Source: an uncultured Eubacteriales bacterium (GTDB lineage: Bacteria; Bacillota; Clostridia; Oscillospirales; Oscillospiraceae). Taken from it: 64,000 bases of DNA. The stretch's first letter is position 1. Each line of letters begins with the position of its first letter. Both the position numbers and the translations under genes were made by a program. Under the pieces are notes generated by a model. It saw nothing but the letters and a program-made list of their open reading frames with translations. It did no database searches and had not been told where the DNA came from. Below are positions 1 to 64,000 of this stretch, piece by piece. Location of the stretch: the NCBI GenBank assembly GCA_900317425.1, contig ONGR01000006.1, positions 19,305-83,304 of the forward strand. Reading direction: 5' to 3'.

Positions 1-496
1 TCAGAGCGGTATAGCGGAAGTACTGGCGGGTGCAGGCGCTGCCCGCCTCGTCCATGCTCTTGAGGATGCTCATCTTGTAGGTAAACGCATCGCCCAGGAT
101 CAGCTCGCCGCTGATGCGGGGGGTGAAGTTGGGGCCGTCGGGCTCGAAGGTTCGGATCTCCAGGGCGGCCTCCATGTCGCCGCCCCGGGCCAGATACTCG
201 CAGATGGTGTCGGTCTGGTTTCCGTTGGTCACCACGATGCTGCTGCCCTGGCGGCGCACCGGGGAGTAGATGATGAGGGAGGGATCCGCCAGCTTGGCGG
301 GATCGAAGGCCTCGGTGCGGATGCCGTCGACGGTCTTGGTAAAGACGCGGTTGCGGCTGTTGACGCTGCGGCCCATGATGAAATAGGCGAAGACGGCCTT
401 GGTGCCGTCGGCGCTCCGTCCGATGACGATGCCCCGGCCCACGTAGGGGTTGCCGGCGATCCGCGCGCCCATGGATTTCACTTCGTAGATACTCAT
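1..496 (-). CDS. purO: IMP cyclohydrolase (PurO-type), 3' end cut by window edge
   Basis: The N-terminal 165 codons are present; the frame runs off the window at base 1 with no stop. The protein begins MSIYEVKSMGARIAGNPYVG and continues with GRSADGTKAVFAYFIMGRS, a start typical of the PurO-like IMP cyclohydrolase family found in clostridia. The family closes FAICAR to IMP, the last step of purine synthesis. The ATG at 496 overlaps the purN stop codon by four bases (ATGA), so translation is probably coupled, and the gene is the most distal visible member of the purine operon. The family call is by recognition of the N-terminal sequence, so confidence is good but not absolute. Confidence 0.82.
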   Translation of the reverse strand, partial: MSIYEVKSMGARIAGNPYVGRGIVIGRSADGTKAVFAYFIMGRSVNSRNRVFTKTVDGIRTEAFDPAKLADPSLIIYSPVRRQGSSIVVTNGNQTDTICEYLARGGDMEAALEIRTFEPDGPNFTPRISGELILGDAFTYKMSILKSMDEAGSACTRQYFRYTAL

Positions 497-1110
497 TTCC
501 GTTCTCCTTCTTCGGCAATCTGCCGAGCCACCAGCTCGGCGGCCCGGGGCAGCAGGATCCACTCGGCCTGCTCCATGACGCGGCGCTGCAGCGTCTCCGG
601 CGTGTCGCCGGGGACCACCTCCACCGCCTTCTGCAAAATGATCCGCCCGCCGTCGGGGATCTCGTTGACAAAATGTACCGTGGCGCCCGTCACCTTCACG
701 CCGTAGGCAAGCGCCGCCTCATGGACGCGGAGTCCGTAGAAGCCCTTGCCGCAGAAGGACGGGATCAGCGCCGGATGGACGTTGATGATGCGGTCCGGCC
801 ACCGGCGGGTAAAGTCGGCGCTGAGGATGCTCATGAAACCGGCCAGCACGATCATGTCCACGCCGTGGCGCCGGAGCTCGGCGTCGATGGCTGCCTCGAA
901 GGCCGCCTGGCTGCCCAGCGCCTTCCGGGAGCAGACGGCGGTATCGATGCCCGCCTTCTTCGCCCGCTCCAGGGCGTAGGCTTTGGCGCTGCTGGAGAGC
1001 ACCAGCACGATTTGGCCGGAGGGGAGCTCCCCTCTGCTCTGGGCGTCGATCAGCGCCTGGAGGTTGGTGCCGCCGCCGGAGACGAACACGGCGATCCGGG
1101 TCTTTACCAT
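493..1110 (-). CDS. purN: Phosphoribosylglycinamide formyltransferase PurN
   Basis: The 205-residue protein transfers the formyl group from 10-formyl-THF to GAR to give FGAR in the cytoplasm. It opens with RIAVFVSGGGTNLQALIDA, the family's phosphate-binding loop, and carries the INVHPALIPSF segment with the catalytic Asn-His pair and the downstream GATVHFVNEIPDGG segment containing the conserved catalytic-region residues. Length matches the family. It overlaps purM by seven bases upstream and the IMP cyclohydrolase by four bases downstream, placing it inside a compact operon under the riboswitch at 4886-4962. Confidence 0.97.
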   Translation of the reverse strand: MVKTRIAVFVSGGGTNLQALIDAQSRGELPSGQIVLVLSSSAKAYALERAKKAGIDTAVCSRKALGSQAAFEAAIDAELRRHGVDMIVLAGFMSILSADFTRRWPDRIINVHPALIPSFCGKGFYGLRVHEAALAYGVKVTGATVHFVNEIPDGGRIILQKAVEVVPGDTPETLQRRVMEQAEWILLPRAAELVARQIAEEGERK

Positions 1111-2144
1111 AGGATCACGCCCTCGTCGCCCTTGACGATCTCGCCCAGCTTGTAGGCCTCCACACCGTTTCGGCGCAGGATGGCCGCGGCCCGGCAGGCG
1201 TCCTTTTTGGACACCACCACCGTCATGCCCACACCCATGTTATAGGTGTTGAACATATCCCGCTCGGGGATATTGCCCCGCCTGGCGATGAGGTCGAAGA
1301 TGGGCAGCACCCGGACGTCGGACCGCCGGATCTTGGCGGCGTAGCCCTTGGGGATGCTGCGGGGAATGTTCTCGTAGAAGCCGCCGCCGGTGATGTGGGA
1401 GACCGCCTTGACGGTGACCTCCTCCATCAGCGCCTGCATGGGCTTGACGTAGATCCTGGTGGGGGTGAGCAGAGTCTCACCGATGGAGGCGCCGCCCAGC
1501 TCCTCACAGGGGGCGGTGAGATCGGCGCTCTCCACGTCGAAGACCTTGCGCACCAGGGAGAAGCCGTTGGAGTGGACGCCGCTGGAGGGCAGGGCCAGGA
1601 TCACGTCGCCCTCGGTGACGGCGGAGTTGTCCAGCAGCTTCTTCTTGTCCACGATGCCCACGGCGAAGCCCGCCAGGTCGTACTCCTCCTCCGGCATCAT
1701 GCCGGGGTGCTCGGCGGTCTCGCCGCCGATGAGAGCGGCGCCGGACTGGACGCAGCCCTCGGCCACGCCGCCCACGATCTCGGCGATGCGCTCGGGCACG
1801 TTCTTGCCGCAGGCGATGTAGTCCAGAAAGAACAGGGGCCTTGCGCCGCAGCAGATGATATCGTTGACGCACATGGCCACGCAGTCGATGCCGATGGTGT
1901 CGTGCTTGTTCAGCAGGAAGGCGATCTTCAGCTTGGTGCCCACGCCGTCGGTGCCGGAGACCAGCACCGGCTCCTCCATGCCCTTGACGTCCGGGGCAAA
2001 CAGGCCGCCGAAGCCGCCCACGCCGCCGATAACGCCGGGGATGGTGGTGCGCTCCACGTGGCGCTTCATCAGCTTTACCGCCTCATAGCCGGCGGTAATG
2101 TCCACGCCTGCGGCGGCATAGGATGCGGAGAATGATTTTTCCAT
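1104..2144 (-). CDS. purM: Phosphoribosylformylglycinamidine cyclo-ligase PurM (AIR synthetase)
   Basis: The 346-residue enzyme makes AIR from FGAM using ATP. Family signatures are visible: VSGTDGVGTKLKIAF near residues 63-77, DCVAMCVNDIICCGARPLFFLDY, and GGETAEHPGM, with the ALPSSGVHSNGFSLVRKV segment further on and THITGGG-like SHITGGGFYENIPR. Length equals that of other bacterial PurM proteins. Only three bases separate it from the upstream purF stop, and it overlaps purN by seven bases, so it is translated as part of the same operon. Confidence 0.97.
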   Translation of the reverse strand: MEKSFSASYAAAGVDITAGYEAVKLMKRHVERTTIPGVIGGVGGFGGLFAPDVKGMEEPVLVSGTDGVGTKLKIAFLLNKHDTIGIDCVAMCVNDIICCGARPLFFLDYIACGKNVPERIAEIVGGVAEGCVQSGAALIGGETAEHPGMMPEEEYDLAGFAVGIVDKKKLLDNSAVTEGDVILALPSSGVHSNGFSLVRKVFDVESADLTAPCEELGGASIGETLLTPTRIYVKPMQALMEEVTVKAVSHITGGGFYENIPRSIPKGYAAKIRRSDVRVLPIFDLIARRGNIPERDMFNTYNMGVGMTVVVSKKDACRAAAILRRNGVEAYKLGEIVKGDEGVILW

Positions 2145-2147
2145 GGT

Positions 2148-3575
2148 TTATTCCTTTCCTGTCCAGCAGTAGGTGCAGACTTTTTCCCTGTCGATGCCGA
2201 TGGCCTCCAGCATGCCGTCCAGAGACTGATAGCCCAGGGAATCGAAGCCCAGCTTCTCACAGATGGCCCGGAGCAGGCACTTGCCCCGCTCCGTGTCGCC
2301 GTCGGCATATTCATCCAGATGCTTCTGGCCCTCGTCGCCCTCGATCTCCTGGATCATCCGCCGGGCCAGCAGCTCCATGTCGGATTTGCCCCGGGAGAAG
2401 TCCAGATATTTGCAGGCGTACATGATGGGCGGGCAGGCGGAGCGCATATGCACCTCCGCCGCGCCGGATTCATAGAGGAATTCCACCGTGCCCTGGAGCT
2501 GGGTGCCCCGGACGATGGAGTCGTCCACGAAGAGGAGCTTCTTCCCCTCGATCAGCTCCGGGACGGGGATCTGCTTCATCTTGGCCACCTGGTCGCGCAC
2601 CTCCTGGTTGGAGGGCATGAAGGACCGGGGCCAGGTGGGGGTGTACTTGACGAAGGGCCGGCCGAAGGCCTTGTCGCTGCGGTTAGCGTAGCCGATGGCG
2701 TGGGGCACGCCGGAATCCGGCACGCCGGCCACGAAGTCCACGTCCGGCAGGGTGCCCCGCTTCATCTCCTCCCGGGCCATGATCTCGCCGTTGCGGCAGC
2801 GCATGACCTCCACGTTGACCCCCTCGTAGTTGGAGTTGGGGTAGCCGTAGTAGGCCCAGAGGAAGGCGCAGATCTTCATCTTGTCGGTGGCGGCGGACAG
2901 CGTCCGGTAGCCGTCGGCGCTGATGTGGACGATCTCCCTGGGGCCCAGCTCGTACACGTCGTGGTAGCCCAGCTTCCGGTAGGCGAAGGACTCGAAGGAC
3001 ACGCAGTGTCCGTTGTCGTCCCTGCCGATGAGCACCGGCAATCGGCCGAAGGGGTCCCGGGCGGCGATGATGTCGCCGCTGGGCAGCAGCAGCAGGATGG
3101 TCATGGACCCGTCGATGACGTCCTGGGCGTGGCGGATGCCGTCGATCAGGTCCTTCCCCTCGTTGATGAGGGCGGCCACCAGCTCGGTGGAGTTGACCTT
3201 GCCGGAGCTCATGGCCATGAACTGATGGCCGTGCTGGGCGAAATAGTTCTCCACCAGGGTCTCGGCGTTGTTGATGAGGCCGATGGCCACGATGCCGTAG
3301 ACGCCCAGATGGGAGCGGACCAGCAGGGGCTGGGGATCGGCGTCGCTGATGCAGCCGATGCCGCTGGTGCTGCCCTTGAACTTGGTGAGGTCGTTTTCAA
3401 ACTTGGTGCGGAAGGGCGCGTTGGAGATGGAATGGATCTGCCGCTGATAGCCGCCCTGGTCGCTCCAGACCACCATGCCGGCGTTCCGGGTACCCAGATG
3501 GCTGTGGTAGTCCGTTCCGAAGAACACGTCCAGCACCACATCGCGGTGGGAAACCGCGCCGAAATAACCGCCCAT
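2148..3575 (-). CDS. purF: Amidophosphoribosyltransferase-like protein (PurF family) lacking the N-terminal nucleophile Cys
   Basis: This 475-residue protein occupies the purF position and should form phosphoribosylamine from PRPP. The C-terminal phosphoribosyltransferase half keeps the PRPP loop LLFVDDSIVRGTQ and the region KYTPTWPRSFMP. The N-terminal glutaminase half is odd: the protein starts MGGYFGAVS, so the position that should be the processed catalytic Cys is Gly, and no Cys lies in frame just upstream. The start is fixed by a TGATG junction with purC (one-base overlap). I know similar MGGFFGAVS-type sequences in clostridia annotated as amidophosphoribosyltransferase. It may use free ammonia or a separate glutaminase; that is inference. 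Confidence 0.85.
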   Translation of the reverse strand: MGGYFGAVSHRDVVLDVFFGTDYHSHLGTRNAGMVVWSDQGGYQRQIHSISNAPFRTKFENDLTKFKGSTSGIGCISDADPQPLLVRSHLGVYGIVAIGLINNAETLVENYFAQHGHQFMAMSSGKVNSTELVAALINEGKDLIDGIRHAQDVIDGSMTILLLLPSGDIIAARDPFGRLPVLIGRDDNGHCVSFESFAYRKLGYHDVYELGPREIVHISADGYRTLSAATDKMKICAFLWAYYGYPNSNYEGVNVEVMRCRNGEIMAREEMKRGTLPDVDFVAGVPDSGVPHAIGYANRSDKAFGRPFVKYTPTWPRSFMPSNQEVRDQVAKMKQIPVPELIEGKKLLFVDDSIVRGTQLQGTVEFLYESGAAEVHMRSACPPIMYACKYLDFSRGKSDMELLARRMIQEIEGDEGQKHLDEYADGDTERGKCLLRAICEKLGFDSLGYQSLDGMLEAIGIDREKVCTYCWTGKE

Positions 3576-4261
3576 CAGGCGAAGAACAGCTTGGACAGCG
3601 TCATGGGATCGATGTACTTGCCGTCCTTGTAAACCCGCATGTTGCCGGAGGCGATCTCGTCGATGAGCATCACCTTGCCGTCGGCGTCGTAGCCGTACTC
3701 GAACTTGATGTCGTAGAGGACCATGCCCTTGGCCTTCAGGTCGTCGGCCACGATCTGGGTGATCTTCTGGGTCATGTCCTTGATGTCGTCATACTGCTCC
3801 TCGGTCATCACGCCCAGGACCACCAGACCGTCCTTGGTGACCAGGGGATCGCCCAGGGCGTCGTTTTTGAAGGTGGTCTCCACGTAGGCGGGCAGATCCG
3901 CGCCCTCTTCCACGTACTCGCCGTAGCGGCGCAGGAAGCTGCCCACGGCCTTGTGGCGGCAGATGACCTCCAGACCGTGGCCGAACACCTTGGCGGGCAG
4001 CACCTCCATGGTGGTGTCGTTCAGATCGGCGCTGACGTAGTGGGTGCGGATGCCGGCGGCGTTGATCTTCTCGAAGAAATAGATGGACATGCGCAGATTT
4101 ACGTCGCCCACGCCGTCGATGGTCAGGCCCACGGAGTTCTCGCCGGGATCAAACACACCGTCCTTGCCGGTGCAGTCGTCCTTGAACTTGAGCAGGTAGT
4201 TGCCGTTGTCCAGCGCGTAGACGTTCTTGGTCTTTCCGGTGTAAACAAGCTTCTTTTCCAT
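3575..4261 (-). CDS. purC: SAICAR synthetase PurC
   Basis: The 228-residue enzyme joins CAIR and aspartate with ATP to form SAICAR. The N-terminus [22 protein letters not shown] is the clostridial form of the ATP-binding start (usually EGKAK). The family signature region [24 protein letters not shown] near residues 185-208 contains the conserved Asp and Glu. An AAAGGAG-like site precedes the ATG. Its TGA overlaps the ATG of purF by one base. It follows purE by 38 bases, in the usual E-C-F order. Confidence 0.96.
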
Positions 4262-4299
4262 GGTGGTGTCTCCTTTGTGAAATAAAAATGTTTATGAGT

Positions 4300-4791
4300 T
4301 TACCTGTTGTACTGGGCCTCGACGGCGGCGTTCTTCTCGAGGACCTTCTCCAGCCCCTCCCGCCGGGCCTCCTCCAGCTTCCGAGCCAGGGTCTCGTCGG
4401 ACAGAGCCAGGATCTGGATGGAAAGCAAAGCGGCATTGGCGGCCCCGTCGATGGCCACCGTGGCGACGGGGATGCCGCTGGGCATCTGCACGGTGGACAG
4501 CAGGGCGTCAATGCCGTCAAGAGAGGATCTGATGGGAATACCGATCACGGGCAGGGTGGTGTTGGCCGCAATGGCGCCGGCCAGATGGGCGGCCTTGCCT
4601 GCGGCCGCGATGATCACGCCGATCCCGTTCTCCCGGGCGCGGCGGGCAAACTCCGCCGTCTCGGCGGGGCAGCGGTGGGCGGAATACACGTGGACCTCCA
4701 CGCCCACGCCGTACTGCTCCAGCGTGTCGATGGCCTTCTTCACCACGGGCAGATCGCTGTCGCTGCCCATGATAACCGCAACTCTCTTCAT
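4300..4791 (-). CDS. purE: N5-carboxyaminoimidazole ribonucleotide mutase PurE
   Basis: The 163-residue class I PurE interconverts N5-CAIR and CAIR. It carries MGSDSDLPVVKKAIDTL at the start, the YSAHRCPAETAEFARRA motif with the catalytic His, and IIAAAGKAAHLAGAIAANT, PVIGIP. I place the start at 4791 (MKRVAVIMGS) because AAGGAG lies about seven bases upstream and homologues begin there. The frame stays open to 4941, but that upstream part is the riboswitch and terminator, not protein. It is the first gene of the operon. Confidence 0.96.
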   Translation of the reverse strand: MKRVAVIMGSDSDLPVVKKAIDTLEQYGVGVEVHVYSAHRCPAETAEFARRARENGIGVIIAAAGKAAHLAGAIAANTTLPVIGIPIRSSLDGIDALLSTVQMPSGIPVATVAIDGAANAALLSIQILALSDETLARKLEEARREGLEKVLEKNAAVEAQYNR

Positions 4792-4840
4792 ACGCACACT
4801 CCTTTTCGTCTCATCTGCAAAGGGGTTTGATCGCGGCGCA

Positions 4841-4890
4841 AAAAAAACAAAAAAGGACAGTCGCATTCCACTGAAAAGAATGAGGCTGCC
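4841..4890 (-). terminator. Rho-independent terminator of the ZTP riboswitch expression platform
   Basis: On the minus strand a stem with arms GGCAG..CATTC and GAATG..CTGTC is followed by a long U-rich run (complement of 4841-4856). The GGCAG of the first arm (complement of 4886-4890) is also the conserved end of the riboswitch motif, so forming the ligand-bound aptamer and forming the terminator should be mutually exclusive. This fits ligand-dependent antitermination. Confidence 0.85.
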
Positions 4891-4962
4891 CAGACGGTCG
4901 ACAAAAACGATATAACATCCGGTTCCCCTGTGGTGATCCACATTTCCGTCAGTTGCCGGTGC
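4886..4962 (-). promoter_or_regulatory. ZTP (pfl) riboswitch upstream of purE
   Basis: Read on the minus strand, the leader has the hallmarks of the pfl/ZTP class: an ACTGACGG segment (complement of 4946-4954), a GTGG..ACCAC hairpin, the run ACCACAGGGGAACCGG (complement of 4919-4934), and the highly conserved closing motif CCGTCTGGGCAG (complement of 4886-4897). The class senses ZTP/ZMP, which accumulates when 10-formyl-THF is short, and usually switches on folate and purine genes. Its position between a strong promoter and a terminator, just before purE, agrees. Confidence 0.9.
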
Positions 4963-5003
4963 TCCTTCTTTGTTTTGCTGTCGCTGCTGTTTTCTATAGA
5001 GGA

Positions 5004-5032
5004 ATTATCTCAAAAAACCGCCCCTCTGTCAA
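5004..5032 (-). promoter_or_regulatory. Sigma-A promoter of the purine operon
   Basis: On the minus strand a consensus -35 TTGACA (5027-5032) and -10 GATAAT (5004-5009) are separated by exactly 17 bases. The site lies about 40 bases ahead of the riboswitch, so the transcript would begin just before the aptamer. Confidence 0.88.
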
Positions 5033-5137
5033 TTCCCGAACGGTGCCGCGATATGTAGAATAATCGCCTCCTCAGTCGCCGCAAATTGTCAGATTTGTTC
5101 ATTCCCCGTTCTTTTTGCCCTTTCGTGAAAAAAGGGC

Positions 5138-5181
5138 TGGACGGATCGCCGCTTTAGGTATATAATATGCCATATTATATA
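5138..5181 (+). promoter_or_regulatory. Promoter with perfect palindromic operator over the -10
   Basis: A perfect inverted repeat, arms TATATAATATG (5159-5169) and CATATTATATA (5171-5181) around one central C, contains the -10 hexamer TATAAT (5161-5166). A weak -35 TGGACG (5138-5143) lies 17 bases upstream. The start of the acyltransferase gene follows about 48 bases later. The overlap suggests repression by a dimeric DNA-binding protein; no candidate regulator gene is adjacent. Confidence 0.7.
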
Positions 5182-5228
5182 ACGCGGTTTATAACACAAG
5201 AAGCTTTGTGAAAGGAGGGCTGCAGGCC

Positions 5229-6515
5229 GTGAAAAACGATTCGCGCCAGCTGCGCTGGATGCGGCTGGACAACGCTGCCCTCATCTTCCCGGCGGCCCTC
5301 CGCCGGCACTGGAGCAACGCCTTCCGCATCTCCTTCACCTTCCGGGACCCGGTGGATCCGGCCGTCCTTCAGCAGGCGCTGGACGCCGCCGCGCCACGCT
5401 TCCCCTCCATCTGCGCCCGGCTGCGGCGCAGCGCCTTCTGGTACTATCTGGAGGAGCTGGAGCATACCCCTGCCGTCCGGGAGGACAGCTATCAGCCGCT
5501 GGTGGGCATGAAGCGCGCCGATATCCGCCGCTGCGCCATCCGGGTGCTGTATTACCGCAGCCGCATGGCGGTGGAATTCTTCCACGCCGTCACCGACGGC
5601 ACCGGTGCTCTGATCTTCGCCAAGAATCTGGCGGCGGAGTACGTCCGCCGGCGCTATGGGGCGGACGTGCCCTGTGAGCAGGGCGTGCTGGATCTGACCG
5701 AGCCGCCCCGGCCCGAGGAGCTGGAGGACAGCTTCCAGAAGAACGCCGGCCCCGTGGCGGCGCCCCGGGACGACGGCAACGTCTACCGCTTCGGCGGCAC
5801 CGTGGAGCCGGACCGGTTCCTCCACGTGACGCTGGGCATGGTGGACAGCGAGCTGCTCCACAGCCGGGCCAAGGCCCATGGCGTCACCGTCACCGCCTAT
5901 CTCACCGCGGTGCTGCTCTCGTCCATTCTGGCCCTCCAGGCCCGGGACGTGCCCCGGCGGAGCAGGCGCAGGCCGGTGAAGGTGCAGATCCCGGTGAATC
6001 TCCGCCAGCTCTACGGCGGCCAGTCCCTGCGGAACTTCGTGGCCGTGGCCAACATCGGCGTGGATCCCCGGCTGGGGGACTACACCTTCGAGGAGCTGGT
6101 GCAGATCGTCCATCACCAGATGCAGCTGGCCATCACCGCCAAGAATATGCAGACCATCTTCACCCCCAACGTCAACGACGCCCGAAACCCCTTCCTCAAG
6201 CCGGTGCCGCTGTTTTTGAAGAACCTCATCATGCGGGCCGTGTTCGATGCCATCGGCGAGCGGGTGGCCAGTCTGACCCTGTCCAATCTGGGCGCTGTCC
6301 GGCTGCCGGAGGCCATGGCCCCCTACGTGGAGCGGGTGGAGTTCGTGCTGGGGCCCCAGTCCACCGCCCCCTATAACGCCAGCGTCACCAGCTGGCAGGG
6401 CAGGACCTTCATCAACATCGTCCGCAACACGGTGGAGCCCCGGCTGGAGCGGGAGTTTTTCACCACCCTGGTGAAGCTGGGCTTCCACGTGAAGATCGAG
6501 AGCAACAACAAGTGA
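5229..6515 (+). CDS. Putative acyltransferase of the condensation/alcohol acetyltransferase superfamily
   Basis: The protein of about 428 residues has the superfamily's catalytic HxxxDG motif in EFFHAVTDGTGAL (around residue 120) and the later structural region with VKVQIPVNLRQLYGG and SNLGAVRLP, as in alcohol acetyltransferase/PapA-like enzymes (AATase-like). I prefer the GTG at 5229 because AAAGGAGGG sits at 5211-5219; an earlier in-frame GTG at 5208 would put this Shine-Dalgarno inside the gene. The acceptor is unknown. It is followed ten bases later by a zinc-ribbon membrane protein, a pairing that suggests a joint function, perhaps acylation of a membrane lipid or glycan (inference). Confidence 0.75.
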   Translation: MKNDSRQLRWMRLDNAALIFPAALRRHWSNAFRISFTFRDPVDPAVLQQALDAAAPRFPSICARLRRSAFWYYLEELEHTPAVREDSYQPLVGMKRADIRRCAIRVLYYRSRMAVEFFHAVTDGTGALIFAKNLAAEYVRRRYGADVPCEQGVLDLTEPPRPEELEDSFQKNAGPVAAPRDDGNVYRFGGTVEPDRFLHVTLGMVDSELLHSRAKAHGVTVTAYLTAVLLSSILALQARDVPRRSRRRPVKVQIPVNLRQLYGGQSLRNFVAVANIGVDPRLGDYTFEELVQIVHHQMQLAITAKNMQTIFTPNVNDARNPFLKPVPLFLKNLIMRAVFDAIGERVASLTLSNLGAVRLPEAMAPYVERVEFVLGPQSTAPYNASVTSWQGRTFINIVRNTVEPRLEREFFTTLVKLGFHVKIESNNK

Positions 6516-6525
6516 GGTAACCGCC

Positions 6526-7227
6526 ATGTATTGTGTCAAATGCGGCGTGGAGCTGCAAAAGGGCGCAGACGCCTGCCCCCTCTGCGGCCTTCCCGTCTAT
6601 CACCCCGATATGGACGAGAGCCCCGAGGCCCGTCCCTACCCCCGCTACACCGGGGAGGAGGCCGTCAGCCGGGGCGGTCTGCTGTTCCTCGTCACTTTCG
6701 CCTTCGTCATCCCGCTGGCGGTGTGTCTGCTGACGGACCTGGTGATGGACGGCTCCATCTCCTGGAGCGGCTACGTGGCCGGGGGACTGCTGACGGCCTA
6801 CGCCGCCTTCTGCCTGCCCCTGTGGTTCCGGCGGCCCAACCCGGTGGTCTTCTTCCCCATCGCCATGGCGGCGGCGCTGGGGCTGGCCCTCTACGTCTGC
6901 CTCCATACCGGCGGGCGCTGGTTTTTGCCCTTCGCCTTCCCGGTGGGCGGCGGGGTGCTGCTGATCGCCGAGGCGGTCATCGTCCTGCTGCGCTATGCCG
7001 TGGGCGGTGAGCGCCACCGCATCCTCTACATTCTCGGCGGCGCCGCCATCGCCGCCGGCGGTCTGTGCCTGCTGATCGAGTTTCTCATCCGGGTGGCCTT
7101 CGGCATCGCCATGAGATGGTGGTCCCTCTACCCCCTCGCCTCCCTGTTTCTCATCGGCGTCATGCTCATCGTCATCGGAGCCTGCAAGCCCCTGCGCCGA
7201 TCCCTCCACAAAAAGTTTTTTATCTGA
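6526..7227 (+). CDS. Zinc-ribbon membrane protein (DUF6320-like)
   Basis: The 233-residue protein starts with a zinc ribbon, CVKCGVELQKGADACPLCG (two CxxC pairs, residues 3-21), then a short linker and about six hydrophobic helices from residue 48 to the end, separated by short loops. There is no catalytic motif. It matches the layout of DUF6320, which I associate with acyltransferase neighbours in clostridia. It starts ten bases after the acyltransferase and both share one transcript ending at the terminator near 7250. Role unknown; a membrane partner or scaffold of the acyltransferase is plausible. Confidence 0.7.
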   Translation: MYCVKCGVELQKGADACPLCGLPVYHPDMDESPEARPYPRYTGEEAVSRGGLLFLVTFAFVIPLAVCLLTDLVMDGSISWSGYVAGGLLTAYAAFCLPLWFRRPNPVVFFPIAMAAALGLALYVCLHTGGRWFLPFAFPVGGGVLLIAEAVIVLLRYAVGGERHRILYILGGAAIAAGGLCLLIEFLIRVAFGIAMRWWSLYPLASLFLIGVMLIVIGACKPLRRSLHKKFFI

Positions 7228-7232
7228 CAAGC

Positions 7233-7270
7233 CGAAGGGCGCCCCTCATGGGACGCCTTTCTTTTTTTCC
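7233..7270 (+). terminator. Terminator of the acyltransferase-DUF6320 unit
   Basis: An imperfect stem AGGGCGCCC / GGGACGCCT with a CTCAT loop is followed by TTTCTTTTTTT, six bases after the upstream stop. Confidence 0.7.
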
Positions 7271-7306
7271 CGCCCTGTGCTACCATGTGAGTGAAAAAAC
7301 AGATTA

Positions 7307-7327
7307 TTTCCGGGATATTCCCGGAAA
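7307..7327 (+). promoter_or_regulatory. Inverted repeat upstream of the sigma factor gene
   Basis: Arms TTTCCGGG (7307-7314) and CCCGGAAA (7320-7327) are perfectly complementary around ATATT. It lies 56 bases ahead of the sigma factor start with no T-run, so it is more likely an operator or leader hairpin than a terminator. No convincing promoter hexamers were found beside it. Confidence 0.45.
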
Positions 7328-7382
7328 AATCCGGTCTTTATTGATGAAGGACCTTCCAAGATTTCACGAGAGGAGGAGGCAG

Positions 7383-7940
7383 ATGGAGGACAATCGGATC
7401 ATCGAGCTGTACTGGCAGCGGGACGATCGCGCCATTCCGGAGACGGCGCAGAAATACGGCGCCTTCTGCTCCGCCATCGCCGGAAACGTGCTTTCCGACC
7501 GGCGGGACGCGGAGGAGTGCGTCAACGACACGTGGCTCCACGCCTGGAACGCCATGCCGCCCCAGCGGCCCCTGCTGCTGCGGCCCTTCCTGGGCCGGAT
7601 CACACGGAATCTGGCCATTAACCTGTGGGAGAAAAACCACGCCCAGAAGCGCGACGCCAACATGGAGCTGCTGCTGGACGAGCTGTCCGACTGCATCCCC
7701 TCGCCCCGGACCGTGGAGCGGGAGATGGAGGCCCGGGAGCTGGGCGGTCTCATCAGCGCCTGGCTGCGGACGCTGCCCTCTGATGACCGGTGCCTCTTCC
7801 TCCGCCGCTACTGGAACGGAAAATCGCTGCAGGAACTGGCAAAAGAGTACCGCCAAACGCCGGAGAAGCTGGCCCGGCAGACGTACCGGCTGCGGCAGGC
7901 CCTCAAAACCTACCTGGAAAGGAATGGTGTGACTCTATGA
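7383..7940 (+). CDS. Sigma-70 family (ECF-like) RNA polymerase sigma factor
   Basis: The 185-residue protein has a region 2 in the first 80 residues (FCSAIAGNVLSDRRDAEECVNDTWLHAWNAMPP, the usual core-binding and -10 recognition helix) and a region 4 at residues 130-180 (LRTLPSDDRCLFLRRYW, then KSLQELAKEYRQTPEKLARQ as the helix-turn-helix). The start at 7383 follows GAGGAGGCAG; the longer open frame to 7065 is not needed. Its stop overlaps the ATG of the following serpin by ATGA, as sigma genes commonly overlap their anti-sigma gene. It probably directs its own operon and unknown envelope-stress genes. Confidence 0.9.
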   Translation: MEDNRIIELYWQRDDRAIPETAQKYGAFCSAIAGNVLSDRRDAEECVNDTWLHAWNAMPPQRPLLLRPFLGRITRNLAINLWEKNHAQKRDANMELLLDELSDCIPSPRTVEREMEARELGGLISAWLRTLPSDDRCLFLRRYWNGKSLQELAKEYRQTPEKLARQTYRLRQALKTYLERNGVTL

Positions 7941-9421
7941 ACGAAAAGAAGCTATACGACGGCATCACCCATATCGACGATGACCTGATCGAGGAGGCTC
8001 AGAGCGTCCCGGCCCGGCGGCGGAAGAGCCCCTGGGTGAAATGGGGCGCCATGGCGGCCTGCCTGTGCTTCGTGGCGGCAGGCGCCCTTGCCCTGCTGCT
8101 CCACGGCGGCGGCCGCAGCGGTCTGCCGGGCGGTCCCGAAGACCCCATCACATCCACTCCGCCGGACGCCAGCCCGGCCCACTTCGTGGCGGCCCAGGCG
8201 GAGTATCCGGACCGGGTGGCCTACCCCAAGGATGGAGAACTCTATGACAACTGGTGGGATGACGCCCAGACCCGGCGCGATCTGATGGACGACTATCGGG
8301 GCACTCTGGACGATTTCCTCACCGGCAGCATCCCGGCATTTCTGGGCGGCGCCGCCGGGGAGAACAAGGTCTACTCCCCCCTGAACGTCTACCTGGCCTT
8401 TGGCATGCTGGCGGAGATCACCGACGGCCAGAGTCGACAGCAGATCCTGGACGCCATGGGCGCCGACAGCATCGAGACCCTCCGCACCCGGGTAGGCGCC
8501 CTGTGGAACGCCAACTACCAGGACGACGGAATCACCACCTGTCTGCTGGCCGGCTCCCTCTGGCTCCGGGACGACATGGGCTATCTCCAGCCCGCCCTGG
8601 ACTCCCTGGCAAAAAACTATTACGCCTCCTCCTACCGGGGAGCGATGGGCACTCCGGATTACAACGCCGCCCTCCAGGCCTGGCTCAACAAGCAGACCGG
8701 CGGTCTGCTGAAGGAGCAGGCGGCGGGCGTGGAGCTGGACCCCAGCACCGTCATCGCCCTGGCCACCGCCATCTATTTCAAGGCCGGCTGGGCGGATGAG
8801 TTCGGCGAGGCCGCCACCTCCCCCGACACCTTCCACTCGGCAAAGGGCGACGTGACCTGTGACTTCATGCACAGCACCGACGACGGCGCCCTCTACCGGG
8901 GCGACGGTTTTACCGCCGCGTCCAAGCCGATGCAAAACGGCAGCGCCATGTGGTTCGTCCTCCCCGACGAGGGCACGGCCCCCGAGGCCCTGCTGGACGG
9001 CCGCTTCACGCAGTTCCTGCTGGCGGAGAAGGATGACGACACCGCCGGCAATTACTGGGCCGATCAGGAGCATTATCTCATCAACCTGTCCCTGCCCAAG
9101 TTCGACGTGGACTCCGACACGGACCTGATCCCCGGCATGCAGGCCATGGGCATCACCGACGTGTTTGACTGGTCCATCTCTGACTTCACCCCCCTCACCG
9201 ACGAGGTCGATGAACTCTGCGTCTCCGAGGCCCGGCACGCCGCCCGGGTGAAGGTGGACGAGGAGGGCGTGGAGGCCGCCGCCTACACGGTCATCGACGT
9301 GGAAGCCACCGGCATGCTGATGGGCGACGAGATCGACTTCACCCTGGACCGCCCCTTCCTCTTCGCCGTCACCGGCGAGGACGGCCTGCCTCTGTTCGTG
9401 GGCGTGGTGAACCGGCCGTAA
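7937..9421 (+). CDS. Membrane-anchored serpin with anti-sigma-like N-terminus
   Basis: The 494-residue protein begins MNEKKLYDGITHIDDDLIEEA, a cytoplasmic start resembling anti-sigma proteins encoded beside ECF genes in this bacterial group, then one transmembrane helix (about residues 38-58, WGAMAACLCFVAAGALALLL), a short Gly/Pro linker and a full serpin domain from about residue 115. Serpin marks are VYSPLNVYLAFGMLAEIT, LATAIYFKAGWADEF, the hinge VDEEGVEAAAYTVIDVEATG and the closing DRPFLFAVTGEDGLPLFVGVV. The small-residue hinge suggests an inhibitory serpin. The scissile bond cannot be assigned safely; Thr-Gly or Gly-Met after EA is likely. The ATGA overlap with the sigma gene suggests a linked sensor role. 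Confidence 0.88.
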   Translation: MNEKKLYDGITHIDDDLIEEAQSVPARRRKSPWVKWGAMAACLCFVAAGALALLLHGGGRSGLPGGPEDPITSTPPDASPAHFVAAQAEYPDRVAYPKDGELYDNWWDDAQTRRDLMDDYRGTLDDFLTGSIPAFLGGAAGENKVYSPLNVYLAFGMLAEITDGQSRQQILDAMGADSIETLRTRVGALWNANYQDDGITTCLLAGSLWLRDDMGYLQPALDSLAKNYYASSYRGAMGTPDYNAALQAWLNKQTGGLLKEQAAGVELDPSTVIALATAIYFKAGWADEFGEAATSPDTFHSAKGDVTCDFMHSTDDGALYRGDGFTAASKPMQNGSAMWFVLPDEGTAPEALLDGRFTQFLLAEKDDDTAGNYWADQEHYLINLSLPKFDVDSDTDLIPGMQAMGITDVFDWSISDFTPLTDEVDELCVSEARHAARVKVDEEGVEAAAYTVIDVEATGMLMGDEIDFTLDRPFLFAVTGEDGLPLFVGVVNRP

Positions 9422-9431
9422 CGACACAAAC

Positions 9432-9464
9432 AACAAGACCCTGCCGAATCGGCAGGGTCTTGTT
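9432..9464. terminator. Bidirectional terminator between serpin and S9 peptidase genes
   Basis: A perfect 15-bp stem (AACAAGACCCTGCCG / CGGCAGGGTCTTGTT) with a three-base loop lies between the convergent genes. The flanking T-rich and A-rich ends allow function in both directions. Confidence 0.85.
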
Positions 9465-9476
9465 CATTATGTAAGC

Positions 9477-11438
9477 TTACCCCTTGTGATTGTCGAACCA
9501 GGCGGTGATCTCGTTCAGCCGCTTCAGCCGGTGGGCGGGCTTGCCGCTGCGGGAGAGCTCGTGGTTCTCGCCCCGGAAGCAGACCATCTTGCTCTCCACC
9601 CCGTGGGCGATGAGCGCCGTGAACATCTGGTACCCCTGGTCGATGGGACAGCGGTAGTCCTCAAAGGAGTGGATGAACAGAGTGGGGGTCTTCACCCGGT
9701 CGGCATACTTCATGGGGCTGTGCCACCACAGCTTCTCCGGGTCGCCCCAGGGATCGGAGGCGTTCTGGTCGGGGGCGAAGCCCACGCCGATGTCGGACAC
9801 GCCGTAGAAGGAGAACCAGTTGGAGATGGACCGCTGGCTGGCGCAGGCCCGGAACCGGTCCGTGTGGCCGATGATCCAGTTGGTCATGAAGCCGCCGTAG
9901 GAGCCGCCGGTCTCGAAGAAATTGCTCGCGTCCATGGCGGGATATGCGGCCAGGGCCGCGTCGCAGAAGGCCATGAGGTCGTCATAGTCCACGGTGCCGT
10001 ACTTGCCCCGGATGTCCATGAACTCACCCCGGCCGTCGGAGCCGGTGGGGTTGCAGAAGATGACGAAATAGCCCTTGCCGGCCCAGTACTGCATCTCGTG
10101 GTAGAACACGGGGCCGTACACCGTCTTGGGGCCGCCGTGGACGTCCAGGATCACCGGGTATTTCTTCGCCGGATCGTAGTCCATGGGCTTGAGGACGAAG
10201 CCGTGGACCTCGTAGCCGTCGCGCTCCACGTTCAGCACCTCCGGCGCCGCCACGTACTTGCCCCGGAGCCGGGCGTCGTTGAAATGGCTCAGCTGGCGGC
10301 AGCGGCCGTCGTAGAGCTCCTGGGCCTTCATGTCGTAGAGGCCCACCATCAGGATCTTGCCGCCGCAGACGTCGAAGCAGTCCACGGAGCCGTCCTTCTC
10401 CACCACGGGGGAGATATGGCCGTTCTCCAGCTTATAGAGATAGGCCCCGTCGAACCGGGTGGTGATGAAGTAGCAGGTATCCCCCGCCATCTTCACGCTG
10501 CGGCCGCCGCCGTAGCGGACGTCGCTGCCCACGGAGGTGCCGATGGCCTCGCCGTGGCGGGCGTAGAGGCTCAGCTTGCCGGTGGCGTAGTCCAGTTTGT
10601 AGAAGTCGGTGTCGGTGTTGAGGCCGCAGCGCTCATCGGAGGCGAAGACCACGGCGAAGGTCTCGCCCAGATCGAAGCCACCCAGAGAGAACTTCTCCCC
10701 GTCCTTCACCAGGGTGGTGATCTCCCCGGTCTTCAGATCCATGCGGCACAGGGCGTTCTCCCCGGTCAGGGGCAGCAGGGGCCGGACGGGGGTGGTCATG
10801 AAGTAGACGGACGCCTTGTCGGCGCTGAGCTTGGCGTCGGAGACGTTGACGTTCCGCTCCGTCAGGCGGTGCAGCTTCTTCCGCCGGGCGTCGTAGCGGA
10901 AGAGGGAGGTATAGGCCCCTTTGGTATAGGTGCCGCCGTTCCACCACCAGGGCACCTGGGCGATCTCCTCATAGTCCTCGTTGTCCTTGCGGTATTTCTT
11001 GTAGGCCGCCAGATCCTTCTTCTCCCCCCGGTACAGCTCCTCAAAGCCGGGGAAGGTGGTGCCCGCCACCAGCAGGTCGCCGCCGGGCAGGGGCAGGACG
11101 CGGGACACCGGGATGGGAAAGGTGTAGGCCAGCTCCGCCTCGCCGCCGGTGAGGGAGATGCGGTACCAGCGGCTCTCCAGGGCGTTGTCGCCGTCCTCCT
11201 CCCGCTTGCCGGGGAAGAGGATGGTATCCTCGTCCAGATATTGGAAAGAGCTCTCCTTGCCGAAGGAGGTCAGCTTCTTCAGTCTGCCGTTCCGGCGGAG
11301 ATAGAGGTACGAGCGGTAGCCGTTCTTCTTCCGGTCCGCCTCCGACACCACCAGGCAGGCGGTCCTGCCCGCCGGGGAGAAGGTGACGTTTGACAGGAAT
11401 TTCAAATGGCAGAATTCATCCACAGCGATGGGTTTCAT
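9477..11438 (-). CDS. S9 family peptidase (prolyl oligopeptidase/acylaminoacyl peptidase type)
   Basis: The 653-residue protein has an N-terminal beta-propeller region (about residues 1-390) and a C-terminal alpha/beta hydrolase. The nucleophile lies in FETGGSYGGFMTNWIIGH (about residue 513), the acidic residue in HSFEDYRCPIDQG and the His in RGENHELSRSG. There is no signal peptide, so it probably trims oligopeptides in the cytoplasm. I use the ATG at 11438 (MKPIAVDEF), which has GGAG close upstream and matches homologues; a longer frame to 11501 overlaps the promoter. It stands alone between two terminators with its own promoter. Confidence 0.9.
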   Translation of the reverse strand: MKPIAVDEFCHLKFLSNVTFSPAGRTACLVVSEADRKKNGYRSYLYLRRNGRLKKLTSFGKESSFQYLDEDTILFPGKREEDGDNALESRWYRISLTGGEAELAYTFPIPVSRVLPLPGGDLLVAGTTFPGFEELYRGEKKDLAAYKKYRKDNEDYEEIAQVPWWWNGGTYTKGAYTSLFRYDARRKKLHRLTERNVNVSDAKLSADKASVYFMTTPVRPLLPLTGENALCRMDLKTGEITTLVKDGEKFSLGGFDLGETFAVVFASDERCGLNTDTDFYKLDYATGKLSLYARHGEAIGTSVGSDVRYGGGRSVKMAGDTCYFITTRFDGAYLYKLENGHISPVVEKDGSVDCFDVCGGKILMVGLYDMKAQELYDGRCRQLSHFNDARLRGKYVAAPEVLNVERDGYEVHGFVLKPMDYDPAKKYPVILDVHGGPKTVYGPVFYHEMQYWAGKGYFVIFCNPTGSDGRGEFMDIRGKYGTVDYDDLMAFCDAALAAYPAMDASNFFETGGSYGGFMTNWIIGHTDRFRACASQRSISNWFSFYGVSDIGVGFAPDQNASDPWGDPEKLWWHSPMKYADRVKTPTLFIHSFEDYRCPIDQGYQMFTALIAHGVESKMVCFRGENHELSRSGKPAHRLKRLNEITAWFDNHKG

Positions 11439-11472
11439 AGCTCCACAGCCTTTCTCTTTGTGATTTGCTTCT

Positions 11473-11501
11473 ATTGTACGATGGCGGCGGGGAGATTGCA
11501 A
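11473..11501 (-). promoter_or_regulatory. Promoter of the S9 peptidase gene
   Basis: On the minus strand TTGCAA (11496-11501) and TACAAT (11473-11478) are spaced by 17 bases, 35 bases ahead of the chosen start codon. This supports the start at 11438. Confidence 0.75.
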
Positions 11502-11543
11502 GATTCGATTCTCTTATAGTAAAAGAGTCGCCTGTCTACAACA

Positions 11544-11569
11544 AAAGAGCCGCCCTTCGGCGGCTCTTT
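11544..11569 (-). terminator. Terminator of the CPBP protease gene
   Basis: Arms AAAGAGCCGCC and GGCGGCTCTTT pair perfectly around a short loop, and on the minus strand the stem ends in CTTTTG, 13 bases past the protease stop. Confidence 0.7.
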
Positions 11570-11581
11570 GGGGATGGATCA

Positions 11582-12703
11582 TCAGAGGGTCAGGAAGGTG
11601 CTCACCACCATAAGCAGGCAAACGGCGGTGAACAGGAGCATGCCGGGGTTGAGCCAGGCGGTGCGGAAGCGCCGGCCCTTGCCCAGCTCCAGCGCTGCCG
11701 GCCGGAAGGTGAGGCGCCGGCTGCGGATGATGAGCAGCACCAGGCCCGCCAACGCGCAGCCGATCATGATGATGGAGTACAGGCCCGCAGCGACGGCGCC
11801 CGGCGTGACGGCGGACGACGCGTCCGACACCAGAGCGGTGAGGTCCAGCTCCTCCAGCTCGCTGGCGCCGTCCGCGGATTCGCCGGCCCACTCCATCAGC
11901 TTCGGGCCCACCACGCCGCCCAGAAGGTTGATGAGCATGTGGAGGCCCACGGTGTAGCGCAGCTTGCCGGTGCGCAGGTATACGTAGCCGAACACCAGGC
12001 CCAGGGTAAAGGCGTAGAACATCTGGGAGAGGTTGCCGTGGAACAGGCCGAACATGGCCGCCGTGGTCACCACCGCCAGCTTCTCGCCGTAGGGGTGCAT
12101 CCGGTCGATGAGGGTCTTGCGGAAGATGAACTCCTCGATCAGCGGCGCCAGGATCACCATGAACAGGATCTGCAGCACCACGGAATCTCCGCTGACGTAC
12201 TCGTCCAGCGGGTTGCCCGGCACGAAGCCCACCAGCTTCTCCACCAGGCTCTGGATGGCCATGCCCAGCAGATTGCCGGCATACATCATGAAGATGCTGA
12301 TGAGGATGATCCCGACGTACCGCCCCAGGCTCAGGCTCTCCTTTTCCAGGGGCAGGGACGGCGCCCGGCGCATGATCAGCAGGCCCAGCGGCACGCCCAC
12401 CAGGTACATGGGCGCGAACGTCACCAGCCACAGCCCCCAGGAGGAGTTCTCCATCCCAGCGGGCGCAACGGCGTCCAGGATGAGGCCCAGCACGATCTGG
12501 ACCACCGAGGCCGCCAGCAGGATGACCACCGTGCCCAGGCCCATCCGGGAGAAGTGCCGGCTGATGATGCGGCGGGTCTCCTCGCCCATGGGGGTCTTTC
12601 CGGGTTCCGCCGGGTCGAAGCCGCCTCCGTCTCCGGGGAGATCGGTGTGGTCCGCGGTCCCCGTTTTGCCGTAGTCGGTGGTCTCGTAGTATGTGTTTTC
12701 CAT
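11582..12703 (-). CDS. CPBP family (CAAX-type) intramembrane metalloprotease-like protein
   Basis: The 373-residue protein has a charged N-terminal tail of about 55 residues and around eight transmembrane helices. The CPBP/Abi motifs are present: APLIEEFIFRKTLI (Glu-Glu-x3-Arg), FGLFHGNLSQMFYAFTLG (Phe-x3-His) and LHMLINLLGG (His-x3-Asn/Asp region). The family are glutamic intramembrane proteases used in protein processing, bacteriocin immunity or signalling. Substrate is unknown here. It has its own promoter at 12759-12787 and is monocistronic, so context gives no clue. Confidence 0.9.
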   Translation of the reverse strand: MENTYYETTDYGKTGTADHTDLPGDGGGFDPAEPGKTPMGEETRRIISRHFSRMGLGTVVILLAASVVQIVLGLILDAVAPAGMENSSWGLWLVTFAPMYLVGVPLGLLIMRRAPSLPLEKESLSLGRYVGIILISIFMMYAGNLLGMAIQSLVEKLVGFVPGNPLDEYVSGDSVVLQILFMVILAPLIEEFIFRKTLIDRMHPYGEKLAVVTTAAMFGLFHGNLSQMFYAFTLGLVFGYVYLRTGKLRYTVGLHMLINLLGGVVGPKLMEWAGESADGASELEELDLTALVSDASSAVTPGAVAAGLYSIIMIGCALAGLVLLIIRSRRLTFRPAALELGKGRRFRTAWLNPGMLLFTAVCLLMVVSTFLTL

Positions 12704-12758
12704 AGCCGCCTTCCTTTCTCGCCCGCAAAATCCGTCTATTGATATTCTATCATATCAT

Positions 12759-12787
12759 ATTATATTCGACAAATGCCGGTTTCGCAA
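12759..12787 (-). promoter_or_regulatory. Promoter of the CPBP protease gene
   Basis: On the minus strand TTGCGA (12782-12787) and TATAAT (12759-12764) are spaced by 17 bases. A second overlapping pair, TTGTCG and TAGAAT with a 17-base spacer, lies slightly downstream in the same AT-rich patch. Confidence 0.78.
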
Positions 12788-12894
12788 CCCCGGGCCGGCG
12801 GGCCGCTCCATTGACAAACGGCGGCCCGTCCAGTAGTATATCCACAGATCGGTGCCATCTCTCATGAAAAATATTTTTTGCGGCATCCCATCAA

Positions 12895-12928
12895 CTGTCA
12901 CAGTTCTGTCACATTGATCTGCTATGCT
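12895..12928 (+). promoter_or_regulatory. Pho-box-like direct repeat and -10 ahead of the ABC exporter operon
   Basis: The site CTGTCACAGTTCTGTCACA (12895-12913) holds two CTGTCACA repeats with an 11-base period and matches the classical PhoB box (CTGTCATAAATCTGTCACA) at 16 of 19 positions by eye. Nine bases later comes TATGCT (12923-12928), with no separate -35. This is the layout of a promoter activated by an OmpR/PhoB-type response regulator. The consensus is from Proteobacteria, so which regulator binds here is unknown. Confidence 0.6.
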
Positions 12929-12993
12929 GAGAGCAGATCATACCACAGCGCAGCGGCCCGGCCGCATACCCTTTGGAACGGAGGATCGTATCT

Positions 12994-14049
12994 ATGAGCG
13001 AAATGGAGACCCACACCAACGTCACGCCCCCGGCGAAAAAGAGCCGGAGGCGGATCATTCTGCCCATCGTCATCGTGCTGGCCGTGCTGGTGCTGGCTGC
13101 CGTGGCGGCCAAGCTGGCCGGTCTCCTCGACCGGAACGAGCCCGGCCCGGCGGATCCCGGCGAGTACGTGGACGTGGAGACCTTCAACTATTACAGCGGC
13201 GTCATCGAGCCCCAGAAGACCTGGGATATCCAGAAGGACGCCAGCCGGGACATCGCCGAGGTGTACGTGTCCGTGGGCGACGCCGTCACCACCGGGCAGA
13301 AGCTCTTCGCCTACGACACCTCCGACACGGAGATGAAGCTGCAGCAGGCCCAGCTGGAGCTGGACGGCATCAACAACGAGATCGACGGCTACGCCGGCCA
13401 GATCCGGGAGCTGACCCAGCTCCGGTCCGAGACCGCCGACGAGGCCACCAAGCTGGGCTACACCGAGCAGATCAACGAGATGGAGATCTCCCGCCGCCAG
13501 GCCCAGCTGAACCTGCAGACCCAGCAGCTGGAGATCGAGAACCTCCGCAAGGGTCTGGAAAACGCCGTGGTGACCTCCACCATGGACGGCGTGGTCAAGC
13601 AGATCAACAGCAGCGCGGGCTACGACCAGACCGCCTACATGACCATCCTGGCCACCGGTTCCTATCAGGTCAAGGCCACGGTGGATGAGCTGAACGTGTC
13701 CTCCCTCTGCGAGGGCATGGCCGTGCGCGTCCACTCCCGGGTGGACGCCAGCCGGGTCTGGGACGGCACCATCACCAAGATCGACACCGAGAACACCGCC
13801 GACAACGGTCAGGGCGACTATTACTACGGCGGCGGCAACCCGGAAAACCAGGCCACCAAGTACTATTTCTACGTCTCCCTCACCACCTCCGACGACCTGC
13901 TGCTGGGCCAGCACGTCTACGTAGAGCCCGTGATGGATGACGGCATGACCGACGACGGCGGCAGCATCGACGACGGCGCGGCGGATGACGGCGCGGCGGA
14001 CGACGGTGTGATCCCGGACGGCGCCGAAGACGGCCAGCCCCAGGGGTAA
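12994..14049 (+). CDS. HlyD/MacA-like membrane-fusion adaptor protein (first copy)
   Basis: The 351-residue protein has one N-terminal transmembrane helix (about residues 19-41), a biotinyl-lipoyl-like half (ETFNYYSGVIEPQKTWDIQKDA, DIAEVYVSVGDAVTTGQKLFAYD), a coiled-coil hairpin (about residues 120-190, QAQLELDGINNEIDG to QLNLQTQQLEIENLRKGL) and a beta-barrel (VVTSTMDGVVKQINSSAG). The tail, from about residue 310, is an Asp/Gly/Ala-rich repeat (DDGAADDGAADDG). The ATG at 12994 follows GGAGG at spacing ten. It leads a four-gene exporter operon. Confidence 0.88.
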   Translation: MSEMETHTNVTPPAKKSRRRIILPIVIVLAVLVLAAVAAKLAGLLDRNEPGPADPGEYVDVETFNYYSGVIEPQKTWDIQKDASRDIAEVYVSVGDAVTTGQKLFAYDTSDTEMKLQQAQLELDGINNEIDGYAGQIRELTQLRSETADEATKLGYTEQINEMEISRRQAQLNLQTQQLEIENLRKGLENAVVTSTMDGVVKQINSSAGYDQTAYMTILATGSYQVKATVDELNVSSLCEGMAVRVHSRVDASRVWDGTITKIDTENTADNGQGDYYYGGGNPENQATKYYFYVSLTTSDDLLLGQHVYVEPVMDDGMTDDGGSIDDGAADDGAADDGVIPDGAEDGQPQG

Positions 14050-14061
14050 AGGAGGGCCGTC

Positions 14062-14775
14062 ATGCTGCTTGAACTTTCGCACATTTATAAAACCTATCAT
14101 CAGGATCAGCTGGACGTCCCGGTGCTGAAGGACGTGTCACTCCAGGTGGAAAAGGGCGACTATCTGGCCATCATGGGCCCCTCCGGCTCCGGCAAGTCCA
14201 CGCTGATGAACCTGATCGGCTGTCTGGACCGGCCCACCAGCGGCGCCTACCGTCTGGACGGCGCGGACCTCCTGTCCCTCAGCGACAACGCCCTGTCGGA
14301 GATCCGGTGCCACAAGATCGGCTTCGTGTTCCAGAGCTTCCAGCTCCTGCCCGGGGAGACGGCCCTGCAGAACGTGATGCTGCCCCTGTCCTTCGCCGGG
14401 GTGCGGCGCTCGGACCGCGCCGAGATCGCCAAACGGGCCCTGGAGCGTGTGGGACTGGGCGACCGGCTGGACTTCCTGCCCACCCAGCTCTCCGGCGGTC
14501 AGAAGCAGCGGGTGGCCATCGCCCGGGCTCTGGTCAACGATCCGGAGATCGTCCTGGCCGACGAGCCCACCGGCGCCCTGGACCAGAAGTCCGGCGCCGC
14601 CGTCATGGACCTCTTTGAACAGCTCAACGCCGAGGGCGTCACCCTCATCGTCATCACCCACGACGCCAACGTGGGCAGCCGGGCCCGGAAGATCCTCCAC
14701 ATCGTGGACGGCGAGATCCTGGAGCACAAGGAGGCCCCCCAGGCCGCCGAGGAGAAAGGGGATGAGCCGGCATGA
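14062..14775 (+). CDS. ABC transporter ATP-binding protein (MacB/LolD type)
   Basis: The 237-residue ATPase has Walker A GPSGSGKSTLMNLIGCLD, the Q-loop FVFQSFQLLPGETALQNV, the signature LSGGQKQRVAIARALV, Walker B VLADEPTGALD and the switch His in VITHD. The Thr-Gly-Ala-Leu-Asp after Walker B is typical of the MacB/LolD/FtsE group that works with FtsX-like permeases. It follows the first adaptor by 12 bases and overlaps the second adaptor by ATGA. It powers the exporter whose permease is at 16358-17605. Confidence 0.95.
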   Translation: MLLELSHIYKTYHQDQLDVPVLKDVSLQVEKGDYLAIMGPSGSGKSTLMNLIGCLDRPTSGAYRLDGADLLSLSDNALSEIRCHKIGFVFQSFQLLPGETALQNVMLPLSFAGVRRSDRAEIAKRALERVGLGDRLDFLPTQLSGGQKQRVAIARALVNDPEIVLADEPTGALDQKSGAAVMDLFEQLNAEGVTLIVITHDANVGSRARKILHIVDGEILEHKEAPQAAEEKGDEPA

Positions 14776-16340
14776 GCAAAACGAAGAAGATCATCCTGCT
14801 GATCGCGGCGGCGCTGATCATTGCCGGCGCCGTCTTCGGCCTCATCTATCTGCGAAATAAGAACAACAAGGCCTACGTGCAGTCGGTGGCCGACATGAAC
14901 ATGACCTGGGTGCTGATGAACGAGTCCTCCTACGGCACCATCTCCGACTCCGCCCGGCAGCAGATCACCCTGCAGCCCACCGACGTGGTGGCGGAGGTGT
15001 TCGCCGTCACCGGCACCACGGTGAAGGCCGGCGATCCCCTGTTCCGGTACGACACAAAATCCCTGGAGCTGACGGTGGAGGAGAAGCAGCTGACGGTGGA
15101 CTCCTGCGCCGGCTCTCTGGACATCGCCCGGCAGCAGCTGGCGGCCTATGAGAAGATCGTGCCCGTGGCGGACACGCCCGATGAGCCCGACGAGCCCCAG
15201 CCCTATCAGCTCACCGCCCAGCAGAAGCTGCCCGACCAATACCACGAGGACGTGACCGGCCAGGCCGACCGGGCCTATTACTGCACCGACAAGACCCTGG
15301 TCACCGGCCAGCAGATCAACCGGTGGATCGACGAGGGCCTGGTGGTGGCCCTGCAGATCTGGGAGGGCGGTCAGCCCCCCAAGGCGGAGACGCCCGAGGA
15401 GCCCGATCCGGCGGAACCCGGCGAGGGGGAGACCCCCACCCAGCCGGAGACGCCCGCGGAGCCGGAGACGCCCCAGCCCCTGTCCCAGTGGATCATCGAC
15501 GGGCGCAACTGGCCCGCCGTGGAGGCCGACTCCTTCTGGTCCGTGGCCGACCACGCCCAGTGGTTTGCGCCGGAGCCGGAGCTCCCCGATATCCCCGACA
15601 CCCCCACCTATACCCAGGCCCAGAAGGCCAAGCTGATCTCCGACCAGGAGCTGCGCATCCGCCGGCTGGAGAACTCCCTGGCCCTGGCCCAGAACGCCCT
15701 GGCCCAGGCCAGGAAAAATCTGGAGGACGCCACGGTCCGCGCCGCCATGGACGGCACCGTCACCGTCATGGGCGATCCCCATTCCCTGCCCCAGGACGGC
15801 TCCCCCTTCTGCGTGGTGTCCGGCGCCCAGGGCGTGACCCTGACGGGCTACATCAGCGAGCTGGATCTGGCGCAGTCCCGGGTGGGCGACAAGCTCAGCG
15901 TCACCTCCTGGATGACCGGCATGACCACCGACGCCCAGATCACCGACATCGCCGACTATCCCGCCGACAACGGGGGCTATTACGGCGGCGAGGGCAACCC
16001 CAACGTGTCCTACTATCAGTTCACCGCCTATATGGAGAACGCCGAGGGCTTCAACGTGGGCGAGGAGGTGAGCATCCAGTCCTACATCGAGGATCTGGAC
16101 CAGCTCATCGTGCTGGAGAAGGTCTACGTCCGCTCCGATGAAAACGGCCACTACGTCCTGGTGGACGACGGCACCGGCCATCTGGCCCGGCGGGACGTCA
16201 CCGTCCAGAGCACGTCGGAGGTGGAGTACGTGAAGATCCTCTCCGGCCTGACGCTGGACGACATGGTGGCCTTCCCCTACGGCAAGAGCGCCCGGGTGGG
16301 TGCCCTGACCACCACCGAGATGAAGTGGAATCTGTTTTAA
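14772..16340 (+). CDS. HlyD/MacA-like adaptor protein (second copy) with Pro/Glu-rich insertion
   Basis: The 522-residue protein has one N-terminal helix (about residues 6-27), lipoyl-like halves (DVVAEVFAVTGTTVKAGDPLFRYD and ATVRAAMDGTVTVMG) and short coiled-coil arms. Between them lies an insertion of about 150 residues rich in Pro and Glu (around residues 130-275), with EETP/PETP-like repeats and a Trp-rich stretch (QWIIDGRNWPAVEADSFWSV). The C-terminal barrel is TSWMTGMTTDAQITDIADY. It shares the organisation of the first adaptor but is not a close copy. Translationally coupled (ATGA) to the ATPase. Two adaptors in one operon is unusual. Confidence 0.85.
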   Translation: MSKTKKIILLIAAALIIAGAVFGLIYLRNKNNKAYVQSVADMNMTWVLMNESSYGTISDSARQQITLQPTDVVAEVFAVTGTTVKAGDPLFRYDTKSLELTVEEKQLTVDSCAGSLDIARQQLAAYEKIVPVADTPDEPDEPQPYQLTAQQKLPDQYHEDVTGQADRAYYCTDKTLVTGQQINRWIDEGLVVALQIWEGGQPPKAETPEEPDPAEPGEGETPTQPETPAEPETPQPLSQWIIDGRNWPAVEADSFWSVADHAQWFAPEPELPDIPDTPTYTQAQKAKLISDQELRIRRLENSLALAQNALAQARKNLEDATVRAAMDGTVTVMGDPHSLPQDGSPFCVVSGAQGVTLTGYISELDLAQSRVGDKLSVTSWMTGMTTDAQITDIADYPADNGGYYGGEGNPNVSYYQFTAYMENAEGFNVGEEVSIQSYIEDLDQLIVLEKVYVRSDENGHYVLVDDGTGHLARRDVTVQSTSEVEYVKILSGLTLDDMVAFPYGKSARVGALTTTEMKWNLF

Positions 16341-16357
16341 GAAAGGAGGCAGATCTT

Positions 16358-17605
16358 ATGTTGGAAAATATCCGGTCATCCCTGCGGGGCATCTGGTCCC
16401 ATAAGCTGCGCTCCTTTCTGACGATCCTGGGCGTGATCATCGGCATCGCCAGCATCATCGCCATCGTCTCCATCGTGGAGGGCACCAACCGCAAGCTGGA
16501 GCGCAGTCTGGTGGGCTCCGGCAACAACGTGACCACCGTGGCATTGAGCCAGGACAGCTGGCCCTATGACTTCAGCGGCGGCGTCCCCTCCGGCATCCCC
16601 ACGGTGTCCGAGGGTCTGCTGCAGCAGGTGCGGCAGCTGGACGGCGTGGAGGACGCCACCGCCTACCGCACCCGTCAGAGCTGGAACGGCGCCTACTATC
16701 TGGACCGTCCCCTGGGCAACGGCTCCATCCTGGGCATCAGCGACAGCTTCCTCTCCACCATGCAGTTCTCCGTGGCCCGGGGCCGGGATTTCACCGCCCA
16801 GGAGTATGCCCGGGGCGCCAAGGTGGCCCTCATCAACGAGAGCACCGCGGAAAACCTCTTCGACGGCGCCGACCCCCTGGGTCTGGCCATCGAGATCCAG
16901 CAGGAGCCCTTCGTGGTGGTGGGCGTGATCCGGGACGAAAACGCCCCGGACACCGAGTACGACTCCCTGGAAGACTACTATATGTACGGCTACCGCAGCG
17001 GCGGCAGCCAGGTGTATATCCCCTCTGAGGCCTGGCCCATTATCTATCAGTTCGACGAGCCCCAGACCGTGGGCGTCCGGGCCGCCAGCACCGGCCAGAT
17101 GGCCTCCGTGGGCAACCGGGCCGCCGAGATCCTCAACACCAACGTCTATCACGACACCATCCGCTACACCGCCGTCAACGCCATGGAGGAGGCGGAGGAA
17201 CTGAAGACCCTCACCAACGCCATCCAGCTGATGCTGGTGTCCATCGCCAGTTTGTCGCTGCTGGTGGGCGGCATCGGCGTGATGAACATCATGCTGGTGT
17301 CGGTGACGGAGCGCACCGCCGAGATCGGCCTGAAGAAGGCCCTTGGCGCCAAGAACCGCACCATCCTGGCCCAGTTTCTGACGGAGTCCGCCGTCCTCAC
17401 CAGCGTGGGCGGCCTGCTGGGCGTGCTGCTGGGCATCGGCCTGGCCAAGATCATCTCCGTGGTGGCGGGTCTGGAGTTTGGCGTCAGCGTGCCGTGGATC
17501 CTCATCGCCGTGGGCTTCTCCATGGTCATCGGCGTCCTCTTCGGCGCCATGCCCGCCTCCCGGGCCGCCAGGCTGGATCCCATCGAGGCGCTGCGCCGGG
17601 AATAA
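16358..17605 (+). CDS. ABC transporter permease (MacB/FtsX type)
   Basis: The 415-residue permease has a first transmembrane helix (about residues 17-42, LRSFLTILGVIIGIASIIAIV), a large extracellular MacB-PCD-like domain (about 45-285), and three C-terminal helices with the FtsX signature VGGIGVMNIMLVSVTERTAEIG and LKKALGAKNR. The C-terminus has the usual MPASRAARLDPIEALRRE ending. The ATG at 16358 follows AAAGGAGG; an upstream extension is not needed. Together with 12994-16340 it forms a complete drug- or peptide-type exporter for a monoderm cell. Confidence 0.93.
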   Translation: MLENIRSSLRGIWSHKLRSFLTILGVIIGIASIIAIVSIVEGTNRKLERSLVGSGNNVTTVALSQDSWPYDFSGGVPSGIPTVSEGLLQQVRQLDGVEDATAYRTRQSWNGAYYLDRPLGNGSILGISDSFLSTMQFSVARGRDFTAQEYARGAKVALINESTAENLFDGADPLGLAIEIQQEPFVVVGVIRDENAPDTEYDSLEDYYMYGYRSGGSQVYIPSEAWPIIYQFDEPQTVGVRAASTGQMASVGNRAAEILNTNVYHDTIRYTAVNAMEEAEELKTLTNAIQLMLVSIASLSLLVGGIGVMNIMLVSVTERTAEIGLKKALGAKNRTILAQFLTESAVLTSVGGLLGVLLGIGLAKIISVVAGLEFGVSVPWILIAVGFSMVIGVLFGAMPASRAARLDPIEALRRE

Positions 17606-17637
17606 TCAATCAGACGTGCGTTGCAAAACGATGCAGC

Positions 17638-17744
17638 CTGTCATTGCGAGGCCCCGAAAGGGGCCGCGGCAATCCGTATTTATTTTCCCAAGGGGGACGG
17701 ATTCCCACGCCGGTGACCCCTGTCACCGGCTCGGAATGACGGGC
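17638..17744. repeat. Palindromic dispersed repeat, copy A
   Basis: The element starts CCTGTCATTGCGAG, has a GC-rich internal hairpin (GGCCCCGAAAGGGGCC), then GCAATCCG, later CGGATTCCCACG, another hairpin (GCCGGTGACCCCTGTCACCGGC) and ends CTCGGAATGACGGGC. The two ends are imperfect inverted repeats. The same skeleton recurs at 22838-22962. It resembles REP/MITE-like intergenic repeats. No coding capacity is seen. The rest of the 17606-17826 spacer holds only the next gene's ribosome site. Confidence 0.8.
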
Positions 17745-17826
17745 GTGCCGTTATGCGGCGCACGTTTTCCGTCTTGACTTCCCCCCGTTCCGGGGATTAC
17801 GATGAGAAAAAAGGAGGTGGAGGCTT

Positions 17827-18636
17827 ATGACCCATCCCATTACCCTGCTGGACGGCGCCGTGGGCACCAGTCTCTGGGCCATGGCGGCGGAGCGTGGCAT
17901 CCCCAAGGTCCCGGTCTGGCAGTACAGCATCACCCACCCGGAGTTGGTGTCCGATCTGGCGGCGCGGTACGTTTGCGCCGGGAGCCGGATCATTCTGGCC
18001 AACACCTTCTGCGCCAACGGCCCCGCCGTTTCCAAATACCCCGGCTTTCGGGCGGACGAGGTGGTGTCCGCCGGCGTCCGCCTGGCCAAGGCCGCGGCGG
18101 GTGACAAGGCGCAGGTGGCCCTGTCCGTCGGGCCGCTGGAGACGGTGCCCGCTGACAAGGCGGGCCGCTTCGCCGCCGCTGCCGCCTACGACCAGCAGAT
18201 GGGCGCCGGGGTGGACGCCGGGGCGGACTGTATCTTCCTCCAGACCTTCTGGGAGAAGGAGCTGCTGACCCTGGCCCTGGAGCGGGCGGCTGAATTTGAT
18301 CTGCCCCTTCTGTGCGCCATGACCTTCGGCCCGGACGGCCGCACCTACGGCGGCTGCACGGCGGCGGATTTCGCGGCGCTGGCGGAGCCGTATCACCCCG
18401 CCGCCATCGGGCTCAACTGCTCCTGCGGGGCGGAGGCCGCCGTGGCCGTGATGGCGGAATTCCGCCGGTGTACCGGCCTGCCCCTCCTCTGCAAGCCCAA
18501 CATGCCGCCGGGCCACACACCGGAGGACTTCGTGTCCGCCCTGGCCCCGGCGCTGGACGGCCTCCGCTACGTAGGCGGCTGCTGCGGCACCACGCCCCAG
18601 GACATCGCCGCCCTGGCGGAGCGGGTCGGCAAATAG
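17827..18636 (+). CDS. Homocysteine S-methyltransferase family protein
   Basis: The 269-residue single-domain protein matches the homocysteine-binding TIM barrel of MetH/BHMT. It begins TLLDGAVGTSLWAM and shows the zinc cysteines in GLNCSCG and VGGCCGTTPQDI near the C-terminus. An AAGGAGGTGGAGG site precedes the ATG. It transfers a methyl group to homocysteine to make methionine, but the donor cannot be told; there is no cobalamin domain here. The homologous N-terminal domain of clostridial MetH is about the same size, so it may work with a separate corrinoid partner. It is a single-gene unit. Confidence 0.85.
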   Translation: MTHPITLLDGAVGTSLWAMAAERGIPKVPVWQYSITHPELVSDLAARYVCAGSRIILANTFCANGPAVSKYPGFRADEVVSAGVRLAKAAAGDKAQVALSVGPLETVPADKAGRFAAAAAYDQQMGAGVDAGADCIFLQTFWEKELLTLALERAAEFDLPLLCAMTFGPDGRTYGGCTAADFAALAEPYHPAAIGLNCSCGAEAAVAVMAEFRRCTGLPLLCKPNMPPGHTPEDFVSALAPALDGLRYVGGCCGTTPQDIAALAERVGK

Positions 18637-18644
18637 CGCAAAAA

Positions 18645-18679
18645 AGACCGGATCGAAACGATCCGGTCTCTTTTTTTTT
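18645..18679 (+). terminator. Terminator after homocysteine methyltransferase
   Basis: The stem AGACCGGATCG / CGATCCGGTCT with a GAAA-like loop is followed by a run of nine Ts. It lies between convergent genes; A5 upstream gives partial function on the other strand. Confidence 0.88.
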
Positions 18680-18685
18680 GCTGTT

Positions 18686-19618
18686 TTACTCCTCCACCTC
18701 CACGTCCAGCCCGAACTCGCCGGGCAGGAACCGGGGGCACACGTTCTCCGACGTGCAGATCACCGAGGCCGCCAGACGGGTGCCGATCTGGCAGGAGTCG
18801 GAGAGGGTCTTCCCATAGGTCAGGCCGATGGTCACGCCGGCGAAGAAGGCGTCTCCGGCGCCGGTGGTGTCCTTCACGTCCACCTTCTGGGCCGGGCAGA
18901 AGCCCACGGAGCCGTCCTCGTCCACGTAGACGGCGCCGTCGCCGCCCATGGTGACCACCATGCGCCGGATACCGGCGCTCTTCACCCGCTCGGGGAGAAG
19001 GGCCATCATCTCCTCCGGCGTTTTGTCCTCGTAGTCCTCCAGGAACAGGATCCCCGCCTCCTGGCGGTTGCAGACGAAGCAGGCCGTCTGGCGCAGGAAG
19101 TCCCGACGCTCCACAGCGATGCTCATGTTGGACACCACGGCGTAGACGTCCTTGCCGTACTTCTCGGCGCAGCGGAACACCTCCTTGACGATGTCCTTGT
19201 CCATGTCGATCTCCAGCACCACGCTGTCGGCGCCCGAGAAGATCTCGTCGCCGTGCTCTTCCAGCGTGCGGAGGATGGGCATCAGGTCGGGCCGCTTGGA
19301 GATGGCGGCGGTGACGTCGCCGTCGTTGTCGAAGATGGCCAGCCAGGTGCCCATGCCGTCCCGGGTGGCCCGGACGTAGTCGGTGTTGACCTTGTGCTTG
19401 CGCAGCTTCTCGATGACGTCCAGTCCCGTGCCGCCCCGGTCCACCAGACTGACGAAGGTGGGCCGCAGCTCCACGTTGGCGATGTCCTCCACGATGTTGC
19501 GGCTGACGCCGCCGTGGACCTGCTCCACCCGGCCGGCGTTCCGCCCGCCGGGGATATAGGCGTCCAGCGGGTAGCCCTTGATGTCCACGAACACTGCGCC
19601 CAGCACCACGATTCCCAT
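18686..19618 (-). CDS. PfkB-family carbohydrate/nucleoside kinase
   Basis: The 310-residue kinase shows the N-terminal PfkB pattern with GGRNAGRVEQVHGGVSRNIVEDIA (substrate and Gly-Gly region) and the C-terminal signature KDTTGAGDAFFAGVTIGLTYG with the catalytic Asp. MVVTMGGDGAVYVD is the ATP-side motif. Substrate may be a sugar, a nucleoside or pseudouridine; the sequence does not decide, and no pseudouridine glycosidase or sugar transporter lies beside it. It has its own promoter at 19648-19676. Confidence 0.85.
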   Translation of the reverse strand: MGIVVLGAVFVDIKGYPLDAYIPGGRNAGRVEQVHGGVSRNIVEDIANVELRPTFVSLVDRGGTGLDVIEKLRKHKVNTDYVRATRDGMGTWLAIFDNDGDVTAAISKRPDLMPILRTLEEHGDEIFSGADSVVLEIDMDKDIVKEVFRCAEKYGKDVYAVVSNMSIAVERRDFLRQTACFVCNRQEAGILFLEDYEDKTPEEMMALLPERVKSAGIRRMVVTMGGDGAVYVDEDGSVGFCPAQKVDVKDTTGAGDAFFAGVTIGLTYGKTLSDSCQIGTRLAASVICTSENVCPRFLPGEFGLDVEVEE

Positions 19619-19647
19619 AGTTCCGTCCTCCGCTCACGTTTTTGGAG

Positions 19648-19676
19648 ATTATATCATAAATTGTCGGGGCTTGAAA
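19648..19676 (-). promoter_or_regulatory. Putative promoter of the PfkB kinase gene
   Basis: On the minus strand a perfect -10 TATAAT (19648-19653) lies 30 bases before the start codon; TTTCAA 17 bases upstream (19671-19676) is a weak -35. Confidence 0.55.
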
Positions 19677-19682
19677 GACCCT

Positions 19683-20147
19683 TTACCGACTTTTTCCGCC
19701 CCGTTCCAGCTCCAGCAGGAAGGCCTTGCGGGCAAGGCCCCCGGCATAGCCGGTGAGGGCGCCGCCCTTGCCCACCACACGGTGGCAGGGGATGGCCAGC
19801 CAGATGGGGTTGCGGCCGATGGCGGCCCCTACCGCCCGCACCGCCGCGGGGCGGCCCAGCGCGGCGGCGATGTCGCTGTAGGACCGGGTCCGGCCGTAGG
19901 GGATGGCGCTCACCTGCTGCCACACGGTGCGCTGGAAGTCCGTTCCCCGGGGCGCCAGCGGCAGGTCGAAGCCCTGCCGCCGTCCATCCAGAAACTGCCG
20001 CACCTGCTCCGCCGCCTCATCGGAAAGGGGCGTGGGCTCGTCGGGGCGGGGCCTCTCCTCCACCCACTGCAGGCGCGTCACCGCGCCGCCCTCACAGGCC
20101 ACCAGCAGGAGGCCCAGCCCGGTGTCGTAACAGGCAAAGGTTTCCAT
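19683..20147 (-). CDS. ogt: Methylated-DNA--protein-cysteine methyltransferase
   Basis: The 154-residue protein repairs O6-alkylguanine by transfer to its own Cys. The acceptor motif is in WLAIPCHRVVGKGGALTGYAGG, preceded by the recognition helix region GAAIGRNP; the RTVWQQVSAIPYGRTRSYSDIA wing-helix start is present. Length is typical of Ogt without the Ada N-terminal domain. A clear AAAAGGAGG precedes the ATG. It ends 64 bases before the kinase start. Confidence 0.93.
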   Translation of the reverse strand: METFACYDTGLGLLLVACEGGAVTRLQWVEERPRPDEPTPLSDEAAEQVRQFLDGRRQGFDLPLAPRGTDFQRTVWQQVSAIPYGRTRSYSDIAAALGRPAAVRAVGAAIGRNPIWLAIPCHRVVGKGGALTGYAGGLARKAFLLELERGGKSR

Positions 20148-20275
20148 CGGCCCACCTCCTTTTTTCTCACTCTACCACAGATCGCCCCGCCGGGCAAGCA
20201 CCGCCGGGGCACACGGCGGCATAGAATGACCCCGGAGAGCATTTCTCCGACTACACAAAAGGAGGTCATACGCGT

Positions 20276-21034
20276 ATGATCATCGAGCTCCAAAACGCCG
20301 CGGCCACCTACCAGGCGCCCGACGGCGAGGTGGAGGCCCTCCGGGACGTGTCCTTCGGCGTGGAGGAGGGGGAATTCTGCAGCATCGTGGGCCCCTCCGG
20401 CTGCGGCAAGTCCACGCTGCTGAGCGCCATCGCCGGGCTGGAGCGGCTGAGCTCCGGCAGCGTCCGGGTGGACGGACAGGAGGTCACCGCCCCCACGCCT
20501 CGGATCGGGCTCATGCCCCAACGGGATCAGCTCTTCGAGTGGCGGAGCATCTGGGACAACGTGACGCTGGGCCTGCAGATAACGGGGCGGAACACGCCGG
20601 AGCGGCAGCATCACGTCCGGGAGCTGCTGGAGCGGTACGATCTGGGGGATTTCGCCCGGAAAAAGCCGGGGCAGCTGTCCGGCGGCATGCGTCAGCGCTG
20701 CGCCCTGATCCGCACCCTGGCCACCGACCCCAGGATATTGCTGCTGGATGAGCCCTTCTCCGCCCTGGACTATCAGACCCGGCTGAGCGTATCCTCGGAC
20801 ATCTACCGGATCATCCGGGAACAGCACAAGACCGCCCTGCTGGTGACCCACGATATCTCCGAGGCCATCAGCATGTCGGACCGGGTGATCGTCCTCAGCC
20901 GCCGGCCCGCCGTGGTGAAGGACGTCTTCGACATGGGCGGGCTGAAGGCTCTGCCGCCGCTGGAGCGGCGGGATTCCCCGGCCTTTGCCGGGTATTTCAA
21001 TCAAATCTGGAAGGAGTTGGATCTCCATGACTGA
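20276..21034 (+). CDS. ABC importer ATP-binding protein (SsuB/TauB/ThiZ-like)
   Basis: The 252-residue ATPase has Walker A GPSGCGKSTLLSAIAGLE, LMPQRDQLFEWRSIWDNV as Q-loop, the signature LSGGMRQRCALIRTLA, Walker B LLLDEPFSALDYQTR and the switch His in LLVTHDISEAISMSDRV. The form is that of the nitrate/sulfonate/taurine/HMP importer ATPases. AAAGGAGGTC precedes the ATG. It overlaps the permease gene by eight bases. No TPP riboswitch or sulfur-regulatory leader was seen in the 128-base upstream spacer. Confidence 0.93.
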   Translation: MIIELQNAAATYQAPDGEVEALRDVSFGVEEGEFCSIVGPSGCGKSTLLSAIAGLERLSSGSVRVDGQEVTAPTPRIGLMPQRDQLFEWRSIWDNVTLGLQITGRNTPERQHHVRELLERYDLGDFARKKPGQLSGGMRQRCALIRTLATDPRILLLDEPFSALDYQTRLSVSSDIYRIIREQHKTALLVTHDISEAISMSDRVIVLSRRPAVVKDVFDMGGLKALPPLERRDSPAFAGYFNQIWKELDLHD

Positions 21035-21842
21035 GCTGACCCCCTCCCCCCAGCGGCTGGCCTACCTGCGCCGGCGGCAGCGCCGGGCCCGGGTCATCCG
21101 GGCGTGGCAGATCGCCCTGCTGGTCCTTCTGCTGGGTCTGTGGGAGCTGAGCACCCGCCTGGGCTGGAGCGACGGTTTCCTCATCAGCAGCCCCAGCCGC
21201 ATGGCGGCCACGGTGGCAAAGCTGTGGCGCGAGGGACAGCTGTGGCACCACGTGGGCACGTCGGTGCTGGAGACGGTGGTGGGCTTCACCGCCGGTACGG
21301 CCCTGGGCACCCTCATCGCCGTGTGCATGTGGTGGTCGGACACCCTGTCCCGGATCCTGGATCCCTATCTGGTGGTGCTCAACGCCCTGCCCAAGACGGC
21401 GCTGGGCCCCATCTTCATCGTGTGGATGGGGGCCGGGATGGGCGCCATCATCACCATGACGCTGGCCATCTCCCTGATCGTCACCATTCTCAACATGTAC
21501 CAGGGCTTCCGGGGCACCGATCCCGAGAAGATCCGTCTGATGCGGACGCTGGGCGCCAGCCGGGGGCAGATCCTGCACCTGCTGGTCTTCCCGGCCAACT
21601 ACGCCACCCTGCTGGCCACGCTGAAGGTCAACGTGGGCCTTTCGTGGGTGGGCGTCATCATGGGCGAGTTTCTGGTCTCACGGGCCGGTCTGGGCTATCT
21701 GATCGTCTACGGCTCCCAGGTGTTCAACATGGATCTGGTCATGGCCAGCGTGCTGATCCTGGCTGTCGCCGCGGTGATCATGTACCGGCTGGTGCTGTGG
21801 GTGGAAAAATATCTGAATCATTTATTGGGGGTAATGCAATGA
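21027..21842 (+). CDS. ABC importer permease (SsuC/ThiX-like)
   Basis: The 271-residue permease has about six transmembrane helices and the family's cytoplasmic EAA-like loop (DPEKIRLMRTLGASRGQILHLLVFPAN). The ending VGVIMGEFLVSRAGLGYLIVYGSQ matches the SsuC/TauC group. I use the ATG at 21027 preceded by AAGGAGTTGGA; an earlier in-frame start would overlap the ATPase more deeply. It overlaps the binding-protein gene by ATGA. Confidence 0.92.
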   Translation: MTELTPSPQRLAYLRRRQRRARVIRAWQIALLVLLLGLWELSTRLGWSDGFLISSPSRMAATVAKLWREGQLWHHVGTSVLETVVGFTAGTALGTLIAVCMWWSDTLSRILDPYLVVLNALPKTALGPIFIVWMGAGMGAIITMTLAISLIVTILNMYQGFRGTDPEKIRLMRTLGASRGQILHLLVFPANYATLLATLKVNVGLSWVGVIMGEFLVSRAGLGYLIVYGSQVFNMDLVMASVLILAVAAVIMYRLVLWVEKYLNHLLGVMQ

Positions 21843-22831
21843 AACGAAAGCTGTCTCTTCTGCTGGCTGTGTTTGCGCTGCTGGGGGCGGCGCTCACCGG
21901 GTGCGGCGGCAAAACGGAAACGGTAACGGTGCGGCTCAACGAGGTGACCCACTCCGTCTTCTACGCGCCGCAGTACGTGGCCATGGAGCTGGGCTTCTTT
22001 GCCGACGAGGGGCTGGACATCGAGCTGACCAACGGCGGCGGCGCCGACAAGGTGATGACCGCCGTGGTGTCCGGTCAGAGCGACATCGGCCTGGCCGGCG
22101 GCGAGAGCTGCATCTACGTCTACAACCAGGGCAAGGAGGACTATCCCCGGATCTTCGCCCAGCTGACCAAGCGGGACGGCTCCTTCCTGGTGGGCCGCAC
22201 CGACGCCGCCTTCTCCTGGGACGACGTGAAGGGCAAGACCATCATCGGCGGACGTCTGGGCGGCATGCCGGAGATGACACTGGAGTACGTGATGCGGAAG
22301 AACGGCGTGGAGCCCAACGTGGACGCCACGGTGGACACCTCGGTGCAGTTCAACATGATGGCCGGCGCCTTCACCGGCGGCAACGGGGACTACGTGGCCC
22401 TCTTTGAGCCCAGCGCCACCCAGGTGGTCCAGGCGGGGCAGGGCTATATCCTCTGCTCCCTGGGCGCCGAGAGCGGCGACGTGCCCTACACCACCTATTT
22501 TGCCACCCAGAGCTATCTGAAAGACCACGCCGACGTGGTGCAGAAGTTCACCAACGCCATCGCCAGGGGGCAGAAGTGGGTGGCGGAGCACAGCGATCAG
22601 GAGGTGGCGGAGGCCATCGCGCCCCAGTTCCCCGACACGGACGTCAAGCTGGTGGCGGAGGTGGTGGGCCGCCTGCGGTCCATCGACGCCTGGAACGCCG
22701 CGCCGGCCATGGAATCGTCAGCATGGGAGCGTTTGGAGACGATCATGACCGGGGCGGGCCAGCTGGCCGAATCCGATTGGGTGCCCTTCGAGACGCTGGT
22801 CACCAACGACTTCGCCGAGGCGGTGAAATAA
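21839..22831 (+). CDS. ABC importer substrate-binding lipoprotein (SsuA/THI5-like)
   Basis: The 330-residue protein has a lipoprotein signal (LLAVFALLGAALTGCGG, lipid Cys about residue 21) and an NMT1/THI5-like fold start (VRLNEVTHSVFYAPQYVAMELGFFADEGLDIEL). It delivers substrate to the permease. The ligand might be a sulfonate, a pyrimidine thiamine precursor or another small anion or heterocycle; no neighbouring biosynthetic gene narrows this. Translation is coupled to the permease by ATGA. Confidence 0.9.
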   Translation: MKRKLSLLLAVFALLGAALTGCGGKTETVTVRLNEVTHSVFYAPQYVAMELGFFADEGLDIELTNGGGADKVMTAVVSGQSDIGLAGGESCIYVYNQGKEDYPRIFAQLTKRDGSFLVGRTDAAFSWDDVKGKTIIGGRLGGMPEMTLEYVMRKNGVEPNVDATVDTSVQFNMMAGAFTGGNGDYVALFEPSATQVVQAGQGYILCSLGAESGDVPYTTYFATQSYLKDHADVVQKFTNAIARGQKWVAEHSDQEVAEAIAPQFPDTDVKLVAEVVGRLRSIDAWNAAPAMESSAWERLETIMTGAGQLAESDWVPFETLVTNDFAEAVK

Positions 22832-22837
22832 AAAGTA

Positions 22838-22962
22838 CCTGTCATTGCGAGGAACCGGTGCGCACGCCGGTGACGTGGCAATCCGCTCTTCTAAAAAAAG
22901 AGACGGATTCCCACAGAAAAATGCCGCCCTTGCGGGCGGCATTTTTCTTCGGAATGACAGGC
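22838..22962. repeat. Palindromic dispersed repeat, copy B
   Basis: It has the same skeleton as 17638-17744: CCTGTCATTGCGAG, GCAATCCG, CGGATTCCCAC and CGGAATGACAGG at the end. Between the third and last parts it carries a complete terminator hairpin (22917-22946) not found in copy A. It starts seven bases after the binding-protein stop and fills most of the spacer between two convergent genes. Confidence 0.82.
22917..22946. terminator. Bidirectional terminator nested in repeat copy B
   Basis: A perfect 13-bp stem (AAAAATGCCGCCC / GGGCGGCATTTTT) with a TTGC loop ends in Ts on either strand. It serves the ABC importer operon and the convergent gene. Confidence 0.88.
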
Positions 22963-22984
22963 CTGTTTTGTGTTGTCCGTCTTC

Positions 22985-24718
22985 TCACTGAAAGGCCGGC
23001 ATCAGATAGGCGTATTTCTCCACCGGGGCGGCGCCGTGCCAGGTCATGTAGCCGCCGGTGCAGCCGGCGTCCGTCAGCGCCCGGATCTCGGCGCCCACCT
23101 CGTCGGGGCCGTAGGGGGTGTAGGGCTCCCGGATGGCGTTATAGGCCTGGATCCAGGTGCGGACCCGGGCGGGGGTGCCCGGCGTCTCGCTCTGGCGCTC
23201 CATGGCCTTGGTGCCGAAGGCGTACAGGGTGTCGTAGGGGTGTTCCCAGGGGAGATAGTCCCCCTCGGCGCCGTAGTGGTCGGGGTAGGGCATGGCGGAG
23301 ATGGCGTCCACCACGGCGCTGATGGCGGGCCAGTACTGGCCGTAGGAGGTGACGTAGCTCTCGGCGCACTCGCCGAACACGTCAGCGGAGATATACACGC
23401 CCCGGTCGTGGAGCCGCCGGGCGGCATAGGCCAGGAACCGCTGGACCGCCTGGGCCTTGCTCTCGCCGTAGGTGTTGTGATAGTCGATGGTGCCGTCCTC
23501 CTCATAGCGCCAGGCGCCGTCGGGGAAGCGCATGTAGTCGAACTGGATCTCGTCGAAGCCCATCAGCTCCACCGCCTCCAGGGCCAGATCCACCTTGTAC
23601 TGCCAGACCCGGCGGTCATAGACGCTGGGCCAGTACATGCCCACCACCTCCAGCGGCTGGCCGGAGGTGTCGGAGATGACGCACTCCGGATGATCCGCCG
23701 CCAGGTTGGGATCGTTGAAGGCGGTGATGCGGCCGACGACGTAATACCCCGCCTCCTTCAGCCGGGCCACGGCCTGCTGATAGGACTCCAGGGAATTGTA
23801 GGCGTTGGCATAGGCCGAGGGGCAGAATTCCCGCATCACCGGGGAGGCGTAGCCGATGGCGCCGCCGTCCACCACGTCCACCACGAAGGCGTTGATACCG
23901 CAGCCGTCCGCCACGGCGATGTAGTCATCCACGTAGTCGATGGACTCAACGTTGAGATAGAGGGCCTTCACCGTCTCGGGCATGGGGTTGTCGGGGAAGG
24001 CCGGCTTGTCCCAGGGCTCGTAGTCCAGGCCGCCGGCGTCGCCGCCGCCATAGGCGTCGCCCCGGGCGGCGTGGAAGGCCGCCAGCTCCGGGTCCGTCAC
24101 GGCGGTGGCATCCTCGGCGGTCATGGCGATCAGGTCGGCGGAGATATAGCCGCCCTCCACCCGGTAGCGCTCCACGGTGCCGTCATTGTTCAGGCCGTCG
24201 TAGCCGGTGACGGTCAGCGCGTCGCCCCTGGTCACCAGATCGCCGGGCACCGCGCCGGTCTCATCCAGCAGGTTCATGGTGCGCCGGGCGTAGACGCAGG
24301 GGGTGGTCACCACCTGGGACAGATCCGCCGCCAGATTCTCCTCCGGTATGTAGGCGAAGGTCTCCGCCGCCTCGTCCAGCAGGATCCGGGGCATCAAAGG
24401 CCGCTCCGGCTCCTCCCCCTCCTCCGGCGGGACAAGCTCCTCCACCACCCGCTGCACCGGCGTGCCGCGGATGAGGATCCACTCCGAGGGCTGGCCCTCC
24501 TCGTCGTACTCGGTGGCGGAGGCCCTCTCCGTGGGGGAGGCCACGTACATGGTCTGCAGCTGCAGGGGCTCCGGTTCCGGTTCCGGCTCCGGCTTTTTCA
24601 GAAAGTGCAGCACCACAGCCGCCGCCACCGCCAGCACGATGAAGGCCAGCAGCAGGGGCACCACAGGGGATCTCTTCTGTTTCGCGCGCCGTCGGGGGCG
24701 GGCTTCCGTCGTTGACAT
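22985..24718 (-). CDS. Membrane-anchored DUF4015-type putative glycoside hydrolase
   Basis: The 577-residue protein has a basic N-terminus, one membrane helix (about residues 21-43) and a Pro-Glu repeat (PEPEPEPEP), then an SH3-like or linker region (about 60-220) and a TIM-barrel domain from about 250: VKALYLNVESIDYVDDYIAVADGCGINAFVVDVVD, YVVGRITAFNDP, MGFDEIQFDYMRFPDG, ISADVFGECA, DAISAMPYPDHYG. This is the pattern of PF13200 (DUF4015). Acidic residues at the strand ends fit a glycosidase. The ATG at 24718 has AAAGGA ten bases upstream. Substrate unknown; a paralogue is at 55980-57032. Confidence 0.83.
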   Translation of the reverse strand: MSTTEARPRRRAKQKRSPVVPLLLAFIVLAVAAAVVLHFLKKPEPEPEPEPLQLQTMYVASPTERASATEYDEEGQPSEWILIRGTPVQRVVEELVPPEEGEEPERPLMPRILLDEAAETFAYIPEENLAADLSQVVTTPCVYARRTMNLLDETGAVPGDLVTRGDALTVTGYDGLNNDGTVERYRVEGGYISADLIAMTAEDATAVTDPELAAFHAARGDAYGGGDAGGLDYEPWDKPAFPDNPMPETVKALYLNVESIDYVDDYIAVADGCGINAFVVDVVDGGAIGYASPVMREFCPSAYANAYNSLESYQQAVARLKEAGYYVVGRITAFNDPNLAADHPECVISDTSGQPLEVVGMYWPSVYDRRVWQYKVDLALEAVELMGFDEIQFDYMRFPDGAWRYEEDGTIDYHNTYGESKAQAVQRFLAYAARRLHDRGVYISADVFGECAESYVTSYGQYWPAISAVVDAISAMPYPDHYGAEGDYLPWEHPYDTLYAFGTKAMERQSETPGTPARVRTWIQAYNAIREPYTPYGPDEVGAEIRALTDAGCTGGYMTWHGAAPVEKYAYLMPAFQ

Positions 24719-24838
24719 AATATGCAAATCCTTTCGGCGTTTTTTCTATTATACGGGAACAGGCGGGAAATTTCCACCCAAATCTTGTGGCGGTTCGACA
24801 GATTGTTCATATTTTTTGTGTTTTTCCCGTTTTTCCGG

Positions 24839-24867
24839 TGGACATCCGGCCCGGTGCATGATATACT
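24839..24867 (+). promoter_or_regulatory. Promoter of the dockerin-cohesin operon
   Basis: TGGACA (24839-24844) and TATACT (24862-24867) are spaced by 17 bases, 53 bases ahead of the dockerin gene's ATG. Confidence 0.8.
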
Positions 24868-24920
24868 GCTATTATCTATAATTATGTAAATTGCCCGGAT
24901 TTTACTGAACAGGTGATTCT

Positions 24921-27311
24921 ATGAAAAATTCTCGTAAAATTCCATCTGTCATTCTGTGCCTGTGCGTGCTGCTGGCATTTCTGCCCACGGTGCTGCTGCC
25001 TCTGGCGGGGGCCACGGCGGCGGACGATCTGGAGGAGCGGATGCTGGGCCAGCTGAGCGCCCAGTACGAATCCAACGGCAATCCCGGCGCCATCGCCGAG
25101 ACCGCCGGCGATCCCGGCGGCAAGTCCTACGGCATGTATATGTTCTCCTCCAGCGCCGGATCGCCCAGGGCCTTCTTCGAGTGGTGCCAGGGCTCCTCCA
25201 ACGCCTACTACCGGGGCATCGGCAACACCCTCAGCGAGGCCTATTACTACGGCTCCCCCGGCTACGGCGCCCGGTTTGACGCCGCGTGGCGGCGTCTGGC
25301 GGAGGAAAACGCCGACGGCTTCGGCCGGGCCCAGCGGGACTTCGTGCGGTCGGAATACTACGACGTCTGCATCGACGCGCTGAAGGACAAGGTCCCCGCC
25401 TTCGACATCTCCAACTACAGCATCGCCCTGCGGAACGTGATCTGGTCCCGGGCCGTGCAGCACGGGGCCTACAGCGCCGCCAATATCTGCCAGCGCTCCT
25501 TTGACGCCATGGGCGGCTTTGCCAACCAGTCCGAGAGCGAGCTGATCAACGCCATCTACGCCGAGAGCGGACGGCTGACCACCGACGCCTCCACCAAGAT
25601 GAGCGGCGCTCTGGCCCGCAGCTACGGCGTGGAGGGCTACGCCCTGGCCTACTACAGCGGCTGCTCCGCCGACATCCAGCTGGGCGTATACATCCGGCTG
25701 CGGATCAACGAGCCCGCCAAGGCCCAGGCCATGCTGGCCGAGTACGGCTACAACGACGCGCCGCTGGGCGAGGGCAGCTATCTCATCTGCCCCGACGCCA
25801 ACACCAATCTGGCCGTGGGCGCTCAGGGCTCCGGCCTCACCATCAACGAGCGCAAGGGCGGCGCCAACCAGCAGTTCTATCTGGTCTACTACGCCAGCGG
25901 CTACTACACCATCACCAACGCCGACAGCTCCCTGCGCCTCACCGCCGGGAAGGGCACGGTCTCCGCAGCCGCCCCCACCGCCGAGAGCAATCAGCTGTGG
26001 GCCCTGGTCCGGGACGGCAGCCGCTTCGCCCTGAAGAACCGGGGCACCGGCCAGTATCTCACCGCCAGCAGCTTCTCCGCCGGCGGCAAGGTCTCCGCCG
26101 GTGACACCGCCGCGTCCTGGCAGCTGATCCCCGGCGCCGCCAACTGGACCCTCTCCGGTGCCTCCTATCCCACCTACGCCAACGGGCTCCAGGTAGGCTC
26201 CTCCAGCTTCCCCTTCCGGGGCACGCTGCGCAGCACCTATCCCATCACCTACGTCCACGCGGAGATCCGCAGCGGCTCCGGAAAGGCCCTGTATTCCTCC
26301 ACCGCCAGGCCCAACACCACCTACTATAATCTGGCCAACATGGACGACGACATGGCCTTCAGCCGTCTGAGCGCCGGCAACTATTCCCTGGTCATCACCG
26401 CCGACGACACCTCCGGCAGCCACTACGAGCTGATCTCCCCCTTCTACGTATCCGACGGCACCACCTACGTGGTGACCTTCGACCCGGCAGGCGGAACCTG
26501 CTCCGTCACCAGCCGGCCCTTCGTGCCCGGCCAGATGTTCGGCGATCTGCCCGTGCCCACCAAGTCCGGCAGCACCTTCGTGGGCTGGTATACCGCCGAC
26601 GGCACCAAGATCACCGCCTCCAGCATCACCCCGGCCCACAACGTGACCCTGACCGCCCGGTACAGCACGGAGTATTCCTACACCTTCTACGATTACGACG
26701 GCAAGACCGTTCTGGCCTCCGGCAAGCTGGCCGAGGGCGCCGTCATCCCCCAGCCCGCCGATCCCTCCCGACCCGCCACCGACACCGTCTACTACACCTT
26801 CAGCGGCTGGAAGGGCTACACCCCCGGCATGAAGATGGGCACCAGGAACGTGTCCTTCACCGCCACGTATGAGGAGCATCCCATCGTGGACGTCCGGGAG
26901 ATGACCGCCACCGGCCGGTACCGTCTGGCGGACGGCTACCTGCGGAATATCCCGGTGGGCACCAAGGCCGAGGACATTCTGGCCACCCTGGTGCCCAAGG
27001 AGTACATCACCATCAACAGCGGCGGCAAGTCCGTCAGCGGCCCGGTTGGCACCGGCATGACCGTGGACTTCGCTCCGGGCGGAAAGGTGGCCCAGACCGC
27101 CGTGATCGTGGTCACCGGCGACGTCAACGGCGACGGCAAGGTCACCCTGACCGACATGGTGCAGATCCGGTCCCATCTGCTGGGCCGCACCACCCTCAAG
27201 GGCGCCTATCTCCAGGCGGCGGACCTCAACGGCGACGGCAGTCTCACTTTGACCGATATGGTTCAGCTACGTGCGTTTATGCTTGGCCGTAGCGAGATTA
27301 TTCCGAGGTAA
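24921..27311 (+). CDS. Secreted dockerin protein with lysozyme-like N-domain, ricin-type lectin and InlB-type repeats
   Basis: The 796-residue protein has a signal peptide (cut near residue 34), an N-terminal domain (about 37-275) starting with YESNGNPGAIAETAGD and SYGMYMF, similar to putative cell-wall hydrolases of phage and clostridia, and a ricin-type beta-trefoil (about 283-412, with QFYLVYYASGYYTITN and LKNRGTGQYLTA). A beta domain (about 413-510) and two Listeria-Bacteroides (InlB B-type) repeats (about 514-652, VGWYTADGTKI) follow, then a linker (655-730) and a type I dockerin (733-790) with two calcium loops, GDVNGDGKVTLTDMVQ and DLNGDGSLTLTDMVQL. It should bind the cohesin made by the next gene. 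The N-domain assignment is tentative. Confidence 0.85.
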   Translation: MKNSRKIPSVILCLCVLLAFLPTVLLPLAGATAADDLEERMLGQLSAQYESNGNPGAIAETAGDPGGKSYGMYMFSSSAGSPRAFFEWCQGSSNAYYRGIGNTLSEAYYYGSPGYGARFDAAWRRLAEENADGFGRAQRDFVRSEYYDVCIDALKDKVPAFDISNYSIALRNVIWSRAVQHGAYSAANICQRSFDAMGGFANQSESELINAIYAESGRLTTDASTKMSGALARSYGVEGYALAYYSGCSADIQLGVYIRLRINEPAKAQAMLAEYGYNDAPLGEGSYLICPDANTNLAVGAQGSGLTINERKGGANQQFYLVYYASGYYTITNADSSLRLTAGKGTVSAAAPTAESNQLWALVRDGSRFALKNRGTGQYLTASSFSAGGKVSAGDTAASWQLIPGAANWTLSGASYPTYANGLQVGSSSFPFRGTLRSTYPITYVHAEIRSGSGKALYSSTARPNTTYYNLANMDDDMAFSRLSAGNYSLVITADDTSGSHYELISPFYVSDGTTYVVTFDPAGGTCSVTSRPFVPGQMFGDLPVPTKSGSTFVGWYTADGTKITASSITPAHNVTLTARYSTEYSYTFYDYDGKTVLASGKLAEGAVIPQPADPSRPATDTVYYTFSGWKGYTPGMKMGTRNVSFTATYEEHPIVDVREMTATGRYRLADGYLRNIPVGTKAEDILATLVPKEYITINSGGKSVSGPVGTGMTVDFAPGGKVAQTAVIVVTGDVNGDGKVTLTDMVQIRSHLLGRTTLKGAYLQAADLNGDGSLTLTDMVQLRAFMLGRSEIIPR

Positions 27312-27777
27312 TAGGAGGGCCATAGTATATGAAAGTTTTTAAGCGCCTTGGCTTTGCGTTTCTTCTGTCGCTGCTCCTTCTTTTCTCCTTTCCTGTTCAA
27401 GCACATGCAGCTGGAATGGGAGCCAGTTTTTCTGGGAGTAGTTCTCTCCGAGCAGGTGAGCGTGTTACTGTTACGTTCTATGTGAGTGGGGCATCCAATC
27501 TTTTGTCTATCCGTGCCACAGTGAATTATGATAGCAGTATGCTCGAGTATATTGATTCCTACTGCAATATTGGCGGTAGTTGGTCGATGGACGGAACAAC
27601 TACACTTCTACTTGAGGATGGGAAGCAGGATTCTCCATTTAGTGGCGGTAGTGTTTTTTCTGTTGTCTTTTATGTAAAAGATTCCGTTTCATCTGGGTCG
27701 ACTGTTTCTGCAAGTGTCAGTGGGATCAGCGCTACAGACGGAAATACAGATTATTACGCTGATTCTGTTTCCTGGTC
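27242..27777. other. Low-GC mosaic segment covering end of dockerin repeat 2 and the cohesin domain
   Basis: GC content drops sharply: hand counts of 60-base rows give 48 percent (27241), 43 percent (27481), 47 percent (27541) and 40 percent (27661), against 63 percent in rows 27121 and 27841. Codon choice switches at the same points, from GAC/CTG/GTG/CGG to GAT/TTG/CTT/GTT/CGT/AGT. The segment starts inside the second dockerin calcium repeat (about codon 774) and ends at the cohesin C-terminal border (about codon 150 of the next gene). Confidence 0.85.
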
Positions 27778-29119
27778 CGCCACCATCGCCGCGCCGTTGA
27801 GCGGCAACGCCAATCTGGCCAGCCTCTCCTGCGGCAACGCCACCCTGTCCCCCTCCTTTTCCGCCGACACCACCAGCTACTCCTGCACGGTGCCCTATGA
27901 GGTCACGTATCTGGATCTCTACTACTCCGCGGCCGACTCCGGCGCCTACGCCTGGGTGTCCGGCAACGATCTGAGCGTGGGCGACAACACCGTCTCCGTG
28001 GGTGTGGAGGCTGCCAACGGCAACACCAAGTACTACAACATCTACGTGACCCGGCAGCAGGACCCCAACTACAAAGCCGGCACCAACGCCCTGCTGGAGT
28101 CCCTGTCCCCCAGCAGCGGGCGGCTGAGCCCCGGCTTCAAGCCGGAGACGAAGAACTACGTGGTCTACGTGCCCTTTGAGGTGGAGGAGTTCTCCCTCAG
28201 CGGCGTGGCCCAGGACAGCAAGGCCCTGTCCGTCACCGAGGCCTCCGCCAAGCTGGAGCCCGGCGACAACGAGCTGACCGTCACCTGCACCGCCGAGGAC
28301 GGCAAGACCAAGGAGACCTACACGGTCCACGTGTACCGCATGCCCGCCTTCGCCGGCGTGCTGCCCACCATCACCGATCCCAACTCCGCCGATTACAGCG
28401 CCGTGGACGCCGCTCTGGCCAAGGTGCCCGCCAATCTGAGTCTCTACACCAACGAGAGCGTGGAGGTGCTCAAAAAGGCCATGGACGCCGTGGTCCGGAA
28501 TTACGGCCCGGACAAGCAGGCCGAGGTGGACGCCATGGCCAAGGCCATCGAGGACGCCATCGCCGGCCTGGAGAAGAAGCCGGATCCGGCGGACCTCCCC
28601 CTCCGGGAGCGGGTGATGGCCGTGGCCAACGAGGTCGTGACCATCCCCTATCTCAGCAGGCTCACCGGCCCCCTGCCTCTGAAGTACCTGGCCATCGCCG
28701 CCCTGGCGATCCTGGCGCTGCTGATCTACGTTATCGGCACGCTGGTAGGCCGCCACGCCGGCAAGAAGAAGACCCTACGGGCCATGGCCCGGGACGAAAC
28801 GCCCCGGGAGGAAGTCCCCGAGGCGGCGGAAGCGCCTGCGGAGGTTCCCGCGCCGGAGGAAGCGCCCGCGATAGAGGAAGCCCCTGTGGAGCGGGCCATC
28901 CCCGCCCCGCCGGCAGAGGAGCCTGTGGCGGAAGCCACGGAGGAGGCCCCGGAGCCGGCAGTGGAGACCCCGGCGGAAGCTCCCGAGGGACCCGGGCCGG
29001 AGCCGGCGGAGCCCGTGACCCCCGACACGGCGGAGACCCCGGCGGAGACCCCGGCGGAGGATAATCCGCTGGAGAGCATGTCGCTGGACGAGCTGCTGGA
29101 GGACATCAAGAATATGTAA
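27329..29119 (+). CDS. Membrane-anchored cohesin protein with two cadherin-like domains
   Basis: The 596-residue protein has a signal peptide (cut after AHA, about residue 27), a cohesin domain (about 28-150: GERVTVTFYVSGASNLLSIRATVNYD, FSVVFYVKD), two cadherin-like beta-sandwich domains of the PF12733 type (about 160-245 and 255-335, each with an NxxLxxL start and a TxxYxxxVPxE core), a helical stretch (340-440), one transmembrane helix (about 448-470) followed by GRHAGKKK, and an acidic Pro/Glu/Ala tail ending MSLDELLEDIKNM, predicted inside. It would hold the dockerin protein at the cell surface. AGGAGGG precedes the ATG; the gene starts 17 bases after the dockerin gene. Confidence 0.88.
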   Translation: MKVFKRLGFAFLLSLLLLFSFPVQAHAAGMGASFSGSSSLRAGERVTVTFYVSGASNLLSIRATVNYDSSMLEYIDSYCNIGGSWSMDGTTTLLLEDGKQDSPFSGGSVFSVVFYVKDSVSSGSTVSASVSGISATDGNTDYYADSVSWSATIAAPLSGNANLASLSCGNATLSPSFSADTTSYSCTVPYEVTYLDLYYSAADSGAYAWVSGNDLSVGDNTVSVGVEAANGNTKYYNIYVTRQQDPNYKAGTNALLESLSPSSGRLSPGFKPETKNYVVYVPFEVEEFSLSGVAQDSKALSVTEASAKLEPGDNELTVTCTAEDGKTKETYTVHVYRMPAFAGVLPTITDPNSADYSAVDAALAKVPANLSLYTNESVEVLKKAMDAVVRNYGPDKQAEVDAMAKAIEDAIAGLEKKPDPADLPLRERVMAVANEVVTIPYLSRLTGPLPLKYLAIAALAILALLIYVIGTLVGRHAGKKKTLRAMARDETPREEVPEAAEAPAEVPAPEEAPAIEEAPVERAIPAPPAEEPVAEATEEAPEPAVETPAEAPEGPGPEPAEPVTPDTAETPAETPAEDNPLESMSLDELLEDIKNM

Positions 29120-29122
29120 AGA

Positions 29123-29155
29123 AAAACGCTGCTGCCCGACGGGCAGCAGCGTTTT
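29123..29155. terminator. Terminator after the cohesin gene
   Basis: A 15-bp stem (AAAACGCTGCTGCCC / GGGCAGCAGCGTTTT) with a GAC loop lies between convergent genes and can serve both. Confidence 0.88.
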
Positions 29156-29167
29156 GTTACTCTTCCT

Positions 29168-29905
29168 TCAATAATCCACTTTCATCAGGCACAGGCCCTC
29201 CGGCGGGGCCGTGGGGCCGGCCAGCTTCCGGTCCTTCGCCTCCAGGATCTCCGCCACGTGCTCCGGCTCCCAGTAGCCCCGGCCCACCTCCAGCAGCGTG
29301 CCCACCAGGATGCGCACCATGTTCTGCAAAAAGCCGGTGCCGTGGAAGGTGAAGATCACCCGGTCCCGCCGACGCTCGATGAGAATGGTATCCACCGTCC
29401 GCACGGTGGATTTTTTCATGTACGGGTTGCCGCAGAAGCTGGCGAAGTCGTGCTCCCCCTGAAGATAGGCCGCCGCCTGCCGCATCCGCTCCACGTCGGG
29501 CTCGTAGTCCAGCATGGTCACGTACCGCCGGTCGAACACCGGCTTGACGGGACCGTCGAAGCAGGTGTAGCGGTAGGTCTTGCCCAGGGCGTTGTACCGG
29601 GCGTGGAAACGGGGCGAGCAGGGCCTCACCTCCCGGACGGCGATGGCGTCGGGCAGGTAGCGGTTCAGATAGTCCCGGATTTCCTCGGGGGTCTTGTCCG
29701 TGTCCAGCACCACGCTGGCGGTCATGGCCCGGGCGTGGACGCCGGCATCGGTGCGGCCGGCGCCGATCACGTCCGCCGCCTTGCCGGTCAGCTCCGTCAG
29801 CACGCTCTCCAGCTTGCCCTGGATGGTGTCCCGGCCCGGCTGGCGCTCCCAGCCGTAAAACCGGGTGCCGTCGTAGGCGAGAGTCAGCTTATAGTTCTGT
29901 TCCAT
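29168..29905 (-). CDS. truA: tRNA pseudouridine(38-40) synthase TruA
   Basis: The 245-residue enzyme isomerises uridines 38-40 in the tRNA anticodon arm. The N-terminal YDGTRFYGWERQPG and the catalytic GAGRTDAGVHARAMTASV with the conserved Asp are clear, as are ARYNALGKTYRY and FTFHGTGFLQNMVRILVGTLLEVG. Length is normal. It is 12 bases after the LysE-type gene and probably co-transcribed with it. Confidence 0.97.
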   Translation of the reverse strand: MEQNYKLTLAYDGTRFYGWERQPGRDTIQGKLESVLTELTGKAADVIGAGRTDAGVHARAMTASVVLDTDKTPEEIRDYLNRYLPDAIAVREVRPCSPRFHARYNALGKTYRYTCFDGPVKPVFDRRYVTMLDYEPDVERMRQAAAYLQGEHDFASFCGNPYMKKSTVRTVDTILIERRRDRVIFTFHGTGFLQNMVRILVGTLLEVGRGYWEPEHVAEILEAKDRKLAGPTAPPEGLCLMKVDY

Positions 29906-29917
29906 GTTTTAAGCACC

Positions 29918-30535
29918 TCACAGCCAGCCCATCAGCCGGGCAAAGTTATAGAGCAGCTTGCCGCCGTAGAAGATGATCACCACGCCGCAGATCTTGTTGA
30001 TGACCGTCAGCACCTTCTCGTTGAACCGGGCGCCCAGCAGGGAGATCACCGTGGTGATGCCCAGGAACCACAGCACCGACGCCGAGGCAAAGCCGCCGAT
30101 GAACCAGGGATCCGTCCCCTCCGGCAGGCTGGCACGGAAGGCGCCCAGCATCATGGTGCCGTCGATGAGGGCCTGGGGATTGAACCAGGTGACCACGCAG
30201 GCGGTGACCGCCGCCTTCCACAGCGGCACGTCCACGTCTTTTCCCCCCTGGAGGCTGGCCTTGGCGCGGAGGAGGCCGATGCCGATATAGATGACGATGG
30301 CGCTGCCCGCCGCCAGGATCACCCTCTGGAGCCAGGGCAGGGCCTGCATCAGCGCTCCGGCGCCGAGGAAACAGGCCAGGCCCAGCGTCACGTCGAAGAA
30401 GATGACGATCAGCGCCGTCAGATAGGCGCGGCTCCGCTTCTGGGTCAGGGCCGTGTTGATGACAAAGAGGTTCTGCAGGCCGATGGGGGCCACGTAGGCC
30501 AGGCCCATGGTCAGCCCCTGGAGATAGATGTTCAT
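29918..30535 (-). CDS. LysE/ArgO-type amino acid exporter
   Basis: The 205-residue protein has six predicted helices and the family's N-terminal GLAYVAPIGLQNLFVIN (ArgO and LysE share PIGPQN-type motifs) and the second-half WFNPQALIDGTMMLGAF. It would export a basic amino acid or a similar small solute. Which one cannot be told. No LysG-type regulator is adjacent. It is directly upstream of truA on the same strand. Confidence 0.88.
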   Translation of the reverse strand: MNIYLQGLTMGLAYVAPIGLQNLFVINTALTQKRSRAYLTALIVIFFDVTLGLACFLGAGALMQALPWLQRVILAAGSAIVIYIGIGLLRAKASLQGGKDVDVPLWKAAVTACVVTWFNPQALIDGTMMLGAFRASLPEGTDPWFIGGFASASVLWFLGITTVISLLGARFNEKVLTVINKICGVVIIFYGGKLLYNFARLMGWL

Positions 30536-30594
30536 AGCGTCTGCTCCTTCTTTCCGTCTGGTAGTATCATATCAGAAACGGCGGCAAATGCAAG

Positions 30595-30620
30595 AAAAAA
30601 GGACAGGCAAATGCCTGTCC
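30595..30620 (-). terminator. Terminator of the GNAT-like gene
   Basis: GGACAGGCA / TGCCTGTCC around AA, preceded on the plus strand by AAAAAA, which gives a U-run on the minus strand, 19 bases past the stop of the gene at 30639. Confidence 0.82.
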
Positions 30621-30638
30621 TTCCGGTTCTGCGATTTT

Positions 30639-31769
30639 TTACTCCGCGATGCGCTTGATGAAGCAGCGGCGGCGCTTGTGCTGCTCCAGGGGAACGTCCT
30701 TCCACTGGTCCTGCACCTTCTCGTTGGTCTCCAGCATGGGGCCGGTCTCGGCGTGGGTGATGCCCATCTCCACGCAGCCGTGGAGCACCTTGTTGATGAC
30801 GGCGGCGTTGACGCCCTTGCCCTGGTACTTGGGGTGCACGGCGATCAGCAGCAGGTCGATGGTGTCGTTCTTCATAAAGGACTTCAGCAGATCCACCCAG
30901 CCGAAGGGGAAGTAGCGGCCCCGGCTCTTCTGCAGGGCGGAGGCGATGGACGGGGCGCCCACGCCCAGACCCACCATCTCGTCGTTCTCGTCCATGACGA
31001 AGCAGGTGAGCTTGGGGTTCACCAGCGGGCCGAACTTGCCGGAGTAGCGCTTGATCTGCTCCGGGGACAGCTCCACCGTGCCGTACAGGGGGGAGTAGGC
31101 CACGTTGACCAGCTTGAAGAACTTCTTCAGCAGGGGGAAGTAGGACAGGCGGCTCTTGGCGTTGAAGATGTGCAGGTTATACCGCCGGAGCACGAAGTCG
31201 CTGAGGCGCTGCCAGCGCTTCAGGGTCTTCTCGTCGTAGGGGACGGTGATGTAGTTCTCCACCCAGTCCACGTCCTTGCCGTAGCCCAGGTTGGTCAGAT
31301 GCTCGATATAATAGGGGTGGTTATAATAGGTGAAGAAGCAGCTGCGGCGGTCGAAGCCCTCCACCAGCATGCCCTCCCGGTCCAGATCCGTGAAGCCCAG
31401 AGGGCCGTGGACCTCGTTGCAGCCCTTTGCCAACGCCCATTCCTCCACCGTGCCGAACAGGGCGGCGGACACCTCCGGATCGTCGATGAAATCCACCTGG
31501 GTGAAGCGCATCCGCTTGGTGCCCCACTTCTCGTTGGCCTTGCGGCTCAGGATGGCGCCGATGCGGCCCACGATCTCATCGCCCCGGTACGCCAGCCAGC
31601 AGCGGGCGTCACAATAGGCGAAGGCGGGATTCTTCTTGGGGTCCCAGTCGGACATATCGTCATCAAAGGTGGCGGGCACAAACTGGGGCACGTCCTTGTA
31701 GAGCTGATTGGGATAATCCACGAACCGGCGCAGCTGCGCCTTCGTGGTCACTTCGACAATAGAAACCAT
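30639..31769 (-). CDS. GNAT-superfamily acyltransferase-like protein
   Basis: The 376-residue protein has an N-terminal region with VPATFDDDMSDWDPKKNPAF and IVGRIGAILSR, a middle linker, and a C-terminal segment LLLIAVHPKYQGKGVNAAVI that matches GNAT motif A (QxxGxG). The size suggests a double GNAT fold. Substrate unknown; I recognise it as a family often labelled hypothetical in clostridia. The start at 31769 follows GAGGAGGGT; the longer frame to 31820 has no ribosome site. It has its own terminator. Confidence 0.65.
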   Translation of the reverse strand: MVSIVEVTTKAQLRRFVDYPNQLYKDVPQFVPATFDDDMSDWDPKKNPAFAYCDARCWLAYRGDEIVGRIGAILSRKANEKWGTKRMRFTQVDFIDDPEVSAALFGTVEEWALAKGCNEVHGPLGFTDLDREGMLVEGFDRRSCFFTYYNHPYYIEHLTNLGYGKDVDWVENYITVPYDEKTLKRWQRLSDFVLRRYNLHIFNAKSRLSYFPLLKKFFKLVNVAYSPLYGTVELSPEQIKRYSGKFGPLVNPKLTCFVMDENDEMVGLGVGAPSIASALQKSRGRYFPFGWVDLLKSFMKNDTIDLLLIAVHPKYQGKGVNAAVINKVLHGCVEMGITHAETGPMLETNEKVQDQWKDVPLEQHKRRRCFIKRIAE

Positions 31770-31891
31770 GGTTCTACCCTCCTCGACATACACAGCCCAG
31801 TGTATCTCTTTTTCCGACAAATTGCAAGTCCTGTGCCATTTTATGCGGCAAAGGCGGAAAAAAGCAGTAGCAAACCCCGCGTCAGATGTGT

Positions 31892-31897
31892 TATACT
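31892..31897 (+). promoter_or_regulatory. Candidate -10 for the Sfp-Gfo/Idh-ROK operon
   Basis: TATACT lies 40 bases before the start of the phosphopantetheinyl transferase gene, in an AT-rich patch following a GC-rich one. No good -35 was seen at 16-18 bases upstream, so this is tentative. Confidence 0.4.
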
Positions 31898-31931
31898 GTT
31901 TATATATCGACTAAACTGAGAGGATGTGGGC

Positions 31932-32513
31932 ATGATGGAGCTGCGCTGGTACGATATTTTGCAGGAGGACGGCAAACCCTCCGCCGACTATTTGAGCGAG
32001 GATCGCCGGCAGCGGGCCGCCGCCATGCGCTCTGAGGCCGACCGGCTGCGCACCGTGGCGGGGGAGAACCTGGCCCGGCAGATGCTCGCCGAGCGTCTGG
32101 GCTGCGCGATGAAGGACGTCCCCCTCCAATACGATGAGGACGGCAAACCCACTGTGCCCGGCACGGGGCTGTACGTCAGCGTCAGCCACTCCGGCGCCTA
32201 CGTGGTCTGCGCCGTGGACGACGCGCCCGTGGGCGTGGACGTGGAGACGGTCCGGGCCGTGGAGGAGAAGTTCATGCGCCGGGTCTGCAGCGAGGAGGAG
32301 CTCTCCTACGCCCTCCGGGGCGGCGACATGGAGCGCCGGTTCTGGGAGCTGTGGACCGCCAAGGAGGCCATCTTCAAGCTCACCGGCCACGGGCCGCTGC
32401 TGAAGCTCAGCAAGCTGGCTCTGCCGGAGCACGTCACCGTGTGCTACATGGAGCGCTACGGCTGCGCCCTGACGGTGGCACGGGGCGAGATGCGCAACGA
32501 ATGGGAGGATTGA
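31932..32513 (+). CDS. 4'-phosphopantetheinyl transferase (Sfp type)
   Basis: The protein of about 193 residues moves the phosphopantetheine arm of CoA to a carrier protein. The Sfp signature is present: VSVSHSGAYVVCAVDD, PVGVDVETVR (metal-binding Asp and Glu) and FWELWTAKEAIFKLTGHG (Trp-x-x-Lys-Glu). The ATG at 31932 lies ten bases after GAGAGG; a GTG six bases earlier is possible. No carrier-protein or NRPS/PKS gene lies in the window, so the target is unknown. It is followed four bases later by the oxidoreductase gene. Confidence 0.9.
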   Translation: MMELRWYDILQEDGKPSADYLSEDRRQRAAAMRSEADRLRTVAGENLARQMLAERLGCAMKDVPLQYDEDGKPTVPGTGLYVSVSHSGAYVVCAVDDAPVGVDVETVRAVEEKFMRRVCSEEELSYALRGGDMERRFWELWTAKEAIFKLTGHGPLLKLSKLALPEHVTVCYMERYGCALTVARGEMRNEWED

Positions 32514-32516
32514 GAT

Positions 32517-33560
32517 ATGATCAGGATCGGAATCATCGGCTGCGGCAAGATCGCCCAGGTGCGCCATTTGCCGGAATACGCCACCAACCCCAACGCCCGG
32601 CTGGTGGCCTACTATGACAAGAATATGGACCGCGCCAGAGAGGTGGCCGCCCGGTACGGCGGCACCGTGTACAACAGCTACTTCGAGCTGCTGAATGACC
32701 CCGGCATCGACGCGGTGTCCATCTGCGTGGAAAACCGCGCCCACGCGGAGATCGCCACGGCGGCTCTGTACGCCGGCAAGCACGTTCTGTGCGAGAAGCC
32801 CATGGCCGTCACCCTGGGCGAGTGCGAATCCATGGTGGCCGCCGCCGAGCATAACGACCGGCACCTGATGATCGGCCACAACATGCGCTTTGACCCGGTC
32901 CACCGCAGGGCCAAGGAGATGCTGGACGCCGGTATCATCGGCGACATCATCACCTTCCGCACCGTCATCGGCAACGCCGGCCCCGAGGGCTGGTCCCTGG
33001 ACAGCAACCGGGAGGACACCTGGTATTTCGACAAGAACAAGGCCGCCATGGGCGCCCTGTCCGACCTGGGCATCCACAAGATCGACCTGCTCCAGTATCT
33101 GACGGGCCAGAAGGTCATCGAGGCCACCGCCAAGGTGGTGACCCTCCAGAAGAGGAACGACGACGGCACCCCCATCGACGTGGACGACAACGCCCTGTGC
33201 ATCCTGCGGATGTCCGGCGGCGCCATGGGCACCCTGGCCGCCAGCTGGACCATCTACGCCCACCACTGCAACTCCACCTGCTTCTACGGCACCAAGGGCA
33301 ACCTGCTCCTCTATCACGACGACGAATATCCCATCATCGTCCGGGGGCTGGACGGCACCTCCACCTCTTATACCATCAACACCGAGAGCACCCGCTCCGG
33401 CGTCATCGACGAGTTCGTGGACGCCCTGGTCCACGGCCGGGAGCCGGAGGTGTCCGGCCAGGAGGCCCTGGCCACCATGCGCACCATTTTCGCCTGCATC
33501 GAGTCCTCGGAGGCCGGGCATACGGTGGGCGTGAACCCCTCCTTCGTCAGTCACCTGTAA
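32517..33560 (+). CDS. Gfo/Idh/MocA family oxidoreductase
   Basis: The 347-residue protein has the NAD(P)-binding start RIGIIGCGKIAQVRHLPEY, then CEKPMAVTLGECESMV with the conserved Lys-Pro of this family and NMRFDPVHRRAKEM, and DLGIHKIDLLQYLTG with the His of the active-site region. It should oxidise or reduce a sugar, inositol or amino-sugar derivative. The adjacent ROK kinase 22 bases downstream supports a role with carbohydrates. Cofactor and substrate are not decided by the sequence. Confidence 0.93.
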   Translation: MIRIGIIGCGKIAQVRHLPEYATNPNARLVAYYDKNMDRAREVAARYGGTVYNSYFELLNDPGIDAVSICVENRAHAEIATAALYAGKHVLCEKPMAVTLGECESMVAAAEHNDRHLMIGHNMRFDPVHRRAKEMLDAGIIGDIITFRTVIGNAGPEGWSLDSNREDTWYFDKNKAAMGALSDLGIHKIDLLQYLTGQKVIEATAKVVTLQKRNDDGTPIDVDDNALCILRMSGGAMGTLAASWTIYAHHCNSTCFYGTKGNLLLYHDDEYPIIVRGLDGTSTSYTINTESTRSGVIDEFVDALVHGREPEVSGQEALATMRTIFACIESSEAGHTVGVNPSFVSHL

Positions 33561-33582
33561 TCCGCCGGAAGGAGCCATCGCC

Positions 33583-34515
33583 ATGTATCGCATCGGTATC
33601 GATCTGGGCGGCACCAATATCGCCGTCGGCATCGTCAACGAACGGCACGAGATCGTCGCCCACACCAGCGTGCCCACCCTGGCACACCGGGCGCCCCGGG
33701 CCGTCATCCGCGACATGGGCGACGCCGTCCGGGCCGCCCTGGATCAGGCGGGCCTCACCGCCGGGGACTGCGCCTCCATCGGCGTGGGCTCCCCCGGCAC
33801 CTGCGACTCGGAGCGGGGCGTGGTGGTCCGGGCCTACAATCTGGGCTGGCACGAGGTGCCCGTGTGCGCCATGCTGACGGAGCGCTTCGGCATCCCCGCC
33901 CGGCTCAGCAACGACGCCAACTGCGCCGCCCTGGCCGAGACGGTGGCCGGCGCGGCCATCGGCTGCCGGAACATGGTGCTCATCACCCTGGGCACCGGCG
34001 TGGGTGGCGGCATCATCATCGACGGCAAGATCTACGCGGGCATGCGCTCCGCCGGGGCCGAGCTGGGCCACACCTTGCTGGTGCTGGACGGCGAGAGCTG
34101 CACCTGCGGCCGCCGGGGCTGCTGGGAGGCCTACGCCTCCGCCACGGCCCTGATCCGTCAGACGGGGCAGGCCGCCATGAAGCACCCGGAATCCCTGCTG
34201 GCCGCCACGCCGGCGGAGGATATCACCGGCCGCACCGTCTTCGACGCCGCCGACCGGGGCGACGCCGTGGCACAGGCCGTCATCGACCGCTACTGCCAAT
34301 ACGTGGCCGCGGGCCTCACCGATCTGGTGAATGCCCTGGCCCCGGAGATGATCCTGCTGGGCGGCGGCATCAGCCGTCAGGGGGAGCGGATCCTGGGGCC
34401 CATCCGGGAGTACGTGGCCACCCACTGCTTCGGCCAGCGCCAAGGGGCCATCCCCGTCATCGCGGAGGCCAAGCTGGGCAACGAGGCCGGCATCATCGGC
34501 GCCGCGGCGCTGTGA
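33583..34515 (+). CDS. ROK family sugar kinase (glucokinase-like)
   Basis: The 310-residue protein begins MYRIGIDLGGTNIAVGIV, with the ATP-phosphate loop, and has SNDANCAALAE with the catalytic Asp, LGTGVGGGIIIDGK, and the ROK zinc motif CTCGRRGCWEAYAS after GHTLLVLDG. No N-terminal helix-turn-helix is present, so it is an enzyme rather than a ROK repressor. Length and motifs fit Gram-positive GlcK. It follows the Gfo/Idh gene by 22 bases and ends the operon at a strong terminator. Confidence 0.93.
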   Translation: MYRIGIDLGGTNIAVGIVNERHEIVAHTSVPTLAHRAPRAVIRDMGDAVRAALDQAGLTAGDCASIGVGSPGTCDSERGVVVRAYNLGWHEVPVCAMLTERFGIPARLSNDANCAALAETVAGAAIGCRNMVLITLGTGVGGGIIIDGKIYAGMRSAGAELGHTLLVLDGESCTCGRRGCWEAYASATALIRQTGQAAMKHPESLLAATPAEDITGRTVFDAADRGDAVAQAVIDRYCQYVAAGLTDLVNALAPEMILLGGGISRQGERILGPIREYVATHCFGQRQGAIPVIAEAKLGNEAGIIGAAAL

Positions 34516-34532
34516 CACGGGAAAAACCTGCA

Positions 34533-34570
34533 AAAAAACGGGAACAGCTTTCCGGCTGTTCCCGTTTTTT
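34533..34570 (+). terminator. Terminator after the ROK kinase
   Basis: A 14-bp stem (AAAACGGGAACAGC / GCTGTTCCCGTTTT) is followed by further Ts. It lies 18 bases after the ROK stop and three bases before the end of the convergent gene. Confidence 0.9.
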
Positions 34571-34572
34571 AC

Positions 34573-34923
34573 TCATATTTCCCGCTGCGCAAAGGCTGTT
34601 TTCAGCGCCGCCAGCTCCTCATCCGTGGGGACCCAGCCGCTCTTGCCCAGGTCCACCCGGTCCCGGGGCAGGAGGGACACCCCGTCATTCCGCAGCAGCT
34701 CCGCCTGGAGTCCCGGCGTCAGGAAGGCCGCGGCGCCGGTGAGACGCCCGCCGGCGCCCACCACCTTCCAGGCCCGGGGCGAGACGCCCTGGCTCACCAC
34801 CCGTCCCGCCAGCCGGGCGCAGAGAGGCTTGCCGCACAGGGCGGCCAGCTGGCCGTAGGTCACCGCCTTGCCCTCCGGCACGCGGGAGAGCACGTACGCC
34901 ACGCGGGCGGCAAAATCCATCAT
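34573..34923 (-). CDS. Alkyltransferase-like (ATL/MGMT-fold) protein without acceptor Cys
   Basis: The 116-residue protein matches the DNA-binding domain of O6-alkylguanine transferases: FAARVAYVLSRVPEGKAVTYGQLAALCG, then RLAGRVVSQGVSPRAWKVVGAGGRLTG. Where active enzymes have PCHRV it has SPRAWKV, so the acceptor Cys is replaced. Such ATL proteins bind alkylated guanine and hand it to nucleotide excision repair. Its ATG overlaps the stop of the upstream DUF3783 gene (ATGA). Compare the active paralogue at 19683-20147. Confidence 0.85.
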   Translation of the reverse strand: MMDFAARVAYVLSRVPEGKAVTYGQLAALCGKPLCARLAGRVVSQGVSPRAWKVVGAGGRLTGAAAFLTPGLQAELLRNDGVSLLPRDRVDLGKSGWVPTDEELAALKTAFAQREI

Positions 34924-35288
34924 GTGTGGACCTGCCTTCCCGCCGCGAAGGCCTCCCGCTCCCGGCACAGCTCGGTATACAGCTCCGCCGCCGTCCAGCC
35001 GGCGTTGGTGGGGGTCACCACCGCCTTGAGGGCGATGGGAATCCGCTGGCGGCGCAGCTCGGAGAGCAGGACGTCCATCTGGCGCTCCCCCAGCCCGGAC
35101 ATGACCAGCAGCTCCTCGGAAAAGGCGGGCTCCCCTGTCTCCCCGGCCGAACCGGACAGGATCTCCTCCAGCTTTGCGCCGTGGCGCTCCGGCGGCACCA
35201 CCTGCATCCGGCATGCGCAGCGCAGGGCGATCACCTGCATTTTGGCCCGCTTGGGCGGCGCGATGTTGAAAAGAAGCAACGTGGGCAT
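34920..35288 (-). CDS. DUF3783-family protein
   Basis: The 122-residue protein starts PTLLLFNIAPPKRAKMQVIALR and contains LVMSGLGERQMDVLLSELRRQRIPIALKAVVTPTNAGWT, the segment I associate with DUF3783. It is soluble, without a signal peptide. AAGGAGGTGG precedes the ATG. Function is unknown. It overlaps the alkyltransferase-like gene by four bases, so the two proteins are probably made together. Confidence 0.75.
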   Translation of the reverse strand: MPTLLLFNIAPPKRAKMQVIALRCACRMQVVPPERHGAKLEEILSGSAGETGEPAFSEELLVMSGLGERQMDVLLSELRRQRIPIALKAVVTPTNAGWTAAELYTELCREREAFAAGRQVHT

Positions 35289-35389
35289 GGGGCCACCTCC
35301 TTACGCACACCATCCTACCACAGGCCGGAGCAAACCACAAGTTTTTCCGGCCGTTCCATTTTTTTCTTCCCTTTTTCTCCCGTAATTGC

Positions 35390-35395
35390 TATACT
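35390..35395 (+). promoter_or_regulatory. Candidate -10 for the DUF4340-two-component operon
   Basis: TATACT (35390-35395) lies 36 bases before the DUF4340 start; the -35 region (TTCCCT at 17 bases) is poor. Upstream the 35289-35380 spacer is T-rich and holds no other clear signal. Confidence 0.4.
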
Positions 35396-35431
35396 GAAAA
35401 GATAGAATACCATCGGAAAAGGGGAAACCTG

Positions 35432-36346
35432 ATGAAAACATATCGTACCGTGATTTCCGCCGTGCTGCTGACGGCGGTCCTGCTGTGTGCCTGCGGCCGG
35501 AAAGCGCCGGAGACGCCGGAAACGCCGGGGGCGGAAGAACCCGTCTCCACCGTCTCCGCCGAGGAGTCCGCGTCCGTCCTCTGCAGCGACGGGGCCAGAA
35601 CCCTGCGCTTCAGCCGCAACGACCAGGACGGCTGGCAGTGGACCGACGACGTGTCCTTCCCGCTGGACGGGCAGTACGTGGACCAGCTGATCGCCGCCGC
35701 CCGGGAGCTGGACGGTCTGACCCCCATCGCCGACCCCAAGGGGCCGGAGGTCTACGGTCTGGTGGGCAGCAAGAGCTATCTCACCGTGGTGGGCAGCGAC
35801 GGCTCCCAGGTGACCTATTCCTTCGGCAGTGAGGCCGAGGGCGGTTACTACTGCAATTCCAGCGCCGACACGGCCCGGATCTGCGTGGCGCCGGAGCGGA
35901 TCCTGGATCTGCTGGGCCGCAGCATCTATGACATGGCCCTGCTGCCCGATATCCCCGATCTCTCCGCCGACGCTCTCCGGTCTGTGACCATCACCCGGGG
36001 GGACGAGGCCGATCAGCTGACCCTCTCCCGGGGCAGCTGGAGCCGGGCCGGACAGGACGTCACCGGCGAGGAGCAGGTCCAGAAGCTGGCGGCGGGGCTG
36101 GAGACCCTGTCCGTGATGAAATGCGTGGACTACGCCCCCGCCGCCGGCGCCGCGGAGGTCTGCGGTCTGGCATCCCCGGCGGCCGTGCTGCATCTGGAGC
36201 TGGACAAGGGGGAGTTCCTCCTCCGCGTGGGGGGATATGACCAGGCGGAGAGCGCCTATTTCGTCACCATCGGCGACGACACCACCATCTATCTCATGAG
36301 CGGCGACGTGCCCGCCCTGCTGGCGGGCTGGACCATCGGCGGATAA
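35432..36346 (+). CDS. DUF4340 lipoprotein
   Basis: The 304-residue protein has a lipoprotein signal (AVLLTAVLLCACGRK, lipid Cys near residue 22), a Pro/Glu linker, and two similar beta-rich halves as in DUF4340 proteins (DGWQWTDDVSFPLDGQYVDQLIAAARELDGL, and the later GSWSRAGQDVTGEEQVQKLAAGLETL). It sits outside the membrane. DUF4340 proteins often accompany gliding or ABC-type surface systems; here the gene instead heads an operon with a response regulator and kinase, so it may supply or shield the kinase's signal (inference). Confidence 0.82.
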   Translation: MKTYRTVISAVLLTAVLLCACGRKAPETPETPGAEEPVSTVSAEESASVLCSDGARTLRFSRNDQDGWQWTDDVSFPLDGQYVDQLIAAARELDGLTPIADPKGPEVYGLVGSKSYLTVVGSDGSQVTYSFGSEAEGGYYCNSSADTARICVAPERILDLLGRSIYDMALLPDIPDLSADALRSVTITRGDEADQLTLSRGSWSRAGQDVTGEEQVQKLAAGLETLSVMKCVDYAPAAGAAEVCGLASPAAVLHLELDKGEFLLRVGGYDQAESAYFVTIGDDTTIYLMSGDVPALLAGWTIGG

Positions 36347-36357
36347 GGAGGCGGACG

Positions 36358-37038
36358 ATGCGGATTCTCATTGTGGAGGACGAGGTGCGGCTGGCCCGGA
36401 CGCTGGCCGACCTCCTGAAGCGCCAGGGCTACACGGCGGATATGTGCCACGACGGCGTGTCCGGCCTGGACAACGCCGCCTCCGGCATCTACGATCTCGT
36501 CCTCCTGGACGCCATGCTGCCGGGGATGGACGGCTTCACCCTGCTGCAGGAGCTGCGAGCCGGCGGGCACAGCGTGCCCGTGCTGATGCTGACGGCCCGC
36601 AGCGACGTGACGGACAAGGTCCACGGGCTGGACAGCGGCGCCGACTACTATCTCACCAAGCCCTTCGAGCCCGAAGAGCTGCTGGCCTGCATCCGGCTGC
36701 TGCTGCGCCGGGGGAACAGCGGCGTCCGGCTGGACGACGCCCTGACCTGCGGCGACCTGCATCTGGAGAGCGGCACCTTCCTGCTGAGCTGTCAGGAGCG
36801 GTCCGTGCGGCTGAGCCGCCGGGAATACGACCTGATGGAGCTTCTCATGCGCAACGGTACCCAGATCGTCACCAAGGAGCAGCTGCTGCTGAAGGTCTGG
36901 GGCTACGACTCCGACGCCGAGGACAACAACGTGGAGGTCTACATCTCCTTCCTGCGGCGGAAGCTGACCCACCTGCACTCCGCCGTGCGCATCAAGACCA
37001 TCCGCATGGTGGGCTACTGTCTGGAGGTGACGCCATGA
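36358..37038 (+). CDS. OmpR/PhoB-family response regulator
   Basis: The 226-residue protein has a receiver domain (residues 1-118) with the acidic pocket VEDE, phosphorylated Asp51 in LVLLDAMLPGMDGF, Thr in LMLTAR and Lys in YLTKPFEPEEL, and a winged-helix DNA-binding domain (130-225) with REYDLMELLMRN and NNVEVYISFLRRKL. AAGGAGG precedes the ATG. It overlaps the kinase gene (ATGA). As a PhoB-type regulator, it is one candidate for binding the repeat at 12895-12913, though nothing ties the two directly. Confidence 0.96.
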   Translation: MRILIVEDEVRLARTLADLLKRQGYTADMCHDGVSGLDNAASGIYDLVLLDAMLPGMDGFTLLQELRAGGHSVPVLMLTARSDVTDKVHGLDSGADYYLTKPFEPEELLACIRLLLRRGNSGVRLDDALTCGDLHLESGTFLLSCQERSVRLSRREYDLMELLMRNGTQIVTKEQLLLKVWGYDSDAEDNNVEVYISFLRRKLTHLHSAVRIKTIRMVGYCLEVTP

Positions 37039-38276
37039 TCCGCAAGCTGCGCTGGAAAGTCGTGGCCCTCACCATGGGCACCGTGGCGGCGGTGCTGATC
37101 CTGGCGCTGGCGGCGGTGTTCCTGTCCTCCCGGGCCTCCCTGGAGGGGCGGTCCCGGCAGATGCTCCAGCAGGTGCTGCAGCTCAGGCCCGGCGACGCCG
37201 TTCCCCGGGAGCTGCGGAACTTCTCCTATCTCACCGTGGAGGTCTATCCCACCGGCGCCGCCGTGGTCACCGAGAGCCAGAACTTCGATCTGAGCCGCTA
37301 TATGGACGATGACGACGGGGACGACGAGGCGGATGAGGACCAGACGGAGATCCTGACAGAGATCGTGGAGGCGTGTCTGGGGCGGCGGGAGGACGCCGGG
37401 GAGCTGGACGATTTCCACCTCCGCTACCAGCGGGAACGGACGCCCTTCACCCTGCGCATCGCCTTCACCGACAGTTCCCTGGACCGCAGCACCATCCGAT
37501 CCCTCACCCGCACCGTGGTGCTGATCGGCCTGGCGGCCTTCGCGGTGCTGTTCGGCTTCAGCTATCTCCTCTCCGGGCTCATCACCCGGCCGGTGGAGAA
37601 GGCCTGGCAGGAGCAGCAGCGGTTCCTCTCCGACGCCTCTCACGAGCTGAAAACGCCGCTGACCGTGATCCTGTCCTCCGCCGATCTGCTGGCCCAGAGC
37701 GCCGACGGACAGGAGCAGGGCTACGTGGACAACATCCGCAGCGAGTCCCGGCGCATGAAGAAGCTGGTGGAGAGCATGCTGACCCTGGCCCGGGCCGACG
37801 ACGGCGGACACAAGCTGGTGTTCACGCCTCTGGACTGGAGCGACGTGGTCACCGACACGGCCCTCCTCTTTGAGCCGGTGGCCTTTGAGGCCGGGCGGGA
37901 GCTGCTCTACCACATCGACGAGGCGCTGCGCGTCAGCGGCGACGGCGACAAGCTGCGCCAGCTGGTGAGCATCCTGCTGGACAACGCCACCAAATACGCC
38001 CCGGCCCACACCCCCATCCGGCTGACGCTGGCGGCGGAGGAGAAAACCGCCCGGCTCACCGTGGAAAACGGCGGCGAGCCCATCCCACCGGAGGTGGCGG
38101 CCCATCTCTTCGACCGCTTCTACCGGGCCGACAGCGCACGGTCCGGGCCCGAGGGCTTCGGCCTGGGCCTGTCCATCGCCCAGTCCATCGTGAAGGAGCA
38201 CCGTGGCGCCATCCGCTGTGAGAGCGACAGCCGCTCCACCCGGTTTATCGTCACGCTGCCGCTGACAAAGGAATGA
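37035..38276 (+). CDS. Sensor histidine kinase
   Basis: The 413-residue kinase has a first transmembrane helix (about residues 12-34), an extracellular domain (35-155) with a strongly acidic loop (DDDDGDDEADEDQTE), a second helix (about 158-180), and a HisKA domain with DASHELKTPLTVI (His near 203). The HATPase has LLDNATKYAP and EGFGLGLSIAQ boxes. The start is fixed by the ATGA overlap with the regulator; a longer frame is a shadow of the regulator gene. The acidic loop might bind cations or cationic peptides (inference). Confidence 0.95.
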   Translation: MIRKLRWKVVALTMGTVAAVLILALAAVFLSSRASLEGRSRQMLQQVLQLRPGDAVPRELRNFSYLTVEVYPTGAAVVTESQNFDLSRYMDDDDGDDEADEDQTEILTEIVEACLGRREDAGELDDFHLRYQRERTPFTLRIAFTDSSLDRSTIRSLTRTVVLIGLAAFAVLFGFSYLLSGLITRPVEKAWQEQQRFLSDASHELKTPLTVILSSADLLAQSADGQEQGYVDNIRSESRRMKKLVESMLTLARADDGGHKLVFTPLDWSDVVTDTALLFEPVAFEAGRELLYHIDEALRVSGDGDKLRQLVSILLDNATKYAPAHTPIRLTLAAEEKTARLTVENGGEPIPPEVAAHLFDRFYRADSARSGPEGFGLGLSIAQSIVKEHRGAIRCESDSRSTRFIVTLPLTKE

Positions 38277-38284
38277 CTATGATG

Positions 38285-38314
38285 AAAAGGACAGGTGCAA
38301 ACCTGTCCTTTTTT
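38285..38314 (+). terminator. Terminator after the sensor kinase
   Basis: AAAAGGACAGGT / ACCTGTCCTTTT with a GCAA loop and two more Ts, nine bases after the kinase stop. Confidence 0.88.
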
Positions 38315-38385
38315 GGCTTTTTGCGGCAACGGGACCTCCCTCCGGCGCATAGAATGGGTGGTACCGAGAGAAGGAGGGATTTCCC

Positions 38386-38457
38386 ATGGATGACGAGCGC
38401 ATCACCGATATCGACGATCTGATCTTCCGGGACGAGTGGCAGGTCAGCCAGCGATGA
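38386..38457 (+). CDS. Small ORF encoding a 23-residue acidic peptide
   Basis: A strong ribosome site (AGAAGGAGGG) lies eight bases before an ATG that opens 23 codons (starting MDDERITDIDDL, then an Arg/Asp/Glu/Trp stretch). It stands between the terminator at 38285-38314 and another hairpin that starts two bases after its stop. TAGAAT at 38350-38355 could be a -10, but no -35 was found. Seven of the residues are Asp and two Glu, so it is strongly acidic. I do not recognise it. It may be a real small protein or a leader. Confidence 0.5.
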   Translation: MDDERITDIDDLIFRDEWQVSQR

Positions 38458-38459
38458 AA

Positions 38460-38483
38460 AGCACCCGCGCCGTTTTCACACGG
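38460..38483. terminator. Hairpin between the small ORF and mnmA
   Basis: GCACCCGCGCCG pairs with CGGTGCGGGTGT around TTTTCACA with one internal mismatch. On the minus strand it is followed by TTTTCA, on the plus strand by TCTG, so it better serves mnmA. Confidence 0.65.
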
Positions 38484-38496
38484 TGCGGGTGTTCTG

Positions 38497-39552
38497 CTAT
38501 TCGATGGTGCCGCCGCCCAGGACCGCGTCGCCGTCATAGAGCACCACCGCCTGTCCGGCGGTGATGGCCCGCTGGGGCTCGTCGAAGGTGAGATGCAGCC
38601 GTCCCTCCGGCAGGGGCTCCGCCGTGGCGGGGGTCTCGGTCTGGCTGTAGCGGGTTTTGGCGGTGCAGCGGACGGGCGCCGCCGGCGGCTCGCCGGCAAT
38701 CCAGTTGACCCGGCAGGCCGTCAGGGTGCTGCGGAAGAGGTCGGCGTTGTCCCCCAGGGTGACGGTGTTGGAAACGGGGTCCTTGCTGACCACGTAGACG
38801 TGGCGGCCCAGGCTGATGCCCAGGCCCTTGCCCTGGCCGGTGGTATAGCAGGGCAGGCCCCGGTGACGGCCCAGGACGTTGCCGGCCCGGTCCACGAAGT
38901 CGCCCGGCGTCAGCTCCACGCCGCTGCGCTCCAGAAAGCCCACGTAATCCCCGTCCGGCACGAAGCAGATGTCCTGACTGTCCGCCTTGTCGGCGTTCTC
39001 CAGACCGGCCTGCCGGGCATTCTCCCGGATGGCGGGCTTGTCATACTCCCCCACCGGCAGCAGCAGATGGGCGAGCTGACGCTGGGTCAGCTGATAGAGC
39101 ACGTAGCTCTGATCCTTGCGGCGGTCCCGGCCCCGCAAAAGCCGGTAGCGGCCGGACGCTTCGTCATAGGCCACCCGGGCGTAGTGGCCGGTGGCAAGGT
39201 AGTCGTAGCCCAACACCAACGCCTTTTCCAGCAAAGTGCCGAATTTCAGGCAGCGGTTGCAGTCGATACAGGGGTTGGGGGTCCGGCCGGCACAGTATTC
39301 GCTGATGAACCGGTCCACCACGTCACGCTTGAACTGCTCCGTGGCGTTGAACACATAGAATTTCATGCCCAGCCGGTAGGCCACACTGCGGGCATCCGCC
39401 GCGTCGTCCATACTGCAGCACTTGCCGCCCTCATTGGGCAGCAGCTTCAGCATGGCGCCGTCACATTCGTAGCCCTGCCGCCGGAGCAGCAGGGCCGCCG
39501 CGGAGCTGTCCACCCCGCCGGACATGGCCACCAGCACTCTCTTTTTGCTCAT
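38497..39552 (-). CDS. mnmA: tRNA-specific 2-thiouridylase MnmA
   Basis: The 351-residue enzyme adds sulfur to U34 of tRNA. It starts VLVAMSGGVDSSAAALLL (PP-loop) and has NPCIDCNRCLKFGTLL with the first catalytic Cys, YLATGHYARV, KDQSYVLYQLTQRQLAHLLLP and the second Cys in DSQDICFVPDGDY. The C-terminal barrel is present (TPGDFVDRAGNVLGRHRGL). Length is normal. It is single in its transcript here, with the kinase-like gene 81 bases upstream on the same strand. Confidence 0.97.
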   Translation of the reverse strand: MSKKRVLVAMSGGVDSSAAALLLRRQGYECDGAMLKLLPNEGGKCCSMDDAADARSVAYRLGMKFYVFNATEQFKRDVVDRFISEYCAGRTPNPCIDCNRCLKFGTLLEKALVLGYDYLATGHYARVAYDEASGRYRLLRGRDRRKDQSYVLYQLTQRQLAHLLLPVGEYDKPAIRENARQAGLENADKADSQDICFVPDGDYVGFLERSGVELTPGDFVDRAGNVLGRHRGLPCYTTGQGKGLGISLGRHVYVVSKDPVSNTVTLGDNADLFRSTLTACRVNWIAGEPPAAPVRCTAKTRYSQTETPATAEPLPEGRLHLTFDEPQRAITAGQAVVLYDGDAVLGGGTIE

Positions 39553-39604
39553 TCGTTTATCCTCATGTATATTTTTCCAACAGGCGGAAAAGCTGTATGT
39601 GTCA

Positions 39605-39628
39605 TGACCCCGGCAAAAGCCGGGGTCA
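39605..39628 (-). terminator. Hairpin after the kinase-like gene
   Basis: TGACCCCGGC / GCCGGGGTCA pairs perfectly around AAAA, but no U-run follows on the minus strand. It may be a weak terminator or processing site in front of mnmA. Confidence 0.5.
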
Positions 39629-39633
39629 ATGGG

Positions 39634-40455
39634 TCAAGCATCCAGGTTTTTGCGGCTGAACACCCGATAGGACAGGGCGTCGCTCAGCTCCACCATGGCC
39701 GGCTGGAATCCGCCGGTATAGGCAAACGTCGGCTCCTCCAGCGTCTTGTCCTCCAGCCGCTCGTCCGGCAGGGAGACCGTCACCGTGGTGCCCTCGCCCT
39801 CCCGGGAGGTCAGCAGGAACCGGCCGCCGTGGCGCTCCGCGATCTTCCGGCACAGGGGCAGGCCCAGGCCCAGACCGTGGGGCGGCGGGTCGATGCGCTC
39901 GGGGTGGAGATACCGCTCGTAGACCACGCCCATCATCTCCTCCGAGATGCCGCAGCCGGTATCCGCCACCGTCAGCAGTATCTGATCGCCCCGGAAGTCC
40001 AGCGTCACGTCGATGCGTCCGCCGGCGGGGGTGAATTTGATGGCGTTGGACAGCAGGTTCCACACCAGGCGCTCCATGTGCTCCCGGTGCACGCCCGCTT
40101 TGTGATAGCTCCGGTCACAGTGGAAGGCGAGGGTCAGGCCCATCTCCTCCGCCAGAGGCCGAGCCTGGCGGCACAGCTCCTCCAGCCAGCCCACCAGCTC
40201 CAGATCCCAGCGGACAAAGGGCGTGTCCTCAGCCAAAACGGTTGCCGCGGACAGATTGTTGATCACCCGGAGCAGCCGGTAGTAGCTCTGGTTGAGAATG
40301 GCCGCGCTCTGCTCATCGGCGCCGCCGCTGGCCGGATCCTCCGGCGGCAGCAGCCGGTTCAGCGCCGAGTGGATATTGCCCAGTGAGCCCCTCAGCTGCT
40401 CGGCCACGCTGCCCAGAACCCGGCACAGCAGATCCAGATCTTGTTCCTCGTTCAT
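39634..40455 (-). CDS. Soluble histidine-kinase-like ATPase without phosphoacceptor His
   Basis: The 273-residue protein has a dimerisation-like N-terminus and a clear HATPase domain: LVWNLLSNAIKFTPAGG (N box), ILLTVADTGCGISEEMM (G1), HGLGLGLPLCRKIAERHGG (G2). The region equivalent to the H-box reads SVAEQLRGSLGNIH, so Glu stands where His should be. There is no membrane helix. The ATG at 40455 is better spaced from GAAGGGGG than the ATG six bases upstream. It may bind another kinase or regulator, or act without phosphotransfer. Confidence 0.78.
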   Translation of the reverse strand: MNEEQDLDLLCRVLGSVAEQLRGSLGNIHSALNRLLPPEDPASGGADEQSAAILNQSYYRLLRVINNLSAATVLAEDTPFVRWDLELVGWLEELCRQARPLAEEMGLTLAFHCDRSYHKAGVHREHMERLVWNLLSNAIKFTPAGGRIDVTLDFRGDQILLTVADTGCGISEEMMGVVYERYLHPERIDPPPHGLGLGLPLCRKIAERHGGRFLLTSREGEGTTVTVSLPDERLEDKTLEEPTFAYTGGFQPAMVELSDALSYRVFSRKNLDA

Positions 40456-40614
40456 AGCCATCCCCCTTCCCTCTTAACTTGGCGGCGACGCCGGGCCCTT
40501 ATCCCCGGTAAATCCCGCCAACTTCTCTTCGTGCCCCACTATAGCAGAGTCGGCGCAAAAAAACAAGAACGCCGTCGTATTTTCACCCACCGTAAATTTT
40601 TTTGAAAAGAGGGG

Positions 40615-40642
40615 TTGCTTTTTTCGGATTTTTGAATATAAT
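40615..40642 (+). promoter_or_regulatory. Promoter of the first gap gene
   Basis: TTGCTT (40615-40620) and TATAAT (40637-40642) are 16 bases apart, 50 bases ahead of the GAPDH ATG. The 40462-40691 spacer otherwise is AT-rich with no second signal recognised. Confidence 0.82.
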
Positions 40643-40664
40643 ACTAAACGTACCATACATTTGA

Positions 40665-41702
<1,038 letters not shown>

Positions 41703-41750
41703 GCGATCTTTTCTTTTCCAGTTTTCCTTCTTTTTTGTTCCGGGAATGAC

Positions 41751-41772
41751 GCCGCCCTGTTCGGGGCGGCGC
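41751..41772 (+). terminator. Hairpin after the first gap gene
   Basis: CGCCGCCC / GGGGCGGCG around TGTTC, with only short T runs after it. It follows T-rich DNA after the gene and is the best terminator candidate in the 169-base spacer. Confidence 0.55.
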
Positions 41773-41871
41773 TATTTCCATCCCCCTTCCTGCGTCCCGC
41801 CCCCGCATCCCGATTACATACGCGTGCGGCAAGCCCTGCTCCCCGCCGCGCAGATGAAAGGACTATCCGAC

Positions 41872-42648
41872 ATGGCTCAACATCAGATCCTGAACAGTAA
41901 GCTCAGTCTGGACAGCGATATCCCCCTGTATACCCAGCTGGTGGGTATCATCAAACACCATATCTCCTCCGGCGCTCTGCAGGTGGGGGAACTGCTCCCC
42001 TCCGAATCGGAGCTGTGCCGCGCGCTGGACATCAGCCGCAACACGGTGCGCCAGGCCATCGGCGAGCTGGAGGACGAGGGACTGGTGGTCCGCAAGCGGG
42101 GCAAGGGCACCTTCGTGGCTGACCCCAACACCAACCACCGGGGCGTCCGCTACTCCTTCACCACCGAGGTCTCCTCCATGGGCAAGCACCCCTCCTCCAC
42201 CCTGGTGGATTTCGGGGTGATCCGGCCGGGGGCCGACATCTGCAAAAAGATGGACCTGCAGGACGGCACCAGCGTCTACTGCTTCACCCGGGTCCGGAAC
42301 GTGGACGGCAAGCCTCTGATCCTGGAGACCAGCTACTATCCCCAGTACATCTACCCCAACCTGACCCGGGACATGGTGCAGACCCACAGCTTTTACAGCC
42401 TGCTCTACCACGTGGGCATCACCCCCGCCTCCGCCGAGGAGACCTACGAGGCCGTGGTGCTCAACGCGCCCCAGGCACACCTTCTGGGCACCCGGGAGGG
42501 CGCCTGCGCCTTCTGCCACCAGCGCCGCACCCGCACCGAGGACGGCCGGATCTACGAGTACACCCGCAGCTACATCCGGGGCGACCGGGTCAGGCTGGAC
42601 GTGCACATGCAGAAAAGCGGCGTCACCTTCGCCCGCACCATCGACTGA
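41872..42648 (+). CDS. GntR-family (HutC/UTRA type) transcriptional regulator
   Basis: The 258-residue protein has a winged helix (about residues 14-80: IPLYTQLVGIIKHHISSG, LPSESELCRALDISRNTVRQAIGELEDEGLVVRKRGKGTF) and a UTRA-type ligand domain (about 100-245), with TRVRNVDGKPLILETSYYP and the closing EYTRSYIRGDRVRLDVHM. Effectors for this group are often phosphorylated sugars or amino acids. It lies between the two GAPDH genes and so may control one or both (inference). The ATG at 41872 follows GAAAGGA by ten bases. Confidence 0.9.
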   Translation: MAQHQILNSKLSLDSDIPLYTQLVGIIKHHISSGALQVGELLPSESELCRALDISRNTVRQAIGELEDEGLVVRKRGKGTFVADPNTNHRGVRYSFTTEVSSMGKHPSSTLVDFGVIRPGADICKKMDLQDGTSVYCFTRVRNVDGKPLILETSYYPQYIYPNLTRDMVQTHSFYSLLYHVGITPASAEETYEAVVLNAPQAHLLGTREGACAFCHQRRTRTEDGRIYEYTRSYIRGDRVRLDVHMQKSGVTFARTID

Positions 42649-42660
42649 TATGCCCCCGCA

Positions 42661-42689
42661 GCTCCCGCCGGAAGGCGGGAGCTTTTTTT
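42661..42689 (+). terminator. Terminator after the GntR regulator
   Basis: GCTCCCGCC / GGCGGGAGC with a GGAA loop and seven Ts, 12 bases after the stop. Confidence 0.9.
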
Positions 42690-42820
42690 GCCGCGGCACT
42701 TGTAGAAGTAGTTTCAAATGTACGGAATGTTTGGGGAATATTTTGTGCAAAACTGTCAGCAATGTCCATTTCCACCAAGAAGATTTTGCATTTTTTGTAT
42801 AAAATTTTTGCCAAAAGGGG

Positions 42821-42848
42821 CAGACAGGAGATTTTTTCATGCTATAAT
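42821..42848 (+). promoter_or_regulatory. Promoter of the second gap gene
   Basis: CAGACA (42821-42826) and TATAAT (42843-42848) are 16 bases apart, and TGC before the -10 gives an extended element. The surrounding 42690-42820 stretch is AT-rich and holds no recognised operator. Confidence 0.7.
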
Positions 42849-42904
42849 AAATTTGGAACTAAAAAGCCGTCAAAAATGACGGAACATAGGAAGGGGAACA
42901 TCTC

Positions 42905-43948
42905 ATGGCAATCAAAATTGGTATCAACGGTTTTGGCCGCATCGGCCGCGTCATCCTGCGAATCCTGTCCGAGCATCCCGAAAAGTACGATATCTGCGGC
43001 ATCAACCTGCGCAAGGCGGATCTGCCCTACATGGTGTATCTCATCAAGTATGACTCCGTTTTCCGCAACTTCAACGGCACCGTGGAGCATGAGGACGGCC
43101 ATCTGGTCATCAACGGCCACAAGATCAAGGTCTTCAGCGAGAGCGACGCCGTCATGATCCCCTGGCACACCTGCGGCGCGGAGTACATCATCGAGTCCAC
43201 CGGCGCCTTCAACACCATGGAGAAGGCCATGCGCCACTTCAAGGGCGGCGCCAAAAAGGTCATTATCACCGCCCCCGCCAAGGATGAGGTGACCCCCACC
43301 TTCGTGTACGGCGTCAACCAGGAGCTGTATCAGAAGGATATGGACGTGGTCTCCAACGCCAGCTGCACCACCAACTGCCTGGCCCCTCTGGCCAAGGTCA
43401 TCCACGACGAGTTCGGCATCGAGCAGTCCCTGATGTCCACCATCCACGCCTCCACCGCCAAGCAGAAGGCTGTTGACTCCCGCGGCGGCAGCGACTGGCG
43501 CACCGGCCGTTCCATCCTGAACAACATCATCCCCTCCTCCACCGGCGCCGCCAAGGCTGTGGGCCGCGTCATCCCCTCCCTGAAGGGCAAGATGACCGGT
43601 ATGTCCTTCCGCGTGCCCACGGCGGACGTGTCCGTGGTGGATCTGACCGCACGTCTCAGCCGCACCACCACCTACGCCGAGATCTGCTACGCCATCCGTC
43701 ACGCCTCCGAGACCTACATGAAGGACATCATCGCCTATACCACCGACCAGGTGGTGTCCACCGATCTGATCGGCAACAACTGCCCCTGCATCTTCGACGA
43801 GACCGCCGGCATCATGCTGGATCACGACTTCGTCAAGCTGATCGCCTGGTACGACAATGAGTGGGGTTACAGCAACATGGTGATCCGCATGCTGGAGCAC
43901 ATGTACGAAGTGGACCACGCCGACGAGGAAGTTCCTGCTGAAAAGTAA
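42905..43948 (+). CDS. Glyceraldehyde-3-phosphate dehydrogenase paralogue with altered cofactor pocket
   Basis: The 347-residue protein starts [20 protein letters not shown] and keeps the catalytic [17 protein letters not shown] and [16 protein letters not shown]. In the cofactor pocket it reads [21 protein letters not shown]: the Asp that selects NAD in the first paralogue is Leu followed by Arg. Bacillus GapB, which prefers NADP and works in gluconeogenesis, also lacks this Asp, so NADP use is likely but not proven. The C-terminus is longer and acidic ([11 protein letters not shown]). It has its own promoter and terminator. Confidence 0.92.
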
Positions 43949-43965
43949 ACTTTTTCCTGTTTTTT

Positions 43966-43997
43966 CGGCCGCCCTTTCGGGCGGCCGATCTTTTTTT
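43966..43997 (+). terminator. Terminator after the second gap gene
   Basis: CGGCCGCCC / GGGCGGCCG with a TTTC loop, then ATC and seven Ts, 18 bases past the stop. Confidence 0.9.
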
Positions 43998-44029
43998 ATA
44001 CCGTTTTCGTAAACAATGTCCGGCCCGGC

Positions 44030-44058
44030 TTGCTTTCGGCTTTTCGGCGTGGTAGACT
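44030..44058 (+). promoter_or_regulatory. Promoter of the RND transporter gene
   Basis: TTGCTT (44030-44035) and TAGACT (44053-44058) are spaced by 17 bases, 62 bases before the ATG. Confidence 0.75.
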
Positions 44059-44119
44059 TCTTTATTATCGCGATCCACCGCGGCTCGCCGCGTTTTCCGT
44101 GTCAAAAGGAGCGTAACCT

Positions 44120-47100
44120 ATGCCCAAATTCAGCGTCAAAAAACCGCTGACCGTCTTCGTGGCCGTTCTGGCCGTTCTGGTGCTGGGTGTGGTGGCCTAT
44201 CTGAAGATGACCCCCGACCTGCTGCCCAATATGGACTTTCCCTACGTGATCATCGTCACCGCCGACCCCGGCGCCAGTCCGGAATCCGTGGAGACGGAGA
44301 TCACCCGGCCCATGGAGCAGACCATGGCCACCCTGGACCGGATCAAGTCCGTCACCTCCACCAGCCAGAACAGCATGTCCATGGTGGTGCTGGAATTTGA
44401 GGACGGCATCAACATGGACACCGTCAGCGTGGATATCCAGCAGCGGATCGAGATGCTGCGGGGCCGGTGGGACGACTCCGTGGCCACCCCCTACGTGCTG
44501 AAGATCAACCCCTCCATGCTGCCGGTGGAGGTGGCCGCCGTGGTCTATGAGGGCAAGGACATCCACGCCCTCAGCGATTTCGTGGCCGACACGCTGACCG
44601 GCAAGCTGGAGGGCATCTCCGGCGTGGCCGGCGTGGAGGTCAGCGGCACCGTCACCAGCCAGGCCCACGTGATATTGAGCCAGGAGAAGCTGGACGTCCT
44701 CAGCGGCACGCTGGCCGAGGCCATCAACAGGCAGCTGGACGACGCCGAGGGGCAGCTCAAAGACGCCAAGGCCCGGATCGAGGCCGCCCGCAGCGCCATC
44801 GCCGACGCCCAGGAGTCCGCCATCGGCGGCGCCGTGGAAAACGCCCTGGGCACCGTGCAGCAGGGTCTCATCACCCTGCAGCAGCAGCGCCGGGAGCTGA
44901 CCGAGCGGCGGGAGAAGCTGCAGAGCCTGTCCGACGAACTGAGCCGGGTGGACGCCGAACTGGTCACCGTCCGGGCCCAGATCGCCGCCCTGGAGGCTGC
45001 CGAGGAGCCCACCGAGGAGCAGGAGGCGGAGCTGACCACCCTCCGGAAGCAGGAGGCGGAGCTCACCGCCCGCCGCCAGACCATCGAGACCCAGCTCCGG
45101 GCCATGGGCACCGCCCCCGAGGAGCTCCAGCAGCAGCTGGAGGAGCTCCAGAAATCCCTGGATCAGGTGAACGACGCCATCGATCATCTGACGGAGGATT
45201 CCACCATCACCGATCTCTCCCGGCAGGTCACCGGCGGCGTGCTGTCCGGGCTGGACGCCCTGGGCCAGATGACCGCCGGCACCGTCCAGATTACCCAGGC
45301 GCTGACCCAGATCGAACAGGGTCTGGCCAGCGTGGAGGCCTACCGCAGCAAGGTGGCCCAGCAGTCCGATCTGGGCAGCATGCTGGGCATCAACACCATC
45401 TCCGCCATTCTGACGGCCCAGAATTTCTCCATGCCCGCCGGATACATCCGGGACAACGACGGCGTGCAGTACATGGTGTCCGTGGGCGACGAGTTCGAGA
45501 GCCGGGATCAGCTGGAGAATCTGCTCCTCTTCGACCTGGGCATCGACGGCGTGGCGCCCATCTATCTCAAGGACGTGGCCGACGTGTTCATCACCGACGA
45601 CTCCGACCAGATCTACACCAAGATCAACGGCGAGCACGGCGTCATCGCCACCTTTACCAAGCAGTCCAACTTCGCCACGGCGGAGGTGTCCGACAACATC
45701 GCCAGGCGGTTGGCCCAGCTGGAGAAGGACTACCCCGGCCTGCGGTTCAAGCCGCTGATGGATCAGGGCGACTACATCCATCTGATCGTACGGTCCATCC
45801 TCTCGTCCCTGCTGTGGGGCGCGCTGTTCTCCGTGGTGGTGCTGTTCCTCTTCCTGCGGGATTGGCGGCCCACCCTCATCACCCTGCTCTCCATCCCCAC
45901 CAGCGTCATCTTCGCGGTGGTGCTGATGTACTTCACCGGCGTCACCATCAACATGATCTCCCTCAGCGGTCTGGCCGTGTCGGTGGGCATGCTGGTGGAC
46001 AACTCGGTGGTGGTCATCGAGAATATCTATCGCCTGCGCTCCAAGGGCGCCACGGTGGTCCAGGCCGCCGTGTCCGGGGCCCAGCAGGTGCTGGGGGCCA
46101 TCGTGGCCTCCACGCTGACCACCGTGTGCGTCTTTCTGCCCATCGTGTTCGTGGAGGGCATCACCAAGCAGCTGTTCACCGATCTGGCGCTGACCATGGG
46201 CTTCTCCCTGATGGCCAGCCTGCTGGTGGCCCTGACGCTGGTGCCCGCCATGGCCTCCGGCCTGCTGCGACGGGAGCGGACCGTGAAGCCCGGTCTCCTG
46301 GACCGGGTCTACCCCGTGTACCGCCGGGCCATCGGCTGGTCCCTGGACCACAAGGCCGCGGTGCTGGGCCTGGCGCTCCTGCTGCTCATCGGCTCCGCCT
46401 GGGGCGCCTTGAGCCGGGGCTTCACCTTCATGCCGGAGATGGACATGAACAACCTGAACGTCACCGTCACCATGCCGGAAAACTGCAGCCGAGAGAAGGC
46501 CGTGGAGCTGGCGGACGAGGTGGCCAAGCGGGCCATGACGGTGGACAACATCGACACCGTGGGCGCCATGATGGACAGCGGCGGCCGGATGGCCATGATG
46601 GGCCGGCAGGGCGGCGCCTACGACGTGACCCTCTACATCACCCTGCCGGAGGGTGAGTTCGGCATGGCCGCCGGGCGGCAGATCGAGGCGCTGTGCGACG
46701 ATCTCCCCTGCCAGGTCACCGCCGCGCCGGTGATGAACATGGATATGCTCACCGGCTCCGGCATCTCCATCAAGCTCTACGGCGACGACATGGAGGACCT
46801 CCAGACCGCCGCCCAAGCCCTGGCCCGGCGGATGGAGACCGTCCCCGGCACGGCCGACGTGTCCGACGGACTGGAGGAGGCCGCCCCGGCTCTCCACGTG
46901 TCCATCGACCGCACCGAGGCCATGAAAAAGGGCATGACGGTGGCCCAGATCTATCTCCAGATCACCGCCGCCCTCACCGATTCCGCCACCAACGCCGGCA
47001 TGACCCTGGACGACACCAGCATGGACGTGGTCATTGAGAGCGCCCAGGGCAGCCGCCTGACCCGGGAGAAGCTCCTGGATCTGGTCATCGACCCGGACAG

Positions 47101-48022
47101 CTCCGCCGTCTCCATGGGCGGCATGTCCTCCATGATGGGCGCCATGGGCGGCTCCATGAGCGGCGGCATGAGCGGCATGAGCGGCATGAGCGGCGCCATG
47201 CCCTCTGCCGGGGAGGATCTCTCCTCCTTTGCCGGACTCACCGGCGAGGGCAGCGGCGAGGATCGGAGCTTCCGGCTGGGCGACGTGGCCACGGTGGAGG
47301 AGACCGTCAGCCTCAACACCATCCAGCGGGATCAGCAGCGCCGGTATCTGACCGTCAGCGCCGGCGTGGCCGAGGGGTACAACATCACCCGCGTCACCGC
47401 CGCCGTGCAGCAGGCGGTGGGCGGCGTGGAGCTGCCGGACACCGTCACCGTGTCCTTCGACGGCGAGAACGAGGCCATCATGGAGGCCATGCAGCAGCTG
47501 CTCCTGATGATGGTGCTGGGCGTGCTGCTGGTGTACTTCATCATGGTGGCCCAGTTCCAGTCCCTCAAGTCGCCGTTCATCGTCATGTTCACCATTCCCC
47601 TGGCCTTTACCGGCGGCTTCCTGGCCCTGCTGATCTCCGGCATCGAGGTGAGCGTCATCTCCCTGATCGGCTTCGTGATGCTGGTGGGCATCATCGTCAA
47701 CAACGGCATCGTGCTGGTGGACTACATCAACCAGCAGCGCATGGCCGGCATGGAGCGGCGCGAGGCCATCATCGACGCCGGCGTGACCCGCATGCGGCCC
47801 ATCCTCATGACCTCCCTGACCACCATCCTGGGCCTCATCGTCATGGCCCTGGCCCGGAACGTGGGCACGTCCATGATGCAGCCCGTGGCGCTGGTGTGCA
47901 TCGGCGGATTGCTGTACGCCACGCTGATGACCCTTTTCGTGGTGCCGTGTATGTACGACATGATGAACAAGCGGGAGCTGCGGAAGGTGGACGAGGCGGA
48001 TCTCAAAACCCTGGATATCTGA
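44120..48022 (+). CDS. RND-family efflux transporter with coiled-coil and Met-rich insertions
   Basis: The 1300-residue protein has the HAE1-type layout with 12 predicted helices. TM1 is residues 11-31, TM2-6 run from about 555, and the second half starts near 735. Near TM4 is VGMLVDNSVVVIENIYR (Asp-Asn instead of the Asp-Asp of AcrB) and near TM10 VGIIVNNGIVLVDYIN (no Lys). A helical, coiled-coil insertion runs from about 190 to 415, and residues 998-1032 are a Met-Ser-Gly tract with ten Met in 29 residues. In a monoderm cell it would move substrate to the outside without an outer membrane channel. It is monocistronic; no adaptor gene is adjacent. Confidence 0.92.
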   Translation: MPKFSVKKPLTVFVAVLAVLVLGVVAYLKMTPDLLPNMDFPYVIIVTADPGASPESVETEITRPMEQTMATLDRIKSVTSTSQNSMSMVVLEFEDGINMDTVSVDIQQRIEMLRGRWDDSVATPYVLKINPSMLPVEVAAVVYEGKDIHALSDFVADTLTGKLEGISGVAGVEVSGTVTSQAHVILSQEKLDVLSGTLAEAINRQLDDAEGQLKDAKARIEAARSAIADAQESAIGGAVENALGTVQQGLITLQQQRRELTERREKLQSLSDELSRVDAELVTVRAQIAALEAAEEPTEEQEAELTTLRKQEAELTARRQTIETQLRAMGTAPEELQQQLEELQKSLDQVNDAIDHLTEDSTITDLSRQVTGGVLSGLDALGQMTAGTVQITQALTQIEQGLASVEAYRSKVAQQSDLGSMLGINTISAILTAQNFSMPAGYIRDNDGVQYMVSVGDEFESRDQLENLLLFDLGIDGVAPIYLKDVADVFITDDSDQIYTKINGEHGVIATFTKQSNFATAEVSDNIARRLAQLEKDYPGLRFKPLMDQGDYIHLIVRSILSSLLWGALFSVVVLFLFLRDWRPTLITLLSIPTSVIFAVVLMYFTGVTINMISLSGLAVSVGMLVDNSVVVIENIYRLRSKGATVVQAAVSGAQQVLGAIVASTLTTVCVFLPIVFVEGITKQLFTDLALTMGFSLMASLLVALTLVPAMASGLLRRERTVKPGLLDRVYPVYRRAIGWSLDHKAAVLGLALLLLIGSAWGALSRGFTFMPEMDMNNLNVTVTMPENCSREKAVELADEVAKRAMTVDNIDTVGAMMDSGGRMAMMGRQGGAYDVTLYITLPEGEFGMAAGRQIEALCDDLPCQVTAAPVMNMDMLTGSGISIKLYGDDMEDLQTAAQALARRMETVPGTADVSDGLEEAAPALHVSIDRTEAMKKGMTVAQIYLQITAALTDSATNAGMTLDDTSMDVVIESAQGSRLTREKLLDLVIDPDSSAVSMGGMSSMMGAMGGSMSGGMSGMSGMSGAMPSAGEDLSSFAGLTGEGSGEDRSFRLGDVATVEETVSLNTIQRDQQRRYLTVSAGVAEGYNITRVTAAVQQAVGGVELPDTVTVSFDGENEAIMEAMQQLLLMMVLGVLLVYFIMVAQFQSLKSPFIVMFTIPLAFTGGFLALLISGIEVSVISLIGFVMLVGIIVNNGIVLVDYINQQRMAGMERREAIIDAGVTRMRPILMTSLTTILGLIVMALARNVGTSMMQPVALVCIGGLLYATLMTLFVVPCMYDMMNKRELRKVDEADLKTLDI

Positions 48023-48047
48023 CAGGCAAAAAAACGGAACGAGTAAA

Positions 48048-48075
48048 AGCAGGAGGGAAACCCCTCCTGCTTTTT
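48048..48075. terminator. Terminator between RND gene and spoVAC-like gene
   Basis: AGCAGGAGGG / CCCTCCTGCT around AAAC with five Ts; AAA before it gives partial function on the other strand. It overlaps the last codon of the convergent gene. Confidence 0.82.
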
Positions 48076-48517
48076 ATGCCTTTTGCGCCAGCCACAGGAC
48101 CAGCCCGTACAGGGCGCTGGCCGCCGTGCCGAAGACGATCACCGGCCCGGCGATGGTGAACATCTTGATGGCAGTGCCGGTGATGATCCCCTCGGCCCGG
48201 TAGTCGATGGCCGGGGACACCACGGAGTTGGCAAAGCCGGTGATGGGCACCAGCGTCCCGGCGCCGGCAAACCGGGCCAGGCGGTGGTAGAGGCCCAGGG
48301 CCGTCAGCACCGCCGAGAGAAACACCAGGGATATGGACGTGGCGGTGCCGGCGTCCTCGGTGTCCAGGCCCATGCTCTTGAAGCCGTTGGTCAGCAGCTG
48401 GCCCAGCACGCAGATGGCGCCGCCCACCACGAAGGCGATGACCACGTTCTTCACCAGGGGCGAGGGCTCCTGCTTCTTCTTGATATACGCCTGATACTCC
48501 TGGGGCGACATATCCAT
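48074..48517 (-). CDS. spoVAC: Stage V sporulation protein AC (SpoVAC)
   Basis: The 147-residue membrane protein has four to five helices and matches SpoVAC: YIKKKQEPSPLVKNVVIAFVVGGAICVLGQ, LGLYHRLARFAGAGTLVPITGFANSVVSPAIDYRAEG, KMFTIAGPVIVFGTAAS. In spores it helps move dipicolinic acid across the inner membrane. No spoVAD or spoVAE lies next to it here, which is unusual since these form an operon elsewhere; the others could be at another locus. GAAAGGATG precedes the ATG. It supports a spore-forming ancestry. Confidence 0.9.
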   Translation of the reverse strand: MDMSPQEYQAYIKKKQEPSPLVKNVVIAFVVGGAICVLGQLLTNGFKSMGLDTEDAGTATSISLVFLSAVLTALGLYHRLARFAGAGTLVPITGFANSVVSPAIDYRAEGIITGTAIKMFTIAGPVIVFGTAASALYGLVLWLAQKA

Positions 48518-48574
48518 GGGATCACATCCTTTCGCCCATAGTGTTTCCCGGTTTTGGAAAAAACATGCGCCGCC

Positions 48575-48603
48575 TTGCCAAACGGCGGCAAAACGGCTAT
48601 ACT
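48575..48603 (+). promoter_or_regulatory. Promoter of the ferredoxin-hemW unit
   Basis: TTGCCA (48575-48580) and TATACT (48598-48603) are spaced by 17 bases, 36 bases ahead of the ferredoxin gene. Confidence 0.82.
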
Positions 48604-48638
48604 AATGTGATGAACCTCAAAGAGGAGGATGATATTAT

Positions 48639-48872
48639 ATGTCTGATTCCGCCCATCCCTTTGGCCGAAAGGCCCGGGCGCTAGCCGTCATCGATCCGGT
48701 GAGCTGCACCGGCTGCGGCTACTGCGCCATGTTCTGCATCATGAACTGCATCCCCCAGCGTGAGGACGGCTTTTATGAGGTGGACCCGGAGCTGTGCATC
48801 GGCTGCCGCTCCTGCAAGGTCAACTGCCCCTTCGACGCGGTGACCATCCTGCCGCCCAAGCAGGAGGTCTGA
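48639..48872 (+). CDS. 2[4Fe-4S] ferredoxin-like protein
   Basis: The 77-residue protein has two cluster motifs, CTGCGYCAMFCIMNC and CIGCRSCKVNCPFDAV, each CxxCxxCxxxC with a second cysteine block. An N-terminal extension of about 17 residues precedes the first. It should carry electrons in the cytoplasm. Its stop is one base before the hemW start, so it may donate electrons to that radical SAM enzyme. AGAGGAGGATG precedes the ATG. Confidence 0.88.
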   Translation: MSDSAHPFGRKARALAVIDPVSCTGCGYCAMFCIMNCIPQREDGFYEVDPELCIGCRSCKVNCPFDAVTILPPKQEV

Positions 48873-48873
48873 T

Positions 48874-50076
48874 ATGCGAAGCGCGACCAACAAAGACCGG
48901 CCCCTGGGCCTCTATCTCCACATTCCCTTCTGCGCCGCCAAGTGCGCCTACTGCGACTTCTACTCCCTGGCCCGCAGCGAGGACAGGATGGACGACTACG
49001 TGGCCGCCCTCTGCCGCCATCTGACGGAGTCCGCGCCCCAGGCCGACCGTCACCGGGTGGAGACCGTCTATTTCGGCGGCGGCACCCCCAGCTATCTGGG
49101 CGTCAAGCGGCTCTTGCGCCTGCTGCAGACGGTGAAAAAGCGCTACCATCTGGCCCCCGATGCGGAGATCACCCTGGAGGCCAACCCGGACAGCGCCGGG
49201 GACTGGCGGGCCCTCCGCAAGCTGCGGCACGCCGGCTTCAACCGCATCTCCCTGGGGGTACAGTCCTCCGACGACGCCATTCTGCGGCAGATCGGCCGCA
49301 TCCATACCTGGGAGCAGGTGAAAAACGCGGCGGAGGCCATCCGCCGGGCGGGGTTCGACAACTTCAGCCTGGATCTGATCTACGGCCTGCCGGGCCAGAC
49401 CATGGAGATCTGGCGGCAGACGCTGGATGACGCGGTGGCCCTGGCCCCGGAGCATATCAGCGCCTACGGGCTCAAGCTGGAGCCGGGCACGCCCCTCTAT
49501 CAGCGCCGGGAGTCCATCGTCCTGCCGGACGATGATCTGCAGGCGGATATGTACCTCTACGCCGTGGATTTTCTGGCCCAAAACGGCTATGAGCAGTACG
49601 AGATCTCCAACTTCGCCAAGCCGGGCCGGGCCTCCCGCCACAATCTCAAGTACTGGCACATGGAGGAGTACGCCGGCTTCGGGCCCGGCGCCCACTCCGA
49701 CTGGGGCGGCGTCCGCTATGCCTACGACCGGGATCTGAACGGCTACATCGCCGGGGAACTGCGGCTTTCGGAGTCCTCGGAGATCCCGCCCATGGAGCGC
49801 CAGCAGGAGTATATCATGCTGTCGCTGCGGACGGTGGAGGGCATCAGCCGCAGGGAGGTGGAGTACCACTACCGCCGCCCCTTCGCCCCCATGGAATCCC
49901 TGTTCCAAACCTATGCCGCCCACGGTCTGGCGGAGGCCACGGAAGCGGGCTGGCGTCTGACGCCCCGGGGCTTCCTGGTGTCCAACCAGATCATCGGCGC
50001 GCTGCTGGAGGCCATGGGCACCGACGAGGCCATGCGGCTGGACAGGGCCGCCCGGGGCGACTACCGGGTGGTGTGA
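48874..50076 (+). CDS. hemW: HemW-like radical SAM protein
   Basis: The 400-residue protein has the radical SAM cysteines in HIPFCAAKCAYCDFYSL, YFGGGTPSYLGVKRLL, EANPDSAGDWRALRKLRHAGFNRISLGVQS and DLIYGLPGQTMEIWRQTLDDAV, as in HemW (formerly called oxygen-independent coproporphyrinogen oxidase-like). HemW binds haem and inserts it into proteins; it is distinct from HemN. The C-terminal HemW domain is present. It is one base after the ferredoxin gene. Confidence 0.92.
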   Translation: MRSATNKDRPLGLYLHIPFCAAKCAYCDFYSLARSEDRMDDYVAALCRHLTESAPQADRHRVETVYFGGGTPSYLGVKRLLRLLQTVKKRYHLAPDAEITLEANPDSAGDWRALRKLRHAGFNRISLGVQSSDDAILRQIGRIHTWEQVKNAAEAIRRAGFDNFSLDLIYGLPGQTMEIWRQTLDDAVALAPEHISAYGLKLEPGTPLYQRRESIVLPDDDLQADMYLYAVDFLAQNGYEQYEISNFAKPGRASRHNLKYWHMEEYAGFGPGAHSDWGGVRYAYDRDLNGYIAGELRLSESSEIPPMERQQEYIMLSLRTVEGISRREVEYHYRRPFAPMESLFQTYAAHGLAEATEAGWRLTPRGFLVSNQIIGALLEAMGTDEAMRLDRAARGDYRVV

Positions 50077-50103
50077 GTTTTTCCTCTTAAAGGAGTGTAT
50101 CCC

Positions 50104-50892
50104 ATGAAGCTGTATCGTGATCTGAATATCGTCTCTTTTTTGCTGGCAGTGGCCGGCGCGGTGGCCATCGTGCTGCCGCCCACCCTGCGGGATCAGAACA
50201 TTCTGCTCCCCTCCCTGCTGGCGTTCCTCTGGATCGTCGTCTGCGTCTTTTTCTTCCAGTGGCTGGCGGTGAAGCGGCTCAACAAGGTCATGGCCCTGCT
50301 GAACGAGTGCCGGGTGAAGGAGTACGTGGCGCAATACGAGAAGCTGCTGGCGCGGGCCCGGCGCAAGACGGTCCTGCCGGTGAAGCTGAATCTCTCCGCC
50401 GGCTATATCGAGCTGGGCCATCCCCGGAAGGCGTTAGAGCTGCTGCGGGACCTGCCCGATTTCCCCAAGGGGCGGGGCGGCGCCGCGCTGCGTCTGGTCT
50501 ATGACAACAACACGGCGGTGTGCCTCCGGATGCTGGGCGATCTGGACATGGCCGAGGCGCTGCTGAACCGGTATCAGGCCGATCTGGCCGCCGCGCCGGA
50601 GAAAACGCCACAGCGGGCCCAGACGGCGACCCAATACCGCAAGCAGGCCATGCTGCTGAACATGGCCCGGGGGAGCTTTGACGGGGCCCGGGTCTTTTTC
50701 GAGACGGAGCTTCAGACCGACGCCACGGCGCGCAGCCGGGTGGCCGACCACTACGCCCTGGCCTGGGTCAGCCTCCAGGAGGGCAGCAAGGACGAATCCG
50801 CCAGGCACCTGGAATACGTCCTGGCCCACGGCGGCGACACCTGGTACGTCTCCGCCGCCCGGGAGCGGATGCGGCAGCTGCGGATCAAATAA
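50104..50892 (+). CDS. TPR-like membrane protein
   Basis: The 262-residue protein has two N-terminal helices (about residues 10-28 and 38-55) followed by a cytoplasmic helical domain with repeated segments typical of tetratricopeptide repeats (SAGYIELGHPRKALELLRDL, NNTAVCLRMLGDLDMAEALLNRY, YALAWVSLQEGSKDESARHLEYVL). It should scaffold proteins at the membrane. AAAGGAGTG precedes the ATG at 50104. No catalytic motif is seen. It follows hemW and ends at a strong terminator. Confidence 0.75.
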   Translation: MKLYRDLNIVSFLLAVAGAVAIVLPPTLRDQNILLPSLLAFLWIVVCVFFFQWLAVKRLNKVMALLNECRVKEYVAQYEKLLARARRKTVLPVKLNLSAGYIELGHPRKALELLRDLPDFPKGRGGAALRLVYDNNTAVCLRMLGDLDMAEALLNRYQADLAAAPEKTPQRAQTATQYRKQAMLLNMARGSFDGARVFFETELQTDATARSRVADHYALAWVSLQEGSKDESARHLEYVLAHGGDTWYVSAARERMRQLRIK

Positions 50893-50899
50893 AAACAGG

Positions 50900-50934
50900 A
50901 GAGCGCCTCCCCTTTTGGGGAAGCGCTCTTTTTG
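50900..50934 (+). terminator. Terminator after the TPR protein
   Basis: A stem AGAGCGC..CCCC / GGGG..GCGCTCT around TTTT is followed by TTTTTG. It is eight bases after the stop. Confidence 0.85.
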
Positions 50935-50948
50935 TCGGCAAAATCTCC

Positions 50949-51755
50949 TCACGGCGCGGCGGCCAGATACTCCTCCAGGGTGAGCCCCCGCTCCGCCATC
51001 TCCCCGGCGGCGTCCGGCCCCACGTAGCGGATGTGCCACGGCTCATAGGGGTATCCGTTGCCGCCCGGGTAGCGCAGGATGAACCCGTAGTCGGGCAGGA
51101 TCGCGTGGATCTCCGCCCAGATCCCGGGGTACTCCATCAGGTCCTCGTTTTCATAGACGATCCGGTCGTCCACGATCAGGAAGAGATCCAGCGCAAGGCC
51201 GGTGTGATGCTCGGAGGTGCCCGGCTCGGCCACGTACGCTTCGGCGTAGGCCGGGCCGTACTTCTCCGTGAACTCATCCACGATGGCCTGCTGCTCCGCC
51301 ACGCTCCGGAAGGCGGAATCCAGGTCCACGTACACGCCCCGGGCCGCGAGGGCCTCCTTCAGGTCCAGGTATGCCGCGTAGGCCGTCTTTTCCACCCGGA
51401 CCTCATCCCCCACGGCGTTGGTAAACTGCTCCAGCCGGATCTCATCCTCCCAGCCGTCCGGCAGGGGATGGGTCTCGTCCACCAGCACCAGACAGTCTAT
51501 GGCGTACTCCGGGGGAGCCTCCGGCGCCGGATCGTCACCTGCGGGTCCATCCTCTGCCGGGGGCTCGCTCTCTGTCGGGAGTTCGTTGCCTGCCGGGAGT
51601 CCGGGCTCTTCCGGTCCCGCCACGGTTTCGCCCGGCGGCGTGTGGATGCCGCCGGCGCAGGCGCACAGCAGGAGCAGCGCCGCCGCCAGCTGCACCAGCA
51701 GCACGGCCCCTGCCGGGAGATGCCGCTTTTTCAATTTGCCTGTCGTTCTGTTCAT
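50949..51755 (-). CDS. VanY-type D-Ala-D-Ala carboxypeptidase (M15B), lipoprotein-like
   Basis: The 268-residue protein has a signal with lipobox-like LLLLCACAGG (about residues 27-36), a Pro/Glu/Ala linker to about 85, and a VanY domain with SAFRSVAEQQ, the zinc motif PGTSEHHTGLALDLFL, and the second His in YEPWHIRYVG. It should cut the terminal D-Ala from cell-wall stem peptides outside the membrane. It has no vancomycin-resistance partner gene nearby, so housekeeping wall trimming is the likely role. Confidence 0.9.
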   Translation of the reverse strand: MNRTTGKLKKRHLPAGAVLLVQLAAALLLLCACAGGIHTPPGETVAGPEEPGLPAGNELPTESEPPAEDGPAGDDPAPEAPPEYAIDCLVLVDETHPLPDGWEDEIRLEQFTNAVGDEVRVEKTAYAAYLDLKEALAARGVYVDLDSAFRSVAEQQAIVDEFTEKYGPAYAEAYVAEPGTSEHHTGLALDLFLIVDDRIVYENEDLMEYPGIWAEIHAILPDYGFILRYPGGNGYPYEPWHIRYVGPDAAGEMAERGLTLEEYLAAAP

Positions 51756-51830
51756 ACCGGTTTCGCCCTTTGCCCTTTATGATATCGCCGGGGTGGGAAG
51801 TCGGAGAGGCGGGACGGCCCCGCCGCACCA

Positions 51831-51861
51831 AAAAAGAGAGGACGTTTCACGCCCTCTCTTT
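51831..51861 (-). terminator. Terminator after the 156-residue protein gene
   Basis: AAAGAGAGG / CCTCTCTTT with an internal loop is preceded on the plus strand by six As, giving a U-run on the minus strand. It lies 18 bases past the stop. Confidence 0.75.
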
Positions 51862-51878
51862 CTGCGTCTCGGAAGGGA

Positions 51879-52349
51879 TCAGCTGTCGGTGCGGTTGCGC
51901 CAGGCGATCTCCTGCTCCAGGTCGAAGCGGAGCTTCTTGTTCTCCGCCACCAGGTCGTCATAGTGGACGGACTGGACATAGTACTTGACGAAGGTGAAGG
52001 TGGCCTCGTCCAGCTCCTCCTCGGTATACTGGGGCAGCAGGGAGCCCTCCTTGCGGGCCAGGCCCTGGACCTGGATCACCACCAGACGGCGGTGCTCCTC
52101 GCTCAGCTGGAACAGGCTCAGCTTCTCGGGGATCTCCCAGCCGAAGCCGTAAGTATCGTTGATGCGCTCCAGCAGCGCCCGCTGACTGGGCTTGCCGGAC
52201 ACGATGACGCCGTATTCACTGAACAGGCGCTTGAGATAGTCGGCACTGACGGTCTCACGGGTGACAGTGCCGTCGCCGATGCCGGTCAGCATGGTGTTGG
52301 ACAGGTTCAGGCTCACATAGACCTCATTGCCGGTCTTGGGATAGCTCAT
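51879..52349 (-). CDS. Conserved-looking protein of unknown function, 156 residues
   Basis: The protein starts MSYPKTGNEVYVSLNLSNTM and ends with a charged helical stretch (VAENKKLRFDLEQEIAWRNR). It is mostly helical by appearance, with no signal peptide, no membrane helix and no motif that I recognise. AAGGAGGAATTGCT gives a strong ribosome site. The 161-base spacer to the next gene has no obvious promoter. I cannot give a function. The gene's codon use is like its neighbours. Confidence 0.7.
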   Translation of the reverse strand: MSYPKTGNEVYVSLNLSNTMLTGIGDGTVTRETVSADYLKRLFSEYGVIVSGKPSQRALLERINDTYGFGWEIPEKLSLFQLSEEHRRLVVIQVQGLARKEGSLLPQYTEEELDEATFTFVKYYVQSVHYDDLVAENKKLRFDLEQEIAWRNRTDS

Positions 52350-52510
52350 AGCAATTCCTCCTTGCTCACATTGCGGCGCCGAAGCGCTTCTTCTCATGTC
52401 TTTACCCTACCACATTCCGTCGGGAAAAGCAACGGAAAATCACAACAATTTCCCGAATTAAACTGTAAAATTCCACCAGCTGTACGGAACGATCCAACCT
52501 TTCCGGGCGT

Positions 52511-53380
52511 TTAAACACCCGTCAGATCGAAGGGCGGCGTGTACTCGGCCCGGGCGGAGGTCCGCTCCTGACAGAAGCCCTCGGTGATGCCGCAGTTGCC
52601 CATATATTCCACGGCGGCGGCGTATTCGCTGCGCCTCACGTGGCGCGCCAGCAGACCTGTGGCCCCGGGCTGGGGCGTGTACTGGCTCATGAGGGAGAAG
52701 AGCACCTCCCCCGGCCGGAAGGTCCGGGCCACCCAGTCGATGCAGCGCTTGGTGTTCTCCAGCCGGCCCGGCAGCACCAGGTGGCGGATCACCACGCCCC
52801 GGCGCAGCAGGCCGTCCTCCAGCACGCAGGGGCCCGTCTGGCGGAACATCTCGGCAATGGCGGCGGTGGCCACCTCAAAATAGTCCGGGGCCGCTGAGAG
52901 TTCTGCGCTGAGGGCGCTGTCGGCATACTTGAGGTCCGGCAGGTAGACGTCCACCTTGCCCTCCAGCGAGCGCAGCGTTTCCACCCTCTCATAGCCGCCG
53001 CAGTTCCACACCACCGGCACGCCCACGTCCCCCTCCAGCGCCTCCAGGATCCAGGGGGTGAAGTGGGTGGGGGTGACCAGATTGATGTTGTGGGCGCCCT
53101 GGGCCACCAGGTCCCGGAAAATTTGGCGCAGCCGCTCCACGGAGACCCTCTTGCCAAAGCCCTCAGCGGAGATGTCGTGGTTCTGGCAGAAAACGCACCG
53201 CAGCGTGCAGCCGGAGAAGAACACGGTGCCGCTGCCCCGGGTGCCGGAGATCACCGGCTCCTCCCACCGGTGGAGGGCGGCACGGGCCACCACGGGGCCC
53301 GCCGGCATGGCGCAGAAGCCCTCGCCCGCCGTCTCGGTGCGCAGAGCGTTGCAGCGGCGGGGACACAGATTGCAGATCAT
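52511..53380 (-). CDS. Radical SAM protein of the PflX/PflA-like group (COG1313 type)
   Basis: The 289-residue protein starts with a cysteine-rich region, ICNLCPRRCNALR, then the radical SAM motif SGCTLRCVFCQNHDIS (CxxxCxxC) and INLVTPTHFTPWILEAL, VVWNCGGYERVETLRSL. This is the pattern of pyruvate-formate-lyase activating enzyme relatives of COG1313. The target is unknown. The ATG at 53380 overlaps the tdk stop (ATGA), so the two are coupled in a mutY-tdk-radical SAM unit. Confidence 0.85.
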   Translation of the reverse strand: MICNLCPRRCNALRTETAGEGFCAMPAGPVVARAALHRWEEPVISGTRGSGTVFFSGCTLRCVFCQNHDISAEGFGKRVSVERLRQIFRDLVAQGAHNINLVTPTHFTPWILEALEGDVGVPVVWNCGGYERVETLRSLEGKVDVYLPDLKYADSALSAELSAAPDYFEVATAAIAEMFRQTGPCVLEDGLLRRGVVIRHLVLPGRLENTKRCIDWVARTFRPGEVLFSLMSQYTPQPGATGLLARHVRRSEYAAAVEYMGNCGITEGFCQERTSARAEYTPPFDLTGV

Positions 53381-53964
53381 ACCTTGTTGATGTCGAAATC
53401 CGGGCCCAGATCGCCGCTCATCCAGTGGCGGCGGCACAGGCCGATATACTTGTCGTTGGCGCCGATGACCACCTGGGCGCCCTCCTTCACCACGCGGCCG
53501 TGCTCATCGAACCGGGCGTTGAAGGCGGCCTTCTTGCCGCACCAGCAGATGGTCTTGACCTCCTCCAGCTTGTCCGCCAGCACCAGCAGGTGGTAGCTGC
53601 CGGGGAACAGCTCGCCCCGGAAGTCCGCCCGGAGGCCGTAGCAGATGACGGGGATGTTGCAGTCGTCCACCAGATGCACCAGGTAGTAGACCTCCTCCTT
53701 CGTCAGGAACTGGGCCTCGTCCACGATAATGCAGGCGTATTTCTGCAGCTCCGCGTCCGGCATGGCCTGCATCTCGTGGAAGTAGACGCAGGGGTGGGTC
53801 AGGCCGATGCGGGAGCGGACCATGTGGTCCCCGTCCCGGGTGTCCAGCTGGGGCTTCACCAGCAGCGTCTCCTGCCCCCGCTCCTCATAGTTGAACCGGG
53901 CCATCAGGGCGTTGGCGGTCTTGCTGGAGCCCATGGCGCCGTATTTGAAGTAAAGCTGTGCCAT
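53377..53964 (-). CDS. tdk: Thymidine kinase (type II)
   Basis: The 195-residue kinase phosphorylates thymidine using ATP. It has the P-loop YGAMGSSKTANALMARF, IIVDEAQFLTKEEVYYL (Asp and catalytic Glu region), and the zinc cysteines in ICWCGKKAAFNARF, followed by a single Cys at LCRRHW. Length matches the family. Its first base is shared with the mutY stop and its end overlaps the radical SAM gene. Confidence 0.96.
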   Translation of the reverse strand: MAQLYFKYGAMGSSKTANALMARFNYEERGQETLLVKPQLDTRDGDHMVRSRIGLTHPCVYFHEMQAMPDAELQKYACIIVDEAQFLTKEEVYYLVHLVDDCNIPVICYGLRADFRGELFPGSYHLLVLADKLEEVKTICWCGKKAAFNARFDEHGRVVKEGAQVVIGANDKYIGLCRRHWMSGDLGPDFDINKV

Positions 53965-55028
53965 TATCCTCTCTCCTCCTCGGTGATCTCTCTCGTAAAG
54001 CGTTCAAAGGCGGACGGGACGGCCCGCTTCCGCCGCTCCCCGCCGTCGGCCCAGAGCCAGTCGGTGGGGCCGCGGCCCTGTACGTCCAGGATATATCCCG
54101 TCATCTCCCAGCGGATGTGGGTGAACTCGTGCCTGGCGGTGAGCCGTTTGACCCACCGGTGGGGCGTAAGCCCCCATTCCGCCAGCTGCGCCGCGGCGGC
54201 GGTCTCGTCCAGGGCGCCGGGGACGTGGGGATACTCCCACAGCCCGGCCAGCAGGCCCTCGTCGCTCCGGCGGCGCAGGGCAATGCACCCCTCACGCCGG
54301 AGGACGAACACCGTCAGCCGCTCCAAGCGCTTCTCCTTCTTCCGGGTGCGGACGGGCAGCTCCGTCTGGCAGCCCTCCCGGTTGGCCGCGCAGAAGTCCC
54401 GGGCGGGGCAGGCCTCGCACAGGGGCTTCCCGTGGGGGAGGCACACCGTGGCGCCCAGGTCCATCAGGGCCTGGTTATAGGCGCCGGGGCGGTCCGCCGG
54501 CATGGCCTCCGCCATCCAGCTCCGAAACAGCTTCCGATTCTTCGCGTCCAGCACGTCCAGGCGGCTGCCGGTGATCCGGGCGGCCACGCGGAGCACGTTG
54601 CCGTCTACCGCCGGAACGGCCCGGCCGAAGGCGATGGAAAGGATGGCGCCGGCCGTATAGTCGCCGATGCCGGGCAGGGCGATGATCTCCTCATAGGTGG
54701 CGGGGAACTGCCCGCCGTACCGCTCCGTCACGATCCGGGCGGCTTTTTGCAGGTTCCGGGCCCGGCTGTAATAGCCCAGGCCCTCCCACAGCTTCATGAG
54801 CTGCTCCGTGTCCGCCGCCGCCAGCGCCTCCACCGTGGGATAGGCCGCCATGAAGCGGGCGAAGTAGGGCAGCACCGCCGTGACACGGGTCTGCTGGAGC
54901 ATGATCTCCGACACCCAGGTGCGGTAGGCGCTGACCTCCTCCCGCCAGGGCAGGACGCGGCGGTTGGCGTCGTACCACCGGAGCAGGGGCCCGGCCAGCC
55001 GTTTCAGTTGTTCAGCCTGTATACTCAT
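53964..55028 (-). CDS. mutY: A/G-specific adenine glycosylase MutY
   Basis: The 354-residue protein removes adenine opposite 8-oxoguanine. It has RVLPWREEVSAYRTWVSEIMLQQTRV with catalytic Glu, a helix-hairpin-helix LPGIGDYTAGAILSIAFG with VDGNVLRV after it, the [4Fe-4S] cysteines in CLPHGKPLCEACPARDFC, and a C-terminal NUDIX-like domain. Length is normal. It overlaps the upstream radical SAM/SPASM gene by four bases and tdk by one. Confidence 0.96.
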   Translation of the reverse strand: MSIQAEQLKRLAGPLLRWYDANRRVLPWREEVSAYRTWVSEIMLQQTRVTAVLPYFARFMAAYPTVEALAAADTEQLMKLWEGLGYYSRARNLQKAARIVTERYGGQFPATYEEIIALPGIGDYTAGAILSIAFGRAVPAVDGNVLRVAARITGSRLDVLDAKNRKLFRSWMAEAMPADRPGAYNQALMDLGATVCLPHGKPLCEACPARDFCAANREGCQTELPVRTRKKEKRLERLTVFVLRREGCIALRRRSDEGLLAGLWEYPHVPGALDETAAAAQLAEWGLTPHRWVKRLTARHEFTHIRWEMTGYILDVQGRGPTDWLWADGGERRKRAVPSAFERFTREITEEERG

Positions 55029-55870
55029 CGGTTAAACCTCGCGGCATAGCCGCAGCGGCGGCACAGCTCCTCGACCGGCTGCCGGGCGGCGAAGCCCCGC
55101 TCCATGGCCTTCGCCCGGGGCGAGGCCAGAATCTCGTCCAAGCTCTCGGCAAACAGATTGCCCAGGGGGATGCGGCCCTCCCCGTCCAGACAGCAGGGCA
55201 CCACCGTGCCGTCACACAGGACGGCCACCTGCCGGCGCAGGGCGTGGCAGAACTGGGTGTGCCGCTCCGGGGCGGCGGGGGCCGGCCAGTCGAATTTCTC
55301 CGCCGACTCCAGATAGAGGTGATCGGCCAGCCTGCGGTTGCCGTTGGGGTCGGCGGGCAGGGCGGACACGTCCACGCCGCAGCGGCGGCTCAGATAGGCC
55401 TCGATCTCATCGTTGCGGCGGTTGGCGCCGCCCTCGTTCCACAGCCGCAGGGCGCAGATAATCCCCCGCGACGACGCCCGGCGGCAGAAATCCAGCACGC
55501 CGTCCAGATACGCCGCCAGATCGTCCCGGCGGTCGTTGCCCTCGAAGCTGTGGAGGGAGACGCTGACCTTGTGGAGGGCCGGGGCGGCCAGCAGCGTTTC
55601 CCCTGCCCGGGGCAGCAGGGTGCCGTTGGTGGTGAGGCAGACCCGAAAGCCCAGCTCACCGGCGATGGACAAAATCTCCGCCAGCTCCGGATGGAGCAGC
55701 GGCTCGCCCATGACGTGGAGATAGAGATAGTCCGTGTGGCCCTGCAGTCCGCCGGCCGCGGCGCGGAATTCCGCCGCCGTCATAAAGCGGCGGGGCCGGG
55801 CCGTGCCGGGGCAGAAGGAGCAGGCCAGGTTGCAGACGTTGGTGATCTCCACGTAGACTCTGTTCAGCAC
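55025..55870 (-). CDS. Radical SAM/SPASM domain protein
   Basis: The 281-residue protein starts with GTG and has the radical SAM motif EITNVCNLACSFCPG and a Gly-rich MGEPLLHPELAEIL, TTNGTLLP, SLHSFEG. A C-terminal SPASM-like cluster region has CHALRRQVAVLCDGTVVPCCLDGEG and a closing CRRCGYAARF. Such enzymes modify peptides or anaerobic sulfatases, but no substrate peptide gene is seen nearby. It overlaps mutY (ATGA-type), and a promoter lies at 55905-55933. Confidence 0.88.
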   Translation of the reverse strand: MLNRVYVEITNVCNLACSFCPGTARPRRFMTAAEFRAAAGGLQGHTDYLYLHVMGEPLLHPELAEILSIAGELGFRVCLTTNGTLLPRAGETLLAAPALHKVSVSLHSFEGNDRRDDLAAYLDGVLDFCRRASSRGIICALRLWNEGGANRRNDEIEAYLSRRCGVDVSALPADPNGNRRLADHLYLESAEKFDWPAPAAPERHTQFCHALRRQVAVLCDGTVVPCCLDGEGRIPLGNLFAESLDEILASPRAKAMERGFAARQPVEELCRRCGYAARFNR

Positions 55871-55904
55871 GGCGCACGCCCCTTTCCGTCGATTGCTGTT
55901 CTCT

Positions 55905-55933
55905 ATTGTAACATAACAGGCGATATTTGAAAA
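55905..55933 (-). promoter_or_regulatory. Promoter of the radical SAM-mutY-tdk unit
   Basis: On the minus strand TTTTCA (55928-55933) and TACAAT (55905-55910) are spaced by 17 bases, 35 bases ahead of the GTG start. Confidence 0.6.
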
Positions 55934-55935
55934 GG

Positions 55936-55970
55936 AAAAAGGACACCCTCCGCAAGGAAGGTGTCCTTTT
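55936..55970. terminator. Terminator of the glycosidase-like gene
   Basis: AAAAAGGACACC pairs with GGTGTCCTTTT around a loop; A-rich and T-rich ends let it act in both directions, though only the minus-strand gene ends here. Confidence 0.82.
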
Positions 55971-55979
55971 GTTCTCTTT

Positions 55980-57032
55980 TTACGGCATGATCACGTAGCC
56001 GCCGGATTGGGGCTTGTCGTAGCACAGCAGGACCAGTCCGCCGGCGCGGTCGAAGGTCTCGGGCAGGGCCTTGTCCAGCGCCTCCCGGTCCACCGACTCG
56101 TCCACGTAGATCCGGTCAAAGCCGCTCAGCAACTCTGCCGTCAGGCCGCTGGCGCCGCCCAATGCGCCCATCTCGCCCCGGTACGTCACGCTCAGGGCCA
56201 CGTTCTCCGGCAGCGCCTCCCGGATGGCGGCGGCAAACGCCGTCAGCGCGGCGGTCTTATCCAGTCCCCCGGGCAGGGCCAGGGCGTCCTGGCTGCCGCT
56301 GACGGGATAGCCGAAGCCGTCCAGCAAAATCTCGTCGAAGCCCAGCTTGGCGCACTCCTGGCAGATGGCGGACAGATACGCCAGCGTATCGGCGTTGGTC
56401 GGATCCAGCCAGGCGCGGCCGTCGCCGTCGTACCAGACGTCCCCGGACGCCGTGGTCAGGGCGGTCTCCGGCCTGCCCTCGGCATAGGAGGTGTCCCGCA
56501 AGCAGCTGATCCGGGCCACCGCATAGCTGTCGCTCTTGAGGAGGGTGGTCAGGTTCTCCCGGGTCACGCCCCGCTCCACCACCACGCCGGAGGCCGTATC
56601 CACGTCCGTGCCGTAGGTGATGCCGCCGGTGGGGCGCTTCACCTCCACCATCATGGACTCATCCACCAGGGACAGCACGTATTCCGGGCTCCACCACAGG
56701 CTGCCGTTCTCCAGCTCCTGGGCGTGGAGCTCCTTCAGCTTGGGCCGCTCCGGGACCTGGGGCTCCGGCTGGGGCTGGGGCTCCGGCTCCTCCCGCTCGA
56801 TGACCACGTCCTCGGGGGAGACGGGATTGTTCTCCGGCTGCTCCGGGGTGGGCTCGTCGGAACGGCTGAAGGGCAGCTCCCAGTGGGCCTTGCCCGTCTC
56901 GTCATAGACCAGGTACCGCTGGCTGAAGAGGAACGCCACCGCTGCCAGCAGGATCAGGGACAGCACCACCACCCAGCCGGTCTTTTTCCCGCCGCCGCGG
57001 CCGTGGTAGCTGCTATAGCCTTTCGTCCTCAT
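55980..57032 (-). CDS. Membrane-anchored TIM-barrel protein resembling DUF4015 glycosidases
   Basis: The 350-residue protein has a basic Ser/Gly N-terminus, one membrane helix (about residues 18-40), a Pro/Glu linker with QPQPEPQ, and a barrel domain (about 115-350): TTLLKSDSYAVARISCLRD, KLGFDEILLDGFGYPVSG and LSVTYRGEMGALGG. The barrel matches the order seen in the larger protein at 22985-24718 (membrane helix, PE linker, FDEI-D motif), so they are probably paralogues. Substrate unknown; cell-surface polysaccharide is a guess. Confidence 0.75.
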   Translation of the reverse strand: MRTKGYSSYHGRGGGKKTGWVVVLSLILLAAVAFLFSQRYLVYDETGKAHWELPFSRSDEPTPEQPENNPVSPEDVVIEREEPEPQPQPEPQVPERPKLKELHAQELENGSLWWSPEYVLSLVDESMMVEVKRPTGGITYGTDVDTASGVVVERGVTRENLTTLLKSDSYAVARISCLRDTSYAEGRPETALTTASGDVWYDGDGRAWLDPTNADTLAYLSAICQECAKLGFDEILLDGFGYPVSGSQDALALPGGLDKTAALTAFAAAIREALPENVALSVTYRGEMGALGGASGLTAELLSGFDRIYVDESVDREALDKALPETFDRAGGLVLLCYDKPQSGGYVIMP

Positions 57033-57037
57033 GGCGC

Positions 57038-57475
57038 TTACGGCTCGATGGCGTCCAGCTGGCCCACGCGGCGGGCGTGGCGGCCGCCCTCAAACTCGGT
57101 GTTCAGGAACACCTCCACCATCCGCTTGGCCAGGTTGGGGCCCACGATGCCGGCGCCCAAAGCCAGCACGTTTGCGTCGTTATGACGGCGGGTCATCTCG
57201 GCGGACAGGGGATCGCAGCAGTGGGCGCAGCGGATGCCCTTGACCTTGTTGGCCGCGATGGAGATGCCGATGCCGGTGGTGCAGATGACGATGCCCTTGT
57301 CGCACGCGCCGGAGGCCACCGCACGGGCCACCTTCTCGCCGTAGATGGGGTAGTCCACGCTCTCGGTGCTGTAGCAGCCGAAGTCCTCATAGTCGATGTC
57401 GTTCTCCTCCAGCCAGATGAGGATGTCCTGCTTGAGCAGGTAGCCGCCGTGGTCACAGCCGATGGCAATTTTCAT
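57038..57475 (-). CDS. rpiB: Ribose-5-phosphate isomerase B
   Basis: The 145-residue enzyme interconverts ribose 5-phosphate and ribulose 5-phosphate. It has IAIGCDHGGYLLKQD, DFGCYSTESVDYPIYG, CTTGIGISIAANKVKGIRCA with the catalytic Cys/Thr, and NDANVLALGAGIVG. Length is typical of RpiB. It follows the PHP phosphatase gene by 21 bases and precedes the glycosidase-like gene by five, so it lies in a three-gene unit. Confidence 0.95.
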   Translation of the reverse strand: MKIAIGCDHGGYLLKQDILIWLEENDIDYEDFGCYSTESVDYPIYGEKVARAVASGACDKGIVICTTGIGISIAANKVKGIRCAHCCDPLSAEMTRRHNDANVLALGAGIVGPNLAKRMVEVFLNTEFEGGRHARRVGQLDAIEP

Positions 57476-57496
57476 GGTGCTCTCTCCTTTCCAATC

Positions 57497-58306
57497 TTAC
57501 AGAGGCCGGAATTCCGGCACGCCCTGTGTAAACGTGGTGAAATAGCGGAAGCCGCTCTCGCGCAGCAGCTGCTGGGTCTCCGCCACCCGGCAGCCCACGT
57601 ACTCCGTGGAGTGGGCGTCGGTGCCGATGGTGATGATCTCGCCGCCCATCCGGCGGTAGAGCCGCAGGATGTCGGCGTCCGGCAGGGGGATGTCCCCCCG
57701 GTTGGTGTTGCACTCGATGCCGATGCCCCTGGGGATGATGCAGCGGAAGATCTCCTCCACGGCGTCCATGTGGGCGGAGAAATCCATGGTGAGGCCGGCG
57801 TTGTTGCGGATGTAGCGCAGGGGCAGCGTCAGGTGGCCCAGCACCTGGAACTTTCCCCACCGCGCCAGCGTCAGCACGTCGCCCAGATAGTCGGCGATGA
57901 GGCCCTGATAGTAGTCTATGTCGGCCTTGGGCAGATAATAGAGGTCCATGTTCCCATATCGGGGGCTGGCCATGTGGACCGAGCCGATGACGAAGTCCAG
58001 CCCGGGCGCGGCGGTGAGCAGCTGCTCCGCCCGGTCAAAGGACAGCACCGCCTCCCCCAGCTCCGCCCCCAGGCGGATGGTGAGCCTGTCGCCCCAGAGG
58101 CGGCGGGCCTCCTCGATCTGGCGCAGGGCCTCCGGCCAGGGGAAGTCGGTCCGGGGGGCGTAGGTGCCCCATTCGATGGTGTCCAGATGGTCCGTCACGC
58201 AGATCTCCTGCAGGCCGTGGTCCACGGCGGCTTCCGCCATTTGGGCCATGGTGTACTCCCCGTCGGGGGAGCAGGTGGAATGTAGATGATAATCAGCCAG
58301 GTACAT
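57497..58306 (-). CDS. PHP-domain phosphatase (histidinol-phosphatase HisK type)
   Basis: The 269-residue protein has the PHP motifs DYHLHSTCSPDGEYTMAQM, CVTDHLDTIEWG, VIGSVHMAS, HLTLPLRYI and ITIGTDAHSTEYVG, which bind a cluster of divalent metals. The family includes histidinol-phosphatase HisK. With no histidine genes nearby it may act on another phosphate ester. It starts 20 bases downstream of a possible remnant of dnaJ (58326-58358). Confidence 0.85.
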   Translation of the reverse strand: MYLADYHLHSTCSPDGEYTMAQMAEAAVDHGLQEICVTDHLDTIEWGTYAPRTDFPWPEALRQIEEARRLWGDRLTIRLGAELGEAVLSFDRAEQLLTAAPGLDFVIGSVHMASPRYGNMDLYYLPKADIDYYQGLIADYLGDVLTLARWGKFQVLGHLTLPLRYIRNNAGLTMDFSAHMDAVEEIFRCIIPRGIGIECNTNRGDIPLPDADILRLYRRMGGEIITIGTDAHSTEYVGCRVAETQQLLRESGFRYFTTFTQGVPEFRPL

Positions 58307-58325
58307 AGTGTGTCTTTTTTCCGCT

Positions 58326-58358
58326 CTTATTTCCGGAACTTCTTGAAAAAGCTCTTCT
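58326..58358 (-). repeat. Extra copy of the dnaJ 3' end (33 bases)
   Basis: These 33 bases match 58573-58605, the last codons of dnaJ plus its stop, with one mismatch. The codons read KSFFKKFRK then stop. The copy is 247 bases downstream of the real dnaJ end and is preceded by a stop in frame, so it is not a gene. The DNA between the copies holds the terminator at 58362-58390 and a GC-rich repeat-like region with a further GCGGCG-rich dyad near 58475-58515. Confidence 0.9.
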
Positions 58359-58361
58359 CAG

Positions 58362-58390
58362 TCAAAAAAGTGACGGCGTCACTTTTTTGA
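58362..58390 (-). terminator. Palindromic terminator after dnaJ
   Basis: A perfect palindrome with arms TCAAAAAAGTGACG / CGTCACTTTTTTGA around one G, six Ts on either side. It lies 184 bases past dnaJ. Confidence 0.75.
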
Positions 58391-58573
58391 GGTGGTTTGC
58401 GGCCTGCTGCAGCGCACTCGCATTCGCTCGCACGTTTGCAGGCCGAGATGTATTTTTGCCCACGTGCACGCCGCGGTCAAAAATGATAAAAATCCTTGCG
58501 GCGTGCGCGCCGCAAACTCTATGGAATTACGCTATCACAAAACCTGCCGTCCGGCAAGGCCTGTCCCGCAGTC

Positions 58574-59716
58574 TTACTTCCGGAACTTCTTGAAAAAGCT
58601 CTTCTGCTTTTGGTGGTTGTTCTCGCCCAGCGTGGCGTCAAACTTCCGCAGGGCCTCCTTCTGCTCCTTGTTGAGGTTGGTGGGCGTCTCGATGGTGACG
58701 GTGACGTACTGGTCGCCCCGGCCGCGGCCGTTGAGGACGGGGATGCCCTTGCCCTTCAGACGGAACACAGTGCCGGTCTGGGTCCCCTCGGGGATGGAGT
58801 ACTTCACCTTGCCGTCGATGGTGGGGATCTCCAGCTCGCCGCCCAGCACCGCCTGGGTGAAGGTGATGGGCGCCTCGCAGAACACGGCCGTGCCCTCCCG
58901 GCGGAAGATGTCGTGGGGCCGCACCATGATGGTGATCAGCAGATCGCCGCTGGGGCCGCCGTTCCGGCCGGCGTGGCCCTGGCCCCGGAGGGAGATGGTC
59001 TGGCCGTCGTCGATGCCGGCGGGGATGGACACCTTGATGGTCCGGCGATGCCGGACGCTGCCGCTGCCGTGGCACTCCTGGCAGGGCTGGTGGATGATCT
59101 TGCCGGTGCCGCCGCACTTCTGGCAGGGCATCTGGGACTGCATGACGCCGAAGGGCGTCCGCTGGGCGCGCATGACGGTGCCGGTGCCGCGGCAGTCGGG
59201 GCAGATCTCCGGCGTGGTGCCGGGGGCGCAGCCGTTGCCCTTACAGGCAGAGCACTGCTCGCTGCGCTCCAGGGTGACCTCCTTCTCGCAGCCGAAGGCC
59301 GCCTCGGTGAAGCTGATGGCCACGCTGGCCCGGATGCTGGCGCCCCGCTGGGGGCCGTTGTGCCGGGCCGCTCCGCCGCCGAAGCCGCCGCCGAAAAAGC
59401 TGCCGAAGATATCGCCCAGATCGCCGAAGTCGAAGCCGCCGGCTCCGCCGTAGGCGCCGCCGCCGGCGCCGGCCCCGTAGGTGGGATCCACGCCGGCAAA
59501 GCCGAACTGGTCGTACCGGGCCTTCTTCTCCGGGTCGGACAGGACCTCGTTGGCCTCGTTGACCTCCTTGAACTTCTCCTCGGCCTCCTTGTCGCCGGGG
59601 TTCATGTCCGGGTGGTATTTCCGGGCCAGCTTCTTATATGCTTTTTTGATCTCGTCCTCGGTGGCGTCTCTGGATACCCCCAGGACCTCGTAATAATCGC
59701 GTTTTTCCTGCGCCAT
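58574..59716 (-). CDS. dnaJ: Chaperone protein DnaJ
   Basis: The 380-residue co-chaperone has the J domain (residues 1-70, HPD in KYHPDMNPG), a Gly/Phe-rich stretch, and four CxxCxGxG zinc repeats ([33 protein letters not shown]). The C-terminal substrate-binding region is complete. The ATG at 59716 ([14 protein letters not shown]) has AGGAGAG upstream. It works with DnaK and GrpE. It follows dnaK after a 285-base spacer with strong hairpins. Confidence 0.97.
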
Positions 59717-59735
59717 GGTCAAACTCTCCTAACGC

Positions 59736-59773
59736 CGCAAATAGGGGCAGGTTCTCCCTGTCCCCTATTTGCG
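59736..59773 (-). promoter_or_regulatory. Strong hairpin just before dnaJ
   Basis: Arms CGCAAATAGGGGCAGG (59736-59751) and CCTGTCCCCTATTTGCG (59757-59773) pair along 16 bases with one bulged base. It lies about 20 bases before the dnaJ start codon. It may be an mRNA processing site or a translational control hairpin. Confidence 0.6.
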
Positions 59774-59838
59774 ATGAAAATGCCTCTTTCTCTATTGCTC
59801 TGCGACGACCGTTGGCGATGCCAAAATCCTCGCAGCGT

Positions 59839-60006
59839 TTGCGGCATGCGCCGCAAAGATATTCAATCATTTTTTCTGACGACATGCGCGTCAGAAAAAA
59901 TCCTTCTCGGCAAAGCGGAGTGTGCGAGCGTCTCACGGAAGCGAGTGCGCGCAGCGTGCCGCTCTCTCGCAGGTAAAACCGGCGAAGCGTTTTACCTGCG
60001 ATGGCC
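59839..60006 (-). repeat. Heat-shock spacer repeat, copy between dnaK and dnaJ
   Basis: A repeat of about 165 bases starts right after the dnaK stop. Its core (59865-59908) carries TTTTTTCTGACG / CGTCAGAAAAAA arms and matches 62037-62080 at 42 of 44 bases. An 11-bp hairpin (GCAGGTAAAAC / GTTTTACCTGC) stands next to the dnaK stop. The remainder is similar but more diverged. No gene is supported here. Confidence 0.85.
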
Positions 60007-60007
60007 C

Positions 60008-61855
60008 TTACTTGTTCTGATCCTCGTCGTCCACGACCTTGTAGTCGGCGTCATAGTACTGACCGCCCTGGGGGCCGCTCTGCTGGCCGGCCTGGCCGCC
60101 CGCGTTGGGATCGCCCTGGGGGGCCTGCTGCTGATAGAGCTTCTCGCTCATCTTGTAGAACAGCTGGGTCAGCTCCTCGGTGGCGGCCTTGATGGCGTCG
60201 GTGTCCTCGCCCTTCAGGGTCTCCTTCAGCTTGTCGATGCCGGCCTGGATGGGGGCCTTCTCGCTCTCGGGCAGCTTGTCGCCCACCTCGCTGAGCGTCT
60301 TCTCGGACTGATAGACCATCTGGTCGGCCTGGTTGCGGACCTCCACCTTCTCCTTGATCTTGGCGTCCTCGGCGGCATACTGCTCGGCCTCCTTGACGGC
60401 CTTCTCAATGTCCTCCTTGCTCATGTTGGAGGAGGAGGTGATGGTGATGTGCTGCTCGGTGCCGGTGCCCAGGTCCTTGGCGCTGACGTTGACGATGCCG
60501 TTGGCGTCGATATCGAAGGTCACCTCGATCTGGGGCACGCCGCGGCGGGCCGGGGCGATGCCGTCCAGATGGAAGCGGCCCAGGCTCTTGTTGGCGGCGG
60601 CCATCTCACGCTCGCCCTGCAGCACGTTGACCTCCACGGAGGTCTGGTTGTCGGCGGCGGTGGAGAAGATCTGGCTCTTCTTGACGGGGATGGTGGTGTT
60701 GCGCTCGATCAGACGGGTGCACACGCCGCCCATGGTCTCGATGCCCAGGGACAGGGGGGTGACGTCCAGCAGCAGCAGGCCCTTGACGTCGCCGGTCAGC
60801 ACGCCGGCCTGGAGGGCGGCGCCCATGGCCACGCACTCATCGGGGTTGATGCCCTTGAAGGGCTCGGAGCCGGTGAAGCTCTTGACGGCGTCCACCACGG
60901 CGGGGATACGGCTGGAGCCGCCCACCATCAGCACCTTGGCCAGATCCGAGGGCTTCAGGCCGGCGTCGGACATGGCCTGACGCACGGGGCCCATGGTGGC
61001 GTCCACCAGATGGCCGGTCAGCTCGTTGAACTTGGCGCGGGTCAGCGTCACGTCCAGATGCTTGGGGCCGGTGGCGTCGGCGGTGATATAGGGCAGGTTG
61101 ATGTTGGAGGTGGTGACGCCGGAGAGCTCGATCTTGGCCTTCTCGGCGGCCTCCTTCAGGCGCTGCATGGCCACCTTGTCGCCGCTCAGGTCGATGCCCT
61201 CGGCCTTCTTGAACTCGCTGACCAGATACTTCATGATGCACTGGTCGAAGTCGTCGCCGCCCAGACGGTTGTTGCCGGCGGTGGCCAGGACCTCGATGAC
61301 GCCGTCGTCGATCTCCAGGATGGACACATCGAAGGTGCCGCCGCCCAGGTCGTAGACCATGATCTTCTGGGCCTGCTCCTTGTCCACACCGTAGGCCAGA
61401 GCGGCGGCGGTGGGCTCGTTGATGATGCGCTTGACGTCCAGACCGGCGATCTTGCCGGCGTCCTTGGTGGCCTGGCGCTGGGAGTCGGTGAAGTAGGCGG
61501 GAACGGTGATGACGGCCTCGGTGACGGGGCTGCCCAAGTAGCTCTCGGCGTCGGCCTTCAGCTTCTGGAGGATCATGGCGCTGATCTCCTGGGGGGTGTA
61601 GTTCTTGCCGTCGATGTTGACGCGGTGATCGCTGCCCATCTCACGCTTGATGGAGGAGATGGTGCGGTCGGGGTTGGTGATGGCCTGGCGCTTTGCCACC
61701 TGGCCCACCATACGCTCGCCGGTCTTGGAGAAGGCCACCACGGACGGGGTGGTGCGGTTGCCCTCGGCGTTGGCGATGACGACTGCCTCGCCGCCTTCCA
61801 TGACGGCTACGCAGGAGTTGGTCGTACCCAGATCGATACCGATAACTTTAGACAT
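60008..61855 (-). CDS. dnaK: Molecular chaperone DnaK (Hsp70)
   Basis: The 615-residue chaperone starts [20 protein letters not shown] and has [16 protein letters not shown] and [17 protein letters not shown]. The substrate domain and the helical lid are complete, ending in the Gly/Gln-rich stretch and DDEDQNK. It has the deletion in the N-terminal half usual for Gram-positive DnaK (about 610 residues instead of 638). AGGAGGCAATCATC precedes the ATG. It is the third gene of hrcA-grpE-dnaK-dnaJ and is controlled by CIRCE. Confidence 0.98.
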
Positions 61856-62004
61856 GATGATTGCCTCCTAATGATATATCAATTTATTATTTGTTTCCGA
61901 ATTTGGTTTCTATATACAACGCATCCATTCGATGCGTATTTGCCTCGCAGAGTTCTGCTGCCGCACCCCAAGGGTACTTGCCGCCATTGCTGCGCATCTG
62001 CGCA

Positions 62005-62170
62005 GACGGCGGCTGGCGCAGCAGCGGAAGATTTAGAATCATTTTTTCTGGCGACATGCGCGTCAGAAAAAATACTTCTCAGGCCGCGCAGTGTGCCAAT
62101 GAAATGAGTGCGCGGAGCGGACTGCGATCTCCTTCGTGGGCAAAACCAGCGAAGCGTTTTGACCGCGACT
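62005..62170 (-). repeat. Heat-shock spacer repeat, copy between grpE and dnaK
   Basis: The repeat starts just after the grpE stop, in the same orientation and place as the copy after dnaK. The core at 62037-62080 has TTTTTTCTGGCG / CGTCAGAAAAAA arms. The hairpin next to the stop is less perfect here. The 61856-62004 remainder of the 319-base spacer holds the dnaK ribosome site, an AT-rich patch and a small ACGCATC/GATGCGT hairpin; I saw no gene. Confidence 0.85.
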
Positions 62171-62174
62171 CAGC

Positions 62175-62732
62175 TCAGTTGGCCACCTTGACCACGGCGA
62201 AGCGGAGCACCTTCTCGCCCAGGGCGAAGCCCTTCTGGAAGACCTCCACCACGGTGTTCTCGCCCACGCTCTCGTCCTCCACGTGCATGACGGCGTTGTG
62301 CTTCTCCGGGTCGAAGGGCACGCCCTGTGCCTCGATCTCCGTGACGCCCAGCTTTTGGAGCACGTCCAGCAGCTGCTTGGTGATCATCTCCAGGCCCTGA
62401 CGATGGGGGTCGTCCTCGGCGCACTGGGCCGCGCCCCGCTCCAGGTTGTCGTACACGTCCAGGAACGGGCGTATGGTGTCCGCCTTGGCGGTGGTGTAGA
62501 GGTTTTCCTTCTCCTTGGCGGTGCGCTTGCGGTAGTTGTCATATTCGGCGGCCAGGCGCAGATACTTGTCGTTGCCGTCGCTGACCATCTTGGCCAGGGC
62601 CTCCATCTTCTCCATCTGCTCGCGGGTAACGGTGAAGGTCTCCTCCGCCTGGGGCTCCTGGCTCTCCGGCTGGGTGGTTTCCTCCTTGACCTCCTCGTTC
62701 TCGGGCAGATCCTTCTTTTCCTTCTCGCTCAT
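62175..62732 (-). CDS. grpE: Nucleotide exchange factor GrpE
   Basis: The 185-residue protein has an acidic, disordered N-terminus (KKDLPENEEVKEETTQPESQ), a long helix, and the family's C-terminal region (FDPEKHNAVMHVEDESVGENTVVEVFQKGFALGEKVLRFAVVKVAN). It releases ADP from DnaK. It overlaps the hrcA stop by four bases (ATGA). Confidence 0.97.
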   Translation of the reverse strand: MSEKEKKDLPENEEVKEETTQPESQEPQAEETFTVTREQMEKMEALAKMVSDGNDKYLRLAAEYDNYRKRTAKEKENLYTTAKADTIRPFLDVYDNLERGAAQCAEDDPHRQGLEMITKQLLDVLQKLGVTEIEAQGVPFDPEKHNAVMHVEDESVGENTVVEVFQKGFALGEKVLRFAVVKVAN

Positions 62733-63778
62733 TCCTCTTCCTCCTTGGGGGGCAGCTGGTTTTTCTTGCCGAACATGGCGCTCAGGCTCTCGGCAAAGTA
62801 GCTGAGCCGGGCCGCCACGGTGGCGTAATCCATCCGCGTGGGGCCAACCACGCCCACCAGTCCCCGCATATTGTCGCCGATATCATAGCTGGCGATGACC
62901 ACGCTGCTCTCCTTCAGGGCGTCGTTCACGTTTTCCGGCCCGATCAGGATCTGCATGGGGGCGTCGCCGGAGGGTACCGGCAGGTTTTCCTTGTTGTCCA
63001 CCATGAAGCTCATCAGATCGTGGGCCTTGTCCACGTCCCGGTACTCCGGAAACTTCAGCAGCTGGCTGGCGCCGTTGGTGAACACCTCCTGCTGCTCGCT
63101 CTGGCGAACCAGATCGCCGGCGTATTCCACCACACGGTTCAGAAGCAGGAACCAGTTGCCGTCCACCTGATCGCTGAGGCTCATCAGATGGGTGTTCATC
63201 TCGGCGGCGCCGATGCCGGTGAAGTGGGTGTTGAGCAGATGGCTCAGCTCCGGCAGGTGCGCCTGCTCCACCGGCAGGTCCAGACCCATCAGCTGGCTCT
63301 TGACCCGGCTGTCGGAGAGCATCACCACGGCGATGAAGCTGGCGCTGTCCACGCCGATCAGCTCGAAGCGGCGGACGGTGGCGGCGCTGCGGTGGTCGGC
63401 CACGGTGTAGGTGGGGTAGCCCACGAAGCTGGACACCATCTGGCCCGCCCGGGAGATCACCTCGTCCATGCCGGCCATCTTGCCGGACAGGCTCCGGTTG
63501 ATCTCCGCCGTCTCCTCGGGGCTGAGGGCCTTGCGCTCCATCAGCTCGTTGACGTACAGCCGGTAGCCCTTGGGGGAGGGGATCCGTCCGGCGGAGGTGT
63601 GGGGCTGCTCCAGATAGCCCAGCTCCGTCAGATCCGCCAGCTCGTTGCGGACGGTGGCGGAGCTGATCTTGCCGGGCATCCGCTCCACGATGGCCTTGGA
63701 GCCGATGGGCTCGGCGGTCTCGATGTAGCTGTCCACCACGATCTTTAATATTTGTCTTTTTCGCTCGGTCAATTCCAT
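62729..63778 (-). CDS. hrcA: Heat-inducible transcription repressor HrcA
   Basis: The 349-residue repressor starts MELTERKRQILKIVVDSYIETAEPIGS with its winged helix, ISSATVRNELADLTELGYLEQPHTSAGRIPSPKGYR, and has the typical C-terminal domain (LIGPENVNDALKESSVVIASYDIGDNMRGLVGVVGPTRMDY). It binds CIRCE and represses the operon; DnaJ/DnaK/GrpE control follows. The ATG at 63778 is favoured because a longer frame would cover the CIRCE and promoter. Confidence 0.97.
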   Translation of the reverse strand: MELTERKRQILKIVVDSYIETAEPIGSKAIVERMPGKISSATVRNELADLTELGYLEQPHTSAGRIPSPKGYRLYVNELMERKALSPEETAEINRSLSGKMAGMDEVISRAGQMVSSFVGYPTYTVADHRSAATVRRFELIGVDSASFIAVVMLSDSRVKSQLMGLDLPVEQAHLPELSHLLNTHFTGIGAAEMNTHLMSLSDQVDGNWFLLLNRVVEYAGDLVRQSEQQEVFTNGASQLLKFPEYRDVDKAHDLMSFMVDNKENLPVPSGDAPMQILIGPENVNDALKESSVVIASYDIGDNMRGLVGVVGPTRMDYATVAARLSYFAESLSAMFGKKNQLPPKEEEE

Positions 63779-63795
63779 AGTATGCCTCGCTTCGT

Positions 63796-63822
63796 TTAGC
63801 ACTCCTTTTCCCGGAGTGCTAA
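63796..63822 (-). promoter_or_regulatory. CIRCE operator of the heat-shock operon
   Basis: The consensus TTAGCACTC-N9-GAGTGCTAA is perfect, with the spacer CTTTTCCCG. It lies just downstream of the hrcA -10, as expected for HrcA repression. Confidence 0.97.
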
Positions 63823-63825
63823 CAC

Positions 63826-63854
63826 AGTTTACCACCCCTTTCCTGCAAAGTCAA
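63826..63854 (-). promoter_or_regulatory. Promoter of the hrcA-grpE-dnaK-dnaJ operon
   Basis: On the minus strand TTGACT (63849-63854) and TAAACT (63826-63831) are spaced by 17 bases, followed at once by CIRCE. Confidence 0.88.
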
Positions 63855-63904
63855 TAGGTGGGGCTTTGAATTATTTGTGAACAATAAAAGCCCCGGACGA
63901 ACCT

Positions 63905-64000
63905 TGAACTGCACCCCATTTGTTAGACAAGTATGGTATACTACTAACAAGTGGGGTGTTGTTATATGCCAAAGGGAATACCAAACAAGAGATACACAGG
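63905..64000 (+). mobile_element. Left end of an IS3-family (IS150-type) insertion sequence, cut by window edge
   Basis: The end starts TGAACTGCACCCCATTTGTT, close to the IS150-type terminal repeat. A 15-base inverted repeat (CACCCCATTTGTTAG at 63912-63926 against CTAACAAGTGGGGTG at 63944-63958, one mismatch) could fold across the region ahead of the transposase start. The insertion end is about 50 bases upstream of the heat-shock -35. The right end lies outside. Confidence 0.75.
63966..64000 (+). CDS. IS3-family transposase OrfA, first 11 codons only
   Basis: An ATG at 63966 opens a frame MPKGIPNKRYT that runs off the window. This is the usual start of IS3-family helix-turn-helix OrfA proteins in clostridia (MPKGIPNKRYTxEFK). 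Only 11 residues are visible, so the family is inferred from the start and the inverted repeat. GTGGGGTG is the only ribosome-site-like sequence ahead. Confidence 0.72.
   Translation, partial: MPKGIPNKRYT

Follow-up and report, generated by a model that had tools for sequence, protein, structure and literature searches.

A low-GC block from dockerin repeat 2 through the adjoining cohesin as a probable interspecies exchange cassette

The window, the whole stretch of 64,000 nucleotides that was analysed, lies within contig C17 of G000, a draft genome of 1.87 Mb in 39 contigs. It carries two plus-strand genes separated by 17 bases, the first encoding a dockerin protein of 796 aa and the second a cohesin protein of 596 aa. 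The first gene (24921..27311, +) encodes a secreted protein in which the open reading frame, Pfam and PDB sequence matches place, in this order, a VgrG3-C-like domain (PF21277, 1.1e-30), a ricin-B lectin (PF14200, 4.4e-10), an InlB-type repeat (PF09479, 2.1e-14) and a C-terminal type I dockerin (PF00404, 1.8e-12). Its N-terminal domain matches PDB chains 4noo_A and 4nso_A (named VgrG protein and effector protein), and its dockerin met the PF00404 profile at 47.7 bits (cut-off 22.9) in an alignment that shows both calcium loops. Dockerin repeat 1 lies at 27120..27188 (+, residues 734-756) and repeat 2 at 27222..27290 (+, residues 768-790). The second gene (27329..29119, +; ORF and Pfam, PF00963 at 9e-9 and PF12733 at 4e-19) encodes a signal peptide, a cohesin (27413..27790, +), two cadherin-like domains, a hydrophobic helix and an acidic Pro/Ala-rich tail, and the PF00963 cohesin profile was met at 36.1 bits (cut-off 24.1). 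The signal peptides of both proteins, the membrane helix and the ribosome-binding site discussed below were judged by eye.

VgrG3-C-like domains are known for muramidase-type activity, and a surface-tethered muramidase is the natural, if tentative, guess for the first protein, its function being inferred. The enzyme, secreted and bearing a dockerin, and the cohesin, anchored in the membrane, are likely partners; we infer their mutual binding, for which there are no binding data. The test for a cellulosome was not met, with a single cohesin stretch in the cohesin protein and totals of 3 cohesin and 3 dockerin matches in G000. Across the genus (n = 32 genomes; dockerins only counted), 23 genomes have 1-3 dockerin matches, one has none and eight have 4-8. 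Elsewhere in G000 (loci L065, 5808-10399, and L064, 4591-10596), contig C38 carries another dockerin ORF with a cohesin ORF behind it, and contig C7 carries a cohesin ORF of 2002 codons. Both of these cohesin ORFs reach the contig end with identical last residues, as if a repeat had broken the assembly.

The initial annotation had described a drop in GC from 63% to 40-48%, returning to 63%, over 27242-27777, with codon choice shifting at the same positions; the block was said to begin in dockerin repeat 2, to cross the gene boundary and to stop at the cohesin C-terminal border, the remainder of both genes being native. Each of these claims held, with the refinement that the block takes in only the latter half of the dockerin, repeat 1 being native. 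In 120-base windows, GC falls from 61-68% to 42-49% at ~27240 and is 59-68% again from ~27720-27780. When the third codon positions of both genes were scanned for change-points, one segment emerged, 27240-27769 (170 codons), with a GC3 of 0.38 inside and 0.91 in the remainder of both genes; the lnL gain was 116.9, against a permutation maximum of 10.5 (30 permutations per genome, scanned at every third start only). This segment (27240..27769, +), hereafter the block, comprises the latter part of repeat 2, the gene boundary with its ribosome-binding site, the signal peptide and the cohesin, and its delimitation as an exchanged unit rests on the change-point, the tree conflict and the sliding identity. 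The left edge falls inside repeat 2 (residues 768-790), where 10-codon windows go from 90% to 50-60% GC3; on the right, the block ends at residue 147 of the second protein. By part, GC3 is 97% in repeat 1 (residues 730-758), 38% in the cohesin and 91% in the first cadherin domain.

Across the 64 kb, 536-base windows (n = 63465) have a mean GC of 0.646 (sd 0.041), and the six lowest all begin at 27235-27242, the block as initially delimited (0.453) being among them. The GC of the block is extreme for the 64 kb yet not isolated, because a non-overlapping window at 42683, the lowest off the block, has 0.479, over a gene start and the DNA preceding it. What is unusual is the sharp composition step within two coding genes. 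Other low-GC stretches, at 4666-5318 and 42533-43274, likewise lie over gene starts and preceding DNA; the latter includes a gene from ~42890 whose product resembles, by eye, glyceraldehyde-3-phosphate dehydrogenase.

For comparison, a search of the genus gave a match in 31 of 32 genomes, several of them solely in the repeated middle domain. Both genes were located in 29 operons including that of G000, and in none for G001, G006 and G031; the remote operons of G021, G025 and G002 were left out of the trees, leaving 26 compared, and the weak-match loci L062 and L063 were left out of the analysis. In G015, G029 and G003 a contig end truncates the first gene, and these species fill 27-49% of the flank columns. 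A low-GC cohesin occurs in 2 of the 26 operons, G000 (GC3 38) and G015 (GC3 41), both with flanks near 90, while cohesin composition matches the flanks in the other 24. In G015 the low-GC segment starts at the signal peptide and stops near cohesin residue 121; it does not extend border to border, and its edges are softer than those of G000. No low-GC stretch was found over the cohesin-coding parts of the other cohesin genes of G000 on C7 and C38 (54-64% GC in 120-base steps). These data bear on one account of the low GC, namely local selection for AT-rich DNA near the start codon. In its favour, GC3 of the signal-peptide stretch lies below that of neighbouring domains in many of the 26 operons. 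Against it, the block is 530 bases long with a sharp end at a domain border, composition follows the flanks in 24 of the 26 orthologous cohesins, and the tree conflict described below would be left unexplained. We consider this account all but excluded.

Separate trees of the block (first protein 762-796, cohesin 29-153) and of its flanks (first gene 33-757, second gene 156-340) conflict, and AU tests rejected congruence both ways. In the flank tree, G000 and G023 are sisters (100/99). In the block tree, G000 groups with G015, G005 and G029 (99/99), and G010, G030 and G023 group with G018, G004 and G017 (98/94). Among the 7 close species we refer to G000, G015, G005 and G029 as class A and to G010, G030 and G023 as class B. 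The block data rejected G000+G023 (p 2.1e-5) and G015+G005+G030+G029 (p 3.7e-5), and the flank data rejected class A (p 9.5e-36) and class B (p 3.9e-36). Where A and B were tested as named groups, the p values err on the optimistic side, since the classes were named after viewing the alignment; the G000+G023 group, by contrast, was named from flank identity. A tree of the neighbouring genes truA, GNAT, ppt and lysE (19 species, 10 of them under half filled; upstream DUF4015 gene excluded) likewise recovered G000+G023 (100/100), together with G005+G030 (94/90), and its AU tests rejected class A (p 2e-8) and class B (p 2e-55). rpoB was dropped as a species marker because it had no match in G003, G004, G005, G017 and G023.

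The same conflict was apparent in the identity of G000 and G023 along the DNA, which is 44-57% in most block windows, 71-88% elsewhere in the first gene and 88-98% in the downstream genes. At the protein level, the two share 96-98% identity in TruA, LysE and the GNAT protein, 93% in the ppt product, 83% in the upstream DUF4015 protein and 73% in the first protein. Orthologues with the same composition and a tree congruent with the flanks, which would have refuted an exchange, were looked for among the 26 operons and not found. As a separate observation, a second drop in G000/G023 identity at 28384-28759 corresponds to a domain of ~76 aa (residues 345-420 of the cohesin protein) that is largely absent from G023, and copies related to it were found in other proteins of the genus.

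Repeat 2 and the cohesin share their class in all 7 close species (A in four, B in three). We found 14 alignment columns diagnostic for A|B, all of them inside the block: in the first protein 780, 784 and 787, and in the second 30 (where B has a gap), 58, 60, 62, 63, 89, 90, 96, 106, 107 and 135. Repeat 1, residues 690-727 and the cadherin domains hold no diagnostic column of these 7 species. Among the 35 possible 4|3 splits of 7 species, the runner-up to A|B has 1 block column. At the nucleotide level, 35 of the 37 columns that separate A from B lie within 27258-27732 (28 of 30 without seven gap columns). Over the 7 species, repeat 2 and cohesin distances were correlated at r 0.83 (partial 0.80 given the cadherins; Mantel p 0.0002, a control with few independent units), and those of repeat 1 and the cohesin at r 0.01. 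Over all 26 species, the values were r 0.80 (partial 0.62) for repeat 2 and r 0.63 (partial 0.29) for repeat 1, so repeat 1 is not free of association with the cohesin at depth. One exception was found in the wider set, G020, which combines an A-like repeat 2 with a B-like cohesin. The co-inheritance of repeat 2 and cohesin among the close species is thus shown. The claim of the initial annotation that a matched pair had been exchanged by recombination is supported by the tree conflict, the composition and the joint class change, and applies to repeat 2 and the cohesin, not to the whole dockerin.

The cohesin model is of high confidence (mean pLDDT 95.3) and all beta; its best Foldseek match is the cohesin 5nrm_A (E 2.9e-8, TM 0.77), the 17 top matches are cohesins or cohesin complexes, and the jelly-roll fold test was met. 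In cohesins, the 8-3-6-5 sheet is the dockerin-binding face and is touched by both dockerin helices (PMC5429695). Of the diagnostic cohesin residues, model strand 3 carries 60-63 and strand 6 carries 96; 89-90 fall between strands 5 and 6, 106-107 where strand 7 begins and 135 where strand 8 ends, with 30 and 58 outside strands 3-8. The dockerin model is weak (pLDDT 60.4), with helices at the expected places only, and puts residues 780-787 in the predicted last helix. The two dockerin repeats resemble each other at 15-17 of 23 residues in class A and at 12-13 of 23 in class B; by analogy, this could reflect dual versus single binding modes, a possibility we raise without binding data.

A second exchange was observed in G030, a relative of G005 that carries the class B block. 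DNA identity of G005 and G030 is 82-84% over first-gene residues 500-680 and 61-71% over cohesin 29-153. For G010 and G030 it is 66-72% over first-gene residues 500-729, 76-89% over the cohesin (82-89% at 29-120) and 70-77% in the cadherin windows. In sliding windows, G030 was closer to G010 in 5 of 5 windows over residues 26-160 of the second protein, and closer to G005 or equal in 29 of 30 windows elsewhere. Repeat 2 of G030 contains the run GGCCAGCTGACGCTGAC in common with G005 and then switches to the B sequence, which places its left border inside repeat 2, ~20 bases from that of G000. The composition of G030 is native throughout. Since G030 is native yet exchanged, the exchange is independent of base composition, and low GC is one of its signs and not its cause.

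Two further explanations can be weighed against these data. One is in-place co-evolution of repeat 2 and cohesin under selection, without any exchange, the classes A and B arising repeatedly. Interacting surfaces can indeed co-evolve, and the operon evolves fast, as seen from the 73% G000/G023 identity of the first protein versus 83-98% for the neighbour products. However, co-evolution leaves unexplained both the GC3 step from 0.91 to 0.38 and the G010/G030 cohesin identity, which exceeds that of their first-gene and cadherin windows, and the AU tests reject congruence; we regard it as very unlikely. The other is a chimeric assembly, in which the block would stem from another organism of the same sample. 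A draft in 39 contigs leaves room for this, and no reads are available. Nevertheless, both reading frames continue through the block, the incoming repeat 2 and cohesin are of one class, native flanks enclose a low-GC cohesin of class A in G015 (a goat-omasum assembly) too, and the G030 exchange has native composition. There is accordingly very little to recommend a chimera.

The block is bordered by conserved DNA. In the 1060-column alignment of the 7 species, the four most conserved non-overlapping 24-nt windows are 27144-27167, 27114-27137, 27771-27794 and 27213-27236, two of which fall in repeat 1 and one at each border. The left anchor (27213..27236, +), just outside the block, ranks fourth at 0.88 against a median of 0.66, and the right anchor (27771..27794, +), at the cohesin C-terminal border, ranks third at 0.93. 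These anchors could possibly serve homologous recombination, but the evidence is suggestive only, because the border DNA is also under protein constraint. The two borders are not equally supported. Of the 20 nucleotide sites that unite G000 and G023 against the other five species, 14 lie to the right of the block, 6 inside it and 0 in the 180 bases to its left; the right border is therefore backed by the G000/G023 pair, and the left border mainly by composition and class. In sliding comparisons, repeat 2 of G000 tends towards class A (-0.22), unlike repeat 1 (+0.02). G000 also leans away from G023 in first-protein windows 701-735 (-0.15) and 736-770 (-0.05) and in second-protein windows 151-185 (-0.02) and 251-285 (-0.03), and has no class A lean at the signal peptide (+0.03) or at cohesin 101-135 (+0.01). 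Taken with the class data, the locus met the test for a cross-gene specificity cassette: a variable block over a gene border, containing both likely contact parts, with conserved DNA on either side.

No donor of the block was identified. Phage records (DNA and protein) and plasmid records (protein) gave no match. Two protein searches of viral contigs yielded 35 and 7 candidate stretches, none of which was confirmed, and a search of viral contigs by border pattern yielded one contig (L157) with the right-anchor pattern and no credible match to either protein. Among genome contigs, three loci only were recovered, matching G015, G005 and G029. In whole-genome searches, the family gave matches in 11 of 400 genomes, genus g49 in 30 of 136, the order in 10 of 394 and the set of relatives in 28 of 396, and no donor; these sets are draws from larger groups, and matches were counted at the limits used. 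Scored with the class A profile, the four members of the class reached 225-240 bits; G010 came next with 134.5. A low-GC dockerin-cohesin tandem of another family (L143, 28% GC) is distant. By pattern search only, a dockerin motif just 5' of a cohesin was also seen in other genera and families of the order (L110, L114, L141, L142 and L143; 28-68% GC), and from this spread the tandem is either old or mobile.

An alternative to recent import is that A and B are old alleles held across species by balancing selection, with recombination at the borders only and the low GC as a relic. In its favour, both classes are present in both sub-clades, and the flank tree shows 4 or more changes of class (A, B and C; 10 labelled species). 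On the other hand, we infer that a GC3 of 0.38 should by now have drifted towards 0.9, and in G005 and G029, also of class A, the cohesin has a GC3 of 92% and 80%. For G000 the old-allele account is unlikely and a later import fits better; for the other species, old alleles remain partly compatible with cassette exchange.

We thus favor, with a probability of roughly 0.75, a cross-species swap of a cassette of repeat 2, signal peptide and cohesin by homologous recombination, with the partners kept matched. The DNA from inside repeat 2 through the cohesin would behave as an allelic cassette, and homologous recombination in the conserved DNA at both sides would swap it, as a unit, for that of another species. 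Replacement as a unit would mean that dockerin helix 3 and the cohesin change together while the enzyme, the calcium loops, repeat 1 and the anchor stay. Most likely, G000 would have gained its class A cassette from a low-GC source that was not sampled, in place of an earlier one and after the split from G023. The recombination route and the timing are inferred. So is the single event that the initial annotation proposed, with which the unbroken low-GC stretch across the gene boundary agrees. Its further claim that specificity changes without breaking the partnership likewise remains an inference, without binding data.

Interacting proteins are hard to alter because both sides must change together, and the apparent solution here is that the contact parts adjoin across the gene border and are exchanged as one piece. 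A swap of this kind may reserve the enzyme for cells whose cohesin matches, or may help to evade binding of the exposed cohesin by phage or host. Alternatively, the exchange may be neutral and remain viable since the two halves move together. A bolder reading, which we offer as a possibility only and without binding data, is a private-docking system under diversifying selection, in which a lysozyme-like enzyme is held only by cells with the matching cohesin. Cassette exchange would then change the code and keep lock and key matched, perhaps making the system a structural counterpart of quorum-sensing pherotypes.

By analogy, the closest known systems are the specificity cassettes of comQXP and agr. 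The comQXP region of Bacillus is polymorphic, with a tree at odds with that of gyrA (PMC4408185), and is described as highly polymorphic with a "conserved 3-prime region of comP" (PMC12935306). As in the present operon, adjoining polymorphic genes carry both sides of a partnership, there of signalling, and their tree conflicts with that of a housekeeping gene (PMC4408185). The variable part of comQXP is known to cross gene borders. The difference is that comQXP pairs a modified peptide with a receptor within one species, whereas here two structural domains are exchanged between species. In the agr specificity groups of staphylococci, the variable end of one gene, a small gene in full and the beginning of the following gene change as a block; agr, however, serves quorum sensing, and here the matter is surface tethering of an enzyme. 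With cellulosomal type I pairs the operon shares the cohesin fold, the type I dockerin repeats and the location of the class-diagnostic residues, which fall in the final helix of the dockerin and, in the cohesin, at or next to strands 3, 5-6, 6, 7 and 8. It differs in that two genes make up the operon, with a single dockerin and a single cohesin, and no multi-cohesin scaffoldin in the pair. The cohesin-like modules of Clostridium perfringens (2jh2, 2w1n) likewise represent a cohesin fold outside the cellulosome, and to our knowledge no exchange cassette has been described in them.

The initial annotation knew of no such exchange in small cohesin-dockerin operons, and we found no matched exchange of half a dockerin with a cohesin named in the literature searched (at the level of titles and abstract starts, with few subscription papers). 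The cross-gene specificity cassette is therefore known in kind from comQXP and agr, and its cohesin-dockerin form appears, within that search, to be new. The classes provide ready-made paired cohesin-dockerin variants for tests of how specificity evolves, and possibly a natural source of orthogonal docking pairs. Lastly, in three other operons of the genus (L052, L053 and L058, of G009, G007 and G013) the dockerin repeats are near-identical to each other, at 18-22 of 23 residues, as if homogenised.
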